Assembly (NCBI RefSeq): GCF_003967035.1
Contig: NZ_AP018560.1
Location: 1 to 64,000 of the forward strand
From: Aerosticca soli
GTDB taxonomy: Bacteria; Pseudomonadota; Gammaproteobacteria; Xanthomonadales; Rhodanobacteraceae
Reading direction: 5' to 3'
DNA length: 64,000 nt
Below are positions 1-64,000 of this stretch, in pieces (the first letter of the stretch is position 1; each line of letters starts with the position of its first letter). The notes beneath the pieces were generated by a model that ran no database searches, was not told the origin of the DNA, and saw nothing but the letters and a program-made list of their open reading frames with translations. The translations under genes were made by a program, and so were the position numbers.

Positions 1-7
1 TTATCCC

Positions 8-1336
8 ATGAGTGATCTGTGGCGGCGCTGCCTGGCGCACCTCGAAAGCGAACTCGGCGCCGAGGAGCTGCATACCTGGCTGATGCCGCTGCAGGCGCGC
101 GAGGAAGGCTCGGCGCTCATTCTTTACGCGCCCAATCCGTACACCCTGGATACGGTGCGCAACCGTTATCTCGCGCGCATCGGCACGTTGCTCGAACAGC
201 TCGACGGCCACGCGCACGAGCTTCGCCTGGAAGTCGGCTCGAGCGCAAAGCGTCCGGGCAAGGCCGCGGCAACGCCGCGCCCGTCTGCCGCCGGCGAGGC
301 GCCCGCCGCCAGTCACGTGCACAACCTCGATGCGCACTACACCTTCGACACCTTCGTCGAGGGCAAGTCCAACCAGCTCGGCAAGGCGGCCGCCATGCAG
401 GTGGCGATGAATCCGGGGCGGGCGTACAACCCGCTGCTGCTCTACGGCGGCACCGGCCTGGGCAAGACGCATCTGATGCACGCGGCAGGCAACCTGATGC
501 GCGAACGCGACCCGGACTGCAAGGTCCTCTACCTGCGCTCGGAACAGTTCGTCGGCTCGATGATCGAGGCCCTGCGCACCAAGAGCATGGACGAATTCAA
601 GCGCCGCTTCCGCTCGGTGGATGCGCTACTGATCGACGACATCCAGTTCTTCGCCGGCAAGGACACCACCCAGGAGGAGTTCTTCCACACCTTCAATGCG
701 CTGTTCGAGGCCAAGCAGCAGATCATCCTGACCTGCGACCGCTATCCGAAGGAAGTGGACAAGCTCGAACCGCGGCTGAAATCGCGGCTGGGCTGGGGCC
801 TGTCGGTGGCGATCGAGCCGCCGGACTTCGAGACCCGCGCGGCGATCCTGTTGGCCAAGGCGCAGGAAAAGGGCGTCGCCATCGGCGAGGACGTCGCCAT
901 GCTGCTGGCAAAGCGGATCCGCTCCAACGTGCGCGACCTCGAAGGCGCACTCAACACCCTGGCCGCGCGCGCCAACTTCTACGGCAAGCCGATCACCGTC
1001 GCCTTCGCCGAGGAAACCTTGCGCGACCTCCTGGCCACCCATGCCCAGGCGGTGACCGTGCCCAACATCCAGAAAACGGTGGCCGACTACTACCAGGTAC
1101 GGCTGCAGGATCTGCTCTCCAAGCGCCGGGTGCGCTCGCTCGCCCGACCGCGCCAGATCGCGATGGCCCTGTCCAAGGAATTGACCGAACACAGCCTGCC
1201 GGAAATCGGCGAAGCCTTCGGCGGGCGTGACCACACCACGGTGCTGCACGCCTGCCGGACGATCAAGAAACTGCGCGAGGCCGACCCTCGCATGCGTCAG
1301 GACTGGGAGCAGTTCATCCGCATCCTGACAGGATGA
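8..1336 (+). CDS. dnaA: Chromosomal replication initiator DnaA
   Basis: DnaA binds origin DnaA boxes as an ATP-dependent filament, melts the origin and loads the replicative helicase. The 442-residue product has all four expected parts: an N-terminal helicase/DiaA-interaction domain (about 1-80), a short Ala/Pro/Lys-rich linker (about 80-105), an AAA+ domain with Walker A GGTGLGKT at 147-154 and Walker B LLIDDIQ at 207-213, and a C-terminal DNA-binding domain with the signature RDHTTVLHA at 407-415. Length is normal for xanthomonads. ATG at base 8 is the first start, and only seven upstream bases are in the window, so its promoter is not visible. dnaN follows after a 230-base gap that looks like the origin. 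Identification is certain. Confidence 0.98.
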
Positions 1337-1566
1337 GCTTTTCTCTTGAAAAGCCCCCGCACAAGCTGTGAATAATAGGTGGACAGCTCGCTTGCTGTTT
1401 TTATGCACAACCGATACACAGGGCAGAAAGGGTTTTCAAGGCCTGCTTTGTATTCAAGCAACTCTTTGATTGGCAAGAAATTTTAGCCGAATTCCACAGA
1501 CTCCGGCCGTACTACTGCCACCACCACCTTTCTTTTTTCAAGAACAAGGCTAGTTAAGGACATTCC
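1337..1566. other. oriC: Probable origin of replication (dnaA-dnaN intergenic)
   Basis: This 230-base gap is clearly more AT-rich than its surroundings. It holds two perfect TTATNCACA DnaA boxes: one on the minus strand at 1367-1375 (reads TTATTCACA) and one on the plus strand at 1401-1409 (TTATGCACA). A 7/9 match, CGATACACA, follows at 1412-1420. Bases about 1445-1500 and 1535-1560 are AT-rich and could be the unwinding element. In pseudomonads and xanthomonads the origin lies beside dnaA, which agrees. The dnaN promoter must also lie here. The number of boxes is modest, so part of the origin may lie upstream of dnaA, outside the window. Confidence 0.7.
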
Positions 1567-2667
1567 ATGCAACTCAGCATCCAGCGCGAAGCCCTGCTCA
1601 AACCCTTGCAACAGGTGGCCGGGGTGGTGGAACGGCGGCAGACCCTGCCGATCCTGGCTAATCTGCTCGTACGCGTCGAACAGGGCGAACTCACGCTCAC
1701 CGGCACCGATCTCGAGGTCGAGATGACCGCGCGCACCGCGGTCGAATCGGCCGAAAACGGTGAAACCACCCTGCCGGCGCGCAAGTTGTTCGACATCGTC
1801 CGGGCGCTACCTGAGGGGGTGCGCCTCCAGATGAAACTCAACGGCGATCGTATGGCCTTGACCGCCGGGCGCAGCCGTTTCACCTTGGCCACCCTGCCGG
1901 CCGGCGAATTTCCGGTCATCGAGCAGATCGAACTGCTGGAACGCATCGCCGTACCCGAGGAACGCCTGCTCGGCCTCATCCAGGGCACCGCCTTCGCCAT
2001 GGCCAATCAGGACGTGCGCTATTACCTGAACGGCATGCTGATCGACCTGCAGGATGCGCGGATCCGCTGCGTCGCCACCGACGGCCATCGTCTGGCCTTG
2101 CAAGAAGCCGAACTAGCCCAATCGGTGGCGACGCGACGGCAGATCATCGTGCCGCGCAAGGGCGTGAATGAGCTGGCCGGCCTTCTGCAGGGCGGCGAGG
2201 GTGAAGTTCAACTGGAACTCGGTCGCAATCACCTGCGGGTCCGCCGGGACGAGGTGACTTTCACCTCCAAGCTGATCGACGGCCGCTTCCCGGATTACGA
2301 AGCCGTCATTCCTCTCGGTGCCGACAAAACCGCCATCCTGGATCGCGAGGGCTTGCGCGGTGCGCTGCAGCGGGCGGCCATCCTCTCCAATGAAAAGTAT
2401 CGCGGCGTCCGACTCGAACTTTCCCCCGGCCGCCTGCGGGTCATCGCCCATAATCCCGAGCAGGAAGAGGCGATCGAGGAAATCGAGGCGCAGACGATGG
2501 TCGACGACCTCGCCGTCGGCTTCAACGTCGGCTACCTCCTGGATGCCCTGGGCGCGTTGCGACATCCGGAAGTCAAGCTTCATCTGCGGGACGCCCAGTC
2601 GAGCTGCCTGATCCAGGACAGTGACAACGCCCAGGCGCGCCATGTGGTCATGCCCTTGCGGCTGTGA
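1567..2667 (+). CDS. dnaN: DNA polymerase III sliding clamp (beta subunit)
   Basis: The beta clamp encircles DNA as a dimer and tethers DNA polymerase III and other clamp-binding proteins. The 366-residue product has the exact length of the family and its three repeated clamp folds; it starts MQLSIQREALLKPLQQVAG and ends with the typical HVVMPLRL, whose C-terminal MPLRL forms part of the protein-binding pocket. ATG at 1567 is preceded by an AAGGA ribosome site (bases 1556-1560). The stop codon overlaps a GTG start for recF by four bases (GTGA), suggesting translational coupling. Confidence 0.98.
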   Translation: MQLSIQREALLKPLQQVAGVVERRQTLPILANLLVRVEQGELTLTGTDLEVEMTARTAVESAENGETTLPARKLFDIVRALPEGVRLQMKLNGDRMALTAGRSRFTLATLPAGEFPVIEQIELLERIAVPEERLLGLIQGTAFAMANQDVRYYLNGMLIDLQDARIRCVATDGHRLALQEAELAQSVATRRQIIVPRKGVNELAGLLQGGEGEVQLELGRNHLRVRRDEVTFTSKLIDGRFPDYEAVIPLGADKTAILDREGLRGALQRAAILSNEKYRGVRLELSPGRLRVIAHNPEQEEAIEEIEAQTMVDDLAVGFNVGYLLDALGALRHPEVKLHLRDAQSSCLIQDSDNAQARHVVMPLRL

Positions 2668-3824
2668 CGTCTCCGGGGCGCGGACCCTTGCCGCAGACAC
2701 CAGCATTCGTCGCCACGCAATGGCCAGCGGTACAAACCACCGATGCCCTGTGGGTGCGGCAACTGGTGCTGCATCACCTGCGGTGCTTTGCAGAGGCTAG
2801 ACTCGACCTGGCGCCTGGCATCAATGTCATCACCGGTCCCAACGGCGCCGGCAAGACCAGTCTGCTCGAGGCGGTTTATCTGCTTTCGCACGGCCATTCC
2901 TTCCGTGCCGGCGGCCCACAGGCGCTGCTGCGTCGCGGGGCCGAGGCTTTGGACGTGTTTGCTGAGCTCCTTCGCGCCGGTTCATCCCACCGGCTCGGAC
3001 TGGGGCGACGCTCGGGTCACTGGGAGGCGCGCCTCGACGGACGGGATGTCGCTCTCGCGGAGCTCCTGGGCCAATGCGCGGTGGTGTGCTTTGAGCCCGG
3101 ATCGCATGCCTTGATTTCCGGGCCACCCGAGGAGCGGCGCCGTTTCATGGATTGGGGCGTGTTCCACGTGGAACCCAGCTTTCTTGGCCACTGGCGGCGC
3201 TACCGTCGTGCCTTGGAACAGCGAAACGCCTTGCTGCGCCATGGCGTCATCGCCGACGGCGAATATCGTCCCTGGGAAGAGAGCATGGGCGAAACCGCTG
3301 CACTACTGGACCAGGCCCGTGTGCGTTATCTCGAAGCTTTGCAGAAGCCACTGACCCGCTTACTCGACCGGTTGATTCCGGAGTTGGGTTGCGTGGAGCT
3401 ACGTTATCGCCGTGGTTGGCCGGCGGATAGCGAGCTCGCCGCCTATTTGGCCGCATCCCGACTGACCGATCAGCAGCGCGGTCATACGAGTGCAGGCAGC
3501 CATCGCGCCGTCTGGAGCATCCATTTCGCAGCCGCCCCACAGCGCGAACATCTGTCTCGGGGACAAGAAAAGCTCGTCGCCCTGGCCTGCCTGCTGGCTC
3601 AGGCCGCCGTCCATGCCGAACACGCCGGTTTCTGGCCGATCATTGCTTTTGATGACCTGGCCTCGGAGCTGGACCGGGATCACCAGCGCATGGTGGTGGA
3701 TCAACTGCTCGCCTGCGGTGCCCAAGTCCTCGTGACCGGAACCGAGATACCGGACGCCTTGAGCACAAGGACCACCCGGCGGTTTCACGTGGAACAGGGC
3801 GGGCGGGTCCAGCTGATACAATGA
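2664..3824 (+). CDS. recF: DNA gap repair ATPase RecF
   Basis: RecF is an SMC-like ATPase that, with RecO and RecR, loads RecA at single-strand gaps. Visible are Walker A GPNGAGKT (residues 58-65 from this start), the ABC-type signature SRGQEKLVALACLLAQA and Walker B IIAFDDLASELD. The start is uncertain. GTG at 2664 overlaps the dnaN stop (GTGA) and gives 386 residues. GTG at 2754 gives 356 residues starting MRQLVLHHLRCF, with Walker A at residue 28, which matches E. coli RecF spacing better. Neither has a clear ribosome site. I list the coupled start but regard 2754 as equally likely. gyrB follows closely. Confidence 0.95.
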   Translation: MTSPGRGPLPQTPAFVATQWPAVQTTDALWVRQLVLHHLRCFAEARLDLAPGINVITGPNGAGKTSLLEAVYLLSHGHSFRAGGPQALLRRGAEALDVFAELLRAGSSHRLGLGRRSGHWEARLDGRDVALAELLGQCAVVCFEPGSHALISGPPEERRRFMDWGVFHVEPSFLGHWRRYRRALEQRNALLRHGVIADGEYRPWEESMGETAALLDQARVRYLEALQKPLTRLLDRLIPELGCVELRYRRGWPADSELAAYLAASRLTDQQRGHTSAGSHRAVWSIHFAAAPQREHLSRGQEKLVALACLLAQAAVHAEHAGFWPIIAFDDLASELDRDHQRMVVDQLLACGAQVLVTGTEIPDALSTRTTRRFHVEQGGRVQLIQ

Positions 3825-6296
<2,472 letters not shown>

Positions 6297-6445
6297 GCGC
6301 AGATGGCAGCGCCAAGGTCAAGGTCTTGATTTGCATGTTTTTTGCGGCGACGCAGCTTGTCGCCGCCGGCCCGATCAGGCTACGCTCCAGCGCTTGCACA
6401 TCGTTGCCCCGTTTCCATCCGGACTAAACCTCAAGGGAACTCGCC

Positions 6446-7732
6446 ATGAAACGACCCGCCCTGGGCACACTGCTGGCCGGCGCCGCGTTGGCCTTCGCGT
6501 TTGCCGCGGCACCGACGACGCAGGCCGCCGATCGCCATGCGGACAAGAAAGAGGTGCTCTATCCCAATGCCACCCGCCAGGAGCCCAAGCTCGACCTGAC
6601 CAGCGCCAAGGACCAGAAGGCGCTGAACGAGGCCCTGGACGCGGTCAATGAGGGCGACAAGGCCAAGGCCGTGCCGCTGCTGCAGGACATCATCGAGCAC
6701 AGCAAGAGCAAGTACGCCCAGGCGCTGGCGCTGCAGGGGCTGGCCAACCTCAAGTACAACGATGGCGACGTCAAGGGCGCGATCGAAAGCCTCAAGCAGG
6801 CGCTCGACAATGGCGTGTTGCCCAACGACACCTATTTCCAGCTGCTCTATGAGCTGGCGCAGTTCTACGTCGCCGACGAGCAGTACCAGCAGGCACTCGA
6901 TACGCTGACCAAATGGCGCAGCGAAGGCCGCAAGGAAACCGCCGAGTCGTATGCGCTGGAAGGCAACATCGATTACCGCCTCGGCAAGTATCAGGAAGCG
7001 ATCGCCGCGATCAAGAAGGCGCAGTCGTTGACCGACAAGCCGCAGGATTCCTGGAACCAGATCCTGATGGCGAGCTACGCCGAAACGGGCCAGACCGACC
7101 AGGCCGCTCAGCTCGCGCAGCAGCAGCTGGCCGACAACCCGAACGATCCCGCGGCCCTGAACAATGCGGTCGCGGTGCTGATGCAGGCGCAGAAATACCC
7201 CCAGGCGATCGAGCTTCTGGAAAAGGCGCGCGCCGCCGGTGCCTTCAAGGACGAAAAGCAGTACGTCAACCTGGCCAAGCTCTACCTGGTCAACGGCCAG
7301 GACAGCCCCGATCCCAAGCCCAATGCGGCCAAGGCGGTGGCCGTGCTCGAGGAAGGCCTGTCCAAGGGCATCATCGCCGCCAATGCCGACAACGAGAAGC
7401 TGTTGGGCGACGCGGCCTACATCGCCGAACAGCCGGCCAAGGCGATCGAGGCCTACAAGAAGGCCATTCCCCAGGCGAAGGACGGTGAACCCGCCCTGCG
7501 TGCAGGCCAGCTGCTCCTCACCGAGGGCAAATATGCGGAGGCCAAGACGATGATCCAGCAAGCCATCGCCAAGGGCGTCGAGCACAAGGGCCGGGCCTAC
7601 CTGCTGCTTGCCGAGGCCGAGCGCAATCTCAAGGACAAGGCCGGCGCCATTGCGGCCATGAAGCAGGCCGCGCAGGACCCGGAAACGGCCGCCAAGGCCA
7701 ACGCCTGGCTCAAGCAGACGGGCGGCAAGTGA
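6446..7732 (+). CDS. Periplasmic tetratricopeptide-repeat protein
   Basis: A 428-residue exported protein. Residues 1-27 form a Sec signal (MKRP, a hydrophobic Ala/Leu run, then TTQA before the mature ADRHADKK). The rest is a chain of Ala-rich 34-residue helical pairs typical of TPR domains, for example segments around 60-130, 145-215 and 290-400 with repeated A-x(2)-Y/L-x(3)-G-x-Y-x(2)-A patterns (YQEAIAAIKKAQ, YPQAIELLEKA, YAEAKTMIQQAI). A TPR gene at this place, just before tonB-exbB-exbD, is known in xanthomonads; its partner is not established. A scaffold role near the TonB complex is only an inference. A hairpin just after the stop separates it from tonB. Confidence 0.85.
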   Translation: MKRPALGTLLAGAALAFAFAAAPTTQAADRHADKKEVLYPNATRQEPKLDLTSAKDQKALNEALDAVNEGDKAKAVPLLQDIIEHSKSKYAQALALQGLANLKYNDGDVKGAIESLKQALDNGVLPNDTYFQLLYELAQFYVADEQYQQALDTLTKWRSEGRKETAESYALEGNIDYRLGKYQEAIAAIKKAQSLTDKPQDSWNQILMASYAETGQTDQAAQLAQQQLADNPNDPAALNNAVAVLMQAQKYPQAIELLEKARAAGAFKDEKQYVNLAKLYLVNGQDSPDPKPNAAKAVAVLEEGLSKGIIAANADNEKLLGDAAYIAEQPAKAIEAYKKAIPQAKDGEPALRAGQLLLTEGKYAEAKTMIQQAIAKGVEHKGRAYLLLAEAERNLKDKAGAIAAMKQAAQDPETAAKANAWLKQTGGK

Positions 7733-7737
7733 TCTAA

Positions 7738-7763
7738 AAGCCCGCCACGTGGCTGCCGGGCTT
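7738..7763 (+). terminator. Hairpin after the TPR gene
   Basis: Seven-base perfect stem AAGCCCG/CGGGCTT around a 12-base loop, four bases after the TPR stop codon, followed by GATTTGCC. The U-rich tail is weak, so it is a partial or inefficient terminator, or an attenuator ahead of tonB. Confidence 0.45.
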
Positions 7764-7773
7764 GATTTGCCCG

Positions 7774-7796
7774 GCGTCACGCTGGTGATGTGACGC
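7774..7796. promoter_or_regulatory. Inverted repeat upstream of tonB
   Basis: Perfect 7-base arms GCGTCAC and GTGACGC separated by nine bases, 138 bases ahead of tonB. The sequence TATACAAAAG follows directly and could hold a -10 element. The arms do not fit a Fur box or the CRP/Clp consensus in the right orientation, so the binder is unknown. Confidence 0.35.
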
Positions 7797-7933
7797 TATA
7801 CAAAAGCATTCAGCTGTTGTAACGTTTTAGAACCCCGTTTCTCCCAGCTCGCGACAAATGCCGTGTCCAGCGCATTTGCCGCGCCGTGCTGCGGGCACGC
7901 GATCCGATCGAACCGATTCGACCAAAGTGACAG

Positions 7934-8593
7934 ATGGCCTCAAGTAACGAAACAACCGGCAATCCGCCGTTCAATTGGAGGCGCACCTGGGCGCTGGCCG
8001 TGGCCATCGCACTCCACGCGTTCGCATTCCTGATGCTGGTCGCGCCGATGGCACCGCCGAAATCGGAGGCCAAGAAGCAGGAGCGCGTGGTGCAGATCAA
8101 TTTCATCGAGCCGCCGCCACCACCGCCACCGCCACCGCCGCCGCCGCCCGAACCGCCCAAGCAGCCGCCGCCGAAGATCATCCAGCAGGTGAAGCCGCCG
8201 CCGACGCCGCCACCGCCGGCACCGCCGCCGGCCGTCGAAGAGGCTTCCACCAACCCCCAGCCGGCCCCTCCGCCGGCGCCGCCGGCACCCCCGGCTCCGC
8301 CCTCGGAGATAGCCGCCAGCCAGGATCTCACTTACAACAGCCGCATCACGCCCAAGTATCCGCCGCAGGCGATCCGCCAGCGGCATGAGGGCACCGTGGT
8401 GTTGTTGATCCTGGTGGGTGTCGATGGCACGCCGAAGGACATCAAGGTGGAACAGTCCAGCGGTTACCGCGAACTCGACCGCGCCGCCGTCGAGGCCGCG
8501 CAACGCTGGCGCTTCAATCCGACCGTGCGCAACGGTCAAAAAGTGGAGGGGTACGCCCGCGTGCCCGTCAATTTCAATCTCAACCAGCTGTAA
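7934..8593 (+). CDS. tonB: Energy transducer TonB
   Basis: TonB spans the periplasm and passes proton-motive energy from ExbB/ExbD to outer-membrane TonB-dependent receptors. The 219-residue product has one N-terminal membrane helix (about 18-38, TWALAVAIALHAFAFLMLV), a long Pro-rich spacer (about 57-130, including a run of 13 consecutive prolines after EP), and the C-terminal receptor-binding domain (about 135-219) with YPPQAIRQRHEGTVVL, SSGYRELDRAAVEAAQRW and a final hydrophobic strand. exbB and two exbD genes follow on the same strand, as in Xanthomonas. The likely client in this window is the receptor at 45168-47681. Confidence 0.96.
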   Translation: MASSNETTGNPPFNWRRTWALAVAIALHAFAFLMLVAPMAPPKSEAKKQERVVQINFIEPPPPPPPPPPPPPEPPKQPPPKIIQQVKPPPTPPPPAPPPAVEEASTNPQPAPPPAPPAPPAPPSEIAASQDLTYNSRITPKYPPQAIRQRHEGTVVLLILVGVDGTPKDIKVEQSSGYRELDRAAVEAAQRWRFNPTVRNGQKVEGYARVPVNFNLNQL

Positions 8594-8644
8594 CCGCAGC
8601 TACGGTCCCCATCCTGGCCTGACTTAAAAACCAAAGGTAGCGTT

Positions 8645-9403
8645 ATGTTCCTTCAAGACACCTCCGCACCGGCCGCTGGCGGCACCACCAATGCCGAAGC
8701 CATGAAGCAGATGGGCTTTGACCATCTGATCCACAACTTCGACGCGCTTGGCTGGATCGTGTTCGTCACGCTGGTCATCATGTCCTTCTCGTCCTGGTAC
8801 TTCATCATCGCCAATGCCATCCGCAACGCGATGGTGCGTCGGCGTGCCGACAAGGTGATCCAGGGCTTCTGGAGTGCCTCCTCGACCCAGGAGGCGATCC
8901 GCGAACTCGAGGCCCAGCCCAAGGGCGAGCCGTTCTCCAAGATCGCACTGGATGCCGCCTCGGCTGCAGCTCATCATCAGCAGGCATCACAGGGCGGCGG
9001 TCGTCTGGCCGAATCGCTCAGCCGCTCGGAGTTCATTGACCGCGCATTGCGCCAGGCCGTGGCCCGGGAAAGCCTGCGCCTGGAAGGCGGCCTGACCCTG
9101 CTCGCCACGGTTGGTTCCTCGGCACCGTTCATCGGTCTGCTCGGTACCGTGTGGGGCATCTATCACGCGCTGATCAAGATCTCCGCCTCCGGCAATGCGT
9201 CGATGGAAGCGGTGGCCGGCCCGGTCGGCGAGGCGCTGATCATGACCGCGTTCGGTCTGTTCACCGCCATTCCCGCGGTGCTGGCCTACAACGCCTTCAA
9301 CCGCGCCAACCGCGTGACCTACGCCAAGTTCGACGAATTCGCGCACGACCTGCACGACTTCTTTGCCACCGGCTCTCGCGTCGAGAGCATCGAAAACAAG
9401 TGA
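8645..9403 (+). CDS. exbB: Biopolymer transport protein ExbB (MotA/TolQ/ExbB family)
   Basis: ExbB forms the pentameric proton channel that, with ExbD, energises TonB. The 252-residue product shows the expected three membrane segments: one near the N terminus (about 36-58, LGWIVFVTLVIMSFSSWYFII) and two in the C-terminal half (about 150-175, LLATVGSSAPFIGLLGTVWG, and 195-220, VGEALIMTAFGLFTAIPAVL), which contain the conserved family motifs. Spacing to exbD1 is 11 bases and the ribosome site AAAGG lies upstream of the ATG. It belongs to the tonB operon. Confidence 0.96.
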   Translation: MFLQDTSAPAAGGTTNAEAMKQMGFDHLIHNFDALGWIVFVTLVIMSFSSWYFIIANAIRNAMVRRRADKVIQGFWSASSTQEAIRELEAQPKGEPFSKIALDAASAAAHHQQASQGGGRLAESLSRSEFIDRALRQAVARESLRLEGGLTLLATVGSSAPFIGLLGTVWGIYHALIKISASGNASMEAVAGPVGEALIMTAFGLFTAIPAVLAYNAFNRANRVTYAKFDEFAHDLHDFFATGSRVESIENK

Positions 9404-9414
9404 GGTCTTAACTC

Positions 9415-9834
9415 ATGGCGATGAGCACTGGAGGAGACTCCAGCGGCGCAATGTCGGAAATCAACGTCACGCCGCTGGTCGACGTGATGTTGGTGCTGCT
9501 GATCATCTTCATGATCACGGCGCCGCTGATGTCACACCGCATCACGGTCAAGCTGCCGACGGCCAACCCCAAGACGGTCGATACCGGTCCGATCGAGCCG
9601 CACGACCTCGCCATCAAGGACGACGGCAGCCTGTATCTGGACGATATCCCGGTCACCGAATCCGAGCTCAAGGCCAAGCTCGTGGTGTTCGCATCGCAGA
9701 CACCGCAGCCGGAACTGCAGATCCGCGCGGACAAGGGTCTGGAGTGGAAGAACATCGGCAAGATCCTCAGCGATGCCAAGGCGGCCGGCATGGTGCACAT
9801 TGCCTTCATGACCACTGGCAACGGCAAGGAGTAG
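9415..9834 (+). CDS. exbD: Biopolymer transport protein ExbD, first copy
   Basis: ExbD is the peptidoglycan-proximal stator partner of ExbB. The 139-residue product has the single N-terminal membrane helix with the essential aspartate in NVTPLVDVMLVLLIIF (about 16-32) and a periplasmic domain (about 50-139). Two exbD genes in tandem are usual in Xanthomonas, where the copies are not equivalent. The DNA for the membrane helix is identical over 65 bases to that of the second copy, while the rest diverges. Confidence 0.95.
   Translation: MAMSTGGDSSGAMSEINVTPLVDVMLVLLIIFMITAPLMSHRITVKLPTANPKTVDTGPIEPHDLAIKDDGSLYLDDIPVTESELKAKLVVFASQTPQPELQIRADKGLEWKNIGKILSDAKAAGMVHIAFMTTGNGKE
9460..9524 (+). repeat. 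65-base perfect direct repeat, copy 1 (in exbD1)
   Basis: This stretch, encoding the membrane helix that starts INVTPLVDVML, is identical base for base to 9883-9947 in exbD2. Sequence on both sides differs between the genes, including third codon positions, so identity here exceeds what protein conservation alone requires. Confidence 0.95.
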
Positions 9835-9840
9835 CAGGAC

Positions 9841-10257
9841 ATGGCATTCAGTACGGGCAGTAGCAAGGGCCCGATGGCCGACATCAACGTCACGCCGCTG
9901 GTCGACGTGATGTTGGTGCTGCTGATCATCTTCATGATCACGGCGCCCATGTTGACCCACAAGGTGAAGATCGACCTGCCGCAGCCCAACCCCAACGTGG
10001 TGCAGCCGGAAAATCCGCCGGAGCCGGTGCGCTTGCGCATCGACCAGTCCGGTTCGCTGTACTGGAACGACACCCCGATCGACGAGCTCGGCCTCAAGGC
10101 GCAGCTGCAGGTGATCGGTGGACTCGGTGATCCCAGCAAACAGCCGGAAGTGCAGATCAGTGCGGCCGATGGCGTGCCTTACGAGGCCGTGGCCCGCGTG
10201 CTCGCCGATGCCAAGAGCTACGGCCTGACCAAGATCGGCTTCAACGAAAGCGAATGA
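9841..10257 (+). CDS. exbD: Biopolymer transport protein ExbD, second copy
   Basis: Second ExbD paralogue, 138 residues, six bases after the first. It has the same membrane helix with the essential aspartate (NVTPLVDVML, about 16-25) but a different periplasmic domain containing PQPNPNVVQPENPPEPV and a C terminus GLTKIGFNESE. In X. campestris the second ExbD is dispensable for iron uptake but needed for some plant interactions; whether that applies here is unknown. A large hairpin terminator follows the stop, marking the operon end. Confidence 0.94.
   Translation: MAFSTGSSKGPMADINVTPLVDVMLVLLIIFMITAPMLTHKVKIDLPQPNPNVVQPENPPEPVRLRIDQSGSLYWNDTPIDELGLKAQLQVIGGLGDPSKQPEVQISAADGVPYEAVARVLADAKSYGLTKIGFNESE
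9883..9947 (+). repeat. 65-base perfect direct repeat, copy 2 (in exbD2)
   Basis: Identical to 9460-9524, offset 423 bases. Recombination between the copies would fuse the two exbD genes into one in-frame gene. Confidence 0.95.
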
Positions 10258-10272
10258 GGCAAAGCCGCCTGA

Positions 10273-10356
10273 CGGCGCAGACGTCGATCCCATGACTCGA
10301 GTGGCCATCATCATTGGCCTCTCAGCGATGGAAGATCGATGCCTGCGCCGTTTTTT
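10273..10356 (+). terminator. Intrinsic terminator of the tonB-exb operon
   Basis: The outer stem pairs 10273-10289 with 10334-10350: 17 positions with one mismatch and one G-U pair. The loop holds a second small hairpin (TGGCC...GGCCT around 10302-10321). TTTTTTC follows at 10351-10357. The size is unusual but the stem plus six-T run is a strong Rho-independent signal 16 bases after exbD2. Confidence 0.8.
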
Positions 10357-10438
10357 CGTGTCGGCGCAACAGGGGTGACCTGACGGCCGCGCAGCGGCAG
10401 CGCTTCTCGGCCGGCCCGCCGCGCAAGGATCGCTGGCG

Positions 10439-10615
10439 TTTCTCGGCCTGAGCCTCAAGGCCGGCGGCGCGCCGAGCGGCAAGCTCGCCGATGGCATCGA
10501 CGAGGCGTTCGGTTCCTCCGACAAGTTCAAGGAGTTCTCCAAGTCAGCCGTGGGGAACTTCGGCTCCCTGAAGACCGACTCAACATCTGCCGATGGCGGT
10601 GACCAGAGTCCACTC
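10439..10615 (+). pseudogene. Fragment of iron/manganese superoxide dismutase (sodB-like)
   Basis: Reading the frame from 10439 gives LSLKAGGAPSGKLADGIDEA, then FGSSDKFKEFSKSAVGNFGS. This matches the internal part of Fe/Mn superoxide dismutases (family pattern LSPNGGGEPTGALADAI, then FGSFDKFKEEF and SAVGxFGSGW). Compared with the family it has lost one residue in KEEF, and after FGS the conserved GWAWL is missing. A further STSADGGDQSPLG in the same frame resembles the family STSNAxTPL. Upstream, the metal-binding N-terminal half is absent, and the WNS just before LSP is garbled. It is a relic of about 58 codons, not a working gene. The rest of the 10258-10632 gap holds only the terminator. 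Confidence 0.75.
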
Positions 10616-10632
10616 GGCAAGCCCGCAGGGCT

Positions 10633-11379
10633 TCACGCCGAAAGTATCTTCAGATAGTTGCGCACGGTGGGGGCGAGCCCCTCGTACAGCGCCTCGCAGA
10701 TCAGTGCATGGCCGATGGACACTTCGGCCAGCCACGGGATGGCCCGATGCAGCGCGCCGAGATTGCTTTGCGAGAGATCGTGGCCGGCATTGACGCCCAG
10801 GCCTTGCGCGCGGGCTCGCCGGGCGGTCTCGACGCAGGCGGCCAGGGCCGCATCCGGCTGGCCTTGCGCATAGGCATGGGCGTAGGGTCCGGTATAGATC
10901 TCGATGCGTTGCGCGCCGATGCGTGCGGCAGGCTCGAGCTCGCGCGTACCGGCATCGACGAACAGGCTGACCCGGCAGCCAAGACGCGCAAACTCTTCCA
11001 CCAGCGGCCGTAGCCGATTGGCGTCACGCTGCAGATCGAAACCGTGGTCGGAGGTGAGCTGGTCGTCGTTGTCGGGCACCAGGGTGACCTGCGCGGGGCG
11101 CGCGGCTCGGCACAGGGCGAGCAGGCCCGGATAAGGACCGCGCGGCGGCGCGAAGGGATTGCCCTCGATGTTGAACTCGATGTCGGCAGGCAGTCGCTCG
11201 GCCAGTGCGTAGACATCGTCGGGTCGGATGTGGCGCAGGTCCGGGCGCGGATGCACGGTGATCCCGCCGCAACCGGCCTCGATGCAGGTCCGCGCGGCAC
11301 GCAGCACGTCGGGTTCGTTACCGCCGCGGGAATTGCGCAGCACGGCGATTTTGTTGAGATTGACGCTGAGCAGTGTCAT
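10633..11379 (-). CDS. pdxJ: Pyridoxine 5'-phosphate synthase PdxJ
   Basis: PdxJ condenses 1-deoxyxylulose 5-phosphate with 3-amino-2-oxopropyl phosphate to pyridoxine 5'-phosphate, the last step of DXP-dependent vitamin B6 synthesis. From ATG 11379 the product has 248 residues, normal for the family, with the N-terminal [18 protein letters not shown], the [10 protein letters not shown] segment, EFNIEGNPF and [16 protein letters not shown] holding active-site residues. A TTG codon at 11382 directly upstream is a less likely start. The start overlaps the stop of the phosphopantetheinyl transferase by one base (TGATG), so the two are probably co-translated. In Xanthomonas pdxJ also sits near exbD. 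Confidence 0.95.
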
Positions 11380-12059
11380 CAAGCATGGCCCGTATCGGGA
11401 AAAGAGGCTTCGGCGGCGCCGCGATCCCCAGGCCGCAGACCGCGGATGCGGCGGGGACCGCCACGCCAGGCCAGTGTCGCATGCAGTCCCTCGCCAAGTT
11501 GCAGGGCATGCAGTTGCCAGGCGTCCGGATCATCGCCTTCCAGGCGGCGCAGGCGTGGACCCGTGGCTTCGCAGGTGATGGTGAGGCGGTCGAGGCCGAA
11601 CCCCAAGCCACGGCCGAGCGCCTTGAGTACCGCCTCCTTGGCGGTCCACAGGTCCAGGAACGCCGCCGTTTGCCTGGCTTCGGGCTGGCGGGCGAGCCAG
11701 GCGGCTTCGTCGGCAGTGAAGTAGCGGCGCGCGAGCGCCAAGGCCCGCAGCGGTCGATCGCATTCCAGGTCGATGCCGGGCGCGATGCCGCGGGCGAGGG
11801 CGACGAGCGCATGGCCCGCGCTGTGCGACCAGTTGAAATCGATCGCGCCGGCCAAGGTTCCGGCAAGCGCGGGGCGGCCATGAGGGCCGGCGATCAGCCG
11901 TACCTCCGATGGCGGCCGATGGAGATAGGCGGCGAGGATCTGGCGCAACGGCTCGCGTCCGCGTTCCATCAGCGGCAGAAGCCAGACGTGCACCTCGTCA
12001 GGACCGAGACGCTCTGCTACCTTGGCCAAGGAGTCTGCGGCAAAGATCATGACCGCCAT
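11379..12059 (-). CDS. 4'-phosphopantetheinyl transferase (Sfp/AcpT superfamily)
   Basis: Transfers 4'-phosphopantetheine from CoA to a serine of acyl- or peptidyl-carrier proteins. The 226-residue product carries the superfamily motifs: FNWSHS (75-80), GIDLE (95-99, Mg binding) and [10 protein letters not shown] (138-147). The frame stays open far upstream antisense to the kinase gene, but homology starts only at [10 protein letters not shown] (ATG at 12059; a second ATG at 12050 is possible). Length and motifs fit the Sfp/Gsp group rather than the short AcpS holo-ACP synthase. It is coupled to pdxJ and divergent from the sensor kinase. The carrier-protein client is not in the window. Confidence 0.88.
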
Positions 12060-12131
12060 GGTGCCGGGCCGGCCGATGCCCCCACAAGCCACCATCCTGC
12101 ATGACGACACGGGCCATCGCCGGAGCAGGCC

Positions 12132-15100
12132 GTGATTCCCGGCTGGCTGTTGTGGCTGGTGTCCTTGTGCTACGCGGGGCTGCTGTTCGCCGTGGCTTAC
12201 GTCGGCGACCGCCGGCCGCTGTATCCGCGCCAGCCGCGGCTGCGTCCGGTGATCTACAGCCTCGCGCTGGCGGTGTACTGCTCGTCCTGGACGTTCTACG
12301 GCGCGGTGGGCACTGCGGCGCGCGCGGGGATGGCGTATCTGCCCATCTATCTCGGCCCGATCGCACTGTTCGTGCTCGGCTATGGGCTCCTGCGCCGCAT
12401 GGTGCAGGTCGCCGCCCGGCGCAACATCACCTCGATCGCGGATTTCATCAGCGCGCGCTTTGGCAGGTCCCACGGCCTGGCCGCGCTGGTGGCGATCATG
12501 GCGGTGATCGCCGTGGTGCCCTACATCGCCCTGCAGTTCAAGGCGGTGGCGATGTCCTATGCGGTACTCGGCGGGACGCTTTCGGCCTCGCCGGTCGGCG
12601 ACAGTGCGCTGTGGTGTGCGTTGCTGCTGGCGGTGTTCGCCATCCTGTTCGGAACCCGCAGCATCGACGCCACCGAGCACCATCACGGCATGGTGCTGGC
12701 GATTGCGCTGGAGTCGCTGATCAAGCTGGTGGTCTTCGTGCTGATCGCGGTGTTCGCGCTGGCCCGTGGCCCCGGTCTGGCGGCGACGGTGGACTGGGCG
12801 AGATGGCAGGCCCAGGCGGGCGTTGGACCGGGCTTCCTGGCCCAGACCCTGCTGGCTTTCTGCGCCATGTTCTGCCTGCCGCGTCAGTTCCACATTGCCG
12901 TGGTCGAGTGCGAGGAACCGGCCGATCTGGCCCGCGCCCGCTGGAGTTTCCCGCTGTACATGATCGTGGTCTGCCTGGCGGTGCCGCCGATCGTCGCCGC
13001 CGGCCTGCATCTGCCCGCGGTGCGCGAGGGCGGGGCCGACGCCTGGCTGCTCAACCTGCTGCTCGCCAGACACGAGCGCGGTCTGGCCTTGCTGGGATTC
13101 ATCGGCGGTTTTTCCGCGGCCACCGGCATGGTCGTGGTCTCGGCGGTGGCGCTGTCGACCATGATCAGCAACGACTTGGTGATGCCGGCCCTGCTGCGCG
13201 TGCGGGCCCTGCGGCTGGAGCAACGCAGCGATCTGTCGCAATGGGTGCTGATCATTCGCCGGCTGGCGATCATCGCGCTGTGCCTGCTGGCCTACTGCTA
13301 TTACCGCCTGGCGGGCGATGTGGAGAACCTCGCCGCCACCGGTCTGCTCGCCTTTGCGGCGGTGGCACAGTTCGCGCCGCCGATCGTCGCCGCCCTGTAC
13401 TGGCGCGGTGCCAGTCGGCAGGGCGTGGCGGCCGGGCTGTCGGCGGGTTTCGCCCTGTGGGCCTACACGCTGCTCCTGCCGGCCTTGGACACCGGCGCCG
13501 GTTGGGTACAGGAGGGGCCCTGGCATCTCGGCCTGCTGCGCCCGCACGCGCTGCTCGGCCTGGACGGACTCGATGCCGTCACCCACGGGACGGTCTGTTC
13601 GCTGCTGGCCAACGTGGCCTGTCTCATCGTGGTCTCGATGCGTCGGCATCCTTCGCTGGAGGAGCGCCTGCAGGCGGCGCTGTTCGTCGCGCCCGCACGG
13701 CTGGGTGGCGTCGGCAGCGGCGATTGGCGCGGCAGGGTGACCGTGGGCGACCTGCGTACCATCGCCGAGCGCATCGTCGGGGAACGCGGCACGCGCCGCG
13801 CCTTCGACGAGGCCGGCGCGCATCGCGGCAAACCGCTACAGCCGAACGAGGCCGCCGACCGCGCGCTGATCCAGACCACCGAGCGCCTGCTCGCCGGCGC
13901 GGTCGGCGCGGCCAGCGCGCGACGCATCCTGATGGGCGCCCTGTCGGGCACCGGGCTGGACCTCGCCGAGACGGTGGCGCTGCTGGACGAAACCTCGCAG
14001 GAGCTGCGCTTCAACCGCGAGCTGCTGTCGACCACGCTCGAGAACGTCTCGCAGGGCATCAGCGTGGTCGATGCGGACATGCGTCTGGTGGCCTGGAACC
14101 GGCGCTACGTGGAACTCTTCGGTTACCCCGAAGGCATGGTGCGCATCGGCATGCCGGTGGCCGAGCTGATCCGCTGGAATGCCGAACACGGCGAATGCGG
14201 CCCCGGCGAAGTGGCCGAGCACGTCGCCAAGCGCATCCGCCATCTGCGGGCCGGCACGCCGCACCTGTTCCAGCGCGTGCGGCCGGACGGCACGGTGATC
14301 GAGATGCGCGGCCGCGCGCTGCCCGGCGGCGGCTACGTGACCACCTATTCGGACGTGACTGCCTACAAGCGTGCCGAGCAGGCCCTGATCGAGGCCAACG
14401 AGACGCTGGAGCAGCGCGTCGAGCAGCGTACCGCCGAGCTCTCCGAGGCGCTGATCGCGGCAGCCGCCGCGCGTCGTGAGGCGGAGGCCGCCAACCTCTC
14501 CAAATCGCGCTTCCTCGCCGCCGCCAGCCACGACCTGCTGCAGCCCCTGCATGCAGCCAGACTGTTCGCCACCGCCCTGCGCCACCAGCCGGGACTGGAT
14601 GCCGCCTCCGGCGAGCTGGCCGAGCGCATCGACGCCTCGTTCCGTGCCGCCGAGGATCTGCTCGACGCCCTGCTCGACGTCTCCCGCCTGGATACCGGCC
14701 ACTACCAGCCCGAGCCCGGCGACATCGCCCTCGGGGAACTCTTCGCTTCGCTCAAGGCACAGTTCGCGGTGGTGGCGTTGCAGCGCGGCCTGCGTCTGCG
14801 CGTGGCCGTGACGCGACTGGCGGTGCGCAGCGATCCGCAGCTGCTGCGTCGGGTGCTGCAGAACTTCCTGTCCAACGCGTTGCGCTATACCCGCAGCGGC
14901 GGCGTGCTGCTCGGCGCGCGGCGGGTGGGCGGCGAGGTGCGGATCGAGGTATGGGACACCGGCCCCGGCATCGCCACCGAGCAGCACGTGCGGATCTTTG
15001 CCGAATTCCAGCGTCTGGAGCGGCCCTCGCCGTGGGGTGAGAAGGGGCTCGGGCTCGGGCTTTCCATCTGCGAGCGCATCGCCGGCATGCTCGGCCACCG

Positions 15101-15614
15101 TCTGGAGCTGCGCTCGGCCGAGGGCCGCGGCAGCTGTTTCTCAATCCGTGTGCCACGCGGTACGCCGCCGCCGCCGCCGCGACCTGCGGCCGGCGCGGAG
15201 GACATGACCGGTATCGTCGTCGCGCCATTGCCGCTGCGCGTCCTGTGTCTGGACGACGACCCGGTGATCCTGGAAGGCATGCAGGCGCTGCTCGCACGCT
15301 GGGGCGCCACCTGCGTGGCCGTGCAGCATCCGGACGCGTTGGAGGCGGCGCTGCGCGAGGCGGGGGTGGACCTGCTCCTGGTCGATTACCACCTTGCCGA
15401 AGGCAATGGCATCGAGGCACTCGCGCGTCTGCGCGAACGCCTCGGCACGTTGCCACCGGTGGCGCTGGTCACCGCCGACGGCAGCAGCGCGCTCAAGCAG
15501 CAGGCGCGCGCTCTGGGTTACACCGTGCTGCACAAGCCGGTGCGGCCGGCGGCCTTGCGCGCGTGGCTGGCGGCGCATGCGCGCCGGCGGGCATCCGCCT
15601 CCGGCGAGGCCTGA
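12132..15614 (+). CDS. crbS: Transporter-fused hybrid sensor kinase (CrbS/MxtR type)
   Basis: A 1160-residue protein joining a sodium/solute symporter domain to a hybrid histidine kinase. Residues about 1-500 contain some 12-13 membrane helices of the SSS/SLC5 fold. A PAS domain follows at about 630-750, then a coiled coil (EANETLEQRVEQRTAELSEA), HisKA with H800 in AAASHDLLQPLH, HATPase with DTGPGI and GEKGLGLGLSI, a Pro-rich linker, and a C-terminal receiver with D1085 in LLLVDYH. GTG at 12132 is used, with GGAG upstream. In Vibrio and Pseudomonas the CrbS-CrbR (MxtR-ErdR) pair controls acs, the acetate switch; acs lies next door here. The direct ligand is not proven. Confidence 0.9.
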   Translation: MIPGWLLWLVSLCYAGLLFAVAYVGDRRPLYPRQPRLRPVIYSLALAVYCSSWTFYGAVGTAARAGMAYLPIYLGPIALFVLGYGLLRRMVQVAARRNITSIADFISARFGRSHGLAALVAIMAVIAVVPYIALQFKAVAMSYAVLGGTLSASPVGDSALWCALLLAVFAILFGTRSIDATEHHHGMVLAIALESLIKLVVFVLIAVFALARGPGLAATVDWARWQAQAGVGPGFLAQTLLAFCAMFCLPRQFHIAVVECEEPADLARARWSFPLYMIVVCLAVPPIVAAGLHLPAVREGGADAWLLNLLLARHERGLALLGFIGGFSAATGMVVVSAVALSTMISNDLVMPALLRVRALRLEQRSDLSQWVLIIRRLAIIALCLLAYCYYRLAGDVENLAATGLLAFAAVAQFAPPIVAALYWRGASRQGVAAGLSAGFALWAYTLLLPALDTGAGWVQEGPWHLGLLRPHALLGLDGLDAVTHGTVCSLLANVACLIVVSMRRHPSLEERLQAALFVAPARLGGVGSGDWRGRVTVGDLRTIAERIVGERGTRRAFDEAGAHRGKPLQPNEAADRALIQTTERLLAGAVGAASARRILMGALSGTGLDLAETVALLDETSQELRFNRELLSTTLENVSQGISVVDADMRLVAWNRRYVELFGYPEGMVRIGMPVAELIRWNAEHGECGPGEVAEHVAKRIRHLRAGTPHLFQRVRPDGTVIEMRGRALPGGGYVTTYSDVTAYKRAEQALIEANETLEQRVEQRTAELSEALIAAAAARREAEAANLSKSRFLAAASHDLLQPLHAARLFATALRHQPGLDAASGELAERIDASFRAAEDLLDALLDVSRLDTGHYQPEPGDIALGELFASLKAQFAVVALQRGLRLRVAVTRLAVRSDPQLLRRVLQNFLSNALRYTRSGGVLLGARRVGGEVRIEVWDTGPGIATEQHVRIFAEFQRLERPSPWGEKGLGLGLSICERIAGMLGHRLELRSAEGRGSCFSIRVPRGTPPPPPRPAAGAEDMTGIVVAPLPLRVLCLDDDPVILEGMQALLARWGATCVAVQHPDALEAALREAGVDLLLVDYHLAEGNGIEALARLRERLGTLPPVALVTADGSSALKQQARALGYTVLHKPVRPAALRAWLAAHARRRASASGEA

Positions 15615-15624
15615 AAGGCGAAGA

Positions 15625-16290
15625 TCATTCGGCGATTTCCGGCGGCAACGGAGAAGGTTCGACCGCGAGCTGGTTTGCCGCCAGCGCCACCTGCGTGCGG
15701 TTGTTGACGCCGAGCTTGCGCATGATCGCGGTCATGTGCGCCTTGACCGTGGCTTCGGAAACGCCGAGTTCGAAGGCGATCTGCTTGTTGAGCAGACCCG
15801 CGGCGATCATCCCCAGCACGCGGAACTGCTGCGGCGTGAGCTGCGCGATGCGGGCGGCCACCTCGGCCTCGCCGGCCTTGAATTCGGCACGTTCCTCGCG
15901 CAGGCGCGGGGGCAGCCACAGGCCGCCCTCGAGCACGGCGCGGATGGCCTGGGCGATTTCCCCACCGGCGGCCGACTTGGGCACGTAGGCGACGGCGCCG
16001 TGGGCCAAGGCGCGGCGGGCCACCAGCGCTTCCTCGTGCGCGGACACCACCATTACCGGCAGCTCCGGATAGTGTCCGCGGATGTGCGCCAGGGCCGAAT
16101 AGCCGTGGGCGCCCGGCATGTGCAGATCGAGCAGCAGCAGGTCGGCCTGGGCGTGGCGTTCGAGCAGCGCGAGCAGGGCGCCGATGCTTTCCACGCCGTG
16201 CACCTGCGCCTGCGGCAGCGCCTGTTGCACCGCACGCTGCAGGGCGTCGCGGAACAGCGGGTGGTCGTCGGCGATCAGGATCTCGGTCAT
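15625..16290 (-). CDS. crbR: LuxR/NarL-type response regulator (CrbR/ErdR type)
   Basis: Response regulator expected to receive phosphate from the kinase at 12132-15614 and to activate acs. The 221-residue product has a receiver domain (1-120; acidic pocket ADDH at 7-10, phospho-acceptor D55 in LLLLDLHMP, lysine in VPKSAAGG) and a C-terminal LuxR helix-turn-helix (about 150-210, LTPQQFRVLGMIAAGLLNKQ then LGVSEATVKAHMTAIMRKLG). The frame extends 18 codons upstream to an ATG at 16344, but MTEILIADDHPLF is the usual family start; neither has a strong ribosome site. It lies downstream of acs on the same strand and converges with the kinase gene, ten bases away. Confidence 0.9.
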   Translation of the reverse strand: MTEILIADDHPLFRDALQRAVQQALPQAQVHGVESIGALLALLERHAQADLLLLDLHMPGAHGYSALAHIRGHYPELPVMVVSAHEEALVARRALAHGAVAYVPKSAAGGEIAQAIRAVLEGGLWLPPRLREERAEFKAGEAEVAARIAQLTPQQFRVLGMIAAGLLNKQIAFELGVSEATVKAHMTAIMRKLGVNNRTQVALAANQLAVEPSPLPPEIAE

Positions 16291-16405
16291 GCGGCCGAAA
16301 CTGCCCGAAGCGCCGTGAGCGGCGGGTCGTGGGCGGGCTTCCATGCGCCGTCTGTCCGCCGTGGAAAGCGATCGTGCGGCAGCGGCTGCCGCGTGTCTTC
16401 GCCAG

Positions 16406-18346
<1,941 letters not shown>

Positions 18347-18437
18347 GGCGATCTCCTGGCGATCCTTTGAGAAAACGCGTCTGCTTCGAGTTTAGCCGCA
18401 GGCTTTGCGGGGCCACGGAAGTGGCGATGATCGACTT

Positions 18438-18454
18438 TGGTCGAGCATCGACCA
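18438..18454. promoter_or_regulatory. Palindrome in the acs/porin divergent control region
   Basis: TGGTCGA-GCA-TCGACCA: perfect 7-base arms with a 3-base spacer, about 92 bases upstream of the acs start and 77 bases upstream of the porin start. Two-fold symmetry and position make it a candidate operator for the neighbouring LuxR-type regulator or another dimer; no consensus is known to me for it. Confidence 0.4.
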
Positions 18455-18530
18455 TTCGCCAATAGCCGGTCGCGCCGCAGCATGCCCATGCTCGGCCCGC
18501 ATCGGTCTTTTGGGGAAGGGAGGGCAATCG

Positions 18531-19976
18531 ATGGCCATGAACAGGCAAGTGCGCCGACGCAGGCTGCTCGCGATCAGCATCACCTGCGGACTGCTCGGGG
18601 TGTCACTCGCGGCGCCGGCGGCGGTCGACCAGAGCAAGAAAAAGCACGCGGCGACCACCACCCACGAGCAGCAGCTCGAGGCACGGGTCAACCAGCTCGA
18701 ACAGGAACTGGCCGAGCTGAAGGCCATGATCCAGGAACAGAAACAGACGACCGTGCAGGCCAGCCAGACCGCGCAGGCGGCGCAGGCCACCGCCGAGGCG
18801 ACCCAGACCAAGGTTGCCGCGCTGCCGCCGCCCGCCAAGTCGCAGTTCAGTACCGCTCCGGGCGTGTCGGTGGCCTTCCATGGCCTGTTGAGCGCCACCG
18901 CATTCGGCGAAAACCGCCGCTTCGGCTTCGGCAACGGCCAGAATGCCGAGTACCCGATCGCCGGCAAGAGCGGTTCGCTGAGCGGCATCGACGTGCGCAA
19001 CACCCGCTTCTGGTTCGACATGACCGGTCCCCAGCTGGGCGGTGGCTGGAGCGGCGGCGGGCATCTGGAAATGGATTTCTTCGGCGGCTTCAACGGCACC
19101 GGCCCCTATGCCCGCCAGCAGACCACGCCGCGCCTGCGCCAGGCCTACATCGACCTCACCAATCCGGAGAACGGCAGCGTGGTGCGCATCGGCCAGCAAT
19201 GGAACCTGCTGACCCCGCTGGACAACCTGCCGGTATCGCTCGCCCACATCGCCTTTCCACTCGGCTTCTCCACCGGCATTCTCGGCTGGCGCTATGCGGG
19301 CGCGGTATGGATGCAGGATCTCAATCGCGGCGGGGATGGCCCGAAATGGCGGCTGGACGTCGGCGCCTTCGACGGCAACTGGAGCGGCCCGGACAACAAC
19401 ACCGATTTCTTGAGCGCCGGCAACGCGGACTTCCGCCCGCAGATCGAGGCGCGGTTGCACGTGCAGGGCAAGGGCTGGCTGGCCTATGCCGTGGGTCACT
19501 ACGCGACCGTCGACCTGCGCGGCACCCAGGGCACCGCGCCGACGCCGATACGCGACAAGCTCACCAGCACCGCCTTCGAACTCGGTGGCCAGTGGAAGCC
19601 CGGTCCGTGGACATTGAAAGGCCAGGCCTATACCGGCAAGGCGCTGGGCCAGACCTTCGGCGCCCTCTCGCAGTTCGGCGACATCAAGGAGAAGGGCGGC
19701 TTCCTGCAGGTGTCCTACAACTTCACGCCGGTATGGAGCCTCAACGCCACCGCTGCGGTGGTCAAGCCGAACAAGGACGACGTGATCCGGTGGCTGGGCT
19801 ATGGCTCCAATGGTTTCGTCCGCAACCGCCAGGCGGCGCTCAGCCTGCTGTATGACGCGACCAGCTTCGCCTTCGGGCTGGAAGTCATGCACGACAAGCT
19901 CGACACCAACAAGGGTAACGGCGAAGAGACCACCGACGGCAACCAGATCAATCTGAGCGCGCTGTACCGGTTCTGA
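18531..19976 (+). CDS. Outer-membrane porin, DcaP-like, with N-terminal coiled coil
   Basis: A 481-residue outer-membrane protein. Residues 1-30 are a signal (RRRRLLAISITCGLLGVSLAAPAA), residues about 45-95 are a coiled coil (EQQLEARVNQLEQELAELKA), and the remainder is a beta-barrel with alternating strands ending in the typical NLSALYRF. Coiled coil plus barrel is the layout of DcaP-type trimeric porins, known for uptake of dicarboxylates and other small acids. ATG 18531 follows a strong GGGAGGG ribosome site; the open frame starts earlier without homology. The gene diverges from acs and is followed by an MHS symporter, suggesting a route for organic acids across both membranes. Substrate is inferred. 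Confidence 0.82.
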   Translation: MAMNRQVRRRRLLAISITCGLLGVSLAAPAAVDQSKKKHAATTTHEQQLEARVNQLEQELAELKAMIQEQKQTTVQASQTAQAAQATAEATQTKVAALPPPAKSQFSTAPGVSVAFHGLLSATAFGENRRFGFGNGQNAEYPIAGKSGSLSGIDVRNTRFWFDMTGPQLGGGWSGGGHLEMDFFGGFNGTGPYARQQTTPRLRQAYIDLTNPENGSVVRIGQQWNLLTPLDNLPVSLAHIAFPLGFSTGILGWRYAGAVWMQDLNRGGDGPKWRLDVGAFDGNWSGPDNNTDFLSAGNADFRPQIEARLHVQGKGWLAYAVGHYATVDLRGTQGTAPTPIRDKLTSTAFELGGQWKPGPWTLKGQAYTGKALGQTFGALSQFGDIKEKGGFLQVSYNFTPVWSLNATAAVVKPNKDDVIRWLGYGSNGFVRNRQAALSLLYDATSFAFGLEVMHDKLDTNKGNGEETTDGNQINLSALYRF

Positions 19977-20041
19977 CGGCCCGGTGCGCGGCGCCCGATG
20001 GCGGCGCCGCGCATCGTCATCCAAGCGAAAAGGGGGGAACC

Positions 20042-21700
20042 ATGGCGAATACCGCAAACGCCGCCGGCGCGCCGGCGCTGGACGTCAGTCATCGGCGCGT
20101 GATCCTGGCCTCGAGTCTGGGCACCGTCTTCGAGTGGTACGACTTCTATCTGTACGGGTCGCTCGCCGCCGTCATCGGCAAGCAGTTCTTCTCCGCGCTC
20201 AACGAGGCCAGCCAGATGGTGTTCTCGCTGCTCGCCTTCGCCGCGGGCTTCGCCGTGCGTCCGTTCGGCGCGCTGGTGTTCGGCCGGCTGGGCGACCTGG
20301 TCGGCCGCAAGTACACCTTCCTGATCACCATCCTGATCATGGGCTTTTCCACCTTTCTGGTCGGCGCGTTGCCGGGCTATGCCTCGATCGGCGTGGCCGC
20401 GCCGGTGCTGCTGATCGCGCTGCGCCTGTTGCAGGGCCTGGCGCTCGGCGGCGAATACGGCGGCGCGGCGACCTACGTGGCCGAGCATGCGCCGCCGGGC
20501 AAGCGCGGGCTCTACACCAGCTTCATCCAGATCACCGCCACTTTCGGCCTGTTCCTGTCGCTGCTGGTGATCCTCGGCTGCAAGCTGTGGCTGGGCGCGC
20601 GCTTCGACGTCTGGGGCTGGCGGGTGCCGTTCCTGATCTCGGCGGTGCTGCTGGCGGTATCGGTTTACATCCGCATGCAGCTCAACGAGTCGCCGGTGTT
20701 CCAGCAGATGAAGGCCGAGGGCAAGCATTCGAAGGCGCCGCTGACCGAGGCGTTCCTGCGCTGGGACAACCTCAAGCTGGTGATCCTGGCCTTGCTGGGC
20801 GCCACCGCGGGACAGGCGGTGGTGTGGTATTGCGGGCAGTTCTACGCCATGTATTTCCTGGGCTCGATACTGAAGATCGACGCCACCACCACCCAGCTAC
20901 TGGTCGCCACCGCGCTGCTGGCCGCCACGCCGTTCTTCGTGTTCTTCGGCTGGCTTTCCGATCGTGTCGGCCGCAAGCCGGTGGTGCTGGCCGGCTGCCT
21001 GCTGGCCGCGCTCACCTATTTCCCGATCTTCAAGGGCCTGACCCACTTCGGCAACCCGGCGATCGAAGCCGCCGCCGCCGCCGCGCCGGTGACGGTCAAG
21101 GCCGACCCGGCCTCGTGCAGCCTGCAGATCGACCTTGCCAACACCAAGACGTTCACCAGCTCCTGCGACGTGGCCAAGAGCGTGCTCACCAAGCGCGGCG
21201 TGCCCTATCGCAACGAGGCCGCGCCGGCCGGCACGCTGGCCGTGGTGCGGGTGGGCGAGCACGAGATCACCGCGTTCGAAGGCGGCGGCTTGCCCAAGGC
21301 GGAATTCCAGGCCCGCAGCAAGGCCTTCGCCGACCAGCTCGGTGCCGTGCTCAGCGCCGCCGGTTACCCGGCCAAGGCCGATCCGGCGCGGATCAACTAC
21401 GTCATGGTGTGGTTGCTGCTCACCGTGCTGGTGCTCTACGTGACCATGGTGTACGGCCCGATCGCGGCCTGGCTGGTGGAGATGTTTCCCACCCGCATCC
21501 GCTACACCTCGATGAGCCTGCCCTACCACATCGGCAACGGCTGGTTCGGCGGTTTCCTGCCACCGGTGGCCTTCGCCATCGTCGCCGCCACCGGCAACTT
21601 CTACGCGGGGCTGTGGTATCCGGTGGTGATCGCGCTGATGACCTGCGTGATCGGCGGGCTGTTCGTCCGCGAGACCCGCGACGTGGACATCGTCGGCTGA
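20042..21700 (+). CDS. MHS-family metabolite:proton symporter (MFS) with periplasmic insert
   Basis: A 552-residue major-facilitator protein of the metabolite:H+ symporter group (ProP/ShiA/KgtP relatives). Typical motifs are GTVFEWYDFYLYG in helix 1, FGRLGDLVGRKYTF after helix 2, LALGGEYGGAATYVAEHAP and FFGWLSDRVGRKPVV between helices 8 and 9. It is about 100 residues longer than most members because of an insert at about 340-445 between helices 9 and 10, which should face the periplasm and holds two cysteines (SCSLQ and SSCDV). An AAGGGG ribosome site precedes ATG 20042. Together with the porin and acs it suggests organic-acid uptake, but the substrate is not readable. Confidence 0.88.
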   Translation: MANTANAAGAPALDVSHRRVILASSLGTVFEWYDFYLYGSLAAVIGKQFFSALNEASQMVFSLLAFAAGFAVRPFGALVFGRLGDLVGRKYTFLITILIMGFSTFLVGALPGYASIGVAAPVLLIALRLLQGLALGGEYGGAATYVAEHAPPGKRGLYTSFIQITATFGLFLSLLVILGCKLWLGARFDVWGWRVPFLISAVLLAVSVYIRMQLNESPVFQQMKAEGKHSKAPLTEAFLRWDNLKLVILALLGATAGQAVVWYCGQFYAMYFLGSILKIDATTTQLLVATALLAATPFFVFFGWLSDRVGRKPVVLAGCLLAALTYFPIFKGLTHFGNPAIEAAAAAAPVTVKADPASCSLQIDLANTKTFTSSCDVAKSVLTKRGVPYRNEAAPAGTLAVVRVGEHEITAFEGGGLPKAEFQARSKAFADQLGAVLSAAGYPAKADPARINYVMVWLLLTVLVLYVTMVYGPIAAWLVEMFPTRIRYTSMSLPYHIGNGWFGGFLPPVAFAIVAATGNFYAGLWYPVVIALMTCVIGGLFVRETRDVDIVG

Positions 21701-21821
21701 TCATCCGTTTCCCCGTGCGGCGCGTTCCGTGCAGCGTCGCACCGGGATGCGGTGCTGTGCGTGCGGTAGCGGAAACGCGCCGCGCGGACGACCTACGATC
21801 GCCTTCTGACGGAGTGCGAAC

Positions 21822-22035
21822 GTGTCGTCATCTCTCCCGCAGAATCGCCCATCGTCGCGGCCACTCGCCTGGCCGGCACTGCTGCTCGATCATGTGAAGC
21901 CGGTGCGGGTGCCGCTCTTGATCCTGGCCGTGGCCGGCACCCTGGTACTGGCGGTCGACCAGGTCCGCGAGCTCTTCCTGATGGTGATATGGACCGATCC
22001 CGATGCGGGCCGCTACGGCTGGCTGCTCGCCGGCT
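21822..22035 (+). pseudogene. 5' remnant of a membrane-protein gene
   Basis: GTG at 21822, with GGAG ten bases upstream, opens a frame reading MSSSLPQNRPSSRPLAWPAL, then a hydrophobic segment VRVPLLILAVAGTLVLAVDQ and VRELFLMVIWTDPDAGRYGW. This looks like the beginning of an inner-membrane protein with one or two helices. After about 22035 the frame turns into Cys/Arg-rich nonsense antiphase to the radical SAM gene, so the gene appears cut off at that junction. Family not recognised. The rest of the 21701-22102 gap shows no other gene. It could instead be a short real gene with a spurious tail. Confidence 0.45.
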
Positions 22036-22102
22036 GCGCATCCACCGAGCCTTGCCGCGCGTGTCTTGGTTGCTGCGACGGCATCGGCGTAGGCTGGAAA
22101 GC

Positions 22103-23182
22103 ATGTCCGAGATCGAGAAACCCGCCCGGCGCATCAAGGGCCGTGGCGCCGCGTCCTTCACCGTCGGCCGCTTCGAGCGGCGCACCTACCAGGCCGAGGA
22201 CGACGGCTGGCATCACGAGGAAGAAGCCGCGCCGCGCCTGCCTACGCAAGTGCGCGAGGACATCGCGCGCAGTGTCATCAGCCGCAACGATTCGCCCGAC
22301 GTCGGCTTCTCGCAGTCGGTCAATCCGTACAAGGGCTGCGAGCACGGCTGCGTGTACTGCTTCGCGCGGCCGAGCCACGCCTATCTCGATCTCTCGCCGG
22401 GGCTCGACTTCGAGACCAAGCTCTTCGCCAAGACCAACGCCGCCGCGCGGCTGCGCGAGGAGCTGGCCAGGCCCGGTTACCGCTGCAGCCCGATCGCGCT
22501 CGGCATCAACACCGACGCCTATCAGCCGATCGAGCGGCGCTACCGCGTCACCCGGCAATGCCTGGAAGTGTTCGCCGAGACGAACCACCCGGTCAGCTTC
22601 GTCACCAAGAGCGCGCTGATCGAACGCGATCTCGACCTGCTCGCCGAGATGGCGCGGCGCGGCCTGGTCAGCGTGCATTTCTCGGTGACCACGCTCGACA
22701 ACGCGCTCGCCTCGCGCATGGAGCCGCGGGCCAGCGCGCCGCACGCGCGGCTGCGCGCCATCGAGCGCCTGAGCGCGGCCGGCGTGCCGGTCGGCGTGAT
22801 GGTCGCGCCGGTGATCCCGATGATCACCGACCGCGAACTGGAGGCCATCCTGGAAGCCGCTTACGAGCACGGCGCGCGCTCGGCCGGCTACGTGTTGCTG
22901 CGCCTGCCGCACGAGCTCAAGGACATCTGGCGCGAATGGCTCGGCATCCATTTCCCCGACCGCGCCGAGCACGTGATGAGCCTGATCCGGCAGATGCGCG
23001 GCGGCAAGGACTACGACAGCGCCTTCGGCACGCGCATGCGCGGCGAAGGTCCGTTCGCCCAGCTCATCGCGCAGCGCTTCGCCAAGACGGCGCGCCGGCT
23101 CGGCTACGGCGCGCCGCCGGCACTCAACAGCGGTGATTTCATGCCGCCACGCAAGGCCTCGCCGCAGGGCGAGCTGTTTTGA
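22103..23182 (+). CDS. PA0069-family radical SAM protein
   Basis: A 359-residue radical S-adenosylmethionine protein of the SplB/PA0069 group. The iron-sulfur cluster motif is CxxxCxxC: CEHGCVYC, within NPYKGCEHGCVYCFARPSH (about residues 74-92). GINTDAYQPIE and the conserved VAPVIPMITD and HELKDIWREWL follow. The relatives include DNA photoproduct lyases, but the substrate of the PA0069 family is not established. ATG 22103 starts MSEIEKPARRIKGRGAA, which matches the family; the frame continues upstream without similarity. The stop lies four bases from the end of the convergent UbiB-like gene. Confidence 0.9.
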   Translation: MSEIEKPARRIKGRGAASFTVGRFERRTYQAEDDGWHHEEEAAPRLPTQVREDIARSVISRNDSPDVGFSQSVNPYKGCEHGCVYCFARPSHAYLDLSPGLDFETKLFAKTNAAARLREELARPGYRCSPIALGINTDAYQPIERRYRVTRQCLEVFAETNHPVSFVTKSALIERDLDLLAEMARRGLVSVHFSVTTLDNALASRMEPRASAPHARLRAIERLSAAGVPVGVMVAPVIPMITDRELEAILEAAYEHGARSAGYVLLRLPHELKDIWREWLGIHFPDRAEHVMSLIRQMRGGKDYDSAFGTRMRGEGPFAQLIAQRFAKTARRLGYGAPPALNSGDFMPPRKASPQGELF

Positions 23183-23186
23183 CTGC

Positions 23187-24881
23187 TCAGTCGGCGTTGC
23201 GGTCTGCCGCGCGTTCGATCTTGCGGTCACGGCGCCAGGCGTTGATCGCCAGGCCCGCGCCGAGCAGCAGGCCGGCGCTGATGAATAGGAAGGACAACGC
23301 CGGCAGGCCGAATACCGTGGGCCCGCCCTGCACGCGGGCAGTGAGCGCCGCGGCGATCACCAGCGCGGCCATGATCACGCCCGCACTGATGCGGTTGGCA
23401 ATCTTCTGCAGGCTTTCCATCATGCGCGATTCCTCGAGCCCGTCGATGCGCACGCGCAGGCGGTTCTCGGCCAGGGTGCGCAAAATCGCGGCGACGTGCT
23501 GCGGCGTGTGGCGTGCCAGTTCCTGCAGGTCCAGCCATTCGCTGGCCAGATTGGAGGGGCTGAGCGTGCCGAGCGCATGCCGGCGCAGCACGTGCTCCAG
23601 ATGCGACTCCACCGCGTCCCGGGTCTTGAGGCCCGGATCGAGCGCGCAGGTCACCGCCTCCAGGTTGAGCAGAGTCTTGCCGAGCAGGCTGAGTTCCGGC
23701 GGCGGACGCAGCCCGCAGGCCGCGCCCACGCGGGTGAGTTCCAGCACCAGGCGTCCCTCGGAAGGATGCTGGTTATCGCGGTCCGTGCCGGCATAGGCGG
23801 CCACCAGCTGCTCGACCTGTCGCCGGTACTGCCCATGGCGGAAGTCTTCGAGCGGCGTCCCCAGCGATTCGCTGATCTCGCCGACCTGGTCGCCGTCACC
23901 GGAAATCGCGCCGAGCAGCAGCTTGAGCAATGCCTGCCGGGTGCGCGGCACCAGCCGCGCGACCATGCCGAGATCAAACAGCGCCAGCCGGTGGTCATCC
24001 ATCAGCAGCACGTTGCCGGGATGCGGGTCGGCATGCACCAAACCGTGCACGAAGACCTGGTCCAGATAGGCGCGCAACAGCTGCAGGGCTTGCTCCTTGA
24101 GCGGATGCTCCAGCCGCCGCAGCGGCGGAATGCGGGTCACCTTGATGCCGTGCACGCGCTGCATGGTCAGCACGCGCGTGGTACTGAGATCCTCCAGCGG
24201 GGCGGGCACGAACAGCAGCGGGTAGTCGCGCAGGTTGCGGGCGAAGCGGCGCAGGTTGTCCGCCTCCTGCTCGAAGTTGAGTTCGCTGGCCAGGCTGTGC
24301 CGCAGCTCGCCGACCAGCTCGGTGAAACCGTAGCGACGGCCGATGTCGGTCATCCGGTCCGCGGCCCCGGCGAGCTGCTCGAGAATGGCCAGATCATCAC
24401 GCAGGGTCTGCGCGATGTGCGGGCGCTGCACCTTGAGCACCACCTCGCGGCCGTCGCGCAAGCGCGCCGCGTGGACCTGTGCCACCGAGCCGGCCGCCAG
24501 CGGCTCGTCGTCGAAATCCGCGAACAGGGTGTTGATGCGCACATCGAGCTCTTCCTCGATGATGCGGCGCACCTCTTCCACCGGCACCGGCGACACCGCA
24601 TCCTGCATGCGCTCGAGCGCCTCGATGTAGGCGGGCGGCACCAGGTCGGGCCGGGTCGACAGCAGCTGGCCCAGCTTGACGAAGGTGGGTCCCAACGCCT
24701 CGAGATCGCGCACGAAGGCTTCGGGCTGGCCCGCCGGCTCGGCCGCGATCGTCTCGTCGGCCAGCAGCGAGGCCTGCGGGTCGAGCTCGAGTCCGCTGAA
24801 CAGCCCGGCCTTGCGGTAACGCAGCAGGAAGGCACCGATTTGCGCGTACCTGGACAGACGGCTGGTTTCGTTCACCTTCAA
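23187..24881 (-). CDS. ABC1/UbiB-family atypical kinase
   Basis: A 564-residue protein of the ABC1/ADCK/UbiB protein-kinase-like family, which supports ubiquinone synthesis or lipid homeostasis. Diagnostic features are the KxGQ motif in FVKLGQLLSTRPDLVP (about 67-82), the Ala-rich loop AAGSVAQVHAA replacing the usual P-loop, HGLVHADPHPGNVLL as catalytic loop and FDLGMVARL as the metal-binding motif. Two membrane helices close the C terminus (about 500-550), as in UbiB. No other ubi genes are nearby, so it may be a UbiB paralogue rather than ubiB itself. It is the downstream neighbour of a DUF1161 gene. Confidence 0.88.
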   Translation of the reverse strand: MKVNETSRLSRYAQIGAFLLRYRKAGLFSGLELDPQASLLADETIAAEPAGQPEAFVRDLEALGPTFVKLGQLLSTRPDLVPPAYIEALERMQDAVSPVPVEEVRRIIEEELDVRINTLFADFDDEPLAAGSVAQVHAARLRDGREVVLKVQRPHIAQTLRDDLAILEQLAGAADRMTDIGRRYGFTELVGELRHSLASELNFEQEADNLRRFARNLRDYPLLFVPAPLEDLSTTRVLTMQRVHGIKVTRIPPLRRLEHPLKEQALQLLRAYLDQVFVHGLVHADPHPGNVLLMDDHRLALFDLGMVARLVPRTRQALLKLLLGAISGDGDQVGEISESLGTPLEDFRHGQYRRQVEQLVAAYAGTDRDNQHPSEGRLVLELTRVGAACGLRPPPELSLLGKTLLNLEAVTCALDPGLKTRDAVESHLEHVLRRHALGTLSPSNLASEWLDLQELARHTPQHVAAILRTLAENRLRVRIDGLEESRMMESLQKIANRISAGVIMAALVIAAALTARVQGGPTVFGLPALSFLFISAGLLLGAGLAINAWRRDRKIERAADRNAD

Positions 24882-24929
24882 GTCTCCGCGCTTCGGCGCC
24901 CGGCAGTGATTTTCAAATTGGCAGGGCCT

Positions 24930-24956
24930 GACCGGGGTCGTGGACAGACCCCGGTC
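24930..24956 (-). terminator. Hairpin between the DUF1161 and UbiB-like genes
   Basis: Perfect 10-base stem GACCGGGGTC/GACCCCGGTC with a 7-base loop, 17 bases downstream of the DUF1161 stop (24974). There is no T run on either side, so it is either a Rho-assisted or pausing hairpin. Confidence 0.45.
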
Positions 24957-24973
24957 GCCCTGGACAGCGAAGG

Positions 24974-25243
24974 TCAGCCGCTCGAACGGCTCGAGGCCGG
25001 CGCCTGGCCGCCTTCATCGTCCACGCCGCGGGTGTAGACGATCTTCTTGCTGTCGCCTTCGCAGCTGCCGACCACCTTGCCGTCCTTGTCGTCGGCCTGG
25101 TCGGCGGGCACCACTTCCAGGCTGTAATGCGGGATGTTCTTGGCCTTCAGTTTGGCGTCGATCTGCGCCTTCACTTCGTCGCACGAGGCATGGGCGAATA
25201 CGGGCAGCAGGGAGGCCAGGAGCAGCGCGGGCAGTTTGTTCAT
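24974..25243 (-). CDS. Small secreted DUF1161-family protein
   Basis: An 89-residue exported protein. Residues 1-19 are a signal peptide (MNKLPALLLASLLPVFAHA) followed by SCDEVKAQIDAKLKAKNI, the conserved DUF1161 start, and GKVVGSCEGDSKKIVYTRG, the conserved second half. Two cysteines remain in the mature protein and could pair in the periplasm. The function of DUF1161 is unknown. The longer open frame upstream of ATG 25243 lacks homology. The C-terminal tail (DDEGGQAPASSRSSG) is low complexity. Confidence 0.8.
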   Translation of the reverse strand: MNKLPALLLASLLPVFAHASCDEVKAQIDAKLKAKNIPHYSLEVVPADQADDKDGKVVGSCEGDSKKIVYTRGVDDEGGQAPASSRSSG

Positions 25244-25450
25244 GACTCGGGACTCCGGCAGTGGGCAGGTGGATGGCACGCTCCGCAGCAGGCCACGCCT
25301 GCGCGTCGGGGCGCCGACCATGTTGCCGGCCGACGGTGGTGCCGATGTGAAGCCCGGAGGGCGTGCGATGACGCCGGCGCAGGCGGCCAGTGAAGCGGGC
25401 CATCGGGAATGGTTTCGTATCCATCCACAGCACCGCCGCGCCTTGTGGGG

Positions 25451-25466
25451 ACTGCATGTATGCAGT
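25451..25466. promoter_or_regulatory. Operator-like palindrome ahead of the RES/Xre pair
   Basis: ACTGCAT-GT-ATGCAGT, perfect 7-base arms around a 2-base centre, 31 bases ahead of the antitoxin ATG at 25497, directly followed by AT-rich TAAATTCAAAT. Toxin-antitoxin pairs of this type repress themselves by antitoxin binding to such palindromes near the promoter. Confidence 0.6.
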
Positions 25467-25496
25467 AAATTCAAATCTCACTTCACCGAGAGCGTC

Positions 25497-25898
25497 ATGC
25501 CGCACGCCACGCGGGTAGCGATCAAGGACCCCTCCAGCCAGCTCGACGCCCCCGGGTTGCGGGCATTCTTCCGTCTCGCCGAAGCCTGGAAACTGCGCGC
25601 TGCCGAGCAGCGACGCCTGCTCGGGGATCCGCCCGAATCCACCTTCTACAAGTGGAAGCGGCTGCAGCAGGGGCCGCTCAGCCGCGACACCCTGGAGCGC
25701 ATCAGCTACCTGCTCGGCATCTGGAAGGATCTGCAGATTCTGTTTCCCGATCCGGCACAGGCCGACGCCTGGTTGCGCAAGCCCAATCAGGCCAGCCTTT
25801 TCGGCGGCCATTCGGCGCTGGAGCGCATGCTCTCGGGCAACGTGGCCGATCTCTACGTGGTACGCCAGTATCTCGATGCCCAGCGCGGCTGGGGCTGA
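25497..25898 (+). CDS. Antitoxin of the Xre/MbcA/ParS type (DUF2384)
   Basis: A 133-residue protein placed directly before a RES-domain toxin. It has an Xre-like helical N-terminal part (about 17-65, FFRLAEAWKLRAAEQRRLLG, then STFYKWKR, the recognition-helix-like segment, and TLERISYLLGIWKDLQILFP) and a C-terminal MbcA/ParS toxin-binding part with the typical AWLRKPNQASLFGGHSALER. It should neutralise the toxin and repress the operon, probably through the palindrome at 25451-25466. ATG 25497 is the family-like start; the ribosome site (GAGAG) is weak. Confidence 0.88.
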   Translation: MPHATRVAIKDPSSQLDAPGLRAFFRLAEAWKLRAAEQRRLLGDPPESTFYKWKRLQQGPLSRDTLERISYLLGIWKDLQILFPDPAQADAWLRKPNQASLFGGHSALERMLSGNVADLYVVRQYLDAQRGWG

Positions 25899-25956
25899 GC
25901 GCGGCGCATGCACGCCGTCGCGGCCGGCGATACCGGCAGCGCGGATACTTTCCGGC

Positions 25957-26652
25957 ATGGATACGCAAGCACCCGAGCCGCCCCGGCGGCGCATCCGCTG
26001 GCAGCAGGCCTGGCGCATCGTCTCGAGCCGGTTTCCGCCGGTGGGCGTGTTCGACCGCATCGCCGATCCGGCCGATCTGGACGCGGTGTTCGCCCTCGAG
26101 GCCATGACCCACCCGCGCCTGCGCGAGGAGGCCGGCGCACTGGCACTGATTCCCGCCGCAAGACGCATCAGCGGGCCCGGATCGACCCCGGTGATGGCGG
26201 CCTTCACGCATCTCAATCCGGAAGGGAGTCGTTTCTCGGACGGCAGCTGGGGCGTGTTCTACGCCGCCCACCGGCTGGAGACCGCCATCGAGGAAACCGT
26301 CTATCACCGCGAGCGTTTTCTCGCGGCTACCGCCGAACCGGCCTGCGAACTGGAGATGCGCTGTTACCGCACCCGCGTGAACGGCAGTCTGCACGACATC
26401 CGCGGCGGCTGGAAGGCCGCGCACGATCCGGACGTCTATACGGCCAGCATCGCACTCGCGCGCAGGCTGCGGGCGAGCGGTTCGGATGGCATCGTGTATG
26501 ACAGCGTGCGCGATCCGGGCGGCGAATGCGTGGCCGCCTTCTACCCGGACGTGGTCGGTCCCTGCATCCAGGCCGAACACCTGCGTTATTGCTGGGATGG
26601 TGCGCGTATCGACAAGGTACTCACCGTCAACGCCCGTGAGCGGCGGCGCTGA
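25957..26652 (+). CDS. RES-domain toxin (NAD-degrading family)
   Basis: A 231-residue RES-domain protein. RES toxins of type II toxin-antitoxin systems (MbcT, ParT, Res) break down or transfer NAD+, stopping growth. The characteristic parts are R-x-Y/F near the N terminus (FPPVGVFDRIADP), GSRFSDGSWGVFYAAHRLET (about 88-107, the family G-x-R-F...G-x-x-Y-x-A) with AIEETVYHRERFL after it, and GIVYDSVRDPGGECVAAF near the C terminus. The gene starts 58 bases after the antitoxin stop, at ATG 25957; the open frame extends further upstream without similarity. No lesion is visible, so it may be active. Confidence 0.88.
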   Translation: MDTQAPEPPRRRIRWQQAWRIVSSRFPPVGVFDRIADPADLDAVFALEAMTHPRLREEAGALALIPAARRISGPGSTPVMAAFTHLNPEGSRFSDGSWGVFYAAHRLETAIEETVYHRERFLAATAEPACELEMRCYRTRVNGSLHDIRGGWKAAHDPDVYTASIALARRLRASGSDGIVYDSVRDPGGECVAAFYPDVVGPCIQAEHLRYCWDGARIDKVLTVNARERRR

Positions 26653-26700
26653 CGCTCGCGGGCACACTTCCCTGTGCCCCGCGTTTTTCTCATCCGTTGT

Positions 26701-27312
26701 TTAGAAGCGGTAGCCGAAGCTCAGGCCGTAGACCCACGGATCGACCTTGGCCTTGCCGACCTTGGCGCCGCCGACCTTGACGTCGCTTTCGATATCGATC
26801 CAGCGCACGTCGGCGGTGATCAGCCACTTGTCGGACAGCTTGAAATCCAGGCCGGCATGCGCGGCGACGCCCCAGCTGTCATCGATCTGCACCTTGGCGC
26901 CCTTGAGGATGCCGCGGCCCTTCTCGTCGAAGAAGTGGGTGTAGTTGACGCCCACGCCGACGAACGGCGAGATCTGGGCCTCGGGCATGAAGTGGTAGTT
27001 GACGCCGATGGTCGGCGGCAGGTGCTTGGTGCTGGCGGCCTTCTGGCCATTCAGCTTGACGTCGTGCTTGAACGGCAGCGCAGCCAGCACGTCCAGGCCG
27101 ACGTTGGGGTTGAACATGTATTCGAGACTGGCGCTCGGCTTGGTGTCGTTGTTGATGTGCGCCTTCATGCCGGCGAGGGTACCGTTGTCGGATTTGGGAT
27201 CGACGACATGGGCGCCAAAGCGGACCACCCAGTTGTCCTCCGCATGGGCGGCAGGCAGCGCGGCACAACCGAAGGCGGCGGCAAGTAGGGGCAGCAGGAT
27301 CTTGGTTTTCAT
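26701..27312 (-). CDS. ompW: OmpW-family outer-membrane protein
   Basis: A 203-residue protein with a signal peptide (residues 1-24, ending AAHA) and an eight-stranded beta-barrel of the OmpW family: VRFGAHVVDPKSDNG, PTIGVNYHF, ISPFVGVGVNYTHFF and the final VDPWVYGLSFGYRF ending in aromatic-Arg-Phe. OmpW forms a narrow hydrophobic channel and responds to oxygen, stress and nutrient state in enterobacteria. ATG 27312 starts MKTKILLPLLAAAF; the frame runs upstream without signal. It diverges from the 3-hydroxyacyl-CoA dehydrogenase gene across a 223-base gap. Confidence 0.92.
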   Translation of the reverse strand: MKTKILLPLLAAAFGCAALPAAHAEDNWVVRFGAHVVDPKSDNGTLAGMKAHINNDTKPSASLEYMFNPNVGLDVLAALPFKHDVKLNGQKAASTKHLPPTIGVNYHFMPEAQISPFVGVGVNYTHFFDEKGRGILKGAKVQIDDSWGVAAHAGLDFKLSDKWLITADVRWIDIESDVKVGGAKVGKAKVDPWVYGLSFGYRF

Positions 27313-27535
27313 GGGGTTCGTTCCATTTGGGATTGATGCGGACGGCATTGTTGAAAAGGTTGTCATTGCGTTAATTGACGCTGGTCATGTTTGCCCGCCA
27401 GGCTGACGTCCCTGCGACGAGACGCCGCGCCGGCGGCCTCGGACAGCGGCACGGGTGTGCAAAGGCGCGCCGGCTTGGTCCGTGCCGGGAGATCATCGGC
27501 CGGCCGAACGGGCAGCGATCAATGGGAATCGAGGG

Positions 27536-28465
27536 ATGGACATGCAGCTACCTTCCACTGCGATCCTGGGCGCCGGGCTGATGGGCATCGGCATCGCCGT
27601 GCATGTCGCCCGCCACGGCCACGGCGTGCGGCTTTTCGATCCCGATCCGGCGCGCTTGCAGGCGATTCCCGCGGCGGCGCGGGGCATCCTTGCCGAGCTC
27701 GCCGATGCTGGCCGGTTCGATCCCCAGGACACCGACGCCGTGCTCGCCCGTCTCGATACGGCCGAGCGGCTGGCCGACGTGGCCGACGCCGGCTGGCTGA
27801 TCGAGGCGGTGCCCGAGCGGTTGCCGCTCAAGCAGGCGCTGTATGCGGAGCTGGAAGCCCTGATCGACGCCGGCGCGATCATCGCCAGCAATACCAGCGG
27901 ACTGCCGCCGGACGAGCTCGCCGCGCGCATGCGCCATCCCGAGCGGCTGCTGATCGCCCATTTCTGGAACCCGCCGCATGTCATTCCGCTGGTGGAGCTG
28001 GTGCCGGGCAGTGCCACCGACCGCGCCTTGCTCGAGCAGGTCCGCGGCTGGCTCGACGGCATGCAGCTGGAGGCCGTGGTGCTGGAGAAGGCCGTGCCGG
28101 GTTTCATCGGCAATCGGCTGCAATTCGCCCTGTTGCGCGAGGCGCTCGCCATCGTGCAGAGCGGCATCGCCGATGCCGCCACGGTGGACCGGGTGGTGCG
28201 CGCCTCGCTCGGCCGCCGCTATGGGATGGTCGGTCCGCTGGAAGGCGCCGACATGGGCGGCCTCGATACCTTCGCCGACATCGCCCGTCACCTGCTGCCG
28301 CGACTGGCACAGGGCACCGACGGGCTGGACCTGCTCGAGCGGAAAGTGCGCGAAGGCAAGACCGGCGTGCGCAGCGGCGAAGGCTTCTACCGCTGGGACG
28401 ACGCGCGGCGCGAGCGCATCGCGCAACGGCGCCTCCATCTGCTGCGCCACGGGCTCAAGCCCTAG
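27536..28465 (+). CDS. 3-hydroxyacyl-CoA dehydrogenase family protein
   Basis: A 309-residue NAD-dependent dehydrogenase. The N-terminal Rossmann fold begins with ILGAGLMGIGIAVHVARHGH (glycine motif about 10-18). The catalytic region has SNTSGLPPDELA and HFWNPPHVIPLVELVPG (histidine of the His-Glu pair), and the C-terminal domain has PGFIGNRLQFALLREAL. HFWNP instead of HFFNP places it near the carnitine-dehydrogenase or lambda-crystallin side of the family rather than classic 3-hydroxybutyryl-CoA dehydrogenase, so the substrate is open. ATG 27536 follows GAGGG; an ATG two codons on (27542) is also possible. It converges with phhA. Confidence 0.85.
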   Translation: MDMQLPSTAILGAGLMGIGIAVHVARHGHGVRLFDPDPARLQAIPAAARGILAELADAGRFDPQDTDAVLARLDTAERLADVADAGWLIEAVPERLPLKQALYAELEALIDAGAIIASNTSGLPPDELAARMRHPERLLIAHFWNPPHVIPLVELVPGSATDRALLEQVRGWLDGMQLEAVVLEKAVPGFIGNRLQFALLREALAIVQSGIADAATVDRVVRASLGRRYGMVGPLEGADMGGLDTFADIARHLLPRLAQGTDGLDLLERKVREGKTGVRSGEGFYRWDDARRERIAQRRLHLLRHGLKP

Positions 28466-28493
28466 GCCCGGCGCTGACGGCGGTGCGGGCCGG

Positions 28494-29387
28494 TCAGGTG
28501 TCGCTGCCGGCGGCGAAGCCCACGCGGGTACCGCGCTGGTACACGTGATCGGTCGCCAGCACGTCGGCGGCGGCAAGCGGCGGCTGTGCGGCAAGACGTG
28601 CGTAGAGCGGGGTGAAATCCGGTCGCGTCGCCGCGAACAGCTGCTCGAAGTCGTCGATCACGAAATAGGTCTGCTGGTAGCTGTCGATGCGGTAACGCGT
28701 GCGCATGACCCGTTCGAGATCGAAACCGATGCGGTTGGGCGCGGGCGATTCCAGGCTGTAGATGGATTCGCCCTTGGAGCTGACGATGCCGGCGCCATAG
28801 ATGCGCAGGCCCTCATCGGTGCGGATCAGCCCGAATTCCACCGTGTACCAGTACAGCCGGGTCAGCAGGGTGAGTGCCTCGCGACCGATGGCGAAGGCCT
28901 TCATGCCGCCCTGGCCGTAGGCCTGCATGTAGTCGGCGAACACCGGATTGAGCAGCAGCGGCACGTGGCCGAAGAGGTCATGGAAGAGGTCGGGCTCGGA
29001 GAGGTAATCGAGCTGCTCGGGCTTCCTGATCCACCAGGTCACCGGAAAGCGACGGTGGGCCAGGTGATCGAAGAACACCTCATCGGGCAGCAGGCCTTCC
29101 ACCGCCACCAGTGTCCAGCCGGTGGACCGGCCCAGCACCCGGTTGAGTTCGGAGAACTTCGGAATGCCGCCATCGCCCAGGCCGAAGCGGGTGACACCAT
29201 CGAGGAACTCGCGGCAGGCGCGCCCGGGCAGCAGTTCGCACTGGCGGCGAAACAGCGCATCCCAGACGCCATGATCGGTGGGCGAGTAATCGGCCCACGG
29301 CTGTTCCACCACGCCGGTGGCGTAGACCGGCACATAACCGCGGTCGGTCTGCTGGTGTTCCACCCTGCGCTGGCTCGGCGTCGACAT
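28494..29387 (-). CDS. phhA: Phenylalanine 4-hydroxylase
   Basis: Hydroxylates phenylalanine to tyrosine with tetrahydropterin and non-heme iron. The 297-residue product matches the compact bacterial enzyme, and the iron ligands are visible: H136 and H141 in LFHDLFGHVPLL and E184 in YWYTVEFGLI, close to the Chromobacterium numbering. ATG 29387 has AGGAG eight bases upstream. The Lrp/AsnC gene is divergent, and the control region between them holds two matching palindromes, one overlapping a -10-like TATGCT for phhA. Expected control is amino-acid-responsive regulation by that neighbour. Confidence 0.96.
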   Translation of the reverse strand: MSTPSQRRVEHQQTDRGYVPVYATGVVEQPWADYSPTDHGVWDALFRRQCELLPGRACREFLDGVTRFGLGDGGIPKFSELNRVLGRSTGWTLVAVEGLLPDEVFFDHLAHRRFPVTWWIRKPEQLDYLSEPDLFHDLFGHVPLLLNPVFADYMQAYGQGGMKAFAIGREALTLLTRLYWYTVEFGLIRTDEGLRIYGAGIVSSKGESIYSLESPAPNRIGFDLERVMRTRYRIDSYQQTYFVIDDFEQLFAATRPDFTPLYARLAAQPPLAAADVLATDHVYQRGTRVGFAAGSDT

Positions 29388-29415
29388 GGCAGCGGGCTCC
29401 TGACGGCCTTGTATT

Positions 29416-29432
29416 GCGCAAGCATAGTGCGC
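29416..29432. promoter_or_regulatory. Lrp-type operator, phhA side
   Basis: GCGCA-AGCATAG-TGCGC: palindrome with 5-base arms and a 7-base centre. As a whole it is the reverse complement of 29479-29495 with one mismatch in 17. On the minus strand its centre reads TATGCT (29426-29421), a -10-like hexamer for phhA 34 bases ahead of the ATG. Confidence 0.7.
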
Positions 29433-29478
29433 TTCAGGTGGCAATGGCGTGCATTTACTGTGCAAATATCGGCCCATG

Positions 29479-29495
29479 GCGCACTATACTTGCGC
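29479..29495. promoter_or_regulatory. Lrp-type operator, regulator side
   Basis: GCGCA-CTATACT-TGCGC: same palindrome as 29416-29432, centre to centre 63 bases away, or about six helical turns. Its centre holds TATACT (29485-29490), a -10-like hexamer for the Lrp gene, whose GTG lies at 29526. The layout suggests a phased octamer-type binder repressing both promoters. Confidence 0.7.
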
Positions 29496-29525
29496 TCATC
29501 GACCATGGATTGACAGAAAATTGCC

Positions 29526-29996
29526 GTGCAGAGCCTCGACCGCACCGACCTGCGCCTGCTCGCCATCCTGCAGGCCGAGGGGCGCATCACCCAGGCCGAG
29601 CTGGCCGAACGCGTCAACCTGTCGCCCTCGGCCTGTCTGCGGCGCGTACAGCGCCTGGAGGCCGCCGGCGTGATCGTCGGCTATGCCGCCCGCATCGCCC
29701 CGGAGGCCGTCGGCCTCGGGCTGCAGGCTTTCGTGCGCGTGCAGCTTGCCCGGCACGAGGGCGAGGCCATCGCCCGTTTCGTCGAACGCCTTGCCGGTTG
29801 GGACGAGGTGGTGGCCTGCCATGCGCTGAGCGGCGACATGGACTATCTGCTGCAGGTGTACGTGACCGACCTTGCGCATTTCTCCCGCTTTCTGCTCGAC
29901 CGGTTGTTGAACGAGGCGGGCGTGGCGGACGTCAATTCCAGCTTCGTGCTGCGTACGGTCAAATGCGCGCCGGGCCTGCCGCTGCCGCCGTCCTGA
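29526..29996 (+). CDS. Lrp/AsnC-family transcriptional regulator
   Basis: A 156-residue feast/famine regulator. An N-terminal helix-turn-helix (about 6-50, LDRTDLRLLAILQAEGRITQ and VNLSPSACLRRVQRLE) is followed by the RAM ligand-binding domain (about 65-145, including ACHALSGDMDYLLQVYVTD, where amino acids usually bind). It starts at GTG 29526; no strong ribosome site is visible. It diverges from phhA, and the shared gap has twin palindromes, so it very probably senses an aromatic amino acid and controls phhA and itself. Similar PhhR-free arrangements with Lrp-type regulators are known in xanthomonads, but the ligand is inferred. Confidence 0.92.
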   Translation: MQSLDRTDLRLLAILQAEGRITQAELAERVNLSPSACLRRVQRLEAAGVIVGYAARIAPEAVGLGLQAFVRVQLARHEGEAIARFVERLAGWDEVVACHALSGDMDYLLQVYVTDLAHFSRFLLDRLLNEAGVADVNSSFVLRTVKCAPGLPLPPS

Positions 29997-30038
29997 TGCC
30001 GCCGCGGGCATCGCCTTGCCGTTAGACTTGCCCGAGCG

Positions 30039-30848
30039 ATGAATACCCCCTCCGTACCCTCCGGCCGCGATCCGTGGCGCCCGCTGCGCTATCTGTGGCG
30101 CGTGCCCTGGCTGATCGCGCATGCGCTGCTCGGCGTGGTCCTGTGCGCGACCATCCTGACCTGGAATCGCGACCGGGTGATGCAGGACGGCCGCGAGCCT
30201 TTCGTGCACCGGATGATCCGCTGGTGGTCGACCGTGCTGCTGCGCATCTTCGGCATGCGCGCGGTGCGCTTCGGCCAGCCGCTGCCCGATCCGGTGCTGT
30301 TCGTCGCCAACCACACCTCCTGGCTCGACATCGAGCTTCTGCATGCCCAGCGCGCGGCCTGTTTCGTGGCCAAGGCCGAGATCGCGCGCTGGCCGCTGGT
30401 CGGCTGGCTGGCCGCCAACGGCGGCACCATCTTCCATCGCCGCGGCAGCAACCATTCGCTGGCGGCGGTGATGCAGATCATGGTCGAGCGTCTGCACGCG
30501 GGACGTTCGGTGGCGGTGTTTCCGGAAGGCGGCACCAGCCACGATGGCCACCTCAAGGTGTTCCATGCGCGCATCTTCCAGGCCGCGATCGATGCCGGCG
30601 TGCCGGTGCAGCCGGTGGCGCTGCGCTTTTCGCGCGGCGGCCGGCGCGTGATCGACGTCGGTTTTCGCGAGCACGAGAGCTTCATGGCCAACTTCTGGCG
30701 TGTGCTGGGCGAGGCGCCGCTGGATGCCGAGGTGCATTTCCTGGCCCCGGTGCCGGCCCTGGCCGAGGGGCGGCGGCGGATGGCCGATCTGGCCCGTGAG
30801 CGCATCGCCGCCGCGCTCGCCGATCCTGCGGAGATGCCGGCGGCATGA
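30039..30848 (+). CDS. 1-acyl-sn-glycerol-3-phosphate acyltransferase (PlsC family)
   Basis: Adds an acyl chain to lysophosphatidic acid in phospholipid synthesis, at the inner membrane. The 269-residue product has an N-terminal membrane helix (about 23-42), the catalytic HxxxxD motif in NHTSWLD (H92, D97) and the acceptor-binding FPEGGTS (161-167). Family members also acylate ornithine lipids or other lysolipids, so the acceptor is not certain. The stop overlaps the start of the next gene by four bases (ATGA), implying coupling with the hydrolase. Confidence 0.88.
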   Translation: MNTPSVPSGRDPWRPLRYLWRVPWLIAHALLGVVLCATILTWNRDRVMQDGREPFVHRMIRWWSTVLLRIFGMRAVRFGQPLPDPVLFVANHTSWLDIELLHAQRAACFVAKAEIARWPLVGWLAANGGTIFHRRGSNHSLAAVMQIMVERLHAGRSVAVFPEGGTSHDGHLKVFHARIFQAAIDAGVPVQPVALRFSRGGRRVIDVGFREHESFMANFWRVLGEAPLDAEVHFLAPVPALAEGRRRMADLARERIAAALADPAEMPAA

Positions 30849-31876
30849 AGCTGCCGCGCGGTGAGGATTTCCGTCCGCCCTGGCCGCTGACCAGCGGCCA
30901 TCTGCAGACCATGCTGTCTTCCAGTGGCGTGCGCCGGCGGCTGCTGCCCCGCGCGGCGCGGCAGGTCCAGCAGGACGCGGTGCCGGTCACCGTGGACGGC
31001 GGCGAGGGCGTGCGGCTGACCGGCGCGTTCACCGCGCAGCAGATCCAGGCTTCGCCGCGCGGGCTGGCCGTGTTGTTCCACGGCTGGGAAGGCAGCATCG
31101 ATTCGACCTATGTGCTGCAGACCGGCAGCCGCCTGCTCAGGGACGGCTGGGACGTGTTCCGGCTCAACTTCCGCGATCACGGCGACAGCCACGGCCTCAA
31201 CGAGGCGCTGTTCCATTCCTGCCGGCTCGACGAGGTGGTGCATGCGCTCGCCGACATCGCGCGGCGCTGGCCGACCCGGCCGCTGGCGCTCGCCGGGTTC
31301 TCGCTCGGCGGCAATTTCGCGTTGCGCGCGGCGCTGGCCGCGCCGGCCGCCGGCGTGCCGCTGGCCTACGCGCTGGCGGTGTGTCCGATCATCGATCCGG
31401 CCGAGGGGCTGTTCGCCCTGGAACGGCAGGCGCCGTGGTTCTACCACGCCTATTTCATGCGCAAGTGGCGCCAGTCGTTGCGCGCCAAGCAGGCGCTGTT
31501 TCCCGGGCACACCTATTTCGAGCTGGCCGAACTCAAGCAGGATCTGCGCGGACTCACCGCCGCGCTGGTCAGGCGGCACACCGACTTCGCCTCGCTGGAG
31601 GCGTACCTGGAAGGCTATTCGGTGGCCGGCGCGCGGCTCCGCGCGCTTTCCATTCCCGCCACCATCCTCACCGCGCGGGACGATCCGATCATTCCGGTCG
31701 CCGATTTCGAGCGGCTCGAACTGCCGCCGCAGGTGGAACTGGACATCGCCCGCTACGGTGGTCATTGCGGTTTCATCCGCGGCCGCGACATGACCAGTTT
31801 CACGGACGACTACATCGCCGCGCGTTTCAATGCCATCGCCGCCTGTGACTGGCCCGGGGGTCGGCGCGCGACCTGA
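30845..31876 (+). CDS. YheT-like alpha/beta hydrolase
   Basis: A 343-residue serine hydrolase of the YheT/ABHD family. It has the oxyanion LFHGWEGSIDSTY, the nucleophile elbow GFSLGGN with S153, an acidic member in ARDDPIIP (about 280) and the histidine in YGGHCGF (about 309). N-terminal PWPLTSGHLQTML is typical of this family (family pattern pxxxGHxQT). Some relatives act on lipids or acetylated compounds; the substrate here is unknown. It overlaps plsC by four bases, so a lipid-related task is plausible. Confidence 0.85.
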   Translation: MKLPRGEDFRPPWPLTSGHLQTMLSSSGVRRRLLPRAARQVQQDAVPVTVDGGEGVRLTGAFTAQQIQASPRGLAVLFHGWEGSIDSTYVLQTGSRLLRDGWDVFRLNFRDHGDSHGLNEALFHSCRLDEVVHALADIARRWPTRPLALAGFSLGGNFALRAALAAPAAGVPLAYALAVCPIIDPAEGLFALERQAPWFYHAYFMRKWRQSLRAKQALFPGHTYFELAELKQDLRGLTAALVRRHTDFASLEAYLEGYSVAGARLRALSIPATILTARDDPIIPVADFERLELPPQVELDIARYGGHCGFIRGRDMTSFTDDYIAARFNAIAACDWPGGRRAT

Positions 31877-31923
31877 TCCGCTCTCACGAGGCCGGCCGAC
31901 CGGCTTCGAAAAAGGAGAACCGC

Positions 31924-33018
31924 ATGCGCTGCAAACCCCATGCCCTCTTTGCCGGTGTGTGCCTGCTGCTGGCGCATGTCGCCGCGGCCGGCGTACCCAC
32001 GGGCTTGGCCCTGCCGCCGGGATTCGGGCTGACGGTATATGCCGAGTCCGTGCCGGGGGCACGCGAAATGGCGCAGGGCGCGCAAGGCACGGTGTTCGTC
32101 GGCTCGACGAAGGGCGAGGTCTATGCGCTGACCGATGCCGACCACAATGGCGTCGCCGAGCGGGTGCGGGTGATCGCGCGCGGCCTGCAGCTGCCGGTCG
32201 GCGTGGCCTTCCACGACGGCGACCTGTACGTTTCGGCGGTGAGCCGCATCTACGTGTTGCGCGACATCGAGCGGCATCTGGACGATCCGCCCGCGCCCGA
32301 GCTCGTCACCGACCGCCTGCCCGGCGAGACCCACCACGGCTGGAAGTTCATCGCCTTCGGTCCGGACGGGGCGCTTTACGTGCCGATCGGCGCGCCATGC
32401 AACATCTGCGATCCCGGCCCCGACCACGGCAAACTGATCCGCATGCGGCCGGACGGCAGCGGCTGGCAGGACGTGGCGCTGGGCATCCGCAACACGGTCG
32501 GTTTCGACTGGCAGCCCGAGACGGGACGACTGTGGTTCACCGACAACGGCCGCGACCTCATGGGCGATGATCTGCCCAGCGACGAGCTCGATCGCATCGA
32601 CCGCCCCGGGCAGCACTTCGGCTATCCGTATTGCCATCAGGGCGACACGCCCGATCCCGAGTTCGGGCGCGGAAAGGATTGCCGGGACTACACGCCGCCG
32701 GTGCTCAAGCTCGGCGCGCACGTGGCCGCGCTCGGCATGCGCTTCTATACCGGGACGAGGTTTCCGCCCCGCTATCGCGGCGCGATCTTCATCGCCGAAC
32801 ACGGCTCATGGAACCGTACCCGCAAGGCCGGCTATCAGGTCGTCGTGGTGCGCTTCGAACATGGTCGCGCGCTGCCGCCCGAGCCCTTCCTGATCGGCTT
32901 CGTCCGTGAGGAGAAGGCCCTCGGTCGACCCGCCGACGTCCTGGTGCTCGGCGACGGCAGTCTGCTGGTCAGCGACGATCTCACTGGCGCGATCTACCGG
33001 ATCGACTACCGGCCCTGA
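31924..33018 (+). CDS. Exported PQQ-type glucose/sorbosone dehydrogenase-like beta-propeller
   Basis: A 364-residue exported protein with a signal peptide (residues about 1-22, LFAGVCLLLAHVAAAG). The rest matches soluble sugar dehydrogenase/L-sorbosone dehydrogenase beta-propellers: GFGLTVYAESVPGAREMAQG, GETHHGWKFIAFGPDGALYV, RMRPDGSGWQDVALGIRNTV, GFDWQPETGRLWFTDNGRDL and FIAEHGSWNRT. PxxGPP-type pyrroloquinoline quinone binding is expected in the family, but cofactor ligands cannot be confirmed here and no pqq synthesis genes lie in the window. AAGGAG precedes ATG 31924. Convergent with the Mn catalase gene. Confidence 0.82.
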   Translation: MRCKPHALFAGVCLLLAHVAAAGVPTGLALPPGFGLTVYAESVPGAREMAQGAQGTVFVGSTKGEVYALTDADHNGVAERVRVIARGLQLPVGVAFHDGDLYVSAVSRIYVLRDIERHLDDPPAPELVTDRLPGETHHGWKFIAFGPDGALYVPIGAPCNICDPGPDHGKLIRMRPDGSGWQDVALGIRNTVGFDWQPETGRLWFTDNGRDLMGDDLPSDELDRIDRPGQHFGYPYCHQGDTPDPEFGRGKDCRDYTPPVLKLGAHVAALGMRFYTGTRFPPRYRGAIFIAEHGSWNRTRKAGYQVVVVRFEHGRALPPEPFLIGFVREEKALGRPADVLVLGDGSLLVSDDLTGAIYRIDYRP

Positions 33019-33055
33019 AAAAACCGATCCGCAGCGCGCCTGGCCGCTGCGGATC
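33018..33055 (-). terminator. Intrinsic terminator of the Mn catalase gene
   Basis: Perfect 11-base stem GATCCGCAGCG/CGCTGCGGATC (33026-33036 with 33045-33055) and an 8-base loop. On the minus strand the stem is followed by GG then six T (33023-33018). It lies 9 bases past the catalase stop and also touches the end of the convergent gene. Confidence 0.85.
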
Positions 33056-33064
33056 AGTCGTCGA

Positions 33065-33946
33065 TCACTTCTTGCCCTTGCCGAGGCCGAGTTCGGCGCC
33101 GGTGGTCGGATTGACCGACGGATCGGAAAGCGTGCGTTTGGCCATCCGTTCCAGCATCGCCTGTTCTTCCGCAGGCAGCCGTACCTCGGGCATGCCGCTG
33201 CCGCCGTCCATGCCGAGCATGCGTTCGCGGTCGCTGACGACATTGAAGTTGTCGTCGCTGTTCCACGAACCGCGCATGTCGCCCTCGCCCTGCGAGGTGT
33301 TGATGTACATATTGGCGAACTCCGCTTTGCCAGCCAGCTTGCCGGGTGGGAAATTGGGCTGGATCGCATAGAGCGCCTTTTCGAACGACTGCTGGTGGGC
33401 GATCTCGCGCGTCATCAGGAAACCGAGTGCGTCGCGTATGCCCGGATCGGGCGTCACGTTGATCAGCCGCTCGTAGATGATCTTGGCGCGGGCCTCGGCG
33501 GCGATGTTGGTGCGCAGGTCCGCGGTCGGCTCGCCGATGTTCTCGATATAGCCGGCCGTCCACAGCTGCCCGGCCGAGTTGGTCAGCGCCGGCCCGCCGC
33601 CGTAGAGGATCTGGGTGACGTGCGAATCGTTGCCGGCCCCCTGCAGTTCGCGGAAGAGCTGCGCCTGCTCCTCCACGCCTTCGGCGAGCTTGCCCTTGGC
33701 GCCCTTGTTGAGCATGGCCACGATGGTGCCGATGACTTCCAGATGGCTGAGCTCCTCGGTGGCGATGTCCAGCAGCATGTCCTTGCGGCCCGGATCGTCC
33801 TCGGCCATGGCCTGGCTGAAATAGCGCACCGCGGCGGCCAACTCGCCCTGCGGCCCACCGAATTGTTCGAGCAGCAGGTTGGCCAGGGCCGGATCGGGCC
33901 GGGATACTCTCACCGTGTATTGCAGGCGTTTGTTGTGAGCGAACAT
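33065..33946 (-). CDS. Manganese catalase
   Basis: Disproportionates hydrogen peroxide with a dimanganese centre, without heme. The 293-residue product has the ferritin-like four-helix core and all metal ligands in the places known from Lactiplantibacillus: E35, E65, H68 (in TEELSHLE), E151 (in AAEARAKIIYERL) and H184 (in REIAHQQSFEKAL). The C-terminal tail (about 200-293) is the longer form with GSWNSDDNFNVV. ATG 33946 has AGGAG eight bases upstream; the long open frame before it is spurious. It heads a group of stress and envelope genes and diverges from the PEBP gene. Confidence 0.94.
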   Translation of the reverse strand: MFAHNKRLQYTVRVSRPDPALANLLLEQFGGPQGELAAAVRYFSQAMAEDDPGRKDMLLDIATEELSHLEVIGTIVAMLNKGAKGKLAEGVEEQAQLFRELQGAGNDSHVTQILYGGGPALTNSAGQLWTAGYIENIGEPTADLRTNIAAEARAKIIYERLINVTPDPGIRDALGFLMTREIAHQQSFEKALYAIQPNFPPGKLAGKAEFANMYINTSQGEGDMRGSWNSDDNFNVVSDRERMLGMDGGSGMPEVRLPAEEQAMLERMAKRTLSDPSVNPTTGAELGLGKGKK

Positions 33947-34108
33947 GAAGGCTCCTTGTCGTCGGTGAAAAGCGGAAGGCGACGCGGCCGTGGGGAATCG
34001 AGCCGCCTCGCCCCGGATCACGTGGCAAGAGCCGTGCCGGCCCGCCGCCCAAGGCCCGATCGGCCAAGGGGGGCCGGGATGCCGGTAAGAAATGCCAAGA
34101 CCAGGCAA

Positions 34109-34122
34109 GTTTTTCCAAAAAC
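34109..34122. promoter_or_regulatory. AT palindrome between Mn catalase and PEBP genes
   Basis: GTTTTT-CC-AAAAAC, 6-base arms, inside the otherwise GC-rich 242-base divergent gap (33947-34188). It is 67 bases ahead of the PEBP ATG. A promoter element or binding site is possible; nothing more can be said. Confidence 0.3.
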
Positions 34123-34188
34123 GCCTTCGGGCCTTCTTCACCGCCGGCCGGTAGCATGGAGCCATCCTTGAGCCGAGGAGGAACAACC

Positions 34189-34821
34189 ATGTATCTGCGC
34201 AGTGAGAGTTTCGCCAACGGACAGCCCATCCCCTCCCGCTTCGCTTTCGCGCGCATCGGTCAGCCAGTGGAGCTGGCCGAAAACTTGAACCCGCACCTGG
34301 CCTGGGGCGAGGCGCCGGCCGGCACGCGTTCCTTCGTGATCACCTGCATCGATCCGGATGCGCCGAGCCGGCGCGACGATGCCAACCAGCCCGGCAAGAC
34401 GCTGCCGGCCGATCTGCCGCGGACCGAGTTCGTGCATTGGCTGCTTGCCAACGTGCCGCCGGATTGCACGCAGTTGGCGGCCGGCTCCTGCAGCGCGGGC
34501 GTGGTGCCGCACGGCAAGCGCCAGCCGCCGGGCCCGCCGGGCAGCGTGCAGGGCCGCAACCATTACAGCGACTGGTTTGCCGGCGATCCGGACATGACGG
34601 GCGACTATCTGGGCTACGACGGTCCGTGTCCGCCCTGGAACGACAGCCGCGTGCACCACTACCACTTCGAGCTGCATGCGCTGGACGTGGCCCGTCTTGC
34701 GCTCGAAGCGGGCTTCACGCTCGACGATCTCCGCCGGGCGATGGCCGGCCACGTGCTCGCCAGCGCGGCCTGGGTGGGCACCTACACGCTCAATCCCGCC
34801 CTGGCCGGGACGGGCGGATAA
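34189..34821 (+). CDS. YbhB/YbcL-family phosphatidylethanolamine-binding protein (PEBP)
   Basis: A 210-residue member of the bacterial PEBP/Raf-kinase-inhibitor-like family. It shows the ligand-pocket DPDAPSR (family DPDAP), HWLLANVP, and the later YDGPCPPWNDSRVHHYHFEL (family GPxPPxGxxHrYxF). No signal peptide is seen, so it is probably cytoplasmic. Function of the bacterial family is poorly known. It begins at ATG 34189 with a GAGGAGG ribosome site. It diverges from Mn catalase and is followed by small envelope proteins. Confidence 0.88.
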   Translation: MYLRSESFANGQPIPSRFAFARIGQPVELAENLNPHLAWGEAPAGTRSFVITCIDPDAPSRRDDANQPGKTLPADLPRTEFVHWLLANVPPDCTQLAAGSCSAGVVPHGKRQPPGPPGSVQGRNHYSDWFAGDPDMTGDYLGYDGPCPPWNDSRVHHYHFELHALDVARLALEAGFTLDDLRRAMAGHVLASAAWVGTYTLNPALAGTGG

Positions 34822-34892
34822 TTCAAGGCGATGGGGACGGGACTTTCACACGACGATGGCGTCGCGCTGCGCAGGATCGGCGCACACTGAAG

Positions 34893-34914
34893 CCCGCATC
34901 GGAAGCGATGCGGG
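34893..34914 (+). terminator. Hairpin after the PEBP gene
   Basis: Perfect 9-base stem CCCGCATCG/CGATGCGGG closed by a GAAG tetraloop, 71 bases past the PEBP stop and 31 bases ahead of the DUF1328 gene. No T run follows. A processing or pausing hairpin is possible. Confidence 0.4.
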
Positions 34915-34945
34915 TGCCCATCACGCCGCCTAAGGAGTCGCCGTC

Positions 34946-35101
34946 ATGCTGCACTACGCCATCGTCTTCCTGATCATCGCCATCATCGCCGCCGTCCTGG
35001 GTTTCGGCGGCATCGCCGGCACCGCGGCCTGGATCGCCAAGGTATTGTTCGTCATCTTCCTGATCCTGGCGATCGTGTCGTTCTTCCGCCGCAGCACATG
35101 A
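34946..35101 (+). CDS. DUF1328-family small membrane protein (YtjA type)
   Basis: A 51-residue protein: [20 protein letters not shown] followed by [20 protein letters not shown] and [11 protein letters not shown]. This is the DUF1328/YtjA pattern of two membrane helices joined by a Gly-rich turn. Such genes are often induced by envelope or osmotic stress, but the function is unknown. The ATG has AAGGAG ten bases upstream. The stop is followed after 40 bases by the DUF883-like gene. Confidence 0.85.
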
Positions 35102-35141
35102 CCGTGCGGCCCATCGAGTCACCCCTTACCGGAGACCTGCC

Positions 35142-35519
35142 ATGAACGAGAATCTGCAAAACGCCATGCCCGAGGACCTGTCGCACAAACTGGACAGCCG
35201 CATCGACCAGCGCGCCGAGCGCATCAAGCAGGCGACCTCCGAAGCGGTGGCCAGCGCCAAGGAAACCGTCGAGCACGTCGCCGACCGTGTCGAGAGCGGG
35301 GTCCATCACGCCACCGACAAGGCCGCCGCCGCCGCCCATCGCGCCACCGACAAGGCCAGCGAGCTGCGTGAGCGCAGCCGCGAGGCCTACGAGGAAGCGG
35401 TCGACCGCGCCGATGCCTGGCTGGATATCGCCCGTGATTACGTGCGGCGCAAGCCGGTGCAGTCGGTGGCGATGGCCCTGGGTGCCGGCTGGCTGCTCGG
35501 CCGCGTGCTGCGGCGCTGA
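35142..35519 (+). CDS. DUF883/ElaB-YqjD-like membrane-anchored helical protein
   Basis: A 125-residue protein. Residues about 10-95 are a long charged helix rich in Ala, Glu, Lys and Arg (SRIDQRAERIKQATSEAVAS and ATDKAAAAAHRATDKASELR), resembling DUF883 and LEA-like proteins. Residues about 105-125 form a short glycine-containing anchor (SVAMALGAGWLLGRVLRR). ElaB/YqjD relatives bind ribosomes at the membrane in stationary phase; this is family knowledge, not shown here. GGAG lies nine bases before ATG 35142. The holin-X gene starts eight bases after its stop. Confidence 0.78.
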   Translation: MNENLQNAMPEDLSHKLDSRIDQRAERIKQATSEAVASAKETVEHVADRVESGVHHATDKAAAAAHRATDKASELRERSREAYEEAVDRADAWLDIARDYVRRKPVQSVAMALGAGWLLGRVLRR

Positions 35520-35527
35520 CCCCTTCC

Positions 35528-35971
35528 ATGGCTGAGCCGGAACAGCCCGAGGCGCCGGGGGACAGCCGTCTGCTGGACGAGCTCGCGCGCCTCGGCCGCG
35601 GCATCAAGCATCTGTTCGGTGCCCAGCTCGGCCTGCTGTCCGCCGAGCTCGGGCTTGCCCGCGGCGCCATCGCATGGCTGCTGTTGACCGCGCTCTGCAC
35701 GATCGTGGCGGCGGTCGGCAGCGGCTTGACCGCACTCGCGCTGGTGGGTGTGGCGCTGGCGCATTGGCTGGGCTCCTGGACCTGGGCGCTGGCGGTCTTG
35801 TTTCTGGTTCAGCTCGTGGTCATGCTGGGCTGCATGCTGCTGTTCAGACGTTGCCTGCACTGGATGAGCCTGCCGGCCACGCGCGCCGAATGGCGGTCCA
35901 TGCTGCAGGAGAGCCGGGCGCGGGCCGAGGAGCGCATCCGCCGTGCCGAGCAGGAGGACACCCCGTCATGA
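35528..35971 (+). CDS. Putative holin-X / phage-holin-family membrane protein
   Basis: A 147-residue protein with two membrane helices (about 45-72, GAIAWLLLTALCTIVAAVGS; and about 80-108, WTWALAVLFLVQLVVMLGCM) and charged ends, the layout of the Actinobacterial Holin-X/holin superfamily III domain. Despite the name, chromosomal members near DUF883 genes (as YqjE next to YqjD in E. coli) are not phage lysis genes. Its stop overlaps the next start by four bases (ATGA). Confidence 0.8.
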   Translation: MAEPEQPEAPGDSRLLDELARLGRGIKHLFGAQLGLLSAELGLARGAIAWLLLTALCTIVAAVGSGLTALALVGVALAHWLGSWTWALAVLFLVQLVVMLGCMLLFRRCLHWMSLPATRAEWRSMLQESRARAEERIRRAEQEDTPS

Positions 35972-36258
35972 ATCTTTTCGCCCGCCATGCCCGTGTGCGT
36001 GAGGCCCAGGCGCGCCTGCGCCTGGCGCGCCGAGAGGTGCAGGAACCGGTCGCGGCCCTGCTGGTACGCGGCTACACCTACCCGCTCACCACGCTGGGCG
36101 TGGCTGCCGGCGTCGGCTTCGTGGCCGGCTGTGTGGGCGGCGGGCGTGCCGCGCCGGCACGGGCCGCGGCACCGCTGCTGCGCGGCGGTCTGTTCGAGCT
36201 GCTGCTGCAGGGCGCGCGCTGGTTCGCCACCACGCTGGAAGACGACGACACCCCATGA
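35968..36258 (+). CDS. Small membrane protein downstream of holin-X (YqjK-like position)
   Basis: A 96-residue protein not recognised by family. The N terminus is a basic helix (HARVREAQARLRLARREVQE), followed by TYPLTTLGVAAGVGFVAGCV, a Gly-rich membrane segment, and an Ala/Leu-rich amphipathic end (RGGLFELLLQGARWFATTLE). It overlaps the preceding stop and the following start by four bases each (ATGA), so it is translated as part of the chain DUF883-holin-X-this gene-AI-2E transporter. The E. coli yqjD-yqjE-yqjK order suggests an analogue of YqjK, by position only. Confidence 0.72.
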   Translation: MNLFARHARVREAQARLRLARREVQEPVAALLVRGYTYPLTTLGVAAGVGFVAGCVGGGRAAPARAAAPLLRGGLFELLLQGARWFATTLEDDDTP

Positions 36259-37388
36259 CCGTACCCTTGGCCGTGCCGCCCTCCGCGCCCGAGCGGCCGG
36301 TGGATGCGGCCCCTGTACGGACCGCCGCCACGGTGCCGCCGCGCATGACCGGCCGGCACCTGGCGGCGATCCGTCACATGCTGGCCATCCTCTGCCTGCT
36401 GGCGCTGCTGTACACGGTCACCCTGGCGCGCGAGCTGATCATTCCGCTGCTCCTGGCCACCTTCCTGGGGCTGGCGCTCAATCCGCTGGTGGCCGGGGCC
36501 GCGCGGCGGGGCATCCCCCGCTGGCTGTCCTCGTGCGTGTTGATGCTGGCGCTGGTCGGCGGCATCGGCACCGGCATCGGCCTTTTGGCCCAGCCGGCGC
36601 TCGGCTGGTTCCACAACGTGCCGGCTGCGATCAAGAGTTTCGTGCCCAAGCTCAAGAGCCTGGCCGGTCCGCTGGAGGCGGCCAGCCGCGCCACCCAGTC
36701 GCTGGTCAGCGGCCAGGTGGTGCGCGTCCAGCCTTCGCGTCCGGTGGCGGTGGCGATCACCGCCTGGGACGTGATCGCCAAGGCGCCCAAGGTGCTGGCG
36801 GCGATCCTCACCGTGATCCTGCTGGTGTTTTTCTTCCTGGTGTTCGGCGACACCATCCTGCGCCGGCTGGTGCAGCTCACGCCCGGCTTCGGTTACCGCC
36901 GCCACACGGTGGCGATCGTGCGCGGCATCCAGAGCGAGGTCTCGCGCTACATCCTCACCACCGTGCTGATCAACGCCGCGCTGGGCCTCATCACCACCGG
37001 CATGCTGTGGCTCTACGGGATGCCCGACCCGCTGCTGTGGGGCACGGTGGCGATGCTCGCCAATTTCATTCCCTACGTCGGGGCGATCACCACCACCACG
37101 CTGCTGGCGCTGGTCGGGCTGATCCACTTCGACAGCGTCGGCAGCGCGTTGCTGCCGGCCTCGACCTTCGCCGGCATCACCATCCTCGAAGGCAACTTCT
37201 TCACGCCGATGATCCAGGGCCGGCGCATGCGGCTGTCGCCGATCGCGATCCTGCTGTGGCTGCTGGTCTGGGGCTGGCTGTGGGGCATTCCCGGCGCGCT
37301 GCTGGCGGTGCCGATGCTGACCAGTTTCAAGCTGATCGCCGAGCGCGTGCGCGGCTGGGCGTGGTTTGCGCGGCTGGTCCAGCGCTGA
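36255..37388 (+). CDS. AI-2E family transporter (PerM/TqsA-like)
   Basis: A 377-residue inner-membrane protein of the AI-2 exporter superfamily. It has about eight helices: an N-terminal pair (about 40-110), a soluble stretch (about 115-175), and the C-terminal group with VVFFFLV, the conserved GxxxxxxP segments, NFIPYVGAITTTTLLAL and the family hallmark LEGNFFTPMIQGRRMRLSPI. Substrates in the superfamily include autoinducer-2, Na+ and unknown metabolites; it is not proof of quorum sensing. The gene overlaps its upstream neighbour by four bases and converges with uppP. Confidence 0.88.
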   Translation: MTVPLAVPPSAPERPVDAAPVRTAATVPPRMTGRHLAAIRHMLAILCLLALLYTVTLARELIIPLLLATFLGLALNPLVAGAARRGIPRWLSSCVLMLALVGGIGTGIGLLAQPALGWFHNVPAAIKSFVPKLKSLAGPLEAASRATQSLVSGQVVRVQPSRPVAVAITAWDVIAKAPKVLAAILTVILLVFFFLVFGDTILRRLVQLTPGFGYRRHTVAIVRGIQSEVSRYILTTVLINAALGLITTGMLWLYGMPDPLLWGTVAMLANFIPYVGAITTTTLLALVGLIHFDSVGSALLPASTFAGITILEGNFFTPMIQGRRMRLSPIAILLWLLVWGWLWGIPGALLAVPMLTSFKLIAERVRGWAWFARLVQR

Positions 37389-37397
37389 ACGCTTTTT

Positions 37398-38204
37398 TCA
37401 GCGCGCGGCGAGCACGAGGAGCAGCACGGTGCCGAGCACGATGCGATACACCGCGAAGGCGGTGAAGCGGTGGCTGCGGATGTAGCCGAGCAGCCATTTC
37501 ACCGCGGCGAAGGCGGTGACCGCCGAGACCAGGAAGCCGATGCCGAGCGCGCTCCAGTCCTCATGGCCGGCGCCGGTCTTGAGCGTCTTCAGGAGCTCAT
37601 AGCCGGTGGCGGCGTACATGGTCGGGATGCCGACCAGGAAGGCGAACTCGGTGGCCGCCGCGCGTTCGGTAGTGCCGGCCAGCATGGCCGCGAAGATGGT
37701 CGCCGCCGAGCGCGAGGTGCCCGGAAAGATGCCGGCGAGCATCTGCGCCAGACCCACCCACACGGCCACCCGCCAGCTCACCGCCCGGCATGGCGGCCGC
37801 CCGGCGGCGATGCGCTCGGCGGCGAGCATCCACACGCCGCCCAGGATCAGCGCCCAGGCCACCGGCGTCACCGTCTCGGGCAGTTTGAAGCCGAGTTTCA
37901 CCGCGACGAAGCCGAGCCCGGCGGTGATCAGGAAGGCGAGGGTCAGTTTGGCGAGGTAGTCGCGGTGGGCCGGCACGCGCCAGCCGGTGAGCAGTTCCCG
38001 CAGCCGCTCGCGGTAGATCAGCGTCACCGCCAGGATCGCGCCGGCCTGGATGCCGACGTTGAACAGGTCCGAGCGCGCGCCGAGCCAATGTTCGGCGATG
38101 AGGAGATGGCCGGTGGAGGAGATCGGCAGGAACTCGGTGATGCCTTCGATCAGGCCGAGCAAAACCACGACGACGAGTGCCACGCGCGCGCTCCGCAAAG
38201 TCAC
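37398..38204 (-). CDS. uppP: Undecaprenyl-diphosphatase UppP (BacA)
   Basis: Dephosphorylates undecaprenyl diphosphate to recycle the lipid carrier for cell-wall synthesis; high dosage gives bacitracin resistance. Family motifs are present: GLIEGITEFLPISSTGHLLIA near the N terminus, and PGTSRSAATIFAAMLAG in the middle. Starting at GTG 38204 gives 268 residues, close to the usual 265-275; an open frame 47 codons longer has no homology and enters the glnA control region. Seven to eight membrane helices are expected. Confidence 0.92.
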   Translation of the reverse strand: MTLRSARVALVVVVLLGLIEGITEFLPISSTGHLLIAEHWLGARSDLFNVGIQAGAILAVTLIYRERLRELLTGWRVPAHRDYLAKLTLAFLITAGLGFVAVKLGFKLPETVTPVAWALILGGVWMLAAERIAAGRPPCRAVSWRVAVWVGLAQMLAGIFPGTSRSAATIFAAMLAGTTERAAATEFAFLVGIPTMYAATGYELLKTLKTGAGHEDWSALGIGFLVSAVTAFAAVKWLLGYIRSHRFTAFAVYRIVLGTVLLLVLAAR

Positions 38205-38305
38205 GGGGAAAACGGCGCCTGGCGCCGGGCGGCCTAGCTTACGCAAATCGCGCGCAAAGCGCGGACGTGGCGAGGTTTTTCGGAGCTTCGATACGAAGCC
38301 ACGGA

Positions 38306-38322
38306 TGCACCATCTTCGCGCA
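38306..38322 (+). promoter_or_regulatory. NtrC-type binding site 1 ahead of glnA
   Basis: TGCACC-ATCTT-CGCGCA matches the NtrC consensus TGCACC-N5-GGTGCA at 10 of 12 positions. Its centre lies about 119 bases ahead of the start expected from the sigma-54 promoter. The same TGCACC-N5-CGCGCA pattern recurs ahead of ntrB. Confidence 0.75.
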
Positions 38323-38327
38323 ATCAT

Positions 38328-38344
38328 TGCACCTTTAAGGTTCA
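38328..38344 (+). promoter_or_regulatory. NtrC-type binding site 2 ahead of glnA
   Basis: TGCACC-TTTAA-GGTTCA matches the consensus at 11 of 12 positions. Its centre is 22 bases (two helical turns) from site 1, the geometry of an NtrC enhancer, and about 97 bases ahead of the expected transcription start. Confidence 0.8.
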
Positions 38345-38406
38345 AAAAGGAGCCGCGAGGGGGTGGTGTCCGCGCCCTGGGCCGGCATCGGCGGTCTTGC
38401 CAGGGC

Positions 38407-38421
38407 TGGCATGGGCATTGC
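38407..38421 (+). promoter_or_regulatory. Sigma-54 promoter of glnA
   Basis: TGGCAT-GGGCA-TTGC: invariant GG (38408-38409) and GC (38420-38421) at exact -24/-12 spacing, against consensus TGGCAC-N5-TTGC. The GC is 40 bases ahead of the glnA ATG. Confidence 0.85.
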
Positions 38422-38461
38422 TAAATGGTCTTGCGTTTCCACCCCCGATCCAGAGGTTTCC

Positions 38462-39871
38462 ATGCCCGCTCAACAAGTGCTCGATCTCATCGCCGAACAC
38501 GAGATCGAGTTCGTCGATCTGCGTTTTGCCGACATGCTCGGCAAGCACCACCACGTCACCTTCCCCGCCCATGCCATCGACGAGTCGACCTTCGAGGACG
38601 GCAAGATGTTCGACGGCTCCTCGATCTCCGGCTGGAAGGGCATCAACGAATCGGACATGGTGCTGATGCCCGACCCGGACACTGCCTACGTCGATCCGTT
38701 CAGCGCGCACAAGCAACTGGTCCTGCACTGCGACGTGCTGGAGCCTTCGACCATGCAGGCCTACGGCCGCGACCCGCGCTCGATCGCCAAGCGCGCCGAG
38801 GCCTATCTCAAGTCCACCGGCATCGCCGACACCGCGTTCTTCGGCCCGGAGCCGGAGTTCTTCATCTTCGATTCGGTGCGCTGGCAGAACGACATGGGCC
38901 GCGTGTTCTACGAGATCACCTCCGAGGAGGCGGCGTGGAGCTCGCGCTTCAAGTACGACGAAGGCAACTCCGGCCACCGTCCCGGCGTCAAGGGCGGCTA
39001 TTTCCCGGTCAGCCCGGTCGATTCGCTCGGAGACCTGCGCGCGGACATGTGCAAGGTGCTCGAATCGCTCGGCATCGCGGTGGAAGTGCATCACCACGAG
39101 GTGGCCAACGCCGGCCAGTGCGAGATCGGCACGCGCTTCAACACGCTGGTGAAGAAGGCCGACGAGCTGATCACGCTCAAGTACGTGATCAAGAACGTGG
39201 CGCACCAGAACGGCAAGACGGTCACCTTCATGCCCAAGCCGATCGTCGGCGACAACGGTTCGGGCATGCACGTGCACCAGTCGCTGTCCAAGGGCGGGCA
39301 GAACCTGTTCGCCGGCGATCTCTACGGCGGCCTCAGCCAGACCGCGCTGTGGTACATCGGCGGCGTGTTCAAGCACGCCAAGGCGATCAACGCCTTCGCC
39401 AATTCCACCACCAACAGCTACAAGCGCCTGGTGCCGGGCTTCGAGGCGCCGGTGATGCTGGCCTACTCGGCGCGCAACCGCTCGGCGAGCTGCCGCATTC
39501 CGTACGTGGCCAGTCCCAAAGGCCGGCGCATCGAGGTGCGCTTCCCCGACCCCGTGCAGTCGGGCTATCTCACCTTCACCGCGCTGATGATGGCGGGGCT
39601 GGACGGCATCCTGAACAAGATCGACCCGGGCGCGCCGGCCGACAAGGATCTCTACGACCTGCCGCCGGAAGAGGAGAAGAACATCCCGCAGGTGTGTTCC
39701 AGCCTCGACGCCGCGCTCGACGCGCTGGACAGGGACCGCGATTTCCTCAAGGCCGGCGGCGTGTTCACCGACGACTTCATCGATGCCTACATCGAGCTCA
39801 AGATGAAGGAAGTCACCGCCTATCGCGCCAGCACGCATCCGCTGGAGTTCCAGATGTACTACGCGATCTGA
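38462..39871 (+). CDS. glnA: Glutamine synthetase, type I
   Basis: Assimilates ammonium by making glutamine from glutamate and ATP; a cytoplasmic dodecamer. The 469-residue product has the family length and signatures [12 protein letters not shown] (latch and loop), [12 protein letters not shown], the ATP-binding [17 protein letters not shown], the glutamate-flap region [23 protein letters not shown] and the adenylylation tyrosine Y398 in LYDLPPEE. The tyrosine means activity is set by GlnE-type adenylylation. ATG 38462 has AGAGG upstream. Expression is predicted to be NtrC- and sigma-54-dependent, from the sites at 38306-38421. A hairpin terminator follows the gene. Confidence 0.97.
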
Positions 39872-39895
39872 CCGGCCGAGCGCCGGTCTGCCGCC

Positions 39896-39927
39896 ACGAC
39901 GGGCGCCCTGTGCGCCCGTCGTCGTTT
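39896..39927 (+). terminator. Terminator of glnA
   Basis: Perfect 11-base stem ACGACGGGCGC/GCGCCCGTCGT with loop CCTGT, 24 bases after the glnA stop, followed by CGTTT. The tail is short, but the GC-rich stem is strong. Confidence 0.7.
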
Positions 39928-39985
39928 CAGGCGGTACGATCACCCCGTTACCGTCGCCTCATCGAATCCCCGTGGAGGATGCGTC

Positions 39986-40408
39986 ATGACCCGCGCGAGT
40001 GCCTGGTTGATCGCCGTCCTGGCCCTGGCGGCCGGCGCCGCCCATGGCGCGAATGAGGGTCGCGCGCGCGGCGAGGCGGAACTCGCCAAGCGTCTGGCGG
40101 GCTATCAGGCGGGCAAACCGCGCGACTGCGTGCTGCTGTCCGAGCTGCATGGCACGCAGATCATCGACGGCACCGCCATCCTCTACCGCGGCAATGGCGA
40201 CACGCTGTATCTCAACCGGCCGTCCGGCGCCGCGATCCTGCGCCGCGACATCGTGATGGTGGATTATCCGCACGGCTCGCAGCTGTGCCGGATGGACATC
40301 GTCGAGCTGTACGACTCGGGCACGCGTATGCCGCGCGGCAGCATCAGCCTGGGCAGCTTCGTGCCCTACGTGAAGGTCAAGCCCGGCCAGGGCACGCGAA
40401 CGCCCTGA
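39986..40408 (+). CDS. Conserved exported protein, unknown (DUF6491-like)
   Basis: A 140-residue protein with an N-terminal signal (residues about 1-21, SAWLIAVLALAAGAAHG). The mature part contains KPRDCVLLSELHGTQIIDGT and SGAAILRRDIVMVDYPHGSQ, with two cysteines that could pair, and ends in a strand FVPYVKVKPG. This resembles small exported proteins of the DUF6491 type (pattern RDC, I-x-x-T-x-V/I-I-D), which have no known function; the match is weak and could be wrong. GGAGG lies before ATG 39986. Convergent with the DUF488 gene. Confidence 0.62.
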   Translation: MTRASAWLIAVLALAAGAAHGANEGRARGEAELAKRLAGYQAGKPRDCVLLSELHGTQIIDGTAILYRGNGDTLYLNRPSGAAILRRDIVMVDYPHGSQLCRMDIVELYDSGTRMPRGSISLGSFVPYVKVKPGQGTRTP

Positions 40409-40419
40409 AGGGCCGCCGT

Positions 40420-40965
40420 TCACAGCAGGCTGCCTTGCGGCGATGGATACAGGATGCCCTGCGCGGTGGCCTCGGCGCCGGCAGTGAGCGTGGCCTCCTG
40501 GCGCAGGTCCGGTGCGAGTAGATGCACCACGCGATGGCCGCGGGCCAGCAGGTAGTCGGCGATGATGCGGCGATGGCAGCGCCACCACTGGGCCTCGGCG
40601 CACATCAGCGCGCAGCGTCGGCCGTGCGCGAACGTCTCCAGCTCGTCGAGCGCGGCCCGGAAGGGCGGCGTCAGCGCATAGGCGGCATAGGTGCGAAAGC
40701 CCGTGTGCTCCCACAGCGCGGTGCGCGCATCCGGTTCGCCTGCGGGCCCGCGCCGTCCGCCGAGCGCGGGTCGGTGGGCGTAGTCGATGCCCGCTTGCGC
40801 GAGCGCGCGGGCGAGCGTCGCGCCGGCAAACTGCGGCATCGCCCGCGAGACCGGAAAGCGGCGCACGTCGACCACGCGCTCGATGTGCGCTTCCTCGAGC
40901 AGGGCCAGAAAGGCCGCGAGTGTGCGGTTGGAGTGACCGACGGTGAAAAAGCGGGTGGCCGGCAT
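40420..40965 (-). CDS. DUF488-family protein
   Basis: A 181-residue protein with the DUF488 pattern: FFTVGHSNRTLAAFLALL at the N terminus, VVDVRRFPVSRAMPQF, AHRPALGGRR, and the conserved LMCAEAQWWRCHRRIIADYL (family LMCaE-x-x-pxxCHRxxia). The conserved cysteines and histidine suggest a metal site or catalytic function, but none is established. It lies 24 bases downstream of the MFS transporter stop in the same orientation, so it may be read through from the sucrose operon, or may be independent. Confidence 0.85.
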   Translation of the reverse strand: MPATRFFTVGHSNRTLAAFLALLEEAHIERVVDVRRFPVSRAMPQFAGATLARALAQAGIDYAHRPALGGRRGPAGEPDARTALWEHTGFRTYAAYALTPPFRAALDELETFAHGRRCALMCAEAQWWRCHRRIIADYLLARGHRVVHLLAPDLRQEATLTAGAEATAQGILYPSPQGSLL

Positions 40966-40989
40966 GCGACGAGTATGCCGCAGGGGTCC

Positions 40990-42303
40990 TCAGCGCGCGG
41001 CGGCAGCCGCCGGCTTCACCCGCAGGGCCAGGAGCGCGGCGGCCAGCAGGCCCGCGCCGGCCAGGCGGATCACGTTTTCCGGCACGCCGCCGAGCACGCG
41101 GTGGTAGAGCAGCGGCACGGTGAGGATCTGCGCCAGCATCGGCAATACGATGAAGCCGTTGAAGAGCCCCATGTAGACGCCCACCCGCGCCGGTGGAATG
41201 CAGCCGGCGAGCATGGCGTAGGGGTTGCCCATCAGGCTCGCCCAGGTCAGGCCGAGCCCGATCGCGGGTAGCGCCAGCCAGGCCGGCGCGTGGATCTGCG
41301 GCAGGTACAGCAGCCCGAGCCCGCCGAGGGTCAGGCACAGCGCATGCAGGCGATGCGGTCCGAACCTGCGTGCGAGCGGCAGCATGCCGAGCGCGGCGAC
41401 GAAGGCCACCGTGTTGTAAAGGCCGCCAATCCGCCCCGTCAGCAGCATGGCCTGCGCAAAACCCGGGCTGCGCGCGTCGGTGCTGCCGCTCAGGCCGTGC
41501 GCGAGCGCGAGGGTGATGTATTCCCAGTAGCAGAACATCGCATACCACTGGCAGAGCATCATTACCGCCAGCCGGCGCATCGTCTCGGGCATGGTGCGCA
41601 CGGCATCGACGATCTCCGCCACGATGGCGCCCGGCGTGCGCGGTTGGCTGGCGAGTGCGGCCCGTTCGGCCGGATCGAGCGGCCATTCGGGCGTGGTCCA
41701 GGCCGACCAGGCCACGGTGACGATGGAAAACACCGCGCCGATCACGAACGCGGCGACCACCACGTACGGGATGCCGTGGGCGTTGGCCGCATCGAGGCGC
41801 AGGCCCAGGGCGACCAGGATGGATGGAGTCAGGTAGGCGAGCGTCTGCGACAGGCCGGTGAACGCGCTTTGCACCAGAAAGCCGGCGCTGTGTTGCGAGG
41901 CGTCCAGGCGATCGCTGACGAAGGCCCGGTAGGGTTCCATGGTCACGTTGTTGGCCGCATCGAGCACCCACAGCAGACCCGCGGCCATCCACAGCGTCGG
42001 GCTGAACGGCATCGCCAGCAGGCATAGGCTGCAGATCAGCGCGCCGATCAGGAAATAGGGCGTGCGCCGGCCCAGCCGGCAGTCGGTGCGGTCGCTCAAG
42101 GCGCCGATCAGGGGCTGCACGATGAGGCCGGTGATCGGCCCGGCCAGCCATAGATACGGCAGGCTGCCGTCCTCGGCACCCAGGTACTTGTAGATCGGGC
42201 TCATGTTGCTCTGCTGCAGCCCGAAACTGAACTGGATGCCGAAGAAACCGACATTCATGTTGACGATCTGCCAGAAGCCGAGCCGCGGCTTGTGTTGCCT
42301 CAT
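40990..42303 (-). CDS. MFS sugar transporter of the sucrose locus (SuxC-like)
   Basis: A 437-residue major-facilitator protein with 12 helices of the glycoside/sucrose-type group (GPH/SLC45 relatives): [39 protein letters not shown] followed by [14 protein letters not shown], and the later [20 protein letters not shown] then [11 protein letters not shown]. This pattern is typical of bacterial sucrose or maltose symporters. In Xanthomonas the sux locus has an inner-membrane transporter SuxC beside the receptor SuxA and hydrolase SuxB. The start overlaps the kinase stop by four bases (ATGA), so it is the last gene of a tight operon. Confidence 0.88.
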
Positions 42304-43229
42304 GGCGCTGCGCCCGTGCTGCGCCAGGGCTGGTAGACGGAGAGGTCGGCCGGCAATGCGCCGCGCCAGGTGCAGCTCGTGCCGGCGAAGGCGACCGCGC
42401 GTTCGAGCGCCTCGGCGAGCGGGCGTTCCTCGAGCAGGCCCGCCAGCATCATCGCGCTGAAGGCATCGCCGGCGCCGACGGTGTCCACCAGCGCCGGCAA
42501 GGCGGGTGCGGGCGCGTGGGCGATCGCGCGGCCGGTGCCGTCCCAGGCGCTCGCTCCACCGGCGCCGTGACTGACCAGCAAGGTGGCGGCGCCGGTACGC
42601 TCGGCGAGCACGCGCAACGCGGCCTCGCTGCGGCCGGGCAGGGCGCGACCGTCGGTGGCCGGCAGGCCGAGCCAGCCGAGCAGCCGGGCGAGTTCCTCGT
42701 CGCTGAGCTTGAGCACGGCGAGCGAGTCGAGCGCGGCGACGATCACGTCCGGCGGCGGCCCTGCCTCGCGCCAGTTGAGGTCGACGAAGGCGCGGTGCGG
42801 ACCGGCCGCGCGCAAGGCCGCGAGCGCCGCGCGCGAAGTGGGCGCGCGCAGGGCCAGGGTGCCGAAGTAGAGCCATGGCAACGGATCGCGCACCGCGAGG
42901 CGGACGGCGCGGGCGGTCTCGGGCTCGATGCGGTCGAAGGCCTGTGCCGGCGGAATCTCGAAACGGTGTCCACCGCCATCCTCGTGGACGAGGACGCGCG
43001 CGGTGCATGCGTCGCGCTGGACGCCGTCGAGGCGCAGGCCGCAGCGGGCGGCCGTGGCCCGCAGCACGGCGCCGGCCTCGTCCTCGCCGATGCGGCTGAC
43101 CAGCCAGGGGTCGAAGCCGAGCGCGGCCAGATGACAGGCCACGTTGAACGGCGCGCCGCCGGCCACCAAGCCATCGGCGAAGGCATCCACCAGGGCCTCG
43201 CCAAAGATGATCGCTTCATGTCGTCGCAT
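42300..43229 (-). CDS. PfkB-family sugar kinase, probable fructokinase
   Basis: A 309-residue ribokinase-family kinase: FGEALVDAFADG near the start, GGAPFNVACHLAALG (substrate region), SDEELARLLG, and the ATP/catalytic signature VDTVGAGDAFSAMMLAGLL with the base aspartate. In the context of a sucrose hydrolase the expected job is phosphorylation of released fructose. ATG 43229 overlaps the hydrolase gene by 14 bases; a GTG at 43238 is also possible. It overlaps the MFS gene by four bases. The classic Xanthomonas sux locus, as I know it, lacks an embedded kinase, so this is a local variation. Confidence 0.88.
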   Translation of the reverse strand: MRRHEAIIFGEALVDAFADGLVAGGAPFNVACHLAALGFDPWLVSRIGEDEAGAVLRATAARCGLRLDGVQRDACTARVLVHEDGGGHRFEIPPAQAFDRIEPETARAVRLAVRDPLPWLYFGTLALRAPTSRAALAALRAAGPHRAFVDLNWREAGPPPDVIVAALDSLAVLKLSDEELARLLGWLGLPATDGRALPGRSEAALRVLAERTGAATLLVSHGAGGASAWDGTGRAIAHAPAPALPALVDTVGAGDAFSAMMLAGLLEERPLAEALERAVAFAGTSCTWRGALPADLSVYQPWRSTGAAP

Positions 43230-45171
43230 CGGAATCACTCTGTCCGGAATCGACCTGCCAGAGTACCGCCCACGGCGCCAGCGTACGGATGTCGCCCTGG
43301 CCTTCGACGCCGCAGGCGTAGAGATCGGTCTTGCCCGTGCCAGCGCCGAATCGGCGCAGATCCAGCGTCAGCGCCGTCGCGCCGAAGTTGAAGACCGCCA
43401 GCGCGCCCGGGCCGCGGCGCAGGACGAGCAGGCTGCGTTCTGGCGCCGGGCAGACCTCGACCGTGGCGAGCGCCGGCCAGCGCGGGTCACGCCGGGCGGC
43501 GACCTGCGCGCGCAAGGTCGCGAAAGTGGCGGCCGGCACGCCCCGCCCGGCCTCTTGCAAGGCCAGGGCATGGTCGGACAGGCGTGGCCGCTGCAGCCAG
43601 CGGCCGTCGGCGGCGATCCGTGCCGCGTCGGCCGGATCGTCGTTGTTGCCCTGGCCGAGCTCGTCGCCCATGTAGACCAGCGGTACCGCGCCGGTCCACA
43701 GGGCGAGGCCATAGAGCAGGGCGAAGCGGCGCAATGCCTCTGCCGAAGGCGTCGCCTCCGGATCGTCGGGCAGGCCGACCAGCGCGGCCGTCATGCCGTT
43801 GCTGCCGTGCACGCCGTCCGCGTCCGTGCTCTGGAACGCGGCGCCGCGGGCGAAACTGCCGTCCACCCGTCCTTCGAGAAAGGCCGCCGCCCGTCCGATG
43901 CGGCGCTCGAAGTCGTCGCCCAGGACCTCTTCCACCAAGGGCTTGAGCACGTTCCAGACGATGTCGTCGTGGCAGCGCACATAGCTCACCCAGCCGGCCG
44001 ACTCGGGCGGCGGCGGCGTGTGCATGAGCAGGGCCCGCGGCAGCTCGGCGTGGCCTTCGGCGAGCGCGGCCCAGCCGCTGGCCATCAGGCTGCTGTGATA
44101 GGCCAGCTGGCATTCGCGGCCGCGCCACGGGCCGCTGCCGAAATAGGGCAGCACCTGCGGCGCGGGAACGATCGCCTCGGCCTTGAGCAGGACGCCCGGA
44201 GCGACCAGCGCGGTGACCGCGCGCAGGGCGACGAGCAGGGTGTGTACTTCGGGCAGGTTGAGGCAGGCGGTGCCCAGCCGCTTCCACAGGAACGGCGCCG
44301 AGTCGAGCCGGAACACCTCGATGCCGCGTTCGGCCAGTCGCAGCATCGCGCAGGCGATCTCGGCGAAGACCGGCGGATGGGCGTAGTTGAGATCCCACTG
44401 ATAGGGATAAAACGTGGTCCAGACCCAGCCCAGTGCCGGCACATGGGTGAAATTGCCCGGCGCGGTCTGCGGAAAGACCTCGCCCAGGGTGGCCTCGTAG
44501 GCATCGGGCAGGCGGCGGTCGGCAAAGACATGAAAGAAGGCGCGCTTGGCCACATCCCCGGCGCGGGCGGCACGGGCCCAGGGATGATCGTCGGCGACGT
44601 GGTTGAGGATGAGGTCGGCGCACAGGCTGATGCCGGCCTCGCGCAATTGCGCGGTGAGCCGGGTGAGGTCATCCATGGTGCCGAGTGCGGGTTCGATCTC
44701 GTCGAAGCTGGCGACGGCGAAGCCGCCGTCATTCTCGCCGGCGCGGGCGCGCAGGAAGGGCAGCAGATGCAGGTAGTCCACGCCCAGCGCACGCAGATGC
44801 CGGATGCGTCCGGCGACTCCCGAAAGCGTGCCGGCGAAGCGGTCGACATAGGCCGAGTAGCCCAGCATGCGCTGGCGCACGAACCAATCCGGCTCCCGTT
44901 CGCGGGCGGCATCGAGTGCCGCCAGCGCCTCGTTTCGCGCACCGGCGAAGCCGCCCAGCCGGCCGCACAGATCGCGCAGCCACGGCCGGAAATCCGCACG
45001 CTCGCCGTAGAGCGCGTGCAACGCCGCGACCAGCGTCGGGCCGGCCGTCGCGAAACGCCGTTCGGCGCAGGCCTGGCGGCGGGTACCGACCGCCGCCAGG
45101 AAGGCCTGCCGCGCCGCGGCGAGCAGGTCGGCCGGCACGGCGGCGGCCGGCGGCTCTCGCGTGAGCGTCAT
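43216..45171 (-). CDS. Sucrose hydrolase/amylosucrase (GH13, SuxB-like)
   Basis: A 651-residue alpha-amylase-family enzyme with amylosucrase architecture. Catalytic residues are clear: nucleophile D290 in VFRLDSAPF, acid/base E332 in LLKAEAIVP, and the third acid D402 in YVRCHDDIVW; N. polysaccharea amylosucrase has D286, E328 and D393. Conserved YVDRFAGTLSG and DLILNHVADDHPWA are also seen. Members either split sucrose (Xanthomonas SuxB) or build alpha-glucan from it; the sequence alone does not settle which. No signal peptide, so it should be cytoplasmic. Start overlaps the receptor stop by four bases. An enormous open frame continues upstream antiphase to the receptor and is not real. Confidence 0.92.
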   Translation of the reverse strand: MTLTREPPAAAVPADLLAAARQAFLAAVGTRRQACAERRFATAGPTLVAALHALYGERADFRPWLRDLCGRLGGFAGARNEALAALDAAREREPDWFVRQRMLGYSAYVDRFAGTLSGVAGRIRHLRALGVDYLHLLPFLRARAGENDGGFAVASFDEIEPALGTMDDLTRLTAQLREAGISLCADLILNHVADDHPWARAARAGDVAKRAFFHVFADRRLPDAYEATLGEVFPQTAPGNFTHVPALGWVWTTFYPYQWDLNYAHPPVFAEIACAMLRLAERGIEVFRLDSAPFLWKRLGTACLNLPEVHTLLVALRAVTALVAPGVLLKAEAIVPAPQVLPYFGSGPWRGRECQLAYHSSLMASGWAALAEGHAELPRALLMHTPPPPESAGWVSYVRCHDDIVWNVLKPLVEEVLGDDFERRIGRAAAFLEGRVDGSFARGAAFQSTDADGVHGSNGMTAALVGLPDDPEATPSAEALRRFALLYGLALWTGAVPLVYMGDELGQGNNDDPADAARIAADGRWLQRPRLSDHALALQEAGRGVPAATFATLRAQVAARRDPRWPALATVEVCPAPERSLLVLRRGPGALAVFNFGATALTLDLRRFGAGTGKTDLYACGVEGQGDIRTLAPWAVLWQVDSGQSDSDATT

Positions 45172-47681
45172 AGGCGGTAGCGCCAGCTGGCGTAGATCGT
45201 GCGGCCCAGGATCGAGCGGGCGGTATTGAGCCCGTTGGGCGTGACCGAGACCGGACTCTGGTCGATCTCGGTGATGCCGCGCACGTTGAACACGTTGTCG
45301 GCCTGCAGGGTGATCGTGTTGTGATCGTCGATCGCGTAGCGCACGAAGGCGTTGACCTGGGTGTAGGCCGGCATCACCAGCCCGTTGGGATTGCTCGCGT
45401 AGGACTTGCTGGTGCCGATCGCGGTGGCACCGAAATCGAAGGCGCGCACGTGCCAGCTCGGGCCGATCTGGTACACCCATTTGGCCTGCCGCTGCGGGGT
45501 GTCGCCCACCGCCTCGGGGGTGATCGCGTCCTTGATGATGCGCGAGTGCGTGTAGGTGACGCCGCCACGCAGGCTGAACATGCCGTAGTCGAGCGAGCCT
45601 TCGATCTCCACGCCCTTGGAGCGGTACTTGCGGCTGATGAGGCGCTGGATCAGCGAGGTGACGTCCTGGTTCTGCTCCTCCGTGGTGGCATAGAAACCGG
45701 TGACGAACAGGCTGGTGTGGCGGGTGTTCCACTTGACCCCGCCCTCGTACTGCTTGACCTCGTTGATCGCCACGCCGTCGGGTGCGCTGCCATCGTCCAG
45801 GATGCCGCCGCCGAACAGCAGGCGGTCGGCGTTGAAGCGGGCGCCGCGGCTGGCACGGGCGAACAGGGCCAGCTCCTCGCTCAGCAGATAGTTGGCGCCG
45901 AAGGAGTATTCCAGATGGTGCTTGTCGTAATCGACCGGCTTGTGCGCGCTGGCATCGGCATACGGTACGGACTGTTCGGGGCCCTCGATCACGCCGTCGC
46001 CGTTCATGTCCACCGCCTTCACGCCGGCCACGCCGGTGTAGCCGCCGCGGGCCCGCATGTGGTCGTAGCGCACGCCGGCGTCCAGTTGCCAGCGGTCCGG
46101 CTGCCAGGACAGCGACAGGTACGGCGCATCCATGTCGTAATGGGTGTTGTAGGCGCGCAGCCCCGTGCCGATACCCCAGTAGGGCGTGCCATAGCTGACC
46201 AGGCCGTTCTGGGTCAGCTTGCGGCCGGTCGCGTCGTAGACGTCGAGCAGATTCGCGCGCTGGCCCTGCACGGTTTCGAGATAGGTGTTCCAGTGCCAGT
46301 CCTGGCGGATGTTCTGGCGGGAATGGTAATAGCCGGCCAGGAAGGTCATCGGACCGCCGGCGAAATCGAACTCGTGCTTGAGCTTGAGGTCGTTGGTGAA
46401 GTTGCCCATGTTGGGCAGGGTGACGTTGAACAGGTGCACGCGCGTGGCCAGGCCGTTGTTGCCCACCGTGGCGGGATCGGCCACCTGGCCCGCCATCGGG
46501 CCGGTGGCATAGCGCAGCGTGGCGCCGGCGCCGCCGATCTCCTGCGCCAGCGCAGCGGCGGTGTTCACCTCGGCCGGATAGGGGCCGACGAAGTCGCCGC
46601 TGTTGTCCGCATAGCGGAATTGCTCGTGCAGGGTCCAGCCGTCGGCCAGGGTGAACAGGCCCTCGCCGCCCAGGGCGCGCACGATCGAGTGATAGCCGTC
46701 GGCAAGATCGGTGTCCTTGATGTGGCCGTTGGCCTCCAGCGCCAGGTCGTGCCGCCAGCGCGGTGTGAGCAGCGTGCCGGTCTTGAGGTTGAAGCCAGGC
46801 AGCGAACTGACCAGCGGATCGCCATTGCTGCCGGTGATCGAGACCGGCACCGGTAGATAGGCCGGCGAGCGGTCGTTGAGGTATTGCGCGCTCAGCCGCA
46901 GGAAGCCGCCGTCGATGTCGTGGGTGAGGTTGCCCATCAACTGGCCGCCCTTCTGGGTGGTGAAGTGGGCCGTCTTGGGACCCTCGCCGTCGCGGAAGAA
47001 GCCGCCGACATGAAAGCGCGTGCTGGCATCGAGTGGCTGGCCGTAGTCGAAATCGAGCCGCTGGCTGTCGTAGTTGACGCCGGTGGTGAGGCCGATGTCG
47101 CCGCCCTTTTCCTCGCCGGTTTTGGTGATGAAGTTGAACACCGCGCCGGGGGCATTGCTGGCGAACACCGAGGAGGATCCGCCGCGCACCACTTCCACGT
47201 GGTCGATGTTGAAATCCGGACGCAGGAAGGTGTCGGGAGTGGCGAAGGACGTATCGCCGAACTCCAGCACCGGCATGCCGTCGATCTGGAACTGGGCGAA
47301 CTTGCTGCCGCCGGAGGCGACCGGCAGGCCGCGCACAGAGACATTGGCATTGCCGTCGCCGCCCGAGGATTCGGCGCGGATGCCGGGCACGTCGCGCAGG
47401 ATGTCCGCTGCACTCAGGGCGCCGCTGTCGAGGATCTGATCGGCCTCCAGGCTGCTCACCGAGATGCTCGAGCTCATCTTGCTGAGCGCGGCGGGCGAGG
47501 CGGTGACCACCATCTGGTCCAGGTTCACGGCCTTCTTGGCGGCCGCTGGGGCCTCTTGGCCGGGTGCGGGGTTGTCGTTGGTGGATGCCGACGTCTGCGT
47601 CTGCGCCACGGCGGCGGCCGGCAGCAGGGCCAGCCAGAGCGCGGTGACGAGTGTGCGGCGGGTGAGCACGGGTCGATACAT
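45168..47681 (-). CDS. TonB-dependent receptor of the sucrose locus (SuxA-like)
   Basis: An 837-residue outer-membrane active transporter. It has a signal peptide (residues about 1-26, LVTALWLALLPAAAVA), an N-terminal TonB-box-like stretch before the plug (NLDQMVVTASPAAL), the plug (about 65-190, ADILRDVPGIRAESSGGDGN, VEVVRGGSSSVFASNAPGAV) and a 22-strand barrel ending SILGRTIYASWRYRL. It should bring sucrose across the outer membrane with TonB/ExbBD energy, as SuxA does in Xanthomonas. An AGGGGAGG ribosome site precedes ATG 47681; earlier in-frame starts are unsupported. First gene of the operon; two operator-like palindromes lie upstream. Confidence 0.92.
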   Translation of the reverse strand: MYRPVLTRRTLVTALWLALLPAAAVAQTQTSASTNDNPAPGQEAPAAAKKAVNLDQMVVTASPAALSKMSSSISVSSLEADQILDSGALSAADILRDVPGIRAESSGGDGNANVSVRGLPVASGGSKFAQFQIDGMPVLEFGDTSFATPDTFLRPDFNIDHVEVVRGGSSSVFASNAPGAVFNFITKTGEEKGGDIGLTTGVNYDSQRLDFDYGQPLDASTRFHVGGFFRDGEGPKTAHFTTQKGGQLMGNLTHDIDGGFLRLSAQYLNDRSPAYLPVPVSITGSNGDPLVSSLPGFNLKTGTLLTPRWRHDLALEANGHIKDTDLADGYHSIVRALGGEGLFTLADGWTLHEQFRYADNSGDFVGPYPAEVNTAAALAQEIGGAGATLRYATGPMAGQVADPATVGNNGLATRVHLFNVTLPNMGNFTNDLKLKHEFDFAGGPMTFLAGYYHSRQNIRQDWHWNTYLETVQGQRANLLDVYDATGRKLTQNGLVSYGTPYWGIGTGLRAYNTHYDMDAPYLSLSWQPDRWQLDAGVRYDHMRARGGYTGVAGVKAVDMNGDGVIEGPEQSVPYADASAHKPVDYDKHHLEYSFGANYLLSEELALFARASRGARFNADRLLFGGGILDDGSAPDGVAINEVKQYEGGVKWNTRHTSLFVTGFYATTEEQNQDVTSLIQRLISRKYRSKGVEIEGSLDYGMFSLRGGVTYTHSRIIKDAITPEAVGDTPQRQAKWVYQIGPSWHVRAFDFGATAIGTSKSYASNPNGLVMPAYTQVNAFVRYAIDDHNTITLQADNVFNVRGITEIDQSPVSVTPNGLNTARSILGRTIYASWRYRL

Positions 47682-47775
47682 GGATGAGTTCCTCCCCTGA
47701 TGAGGTGGGATCGCCGGGGGCGTCCACGGTGGCCGGACCACGCAAGCGGTGGCCTCGATGACAAGATCGACCGTC

Positions 47776-47791
47776 TTGCAATCGATTGCAA
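47776..47791. promoter_or_regulatory. Perfect LacI-type operator O1 of the sucrose operon
   Basis: TTGCAATCGATTGCAA is a perfect 16-base palindrome with the central CG typical of LacI/GalR operators, 95 bases ahead of the receptor ATG. It lies between the receptor gene and the LacI-family gene. Confidence 0.8.
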
Positions 47792-47867
47792 TGCGCGTTG
47801 CAGCATGGACGGAGCGGCTGCCGATAGCGCTTCAAAGACCGCTTCATCCCTCCGTCGGCGCTGATTT

Positions 47868-47883
47868 TTGACAACGATTGCAA
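47868..47883. promoter_or_regulatory. Second LacI-type operator O2 of the sucrose operon
   Basis: TTGACAACGATTGCAA matches O1 at 13 of 16 positions, 92 bases away centre to centre and about 55 bases past the LacI gene stop (47938 on the minus strand). On the minus strand it contains TTGTCA, a possible -35 element. Confidence 0.65.
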
Positions 47884-47937
47884 CGATGGCCGATCCGGTC
47901 GCCGGCGTTGCCGCGACGGGCGGCTTGTTGCGATGCG

Positions 47938-48966
47938 TCAGGACGATCGCGTGCTGGCGCGCTCGATCAGCCGGGTTTCCAGGAGCTGCGCGCGTGGCGC
48001 GGAGTCGCCGGCCAGGATCGTGAGCAGCCGCTCGACCAGCGCCTCGCCGCCGGACTGGATCGGTTGGCGGACGGTGGTCAGCGGCGGGCTGAAGTGTGCC
48101 GCGAGCTCGACATCGTCGTAGCCGACCACGGCGACCTCGCCGGGTACCTCGCGCCCGCGCTCGCGCAGGGCACCGATGGCCGCCATCGCCAGGAGATCGC
48201 TGCTGGCGAAGACGGCGTCGACGTCCGGATGGCGGTCGAGCAGGGCGAGCATCGCCGCGCGTCCGCGCTCGGCCAGGAACGGCACGCTGGCCCGCGCCGG
48301 GGCACTCGCGCCGCCGGCGCGCAGGGCGGCGCAGAAGCCGCGGTGGCGCAAGGCCACCTCCGGCAGGCTGGTGTCGCCCAGAAAGATCATCCGCCGCCGG
48401 CCGAGCGCCAGCAGATGTTCGCCGACCAGGCGTCCGCCCAGCAGGTTGTCGCCGCCCACCGTGCTGTAGCGCTGGCCGGGCATCCGCGCACCCCAGACCA
48501 CCAGTGGAATGCCGCGCTGGGCGAGGGCGTTGAGCGTGGCGTGCTGGTGCCATTGTCCGATCAGGATCAGCCCGCCCGCGCGCCCGCCCGCGACCAGCGT
48601 CGCCGCGCCTTCCAGCCGCTCGGCGTCCACGCGCGCGAGCAGCATTTCGTAGCCACGTTCGGTGAGGGCGTCGGCCAGGCTGCCGACCATGCCATGCAGG
48701 AACGGATCGGCGAAGCTCTGCCGGGTCGCCTGTTCGTAGGGCACCACCACCGCGATCGTGCGCGGCACGCCGGAGCGCAGGTGGGTGGCCACGCTGTTGA
48801 CGGTGTAGTCGAATTGCCGCGCCAGCGCCTGGATGCGTGCACGGGTGGCCTCGTTCACCAGCGGGCTGCCAGCCAGCGCCCGCGAAACGGTCGAGGACGA
48901 GACGCCGGCCAGCCGCGCCAGATCGGCCATTTGCATGCGCCTGGGCGGCTTGTCCTTGCGGTTCAT
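47938..48966 (-). CDS. LacI-family repressor of the sucrose locus (SuxR-like)
   Basis: A 342-residue LacI/GalR regulator. The N-terminal helix-turn-helix (about 12-40, MADLARLAGVSSSTVSRALA) and hinge (VNEATRARIQALARQFDYTV) are followed by a periplasmic-binding-protein-like sensor domain (about 65-335, RTIAVVVPYEQ, LILIGQWHQH, VVGYDDVELAAHFSPPLTTV). ATG 48966 has AGGAAG upstream. It is upstream of and co-oriented with the receptor operon, which carries two LacI-type palindromes, so it most likely represses it in the absence of sucrose or a derived sugar. The effector is inferred from the Xanthomonas SuxR case. Confidence 0.93.
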   Translation of the reverse strand: MNRKDKPPRRMQMADLARLAGVSSSTVSRALAGSPLVNEATRARIQALARQFDYTVNSVATHLRSGVPRTIAVVVPYEQATRQSFADPFLHGMVGSLADALTERGYEMLLARVDAERLEGAATLVAGGRAGGLILIGQWHQHATLNALAQRGIPLVVWGARMPGQRYSTVGGDNLLGGRLVGEHLLALGRRRMIFLGDTSLPEVALRHRGFCAALRAGGASAPARASVPFLAERGRAAMLALLDRHPDVDAVFASSDLLAMAAIGALRERGREVPGEVAVVGYDDVELAAHFSPPLTTVRQPIQSGGEALVERLLTILAGDSAPRAQLLETRLIERASTRSS

Positions 48967-49050
48967 GTCGGTGCTTCCTGAGGCAAAAGAGCATCCCGCC
49001 GGCGGCCTGTGGCCTTTCCATTATGCCGGGCGGCCTGGGCGGCGAGGTGT

Positions 49051-49086
49051 TTGCACCATGTGCGCGCACGTCCCATGATGGTGCAA
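49051..49086 (+). promoter_or_regulatory. NtrC-type inverted repeat directly ahead of ntrB
   Basis: TTGCACCAT (49051-49059) and ATGGTGCAA (49078-49086) are perfect 9-base inverted arms, 18 bases apart, the second touching the ntrB ATG. Within it TGCACC-ATGTG-CGCGCA (49052-49068) repeats the pattern of glnA site 1 (TGCACC-ATCTT-CGCGCA). Suggests NtrC autoregulation or repression. Confidence 0.65.
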
Positions 49087-50090
49087 TGACGACCGACTGG
49101 CAGGCATGGGCCGAGCAGATGACGACCGGGCTCGCCCTGATCGACGGCGCGCTGCGGCTCAGCTGGATCAACCCGACCCTGGCCGAATGGCTGGGCCTCG
49201 GGCCGCGCAGCGCGGTCGGGCTGCCGCTCGCTGCGCTTTTGGCCGAACCCACGGTGGCCGCGCAGGCGCGCATGCTGCTGGCCGAGCGCCGTGCGGTGCA
49301 GTGGCGCGACCTCGCCCTGCGCACCGCCGACGGCGGCGAGCGGCGGGTGGATGCGGCGCTGCAGGGGCTGGCCGGCGACACCCTGCTGCTCGAACTGCAT
49401 GCGCTCGCCGACGGGCATCCGGCTGCCTCGCCGCTGTCGGCGACGCTGCGTGGCTTCGCCCACGAGGTGAAGAATCCGCTCGCCGGCCTGCGCGGCGCCG
49501 CACAGCTCCTGCAGCGCCGCGCCGGCGAGGCGGATCTCAAGCGGCTGGCCGGACTGGTGCTGGAAGAGGCCGACCGTCTCGCCGCGCTGGCCGACCGCCT
49601 GCTGCACCAGCAGGGCGCGCCCAGGCTCGCGGCGGTCAACATCCACGCCATGCTCGAGCGGCTGGTCGCCCGGCTGCAGGCCGAGCCGGCGCCGCCGCGG
49701 CTGCGGCACGACTACGATCCCAGCCTGCCGGACATCCGCGCCGATGCCGACCGGCTGCTGCAGCTGGCGCTCAATCTCGCCCGCAACGCGCTCGAGGCCG
49801 GCGCGCGCACGCTCACCCTGCGCACCCGCGCCGAGCACGCCGTGCGTCTGGGCGACCGCGTGCTGCGCAGTGCCCTGCGCGTCGAGTTCGCCGACGACGG
49901 CCCTGGCGTGCCCGCCGAACTGCGCGAGACACTGTTCGAACCGCTGGTGTCCGGCCGCGCCGACGGCACCGGCCTCGGGCTCGCGATCGCCCGCGAGATC
50001 GCCCGCGAGCACGGCGGCGAACTGCGCTACCTGCCGCGCGCGACTGAAACCGTGTTCGCCCTGTACCTGCCGCTGGAGCGTGCGCCATGA
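49086..50090 (+). CDS. ntrB: Nitrogen regulation sensor kinase NtrB (GlnL)
   Basis: NtrB phosphorylates or dephosphorylates NtrC according to nitrogen status, under PII protein control. The 334-residue cytoplasmic protein has a PAS domain (about 10-90, GLALIDGALRLSWINPTLAE), the HisKA box with H126 in FAHEVKNPLAGLRGAAQLL, which is diagnostic for NtrB, and the HATPase with NLARNALEAGA, FADDGPGVP and GTGLGLAIAREIAREHGG. ATG 49086 overlaps the end of the NtrC-like inverted repeat and has no clear ribosome site. Overlap of the stop with ntrC by four bases (ATGA) indicates coupling. It lies 9.2 kb from glnA, with the sucrose locus between. Confidence 0.94.
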   Translation: MTTDWQAWAEQMTTGLALIDGALRLSWINPTLAEWLGLGPRSAVGLPLAALLAEPTVAAQARMLLAERRAVQWRDLALRTADGGERRVDAALQGLAGDTLLLELHALADGHPAASPLSATLRGFAHEVKNPLAGLRGAAQLLQRRAGEADLKRLAGLVLEEADRLAALADRLLHQQGAPRLAAVNIHAMLERLVARLQAEPAPPRLRHDYDPSLPDIRADADRLLQLALNLARNALEAGARTLTLRTRAEHAVRLGDRVLRSALRVEFADDGPGVPAELRETLFEPLVSGRADGTGLGLAIAREIAREHGGELRYLPRATETVFALYLPLERAP

Positions 50091-51460
50091 ACCCTGCCGT
50101 CTGGATCGCCGACGACGACCGCGCGGTGCGCTACGTGCTCGCCGAGGCCTTGCGCGAGGCCGGCTACGAGGTGCGCGAATTCGATCGCGCCGCCGCGGTG
50201 CGCGAGGCCTGGACGAAGACGCGCCCGGCGCTGCTGGTCACCGACGTGCGCATGCCGGGCGAGGACGGCCTGGGCCTGCTCGCCGCCGGCCGCGAGCGCG
50301 GGCTGCCGGTGATCGTGATGAGTGCCTACACCGACGTCGCCACCACCGCCGCGGCCTATCGTGCCGGTGCGGCCGACTACCTGCCCAAGCCCTTCGATCT
50401 GGACCAGGCGGTGGCCGCCGTGCGGCGCGCGCTGGAAGGGCTGCCCGGCGAGCCGCCCGCCGTCGCCGCGGCGCCCACCCATGCGCTGCTCGGCGAGAGC
50501 GCGCCGATGCGCGAGGTGTTCCGGCTGATCGGCCGGGTGGCGGCGAGCGACCTCAACGTACTCATCACCGGCGAGACAGGCACCGGCAAGGAACTGGTCG
50601 CACGGGCGCTGCACGAGGAAAGCGCGCGGCGCGACAAGCCGTTCGTCGCGCTCAACACCGCGGCCATTCCCGGCGAACTTTTGGAAAGCGAGCTGTTCGG
50701 CCACGAGGCCGGCGCCTTCACCGGCGCCAGCCGTCGCGTCGCCGGCCGCTTCGAGCAGGCCGAGGGCGGCACCCTGTTCCTGGACGAGATCGGCGACATG
50801 CCGCTCGCCCTGCAGACCCGCCTGCTGCGCGTGCTCGCCGGCGGCGAGTTCTACCGCGTCGGCGGCCGCGAGCTGATCCGCGGCGACGTGCGCATCGTCG
50901 CCGCCACCCACCAGGATCTGGATGCGCTGGTCGCCGCCGGGCGCTTCCGCGCCGACCTCAAACACCGGCTGGACGTGGTGCGCATCGCGCTGCCGCCGCT
51001 CGCCGCGCGTCGCGCCGACATCCCGCTGCTGGCCAGGCACTTCCTCGCCGCCGCCGCGCAGGCGCTGAAGCTGCCGCCCAAGCGCTTCTCGCGTGCCGCG
51101 CTCGCCGCGCTGGAGCGGCGCGACTTTCCCGGCAACGTGCGCGAGCTGGAAAACCTCTGCCGGCGATTGGCGGTGATCGCGCCGGGGGCGGAGATCCAGC
51201 CGGAGGATCTGGGCCCCGCCCCGCATGCCGCGCCGACCGCGGCCAGCGGCTGGACCGGCGCCCTGCGCGCGTGGGCGAGTGAGGCGCTGGCGGCCGGCGA
51301 GGCGGACATCCACGCCCGCGCCCGCGCCGCGCTCGACCGCACCCTGCTCGAGGCGGCGCTGACCGCGCACGGCGGCCACCGCCAGCGCGCCGCCGCCGCG
51401 CTCGGGCTGGGCCGCAACACGCTGACCCGCAAGCTCGGCACCTCGCGCCGGCGGCGCTGA
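50087..51460 (+). CDS. ntrC: Nitrogen regulation response regulator NtrC (GlnG)
   Basis: NtrC is a sigma-54 activator. The 457-residue product has a receiver (1-120; DDD pocket ADDDR, phospho-acceptor D53 in [10 protein letters not shown]), a AAA+ domain with Walker A GETGTGKE (162-169), the sigma-54-contact loop GAFTGA (209-214) and Walker [12 protein letters not shown], and a Fis-type C-terminal helix-turn-helix (about 420-450, [20 protein letters not shown]). All key positions are intact. The predicted targets in this window are glnA (38306-38344 sites and sigma-54 promoter) and its own operon. Confidence 0.95.
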
Positions 51461-51531
51461 CCGCCGCCATTTACCGGCACCAGCGCCGCCCGCTACGCTG
51501 CTCGACGCAAGACTTCAGGGGGATACCACGC

Positions 51532-51987
51532 ATGCATGCGCTTTCCATCCGTCCCGCCCGCCGCGAGGATCTGGCCGACCTCATCGCCTGGAATGCGGCG
51601 ATGGCCGTGGAGACCGAAGGCAAGACACTGGACCGCGAGGTGCTCGCCCGCGGCATCGCGGCCGTGTTCGACGAGCCGCGCCGCGGCTTCTACCTCGTGG
51701 CCGAGCGCGACGGCAAGGCGCAGGGCGGCCTGCTCGTCACCTACGAATGGAGCGACTGGCGCAACGGCGATTTCTGGTGGATCCAGAGCGTCTACGTGAT
51801 CCCGGCGGCGCGGCGCGGCGGCGTGTTCCGCGCGCTCTATGCCGAGGTCGAGCGGCGTGCCCGCGCCGCCGGCGCGGTCGGCCTGCGCCTGTACGTGGAA
51901 ACCGGCAACACGCGGGCGCAGGCCATCTATGCGCGGCTGGGCATGCGCCGCTGCCATTACCTCATGTACGAGCGCGCCCTCGCCTGA
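51532..51987 (+). CDS. GNAT-family N-acetyltransferase
   Basis: A 151-residue GCN5-related acetyltransferase: IRPARREDLADLIAWNAAMA at the N terminus, WWIQSVYVIPAARRGGVFRA containing the acetyl-CoA-binding motif A (family Q/RxxGxG/A, here RRGGVF), and YVETGNTRAQAIYARLGMRR as motif B. The substrate is unknown; members of this size act on amines of antibiotics, peptides or small molecules. GGGGG lies upstream of ATG 51532. Not obviously co-transcribed with ntrC (71-base gap). Confidence 0.87.
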   Translation: MHALSIRPARREDLADLIAWNAAMAVETEGKTLDREVLARGIAAVFDEPRRGFYLVAERDGKAQGGLLVTYEWSDWRNGDFWWIQSVYVIPAARRGGVFRALYAEVERRARAAGAVGLRLYVETGNTRAQAIYARLGMRRCHYLMYERALA

Positions 51988-51990
51988 CCG

Positions 51991-53115
51991 TCAATGCAGC
52001 GCCGCGCCGGGCACGCCGAGCCGGCCCTGGTCGGTGAGCGCGATCGGGCCGCTGTCCCACGCCTCGATGCCGAACTGCGCGGCGAGCAGCGCACGCAGTT
52101 CGCCCAGGGCGGCGGGCGCGAGTGGATAGAGATGGGCGAGCGGATGCGGGCGGTTCGTCTCGGCCGTGTCCTGGACGACGCTGACCGCGACGATGCCCAG
52201 GCCCGGCGCCGTGTGCGCATAGGCACGCGACGGCGCGGCGGTCGTGGGCGCGGGGAAGCGTTCCAGCAGCAGGCCGGCCGGTGCCGGGCTGCCGCCGTCC
52301 AGCGCGAGCGCCAGGCCGTGCGCCTCGAGCAGTGCGGCGTACTGGCGCAGCTCGAAGATCGCGCCGGCAAAGGCATGCCGGCGCTGGGCGCCGTCGCCGT
52401 GCTGGCCTTCCAGCCAGCGCGCCGGGGATGACACGCGTACCGTGCCCGCCGTCAGCGCCAGCTCCAGACCGCGCGCGCTCTGCGTGGTCACGCCCGTGGA
52501 AGGGTCGAGCAGCGCCGTCTCCAGCAGCGTCCACAGTGGCGCCAGGTTGACGTGTTCGTACTGCACGCAGGCGAGCGCCAGGAGATCGTCGCGGGTCAGG
52601 TAGCGGGCGTGCTCCAGGCGCACGTCGAACAGACGCATCAGCGCATCGGCGCACACCGTACCCGCCTCACCGCGGCCGACCAGCTCGGTTTCCAGCGTCT
52701 GCCGCAGCGTGTCGGCAAGCGCCGCGGGCGCGAGCAGGACGATCGGCAGCAACCGCAGCGGTCCCTGCGCGAAGGCCGGATCCGGCTGCAGCGGCTGCAC
52801 CGGCATGCGGCCGTCGCGGCTGCCGAAGGCGACCACCTGCGCGAGCTGCGCCTGCGGCAGCCGGCGGGCGAGTTCCTCCAGCGTCGACCAGACCGGAAAT
52901 CCGGGCCGCAGCAGTTCGACCAGGTCGAACAGCGCGCCGGCGAGCGCGAGCCGGGTGTGGGCGAGGTCGGGCAGCAGGCGAACGAGATCGTCGGCGACGT
53001 GCGCGGCCAGCGCCGATGCCTCGTCGCGGGTCAGGGTCGGACGGGCCGGCGCGGTGCCGGCGACGGGCTCGAGCGCGAGCACCAGCGGCAGGGCGACGGC
53101 GGCGTGGGCTTGCAT
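51991..53115 (-). CDS. Conserved hypothetical protein, unknown function
   Basis: A 374-residue soluble Ala/Leu-rich protein, no signal peptide or membrane segment. It starts MQAHAAVALPLVLALEPVAG and contains LVRLLPDLAHTRLALAGALF, LRQTLETELVGRGEAGTVCA, YEHVNLAPLWTLLETALLDP and a final PGLGIVAVSVVQDTAETNRP. I do not recognise the family and see no catalytic signature. The frame stays open for over 600 codons upstream antisense to the thiolase, but codon composition changes there, so ATG 53115 is taken. It converges with the acetyltransferase gene and diverges from the thiolase gene. Confidence 0.6.
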   Translation of the reverse strand: MQAHAAVALPLVLALEPVAGTAPARPTLTRDEASALAAHVADDLVRLLPDLAHTRLALAGALFDLVELLRPGFPVWSTLEELARRLPQAQLAQVVAFGSRDGRMPVQPLQPDPAFAQGPLRLLPIVLLAPAALADTLRQTLETELVGRGEAGTVCADALMRLFDVRLEHARYLTRDDLLALACVQYEHVNLAPLWTLLETALLDPSTGVTTQSARGLELALTAGTVRVSSPARWLEGQHGDGAQRRHAFAGAIFELRQYAALLEAHGLALALDGGSPAPAGLLLERFPAPTTAAPSRAYAHTAPGLGIVAVSVVQDTAETNRPHPLAHLYPLAPAALGELRALLAAQFGIEAWDSGPIALTDQGRLGVPGAALH

Positions 53116-53238
53116 GGGCGCGATTCGAAACGGCGGGAAACCGGCGATGGTAGCAGCCGCCCCGGCAGGCTTTCGCCGGGCCTCTGCTGCGGCTAGCCTT
53201 GAACGCTCAGGCACCTTGGCGAAGGAACCCACTTGCGC

Positions 53239-54519
53239 ATGGACAACAGGCCTCAGCGCGTCGGCGTGCTCGGCGGTGTGCGCGTCCCGTTCTGCCGACG
53301 CAACACCGCCTATGCGGACGTCGGCGATTTCGGCCTGTCGGTCAAGGTGCTGGGCAGCCTGGTCGAGCGTTTCGGCCTGCATGGCGTCGAGCTCGGTGAA
53401 GTGGCGATCGGCGCGGTGCTGCGCCAGGCCACCGACTGGAACCTGGCGCGCGAGGCGGTGCTGTCCTCCGGGCTCGCCGCGACCACGCCGGGCATCACCA
53501 CCGCGCGCGCCTGCGGCACCTCGCTGGACAACGCCATCCTCATCGCCAGCCGCATCGCGCTCGGCCAGATCGAGGCGGGCATCGCCGGCGGCGCGGATTC
53601 GACCAGCGACCTGCCGCTCGGCTACAGCCCGCGCCTGCGCAAGCGGCTGCTGGCGATCGCGCGTGCCCGCGGCTGGCAGGACAAGCTGGCCGCCGCCACC
53701 CGCGGTTTTTCGCTGCGCGAGCTGAAGCCCTTTTTCCCTACCGTCGCCGAGCCGCGCACCGGCCTGTCGATGGGCGAGCACTGCGAGAAGATGGCCCGGC
53801 AGTGGCGGATCGATCGCGCCGATCAGGACCGCTTCGCGCTGGAAAGCCAGCGCAAGCTCGCCGCCGCCTACGAGGACGGCTTCTTCGAGGATCTGGTGGT
53901 GCCGTTCCGCGGCGTCAGGCGCGACGGCTTCCTGCGCCCGGACACCAGCCTGGAAAAACTCGCTGCGCTCAAGCCCGCCTTCGACCGCAGCGGCGCCGGC
54001 ACGCTCACCGCCGGCAATTCCACCGGCCTGTCCGACGGTTCGGCGGTGGTGCTGCTGGCCAGCGAGGGCTGGGCCGCCGCGCGCGGGCTCAAGGTGCAGG
54101 CCTTCGTGCGCGACGCCGAGGTCGCCGCGGTGGATTTCGTGCATGGCGAGGGCCTGTTGATGGCGCCCACGGTGGCGGTCGCGCGGCTGCTCGCGCGCAA
54201 TGGCCTCGCGCTGCAGGATTTCGACTACTACGAGATCCACGAGGCCTTCGCCGCGCAGGTGCTGTGCACGCTGCGCGCCTGGGAAAGCGAGGACTACTGC
54301 CGCACCCGCCTCGGCCGCGATCGTCCGCTGGGCGCGATCGATCCTGCCAGATTCAACGTCACCGGCTCCTCGCTCGCGGTCGGCCACCCGTTCGCCGCCA
54401 CCGGCGCGCGGCTGGTGGCGACGCTGGCCAAGCTGCTCGAGCGCAAGGGCGCCGGGCGCGGGCTGATCTCGGTATGCACCGCAGGCGGCATGGGCGTGGC
54501 GATGATCCTGGAGCGCTGA
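53239..54519 (+). CDS. Thiolase (acetyl-CoA C-acyltransferase, FadI-like)
   Basis: A 426-residue thiolase: cleaves 3-ketoacyl-CoA or condenses acetyl-CoA. The catalytic set is complete: nucleophile C92 in TTARACGTSLDNA, the NEAF-type HEAFAAQVL (here IHEAFAAQVL), the base histidine in GSSLAVGHPFAATGAR and the second cysteine in ISVCTAGGMGVAM. Length and HEAF rather than NEAF fit the FadI/degradative type. ATG 53239 has AAGGA ahead; a TTG at 53233 would add two residues. No partner FadJ-like gene is next to it, although a hydroxyacyl-CoA dehydrogenase lies at 27536. Confidence 0.9.
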   Translation: MDNRPQRVGVLGGVRVPFCRRNTAYADVGDFGLSVKVLGSLVERFGLHGVELGEVAIGAVLRQATDWNLAREAVLSSGLAATTPGITTARACGTSLDNAILIASRIALGQIEAGIAGGADSTSDLPLGYSPRLRKRLLAIARARGWQDKLAAATRGFSLRELKPFFPTVAEPRTGLSMGEHCEKMARQWRIDRADQDRFALESQRKLAAAYEDGFFEDLVVPFRGVRRDGFLRPDTSLEKLAALKPAFDRSGAGTLTAGNSTGLSDGSAVVLLASEGWAAARGLKVQAFVRDAEVAAVDFVHGEGLLMAPTVAVARLLARNGLALQDFDYYEIHEAFAAQVLCTLRAWESEDYCRTRLGRDRPLGAIDPARFNVTGSSLAVGHPFAATGARLVATLAKLLERKGAGRGLISVCTAGGMGVAMILER

Positions 54520-54525
54520 CACGCC

Positions 54526-55050
54526 ATGCCGCGGCTGCGCACGACCACCGCCTGGAGCCTGCTGGCGCTGTTGCTCGGCATCCTCGGCACGCAGTGGCTG
54601 AGCGAACGCACCGCGCACTGGCAAGGTCCGCGCCCGGCGGCCGGGGCCGCGCCGTCGCCGCGGCACAGTCCGTCGCGGCCCGGCCGGCCGCACGCGATGG
54701 CGCTCCGGCGCGCGCGGCCGGCCGCGACGCCGATCCTCGCGACGATGCCGGCGACGGCCGCCACGGCGGCGCTGGTCCCGCTCGACGCGCCGGCGCCGGA
54801 CGTCCCGTATGCGGCCCTGCGCGGGCATCTGGACGGCAGCGTGGCGATCGCGGTGACGCTGGATGCGACCGGGGCCGTGGCCTCGGCGACGCTCGATCGC
54901 AGCAGCGGCGATGCGGTGCTCGACGCCTATGCGCTGGCCAACGTGCGCGGCTGGCGTTTTGCCGCGCCGCGCGACGGCGGCGCCCGGCGCGGCACGCTCA
55001 CCATCCACTTCACCGGCGCGGACGCCGATGGCCTTGCGCGCGGGCCCTGA
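54526..55050 (+). CDS. Orphan TonB-like periplasmic protein
   Basis: A 174-residue protein with one N-terminal membrane helix (about 10-26, SLLALLLGILGTQWL), an Ala/Pro/Arg-rich linker (about 30-85) and a C-terminal TonB-type domain (about 95-165, LDGSVAIAVTLDATGAVASA, SSGDAVLDAYALANVRGWRF). It lacks the poly-Pro spacer of the main TonB. No exbBD genes adjoin it. Domain similarity to TonB-family C-terminal proteins is clear, but energy transduction is uncertain. It follows the thiolase after six bases on the same strand. Confidence 0.75.
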   Translation: MPRLRTTTAWSLLALLLGILGTQWLSERTAHWQGPRPAAGAAPSPRHSPSRPGRPHAMALRRARPAATPILATMPATAATAALVPLDAPAPDVPYAALRGHLDGSVAIAVTLDATGAVASATLDRSSGDAVLDAYALANVRGWRFAAPRDGGARRGTLTIHFTGADADGLARGP

Positions 55051-55062
55051 AGACGCGCGGCC

Positions 55063-56820
55063 TCACAGGATGCCCTGCACGCCCAGTCCGAAGGCGGTGA
55101 TCAGCCGCGTGTAGATCGCCTTGGGCGTCATCGCCACGTCGGGGAAGTCGCCGACCGGGCGATAGCAGCTGTAGAAGGCCGGGTTGCTCGGCCGCATCGG
55201 CGCGCAGCCGTCCTTGAGCTCGAAATCGGTGGCGTAGCGGAACGGCCAGAAATCGAACAACGGCAGGCTGGAGGACACGTCGCCAATCGCCTGGCTGATG
55301 TCGGTGAGCACCGGCACCGGCTCGCGCGGGGCGACCACCCAGGCGTTCTCCGGCCGCACGTCGCGCAGGATCGCGCCGCGCAGGCGCGCGGCCAGGCGGT
55401 GGTCGTAGACGATGACGCCCGCCTCGGTGTTGTAGTGGTCCGAACGCGGGTCGAAGTTGTGCGAACCGATCATCGCGAAGCTGCTGTCGACCACCAGCGA
55501 CTTGGCATGCAGGCTAAAGCGCAGTCCGCCGCTTTCCAGCGGCACCGGTCGGCCGCCATGGCTGCCGAGCAGCCCGCCCTGTTCGGAATGCGCGAACACG
55601 GCCGGTTCGGTGGGCGCCTGCTCCGGAGATGGCGGCGTGCCATTGCCCATGCGCGTGCGCTGATAGACCAGCCACGGATCGCGCGCATGCGGCTTGAGCT
55701 CGTAGATCTCGAAACCCAGCTCCTTGATGTAGCGCTTGCGGTGCTTGTAGGTGAGCGCATAGGCGGCGAAGCCGTCGGTGGAGGCCAGCGAGTTGGTGGA
55801 GACCACGATCTGCGGCGGCGGCTGCTTGCGACGCAGGCCGGCGAAGATCTTCGTGGCGCGATCGCCCATGACGAGGTAGGGCGTCTGCAGCACCACCTCG
55901 TGCCGCGCCCCGGCGATGAGCTGCATCAGCCGGCGGGTGAAGGCGAGCGCCGCACGTTCGTGCGGGGTCTCGGTCTTGCCCGGCAGGTCGCTGAAAAACT
56001 CGGCGGTACCCACGCGCAGGCTGTCGGCCAGGATGTGGTCCTGGATCCATTGCGCATCCGTCGCCTCGCGGCGCGCCTGGGCGACCCGACTGGGATCGGC
56101 GTAGCGCGGTGGCGGCCAGCCCGGCGCGTCCGGGTGCGTGCGCAGGCGGCGGTTGACGTCGCGCAGGTGGGTGAGCGGCACGCTGCGCGGATGGTTCCAG
56201 AACAGGAGGAAACTGTCCGCCATCGACCGCGCCGCCGGTCCGCCGATGAGGATGTCGCGATCGACGAAGTCGAGCACGGGATCCCAGTCGAAATAGCGGT
56301 TCTGGTAGTTGCGCCCGCCGGTGATGCCGACGCGGTCGTCGACCAGCAGCAGCTTGTTGTGCATGCGCTGGTTGAAGCGGAAAAAGCAGCAGACGATGCC
56401 GGCGGCCCAGCCCAGCGGCGAGATCTGCGCGCGGTCGAAGGTGGGGTTGTACAGGCGCACTTCCAGGTTGGGGCTGACCCGCGCCAGGCGGTCGATCAGG
56501 CTCAGGTCGCCGAAGGCGGAAAGCTGATCGACCAGGATGCGCACCTTGACCCCGCGCCAGGCCGCCTGCACCAATTCGTCCAGCACCAGCAGGCCGGCGT
56601 CGTCGTGGTCCCAGATGTAGGTCTGCACGTCGATCGTGTCGCGCGCGGCGCGGATCAGGTGCAGCCGCGCCACCAGCGCGGTCTCACCCTCGTCCAGCAC
56701 GCTGGCCAGATGCCGGGGCGCCTGCGGCGTGGCCGCGGCGAGCGCGGCGTCGGCGGCGGCGAGCACCGCGGAGGGCAGCGCGCAATGGTCCGGCTGCGCG
56801 CAGGTGCTGCGCCGGTCCAT
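55063..56820 (-). CDS. Phospholipase D-like lipoprotein (two HKD motifs; true start upstream)
   Basis: A phospholipase D/cardiolipin-synthase superfamily protein with both HxK(x)4D motifs: HNKLLLVDD (H154) and HAKSLVVDS (H438), each followed by the Gly-Gly/Gly-Ser turn (GGRNYQNRY; GSHNFDPRS). From ATG 56820 the protein has 585 residues but no export signal. Reading the same frame upstream gives basic residues, then LAVLAGLLLLVALLDGC, a lipoprotein signal with lipobox, then ALTREQIRRADAVVASM joining to the listed ATG. That stretch (56821-57024) contains no ATG, GTG or TTG; a CTG at 56986-56988 is the only plausible start. It is probably an envelope lipoprotein; the enzyme's substrate (phospholipid synthesis or breakdown) is not readable. 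Confidence 0.88.
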   Translation of the reverse strand: MDRRSTCAQPDHCALPSAVLAAADAALAAATPQAPRHLASVLDEGETALVARLHLIRAARDTIDVQTYIWDHDDAGLLVLDELVQAAWRGVKVRILVDQLSAFGDLSLIDRLARVSPNLEVRLYNPTFDRAQISPLGWAAGIVCCFFRFNQRMHNKLLLVDDRVGITGGRNYQNRYFDWDPVLDFVDRDILIGGPAARSMADSFLLFWNHPRSVPLTHLRDVNRRLRTHPDAPGWPPPRYADPSRVAQARREATDAQWIQDHILADSLRVGTAEFFSDLPGKTETPHERAALAFTRRLMQLIAGARHEVVLQTPYLVMGDRATKIFAGLRRKQPPPQIVVSTNSLASTDGFAAYALTYKHRKRYIKELGFEIYELKPHARDPWLVYQRTRMGNGTPPSPEQAPTEPAVFAHSEQGGLLGSHGGRPVPLESGGLRFSLHAKSLVVDSSFAMIGSHNFDPRSDHYNTEAGVIVYDHRLAARLRGAILRDVRPENAWVVAPREPVPVLTDISQAIGDVSSSLPLFDFWPFRYATDFELKDGCAPMRPSNPAFYSCYRPVGDFPDVAMTPKAIYTRLITAFGLGVQGIL

Positions 56821-56975
56821 GCTGGCGGCGACGACGGCATCGGCGCGGCGGATCTGTTCGCGGGTCAGTGCGCAGCCGTCGAGCAGCGCGACCAGGAGTA
56901 GCAGCCCGGCGAGGACGGCGAGGCGTCCGTACCGGTGGTGGCGCGGGAAGGCTGGCGCCGTCGCCGCGGCGCGGA

Positions 56976-57440
56976 CTAGGGGGACCAGAACGCGTCCAGT
57001 CGGGCACGGCCCGGTTCCAGGGCGTCATCCAGATGCAGTACGGCGATGCCGGCCGGCGGCATGCCGCGGAAATCGTCCGAGCGCCCTTCGACCATCAGCG
57101 CGACCAGCCGCTCGAGCCCCGGGTTGTGGCCGATCAGCAGCACGCTGCCGGCGTCGGCATGCTGGTCGAGCAGGGCGAGCAGCTCGCCGGGGGTGGCTTC
57201 GTAGATCGCCTCGGACAGCTCGATGGCGAGCTCCGGCGCGGCGATGTCGAGTACCAGCTCGGCGGTCTGCACGGTGCGCATGGCCGGCGAGCACAGCACC
57301 CGTTCGGGCAGGCGGCGATGCGCCTTCAGCCAGCGGCCCGCCGCCGCGGCCTCGTCGCGGCCACGCATGCTCAAGCTGCGGGCGCGGTCATCCTTGCCGG
57401 GCTCGGCCTCGGCATGACGCAACAGCATCAACTCGTGCAT
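56976..57440 (-). CDS. sixA: Histidine phosphatase family protein (SixA-like)
   Basis: A 154-residue phosphohistidine phosphatase: N-terminal LLRHAEAEPGKDD with the catalytic histidine of the RHG/RHA motif, VLCSPAMRTVQTAELV, and the second histidine in LLIGHNPGLERLVALMVEG. This size and pattern fits SixA, which removes phosphate from HPt-type phosphohistidines (ArcB-like) or phosphotransferase proteins. ATG 57440 starts MHELMLLRHAEAE; an ATG at 57461 would add seven residues. Its 3' end overlaps the upstream extension of the phospholipase D gene. Confidence 0.88.
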   Translation of the reverse strand: MHELMLLRHAEAEPGKDDRARSLSMRGRDEAAAAGRWLKAHRRLPERVLCSPAMRTVQTAELVLDIAAPELAIELSEAIYEATPGELLALLDQHADAGSVLLIGHNPGLERLVALMVEGRSDDFRGMPPAGIAVLHLDDALEPGRARLDAFWSP

Positions 57441-57518
57441 GGAAAAACCCTCATCTGCCATGGGCGTGCCTCGCGGGAGCGGCCTGGCGCGGCCCGTCCG
57501 CGGTCGGTGGCAAGCCTA

Positions 57519-57556
57519 GCCGGGGAAGCCGGTGTAAGGGAACCGGCTTCCCCGGC
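57519..57556. repeat. 15-base perfect inverted repeat (large intergenic hairpin)
   Basis: GCCGGGGAAGCCGGT and ACCGGCTTCCCCGGC pair perfectly around loop GTAAGGGA. It lies in the 270-base gap 57441-57710 between sixA and the upstream gene, both on the minus strand. No T run flanks it. Such GC-rich hairpins are either terminators or members of palindromic intergenic repeat families. The remaining gap shows no gene. Confidence 0.7.
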
Positions 57557-57710
57557 CAGCGTGATGCTTGAACAGGCCGTCCGGGGCTTTTCCCGCGGCG
57601 GGCGGCGGGTGCACGCCCCACGCCGCGCCATGCCTCCCTGGGGCTTGCCGTCCTTGCGGCAGGCCGGCCTTCTGCCCCGGATGGAAAACGCCGGATGAAG
57701 CGCCGCTTGC

Positions 57711-58730
57711 CTAGCGCGTCGATGCCTGCGGTGCCTGGGCCGCGTCCTGCGCGGATGGCTGCCAGGCGGCGGGCGGCTCGATGGGGATGCCGTTGGCGCG
57801 CAGCGCGGCCAGGGTCAGGCTCATTTCGGTGCCGCCTTCGCGGGCCAGGGCGAGCAGGTCGCGCGCGAGCTTGGCGTCGGTCGGCGCGCGGGCGGTCAGG
57901 TTGGCGAAACTGTGTACCTGCCAGGCCAGCACGCGCCGCGCGCGGCGGGCGTCCTCCTGCTGGGCGGGATCGGGGTCCAGGGTTTCGCGCAGATGCAGCC
58001 CGAGCGAGCGCGCGAGCGGGCTCGATCCCCACTCGAGCAGCTTGCCGAGGCGGCGGCAGTCGTCCTTGACCGCGGCATCGTCCTCGCACAGCTTGGCCAC
58101 CGGGGGCAGCACCGGTTGCGGCTGCAGGCTGGCCAGACTGAAGGTCAGCACCACCTGGATGCCGGCGGCCCCGCCGCCGGGATACTGCACCGAGGTCGGC
58201 GGCGGCAGCAGCCCGACGTTGAGCGCCAGTGCCTGCAGGCTGGCACCGGTGTAGTCGTCGTACAGCTTGGCCGAGGCCGCGCGGGCCAGGTCGGCGTGCG
58301 CGGCCTCGGTGTCGCCCGCGCGCAGATCCTGGCCGAGCTTGAGCAGCCACACGGCGGCGTTGTCCGCCGCCTCGGTTTCCAGCGCGGCCAGTGCCTTGGC
58401 GTTGGGGCAGTCGCCGGCGCGCTCGTCGCAGTCGGCCAGGCGCACCCAGTCCACCGCCGGACCGTGGCCGGGCGCGGCGGCGGCGCGTTCGATCAGGGCG
58501 TGGAAATCGCTGAACTTGGGCGGATCGGGCAGCGTGCGGGCGAGCAGGGCGGCGGCCAGCAGCGGGGTGGCGTCGGCGCGCGGGGCGAGCACGCTCACCA
58601 GGTCGCGCTGGAAGGCGACGAGCGCCTGCGTGCGGGCTTGGGCGTCCGCGGCATCCTGCGCGGCAAGCGGCAGCGAGGCCAGGCTGAACAGACAGGCCAG
58701 CCATGCGGTCAGGCGGCGTGATCGGCGCAT
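57711..58730 (-). CDS. Exported protein of unknown function
   Basis: A 339-residue protein with a signal peptide (residues about 1-24, LTAWLACLFSLASLPLAAQD, cut near AAQ). The mature part is Ala/Leu-rich and mostly helical, with paired cysteines in DCDERAGDCPN and LCEDDAAVKDDC and a central hydrophobic AAGIQVVLTFSLASLQPQP. Helical repeats in the second half suggest an alpha-solenoid-like fold, which is only an impression. No family recognised. ATG 58730 has no strong ribosome site; frames upstream are antisense noise. Possibly in one transcript with sixA, but the large hairpin lies between. Confidence 0.62.
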   Translation of the reverse strand: MRRSRRLTAWLACLFSLASLPLAAQDAADAQARTQALVAFQRDLVSVLAPRADATPLLAAALLARTLPDPPKFSDFHALIERAAAAPGHGPAVDWVRLADCDERAGDCPNAKALAALETEAADNAAVWLLKLGQDLRAGDTEAAHADLARAASAKLYDDYTGASLQALALNVGLLPPPTSVQYPGGGAAGIQVVLTFSLASLQPQPVLPPVAKLCEDDAAVKDDCRRLGKLLEWGSSPLARSLGLHLRETLDPDPAQQEDARRARRVLAWQVHSFANLTARAPTDAKLARDLLALAREGGTEMSLTLAALRANGIPIEPPAAWQPSAQDAAQAPQASTR

Positions 58731-58812
58731 GAGGCGATTTCCTCGACGGGCGGGGCCGGCAAGCATACGCAAGGCGGCATTAAGCGCAGCTGTCCCTGGT
58801 GGTCGAAGAAAA

Positions 58813-58840
58813 GCCGGCGGGAGAACGCAAAGCCGCCGGC
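58813..58840. repeat. GC-rich intergenic hairpin
   Basis: Perfect 8-base stem GCCGGCGG/CCGCCGGC with a 12-base loop (GAGAACGCAAAG), in the 259-base gap 58731-58989 upstream of the exported-protein gene. On the minus strand it is followed by CTTTTCTTC, so it could serve as a weak terminator in that direction, but there is no gene to terminate. The rest of the gap holds no recognisable feature. Confidence 0.4.
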
Positions 58841-58989
58841 CTGGCTGGCCTCGCATGACTCGATGCTTAGCCCGCGACCGGGTGCGCTGTCGATCGGCCG
58901 GCCGCGCTTGCTAGCATGGCCAGTGCCACCCAGTCGCGCATGGCGTCGCCGCGCTGCTCGGGCCCATCACCATCGACGGGAGGAACGCC

Positions 58990-59187
58990 TTGGATGCGAT
59001 TTCACTGATGGCCGTGCACGGCGCGCCCTGGTTCGCCGGCTGGGGCACGCTGGCGCTGATCAACGCCGGGCTGGCCCAGGGCAAGAACCGCAGCGGCCTG
59101 GCCTGGTTCCTGCTCTCGTTGCTGCTCGGGCCGGTGGCCACGCTGATCCTGGTGCTGATGCCCAAGCTGCGCGAGCGGATGTTCTGA
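58990..59187 (+). CDS. Small two-helix membrane protein
   Basis: A 65-residue protein: MDAISLMAVHGAPWFAGWGT, then LALINAGLAQGKNRSGLAWF, then LLSLLLGPVATLILVLMPKL. Two membrane helices flank a short basic loop (QGKNRSG). The start is TTG 58990, favoured because GGGAGGA lies seven bases upstream; the first in-frame ATG is at 59008. Unknown function; not matched to any named family by me. It ends 26 bases from the convergent spermidine synthase. Confidence 0.65.
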   Translation: MDAISLMAVHGAPWFAGWGTLALINAGLAQGKNRSGLAWFLLSLLLGPVATLILVLMPKLRERMF

Positions 59188-59213
59188 CGCCGCGACCGGT
59201 CGCCCGAGGTGGG

Positions 59214-60065
59214 CTATTCGCCCAGCGCCTCGCGCAGGAATTCCGGCAGCGCCAGTGCGCCCTTGTGCACCTCGGCGTTGTAGTAGCGGGTGGCGAAGCT
59301 CTTGGCCGCGGCGCCGCGTTCGCGGAAGCCGGAAAGCTCGCCGCCCTTGCGCGCCATCGTGCAGCTCCACCAGCCGGTGGGATAGCACGGCTGCGGGAAC
59401 GGCAGCGTCTTCACCGCCGAGAAGCCGGCCGTGCGCATCGCCGCGCGCATCGCCTTGATGAGTTCCAGGTGCACCAGCGGCGATTCGCTCTGCTGCACCA
59501 GGATGCCGCCGTGGCGCAGCGCCTTGTAGCAGCTGGTATAGAACGCGGCGTTGAACAGGCCCTCGGCCGGACCCACCGGATCGGTGGAGTCGACGATGAC
59601 GAGGTCAATCGACTCGGCCTCGGCCTCGGCCATGTACTTGATGCCGTCGGCGAACTTGAGCTCGGCGCGCGTATCGGCATTGGACTCGCACAGTTCCGGG
59701 AAGTACTGCTCGGCCAGGCGCGTCACGCGTTCGTCGATCTCCACCTGGGTGGCCTTTTCCACTTCCTCGTGCTTGAGCACCTCGCGCAGGGTGCCGCAGT
59801 CGCCGCCGCCGATGATCACCACGCGCTTGGCCCGCGCGTGGGTGAACAGCGCCGGGTGGGTCATCATCTCGTGGTAGAGGAAGTTGTCGCGGCTGGTCAG
59901 CATCACGCAGCCGTCGATCACCATCAGGTTGCCCCAGTCGGTGGTCTGGTAGATCTCGATGGTCTGGAAAGGGGTTTTCTCCGCGTGCAGCAGCTTTTCC
60001 ACGCGAAAACCGATGGAGGAGCCGGAAGCCTGGTGGGCTTCGGTGAACCAGCTGGGCGTCGACAT
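59214..60065 (-). CDS. speE: Spermidine synthase
   Basis: Transfers an aminopropyl group from decarboxylated S-adenosylmethionine to putrescine. The 283-residue product has the family core: YHEMMTHPALFTHA, IIGGGDCGTLREVLKH, VEIDERV, and the acceptor-site DSTDPVGPAEGLF with the catalytic aspartate, then QSESP. GGGDCG in place of the commoner GGGDGG is a normal gammaproteobacterial variant. ATG 60065 has AAGGATC upstream. It diverges from speA across a 181-base gap, pairing two polyamine genes, as in Xanthomonas. Confidence 0.96.
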   Translation of the reverse strand: MSTPSWFTEAHQASGSSIGFRVEKLLHAEKTPFQTIEIYQTTDWGNLMVIDGCVMLTSRDNFLYHEMMTHPALFTHARAKRVVIIGGGDCGTLREVLKHEEVEKATQVEIDERVTRLAEQYFPELCESNADTRAELKFADGIKYMAEAEAESIDLVIVDSTDPVGPAEGLFNAAFYTSCYKALRHGGILVQQSESPLVHLELIKAMRAAMRTAGFSAVKTLPFPQPCYPTGWWSCTMARKGGELSGFRERGAAAKSFATRYYNAEVHKGALALPEFLREALGE

Positions 60066-60246
60066 CGGAAGGATCCTTAAAAAGTAAGGCGGAATGATTG
60101 CGCCAGAGACGGGGCGGCATTGTAGCGGCAGCGGTGTTTGCCGCGTGACCGGGCACCGTGCCGCTTACAATGCGCGGCGCACCTGGCGCTCGGCAGTGAT
60201 CGCCGGCGGCGCCACCCGATGTTTCTTTGAGGATCACCGCAAAGCC

Positions 60247-62130
60247 ATGGCCAGTTCCTGGAATCTCGACGCCGCCCGCCACACCTACGCCGTGACGCAC
60301 TGGGGCGACGGTTACGTCGACATCGGCGCCGACGGCGCGGTGACCCTGCGTCCCCAGGGCGCGCGCGGACCGGCGTTGTCGCTGCCGGCGATCGTCGAGC
60401 AGGCACGCGCCAAGGGCCTGCGCCTGCCGCTCTTGGTGCGCTTTCCCGACATCCTGGCCGATCGCCTGCGCCGGCTGCGCGAAGCCTTCGCCGCGGCGAT
60501 CGCCGATTACGGCTACGGCGGCGGCTACAGCGCGATCTATCCGATCAAGGTCAACCAGCAGCACGGTGTGGTCGCCGAGCTGGTGGCGGCCGGCGGCGAG
60601 GGCTTCGGCCTCGAGGCCGGCTCCAAGCCCGAGCTGATGGCGGTGCTGGCGATGGCGCGGCCGGGCTCGATCGTGATCTGCAACGGCTACAAGGACCGCG
60701 AATACGTGCGCCTGGCGCTGGTCGGGAAAAAGCTCGGCCTGCGCGTGCATCTGGTGATCGAGAAGCTCTCCGAGCTCGAGCACGTCATCGCGGAGGCGCG
60801 CGCGCTCGACGTCGAGCCGCTGCTCGGCGTGCGCGTGCGGCTGGCTTCCATCGGCGCCGGCAAGTGGCAGAACACCGGCGGCGACAAGGGCAAGTTCGGG
60901 CTGGCGCCGGCGCAGGTGCTCATGCTGATCGAACGCCTGCGCCAGGCCGGGCTGGAACACACGCTCGCGCTGCTGCATTTCCACATGGGTTCGCAGATTT
61001 CCAACGTGCGCGACATCGCCAACGGCATGCGCGAGGCGACCCGCTATTTCGTCGAGCTCAGCCGCCTGGGCGTGCCGCTGCGCATCGTCGACGTGGGCGG
61101 CGGGCTCGGCGTGGATTACGAAGGCTCGCGCTCGCGCAGCTACAACTCGATCAACTATTCGCTGGAGCAGTACGCCGCCACCATCGTGCAGCCGCTGGCC
61201 GAGGCGGCGGAGGCCGAGGGGCTCGCCGCGCCGCACATCCTCACCGAGGCCGGCCGCGCGATGACCGCGCATCACGCCGTGCTGGTGGCCAACGTCAGCG
61301 AGGTCGAGCCGGCGCCGGCCGGCGCGCTGCCGCCGCCGCGCGCCCAGGAACCGGCGGTGCTGCGCCACCTGCGCGAGGTGCACGCCGAGCTCGACACGCG
61401 CCCGCCGCTCGAGCTCTATCACGAGGCCCAGCATCACCTGGCCGAGGGCCAGAGTCTGTATGCGCTCGGTCAGCTCGCGCTGGCCGACCGCGCCCGGCTG
61501 GACGAACTCTATTACGCGGTGATGCATGCGGTGCGCGCTCGGCTCTCGCCGCTGGAGCGCTCGCACCGGCAGGCGCTGGACGAGCTGGACGAGAAGCTGG
61601 TCGACAAGTACTTCGTCAATTTCTCGGTGTTCGAGTCGGTGCCCGACGTGTGGGCGATCGAGCAGATCTTCCCGATCATGCCGATCGCGCGGCTGGACGA
61701 GGCGCCGACCCGGCGCGGGGTGATCGTCGACCTCACCTGCGATTCGGACGGCCGCATCGACCACTACGTGGATGCCGAGGGCGTGGACGTCAGCCTGCCG
61801 TTGCATCCCCTGCGCACGGGCGAGAGCTACCGGCTCGGCTTCTTCCTGGTCGGCGCCTATCAGGAGACGCTCGGCGACATCCACAACCTGTTCGGCGACA
61901 CCGACGCGGTGAACGTGCGCGTGGACGGCGCGGCGTTCAGCTTCGCCCACGTGCGGCGCGGCGACACCACCGACCGCATGCTCGACTACGTCGGCTACGA
62001 CCTCGATCTGTTGCGCACGCGCTATGCCGAGCGCATCGCCGCGGCGGGACTCGATGCGGCCGAGGGCGATCGGCTGGCGGCGCTGCTCGAGGCCGGGCTC
62101 ATCGCCTACACCTATCTCGACGAGGGCTGA
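60247..62130 (+). CDS. speA: Biosynthetic arginine decarboxylase
   Basis: Decarboxylates arginine to agmatine, the start of the putrescine route, with pyridoxal phosphate. The 627-residue product fits the SpeA family (about 630-660): the PLP lysine K101 in [11 protein letters not shown], the substrate-binding [14 protein letters not shown], the [11 protein letters not shown] motif and [20 protein letters not shown] near the C terminus. ATG 60247 matches the family start ([20 protein letters not shown]). With speE next door and divergent, the two supply precursor and product of spermidine synthesis; agmatine-to-putrescine enzymes are not in the window. Confidence 0.96.
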
Positions 62131-62228
62131 AAAACGCCGGCACGCCCTTCCCGAAAGGACGATGGCCCGCGCACGGGCGGGGACTAGAATGGCCGCTTCC
62201 CCACCCACAGCCTCAAGAGGAAACAGCC

Positions 62229-63014
62229 ATGAACCGTCTCGACGGCAAGGTCGCCCTGATCACCGGCGCGGCCAGCGGCATCGGCAAGGCGATCGCCGAG
62301 CTCTACGCCAAGGAAGGCGCCAAGGTGGCGATCTGCGACATCAACCGGCAGGCGGCGGAGGCCACCGCCGCGGCCATCGTCAAGGCCGGCGGCCAGGCGC
62401 TCGGCGTCGCCATGGACGTCACCGACGAGGCGGCGGTCGAGGCCGGCACCGATCAGGTGGTGAAACACTTCGGCGCGCTGGACATCCTGATCTCCAACGC
62501 CGGCGTGCAGATCATCAACCCGATCGACCAGTTCAAGTTCGCCGACTGGAAGAAGATGCTGGCGATCCACCTGGACGGCGGCTTCCTCACCACCCGCGCC
62601 GCGCTCAAGCACATGTACCAGGGCGACCGCGGCGGCATCGTCATCTACATGGGCTCGGTGCATTCGCACGAAGCCTCGAAGCTGAAAGCGCCCTACGTCA
62701 CCGCCAAGCACGGCCTGCTCGGGCTTGCCCGCACGCTGGCCAAGGAAGGCGCGCCGCACAACGTGCGCGCGCACGTGATCTGCCCGGGCTTCGTGCGCAC
62801 CCCGCTGGTGGAGAAGCAGATCCCCGAGCAGGCGAAGGAACTCGGCATCAGCGAGGAGGAAGTGATCCGGAACGTGATGCTCAAGGACACCGTGGACGGC
62901 GTGTTCACCACGCTCGAGGACATCGCACAGACCGCGCTGTTCCTGGCGACGTTCCCGTCGGCGGCGCTGACCGGGCAGAGCATCGTGGTCAGCCACGGCT
63001 GGCACATGCAGTAA
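62229..63014 (+). CDS. 3-hydroxybutyrate dehydrogenase (SDR family)
   Basis: Interconverts (R)-3-hydroxybutyrate and acetoacetate with NAD. The 261-residue short-chain dehydrogenase has [11 protein letters not shown] (cofactor), NAG in ISNAGVQ, the catalytic serine in [10 protein letters not shown], the YxxxK pair in YVTAKHG, and [20 protein letters not shown], whose LVxxQIPxQA pattern is the hallmark of 3-hydroxybutyrate dehydrogenases. AAGAGG lies ahead of ATG 62229. A patatin gene follows after three bases; such pairs occur in polyhydroxybutyrate-using bacteria. Confidence 0.93.
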
Positions 63015-63017
63015 TCG

Positions 63018-64000
63018 ATGGACGCCCCGGTACAAAGGCGCGGCCGGCCGACGCTGGCCGCGCGGGTGGCGCGCGATTACGACATGCGCGCACTGGTGCT
63101 GCAGGGCGGCGGCGCGCTCGGTGCCTACCAGGCCGGTGTCTTCGAGGGGCTGGAAGAGGAAGGGCTGGTCCCGGACTGGGTCGCCGGCATCTCGATCGGT
63201 GCCTTCAACGCGGCGCTCATCGCCGGCAACCCGCCCGGTGGGCGCGTGGCCCGGCTGCGCGAGTTCTGGGAGGCGGTGTGCCGCTCGCCGCTGTGGCCGT
63301 CCTGGCCGCTATGGCCCTGGTGGCGGGATCTGGACTGGCCGCTGCTGGTGCGTTCGGGCCTGAGCGGACTGGCCGCCTGGCGTGCCCTGACCGAGGGCCA
63401 GGCCGGCTTCTTCGTGCCGCGCGTGCCCTCGCCACTGTTCCAGGTGCACCGCACGCCGGCCACGGTGAGCTGGTACGACACCACGCCGCTGCGCGCCACA
63501 CTGGAGCGGCTGATCGACTTCGATCTTTTGAACGATGCGCGCCGGATGCGCGTCACCGTGGGCGCGGTCAACGTGCGCACCGGCAACTTCGTTTATTTCG
63601 ACAACACCCGCGAGCGGCTCCGGCCCGAGCACATCATGGCCTCCGGCGCGCTGCCGCCGGGCTTTCCCGCGGTGGAGATCGACGGCGAGTTCTACTGGGA
63701 CGGCGGACTCGTCTCCAACACGCCGCTCTACCAGGTGCTCACCGAACAGGGGCAGCGCCATGCGCTGGTGTTCCAGGTCGACCTGTGGCCGGCGCAGGGC
63801 GACCTGCCGCTGGACATGAGCGCGGTGATCGAGCGGATGAAGGAAATCCAGTATTCCAGCCGCACCCGCCTGGTCACCGAATACATGCACCGCAGCCACC
63901 GCCAGCGCCGCCTGCTGCACGACCTGCTGGCACTGGTGCCGGAGGATCGCCGCGACGATCCGGTCTATCGCCGCGCCGAGCACGAGGCCAGCGTGGCGCT
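63018..64000 (+). CDS. Patatin-like phospholipase, DUF3734 type (cut by the window end)
   Basis: The first 327 residues of a patatin-like serine hydrolase; the gene runs off the window. Motifs are the oxyanion loop QGGGALGAYQAGVFEGL (about 29-45), the nucleophile elbow GISIGAFN (GxSxG, about 58-65) and the catalytic aspartate in WDGGLVSNTP (about 230). The later ERMKEIQYSSRTRLVTEYMH fits the DUF3734-containing patatins found beside 3-hydroxybutyrate dehydrogenase genes. It starts at ATG 63018, three bases after the dehydrogenase stop, so the two form an operon. A link to polyhydroxybutyrate or lipid turnover is inference from this context. Confidence 0.88.
   Translation, partial: MDAPVQRRGRPTLAARVARDYDMRALVLQGGGALGAYQAGVFEGLEEEGLVPDWVAGISIGAFNAALIAGNPPGGRVARLREFWEAVCRSPLWPSWPLWPWWRDLDWPLLVRSGLSGLAAWRALTEGQAGFFVPRVPSPLFQVHRTPATVSWYDTTPLRATLERLIDFDLLNDARRMRVTVGAVNVRTGNFVYFDNTRERLRPEHIMASGALPPGFPAVEIDGEFYWDGGLVSNTPLYQVLTEQGQRHALVFQVDLWPAQGDLPLDMSAVIERMKEIQYSSRTRLVTEYMHRSHRQRRLLHDLLALVPEDRRDDPVYRRAEHEASVA

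Follow-up and report, generated by a model that had tools for sequence, protein, structure and literature searches.

An Lrp/AsnC gene divergent from phhA was noted in 2005 in Xanthomonas axonopodis and Mesorhizobium loti, and a member of this family was suggested as the ancestral regulator of the phh genes (PMC1173090). The gene pair and its orientation are the same as those described here, and the divergent pairing and its likely regulatory role are thus already known from that source; what is unusual is the layout in the present genome. Compared with the accessible text of the 2005 paper, an operator motif with a fixed spacing, tied here to the regulator by its presence and absence, is new, and a prior description of this phhA-lrp motif and spacing was not found in the open-licence literature.

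Several other Lrp-type systems are comparable in part. Ah-BarR and Sa-BarR of the Sulfolobales are likewise Lrp-type proteins with a divergent metabolic target (an aminotransferase gene in the case of Ah-BarR), several sites in the intergenic gap and autoregulation, but they are archaeal, respond to beta-alanine and use a 15-bp semipalindromic motif at other spacings (PMC10201364). In the control region of the Ss-LrpB gene of Sulfolobus solfataricus several palindromes recur at regular intervals, each occupied by one dimer, with wrapping (PMC4046817), features that are proposed here as far as dimers and wrapping are concerned; its 15-bp consensus TTGCAAAATTTGCAA corresponds to GCA-N5-TGC as against GCA-N7-TGC here, and the protein is archaeal and acts on different targets. 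KynR and BkdR of Pseudomonas aeruginosa are Lrp/AsnC-type regulators divergent from amino-acid catabolic operons (PMC8707732) and are likened to the phhA system by gene arrangement, whereas their pathways differ from it. The regulators PhhR/TyrR, HmgR, HmgQ and HmgS likewise control phenylalanine or tyrosine catabolic genes in gammaproteobacteria but are members of the TyrR, IclR, LysR and MarR families (PMC5343134); the word "Lrp" has 0 occurrences in the main text of that paper. In the window the neighbour of phhA is of the Lrp/AsnC type, and not the adjoining TyrR-family regulator of a PhhR/TyrR regulon.

By the window we mean the whole 64,000-nucleotide stretch of the Aerosticca soli genome that was analysed; the features of the locus are collected in Table 1. 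The phhA product was assigned using the TIGR01267 model for bacterial phenylalanine 4-monooxygenase (362.2 bits, cut-off 264.75), and a GGCTCC-like ribosome site (minus strand), which recurs in many relatives, lies upstream of the gene. The adjoining lrp gene runs in the opposite orientation, which gives the divergent Lrp/AsnC-phhA pair, and its product belongs to the Lrp/AsnC (feast/famine) family by domain content, with an AsnC-type HTH (62.3 bits) and an Lrp/AsnC ligand-binding (RAM) domain (79.6 bits), both above their cut-offs. It fell below the cut-off of the E. coli Lrp equivalog model NF008370 (119.6 bits, cut-off 233). Among solved structures the nearest in sequence is 2p5v (E 9e-45), an LRP/AsnC-family regulator that we take to be Neisseria NMB0573, and 2gqq, a leucine-responsive regulatory protein and presumably E. 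coli Lrp, ranks behind it.

Table 1. Features of the phhA-lrp locus, with positions counted from the first base of the window.
Feature	Position	Strand	Remarks
phhA, phenylalanine 4-monooxygenase, 297 aa	28494..29387	-	TIGR01267 and PF00351; ATG at 29387-29385
phhA-side palindrome GCGCA-N7-TGCGC, probable operator	29416..29432		centred on phhA -10; top motif score of 64 kb
phhA -10-like hexamer TATGCT	29421..29426	-	inside spacer of phhA-side palindrome
Remnant GCA-N6-TGC, one base short	29441..29452		register of relatives' phhA-side operator, 40 bp from lrp-side site
Third, weaker palindrome TGCA-N7-TGCA	29450..29464		between the other two; motif score about 4.5 bits
lrp-side operator (predicted) GCGCA-N7-TGCGC	29479..29495		centred on lrp -10; conserved; second motif score in 64 kb
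lrp -10-like hexamer TATACT	29485..29490	+	inside spacer of lrp-side palindrome
lrp, Lrp/AsnC-family regulator gene, 156 aa	29526..29996	+	GTG start; PF13404, PF01037

In the 138-bp gap between the two genes the initial annotation had described a pair of GCGCA-N7-TGCGC palindromes, 63 bases apart and reverse complements of each other with one mismatch, each with a -10-like hexamer in its spacer. The description was accurate: the 17-base units GCGCAAGCATAGTGCGC (29416-29432) and GCGCACTATACTTGCGC (29479-29495), whose starts are 63 bp apart, are identical at 16 of 17 bases after reverse complementation, and TATGCT (phhA) and TATACT (regulator) are both present. The bare pattern is not rare, since two copies in the window compare with 1.40 expected, at least two were found in 38 of 100 shuffles, and 33 exact copies occur in the 2.87 Mb of the genome. 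The inverted pairing of the two palindromes, unlike the bare pattern, is unusual against chance: inverted 17-mer matches within the gap reach 16, as compared with a maximum of 14 over 400 shuffles of the gap, and when the window was tiled with 463 stretches of 138 bp only one, which by its coordinates holds this gap, reached 16, and five reached 15. The 16/17 likeness alone overstates the case because part of it is the shared -10 hexamer.

When the 33 genomic copies were scored with the motif derived from relatives (see below), the two window sites obtained 21.3 and 19.6 bits and the next copy 13.4 bits. One other pair among these copies lies within 200 bp (827631 and 827809, starts 178 bp apart; L148:1631-1825). 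It is situated upstream of a fumarase gene, inside mechanically listed open reading frames; it is probably due to chance and was not adopted as an operator.

The centres of the three palindromes in the gap are 33 and 30 bp apart, a suggestive phasing that resembles spacings reported for Lrp-type regulators (PMC8707732). The middle palindrome is unsupported by sequence as a third operator because of its low score with the motif.

Relatives were chiefly of the genera Dyella, Rhodanobacter, Luteibacter, Fulvimonas and Pseudoxanthomonas. An Lrp ortholog was found at E 1e-45 or better in 141 of 197 sampled family genomes. In 128 of 129 loci, a number that includes the window and duplicates, phhA is divergent from the Lrp ortholog (at least 58% identity), and the remaining locus (L023) stops 194 bp past lrp; these loci are best matches rather than a random draw and include many close kin. 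They yielded 108 distinct gaps including that of the window, and thus 107 from relatives. One further observation concerns a 3.5-kb contig filed as Candidatus Paracaedibacter symbiosus (L099), which carries an Lrp gene 77% identical beside phhA with the same gap motif and is possibly a stray contig from another bacterium in that assembly. Across the class, 31 of 185 sampled genomes have phhA, and an Lrp-type match lies nearby in 4 of the 29 non-window loci, divergently in 3, two of which belong to the window's own order; the phhA-Lrp pair is therefore far from universal. A locus from another order of the class (L152) combines a phhA of 53% identity with a divergent Lrp-type gene of 41% identity, and no copy of a GCA-N7-TGC-type motif was visible in its gap on inspection by eye.

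The initial annotation had proposed a search for the same GCGCA-N7-TGCGC pair in related gaps, its absence being set beforehand as a refutation of the switch. The pair was absent from all 107: two copies occur in the window alone, one in 8 of the 108 distinct gaps and none in 99, and conservation of the exact pair was accordingly rejected. What is conserved is the looser motif GCA-N7-TGC, typically in two copies 40-41 bp apart. In an unseeded count of all 3+3 palindromes with spacers of 0-15, GCA-N7-TGC was the commonest (86 of the 107 relatives' gaps, with the exact form missing in 21), as compared with a top count of 15 for any palindrome in 20 shuffles of these gaps. Between one exact copy and the next the distance is 40 bp in 21 cases and 41 bp in 8, and distances of 11, 31 and 71 bp occur once each. 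With an unseeded matrix built from the relatives' copies, the best place in the 64 kb was 29416 (19.3 bits) and the next best 29479 (17.7 bits), ahead of a third place at 12.5 bits.

The earlier matrices had been seeded with the lrp-side site of the window, and in the first of them the window was itself counted; later seeded matrices left the window out of the counts, but the relatives' sites had been chosen with the first matrix. The unseeded repeat of the motif search and ranking gave the same outcome as the seeded matrices. With an earlier matrix the two palindromes were again at the top of the 64 kb (19.3 and 18.6 bits; third 10.1), and the motif can be approximated as GCGCAATATTCTTGCG for the lrp promoter (from 85 relatives) and as CGCGCACGAAGCTTG for the phhA side (from 81 relatives). 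Two loci (L024 and L025) were left out of motif training and of the footprint. Relatives with an lrp-side site below 8 were also left out of the spacing and footprint counts, so that 85 of 105 were kept for the former and 87 of 105 for the latter. Of the 105 relatives, 87 have a site scoring at least 8 at the lrp -10 and 18 do not, and the window has such a site at 29479-29495; TATTCT-like hexamers occur in relatives in the same register as the window's lrp -10. Among the 81 relatives with both sites, the spacing is 40 bp in 70 and 41 bp in 9, the two others having 37 and 15 bp. A weaker copy of the motif is found in many relatives 31 bp beyond the lrp-side operator, at the lrp start, where the average is raised (z about 20) and 10% of 87 relatives exceed 5 bits.

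The occurrence of the motif was compared between loci with and without the regulator using the first, window-seeded matrix. A score of at least 12 within 150 bp upstream of phhA was obtained for 100 of the 107 gaps with Lrp, for 0 of 19 upstream regions without an Lrp ortholog (highest score 4.8) and for 0 of 74 coding stretches. The controls came from 20 tested family genomes out of the 56 in the sample that have no Lrp ortholog; 19 of the 20 have kept phhA in its absence (e.g., G053, G071, G077, and G079). Because the motif had been learned from the gaps with Lrp, the comparison was repeated with separate training and test sets, although the joint matrix again served to choose the training sites; positive test gaps numbered 15 of 19 in one run and 73 of 88 in the other, as compared with 0 of 19 controls both times. 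Plain GCA-N7-TGC, which needs no matrix, was found in 86 of 107 gaps with Lrp versus 1 of 19 controls, and the form with one mismatch is unspecific (104 of 107 versus 13 of 19). Since the motif accompanies the regulator and is not found where the regulator is lacking, we conclude that it belongs to the Lrp-type protein. The palindromes of the window are very probably operators of the adjacent Lrp-type protein, as judged from their top two motif ranks, the divergent pairing and the tracking of the Lrp gene by the motif.

The phhA side of the window departs from the arrangement in relatives. There, in 79 of 81 relatives with both sites, 40-41 bp separate the phhA-side site from the lrp-side one, and the former is situated just upstream of the phhA -10, whereas in the window the second palindrome lies at 63 bp and on the -10 itself. 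A second operator 40-41 bp away and just upstream of the phhA -10, a common though not definitive trait, is thus lacking in the window; the score in the 40-bp register is -17.2, and the alignment also shows this register to be broken. The promoter itself is in its usual place: in the window the phhA -10-like hexamer is at -56 from the lrp-side operator, and 68 of 87 anchored relatives have one at -55 or -56. All ten arm bases around this -10 are found in the window, as against a maximum of seven of ten in the 68 relatives whose -10-like hexamer is in place. Fulvimonas soli, which has the closest Lrp found (86%), carries GTGCGG on one flank of the phhA -10 but lacks a matching arm on the opposite flank, and a genus search found no second genome of the genus. 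Because the relatives are without the matching arms, the symmetry is, among the genomes searched, a feature of the Aerosticca soli lineage. By sequence comparison the predicted lrp-side operator is ancestral and the phhA-side palindrome is not. The motif average of the relatives is raised at -62. Since a reversed lrp -10 is similar to the phhA -10 by itself, this signal was not read as a weak operator of ancestral origin; it is probably due to the shared hexamer.

A tentative account of this layout is that the phhA-side operator moved in this lineage. The ancestral site would have lost its spacing by one base, and an operator similar to an inverted copy of the lrp-side site would have arisen on the -10, 23 bp away and in a six-turn phase with the lrp-side site. 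A regulator that had been activating or mixed would thereby have become a plain symmetric repressor of phhA and lrp, while the geometry of the promoters stayed as it was in other respects.

On balance, the best explanation for the locus is probably that the gap holds two Lrp-type operators, that the bound protein represses both genes and that a ligand relieves this repression; the binding, the oligomer, the repression of phhA and the ligand are what we infer. An Lrp-type dimer would bind each GCGCA-N7-TGCGC palindrome. Since the 63 bp between their centres correspond to six turns at 10.5 bp per turn, both sites would lie on one face of the helix, and a single octamer could hold the two with the DNA bent or wrapped in between. 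Each predicted operator covers the -10 of one promoter, and protein bound there would therefore repress lrp and phhA. The ligand, which judging from the gene context is most likely phenylalanine or tyrosine, would loosen or rearrange the complex, allowing phhA to be made. Of the symmetric switch claimed in the initial annotation, the part that held is the placement of predicted operators of the adjacent Lrp-type regulator on both promoters, with a motif that tracks the regulator, but the exact symmetric pair proved unconserved in the 107 gaps; the aromatic amino acid signal proposed there is likely from the gene context. Several results were counted against our explanation. The phhA-side palindrome is not conserved as such, and the relatives' site, being just upstream of the -10, might function in activation. 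An lrp-side site scoring 8 is missing in 18 of 105 relatives and the exact GCA-N7-TGC in 21 of 107 gaps, the form with one mismatch is unspecific, and a genome-wide model search (see below) recovered the lrp-side site alone.

The main rival is a dual function. The Lrp-type protein may repress its own promoter and activate phhA, with the ligand modulating both functions, as proposed by analogy with Ah-BarR, an autorepressor that activates the divergent gene and round an octamer of which the DNA of the gap seems to be wrapped (PMC10201364); BkdR similarly activates the divergent bkd operon (PMC8707732). Neither promoter has a good -35 (at best 3 mismatches to TTGACA at spacers 15-19), and the absence of a -35 from the phhA promoter, in the window as in the relatives' consensus, also favours a dual function together with the upstream operator of the relatives. 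Against this stands the layout in the window, where the predicted phhA-side operator coincides with the -10 and the register upstream of it is disrupted. We regard a dual function as possible but unlikely.

We regard it as rather improbable that the lrp-side palindrome is the sole operator and that the phhA-side one is an unbound by-product of a -10 in GC-rich flanks. Such a by-product would fit the lack of both arms together at that place in the 68 relatives, the contribution of the shared -10 to the likeness and the 33 genomic copies of the bare pattern, but it accounts poorly for the highest score in the 64 kb with the relatives' motif and for an inverted match of 16/17 that was never reached in 400 shuffles. 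That the palindromes are bound by a different regulator is a reading left room for by an assignment to Lrp made from sequence, and is very improbable given that the motif tracks the Lrp gene (100 of 107 versus 0 of 19).

With regard to further targets, a 19-position model built from 84 relatives' sites had 29479-29495 as its sole match at E values up to 10 in the whole genome (E 0.92); when applied to the window alone, both sites lead (12.3 bits lrp-side, 11.3 left). As the left site was also missed in the genome search, this search is not exhaustive for other targets. The hpd-hmgA-fahA and phhB regions (32 kb in all) contained no comparable site (best 7.2 bits). The hpd-hmgA-fahA cluster, at about 757.6-761.5 kb of the genome, is adjoined by a divergent MarR-family gene (cluster with neighbour, L146:4948-9502, about 756.9-761.5 kb), which is reminiscent of the HmgS predicted in Alteromonadales (PMC5343134). 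These scans, which covered the rest of the genome by model and by exact pattern, suggest that the Lrp-type protein acts locally, on phhA and on its own gene.

The analysis yields a concrete operator motif for the phhA-adjoining Lrp-type regulator, with a GCA-N7-TGC core and typically two copies at a fixed spacing. The two operator placements on otherwise conserved promoters, that of the relatives and that of Aerosticca soli, offer a natural comparison. If it is true that the move of the phhA-side operator changed the sign of control, this would be an Lrp-type switch rewired through operator position alone.
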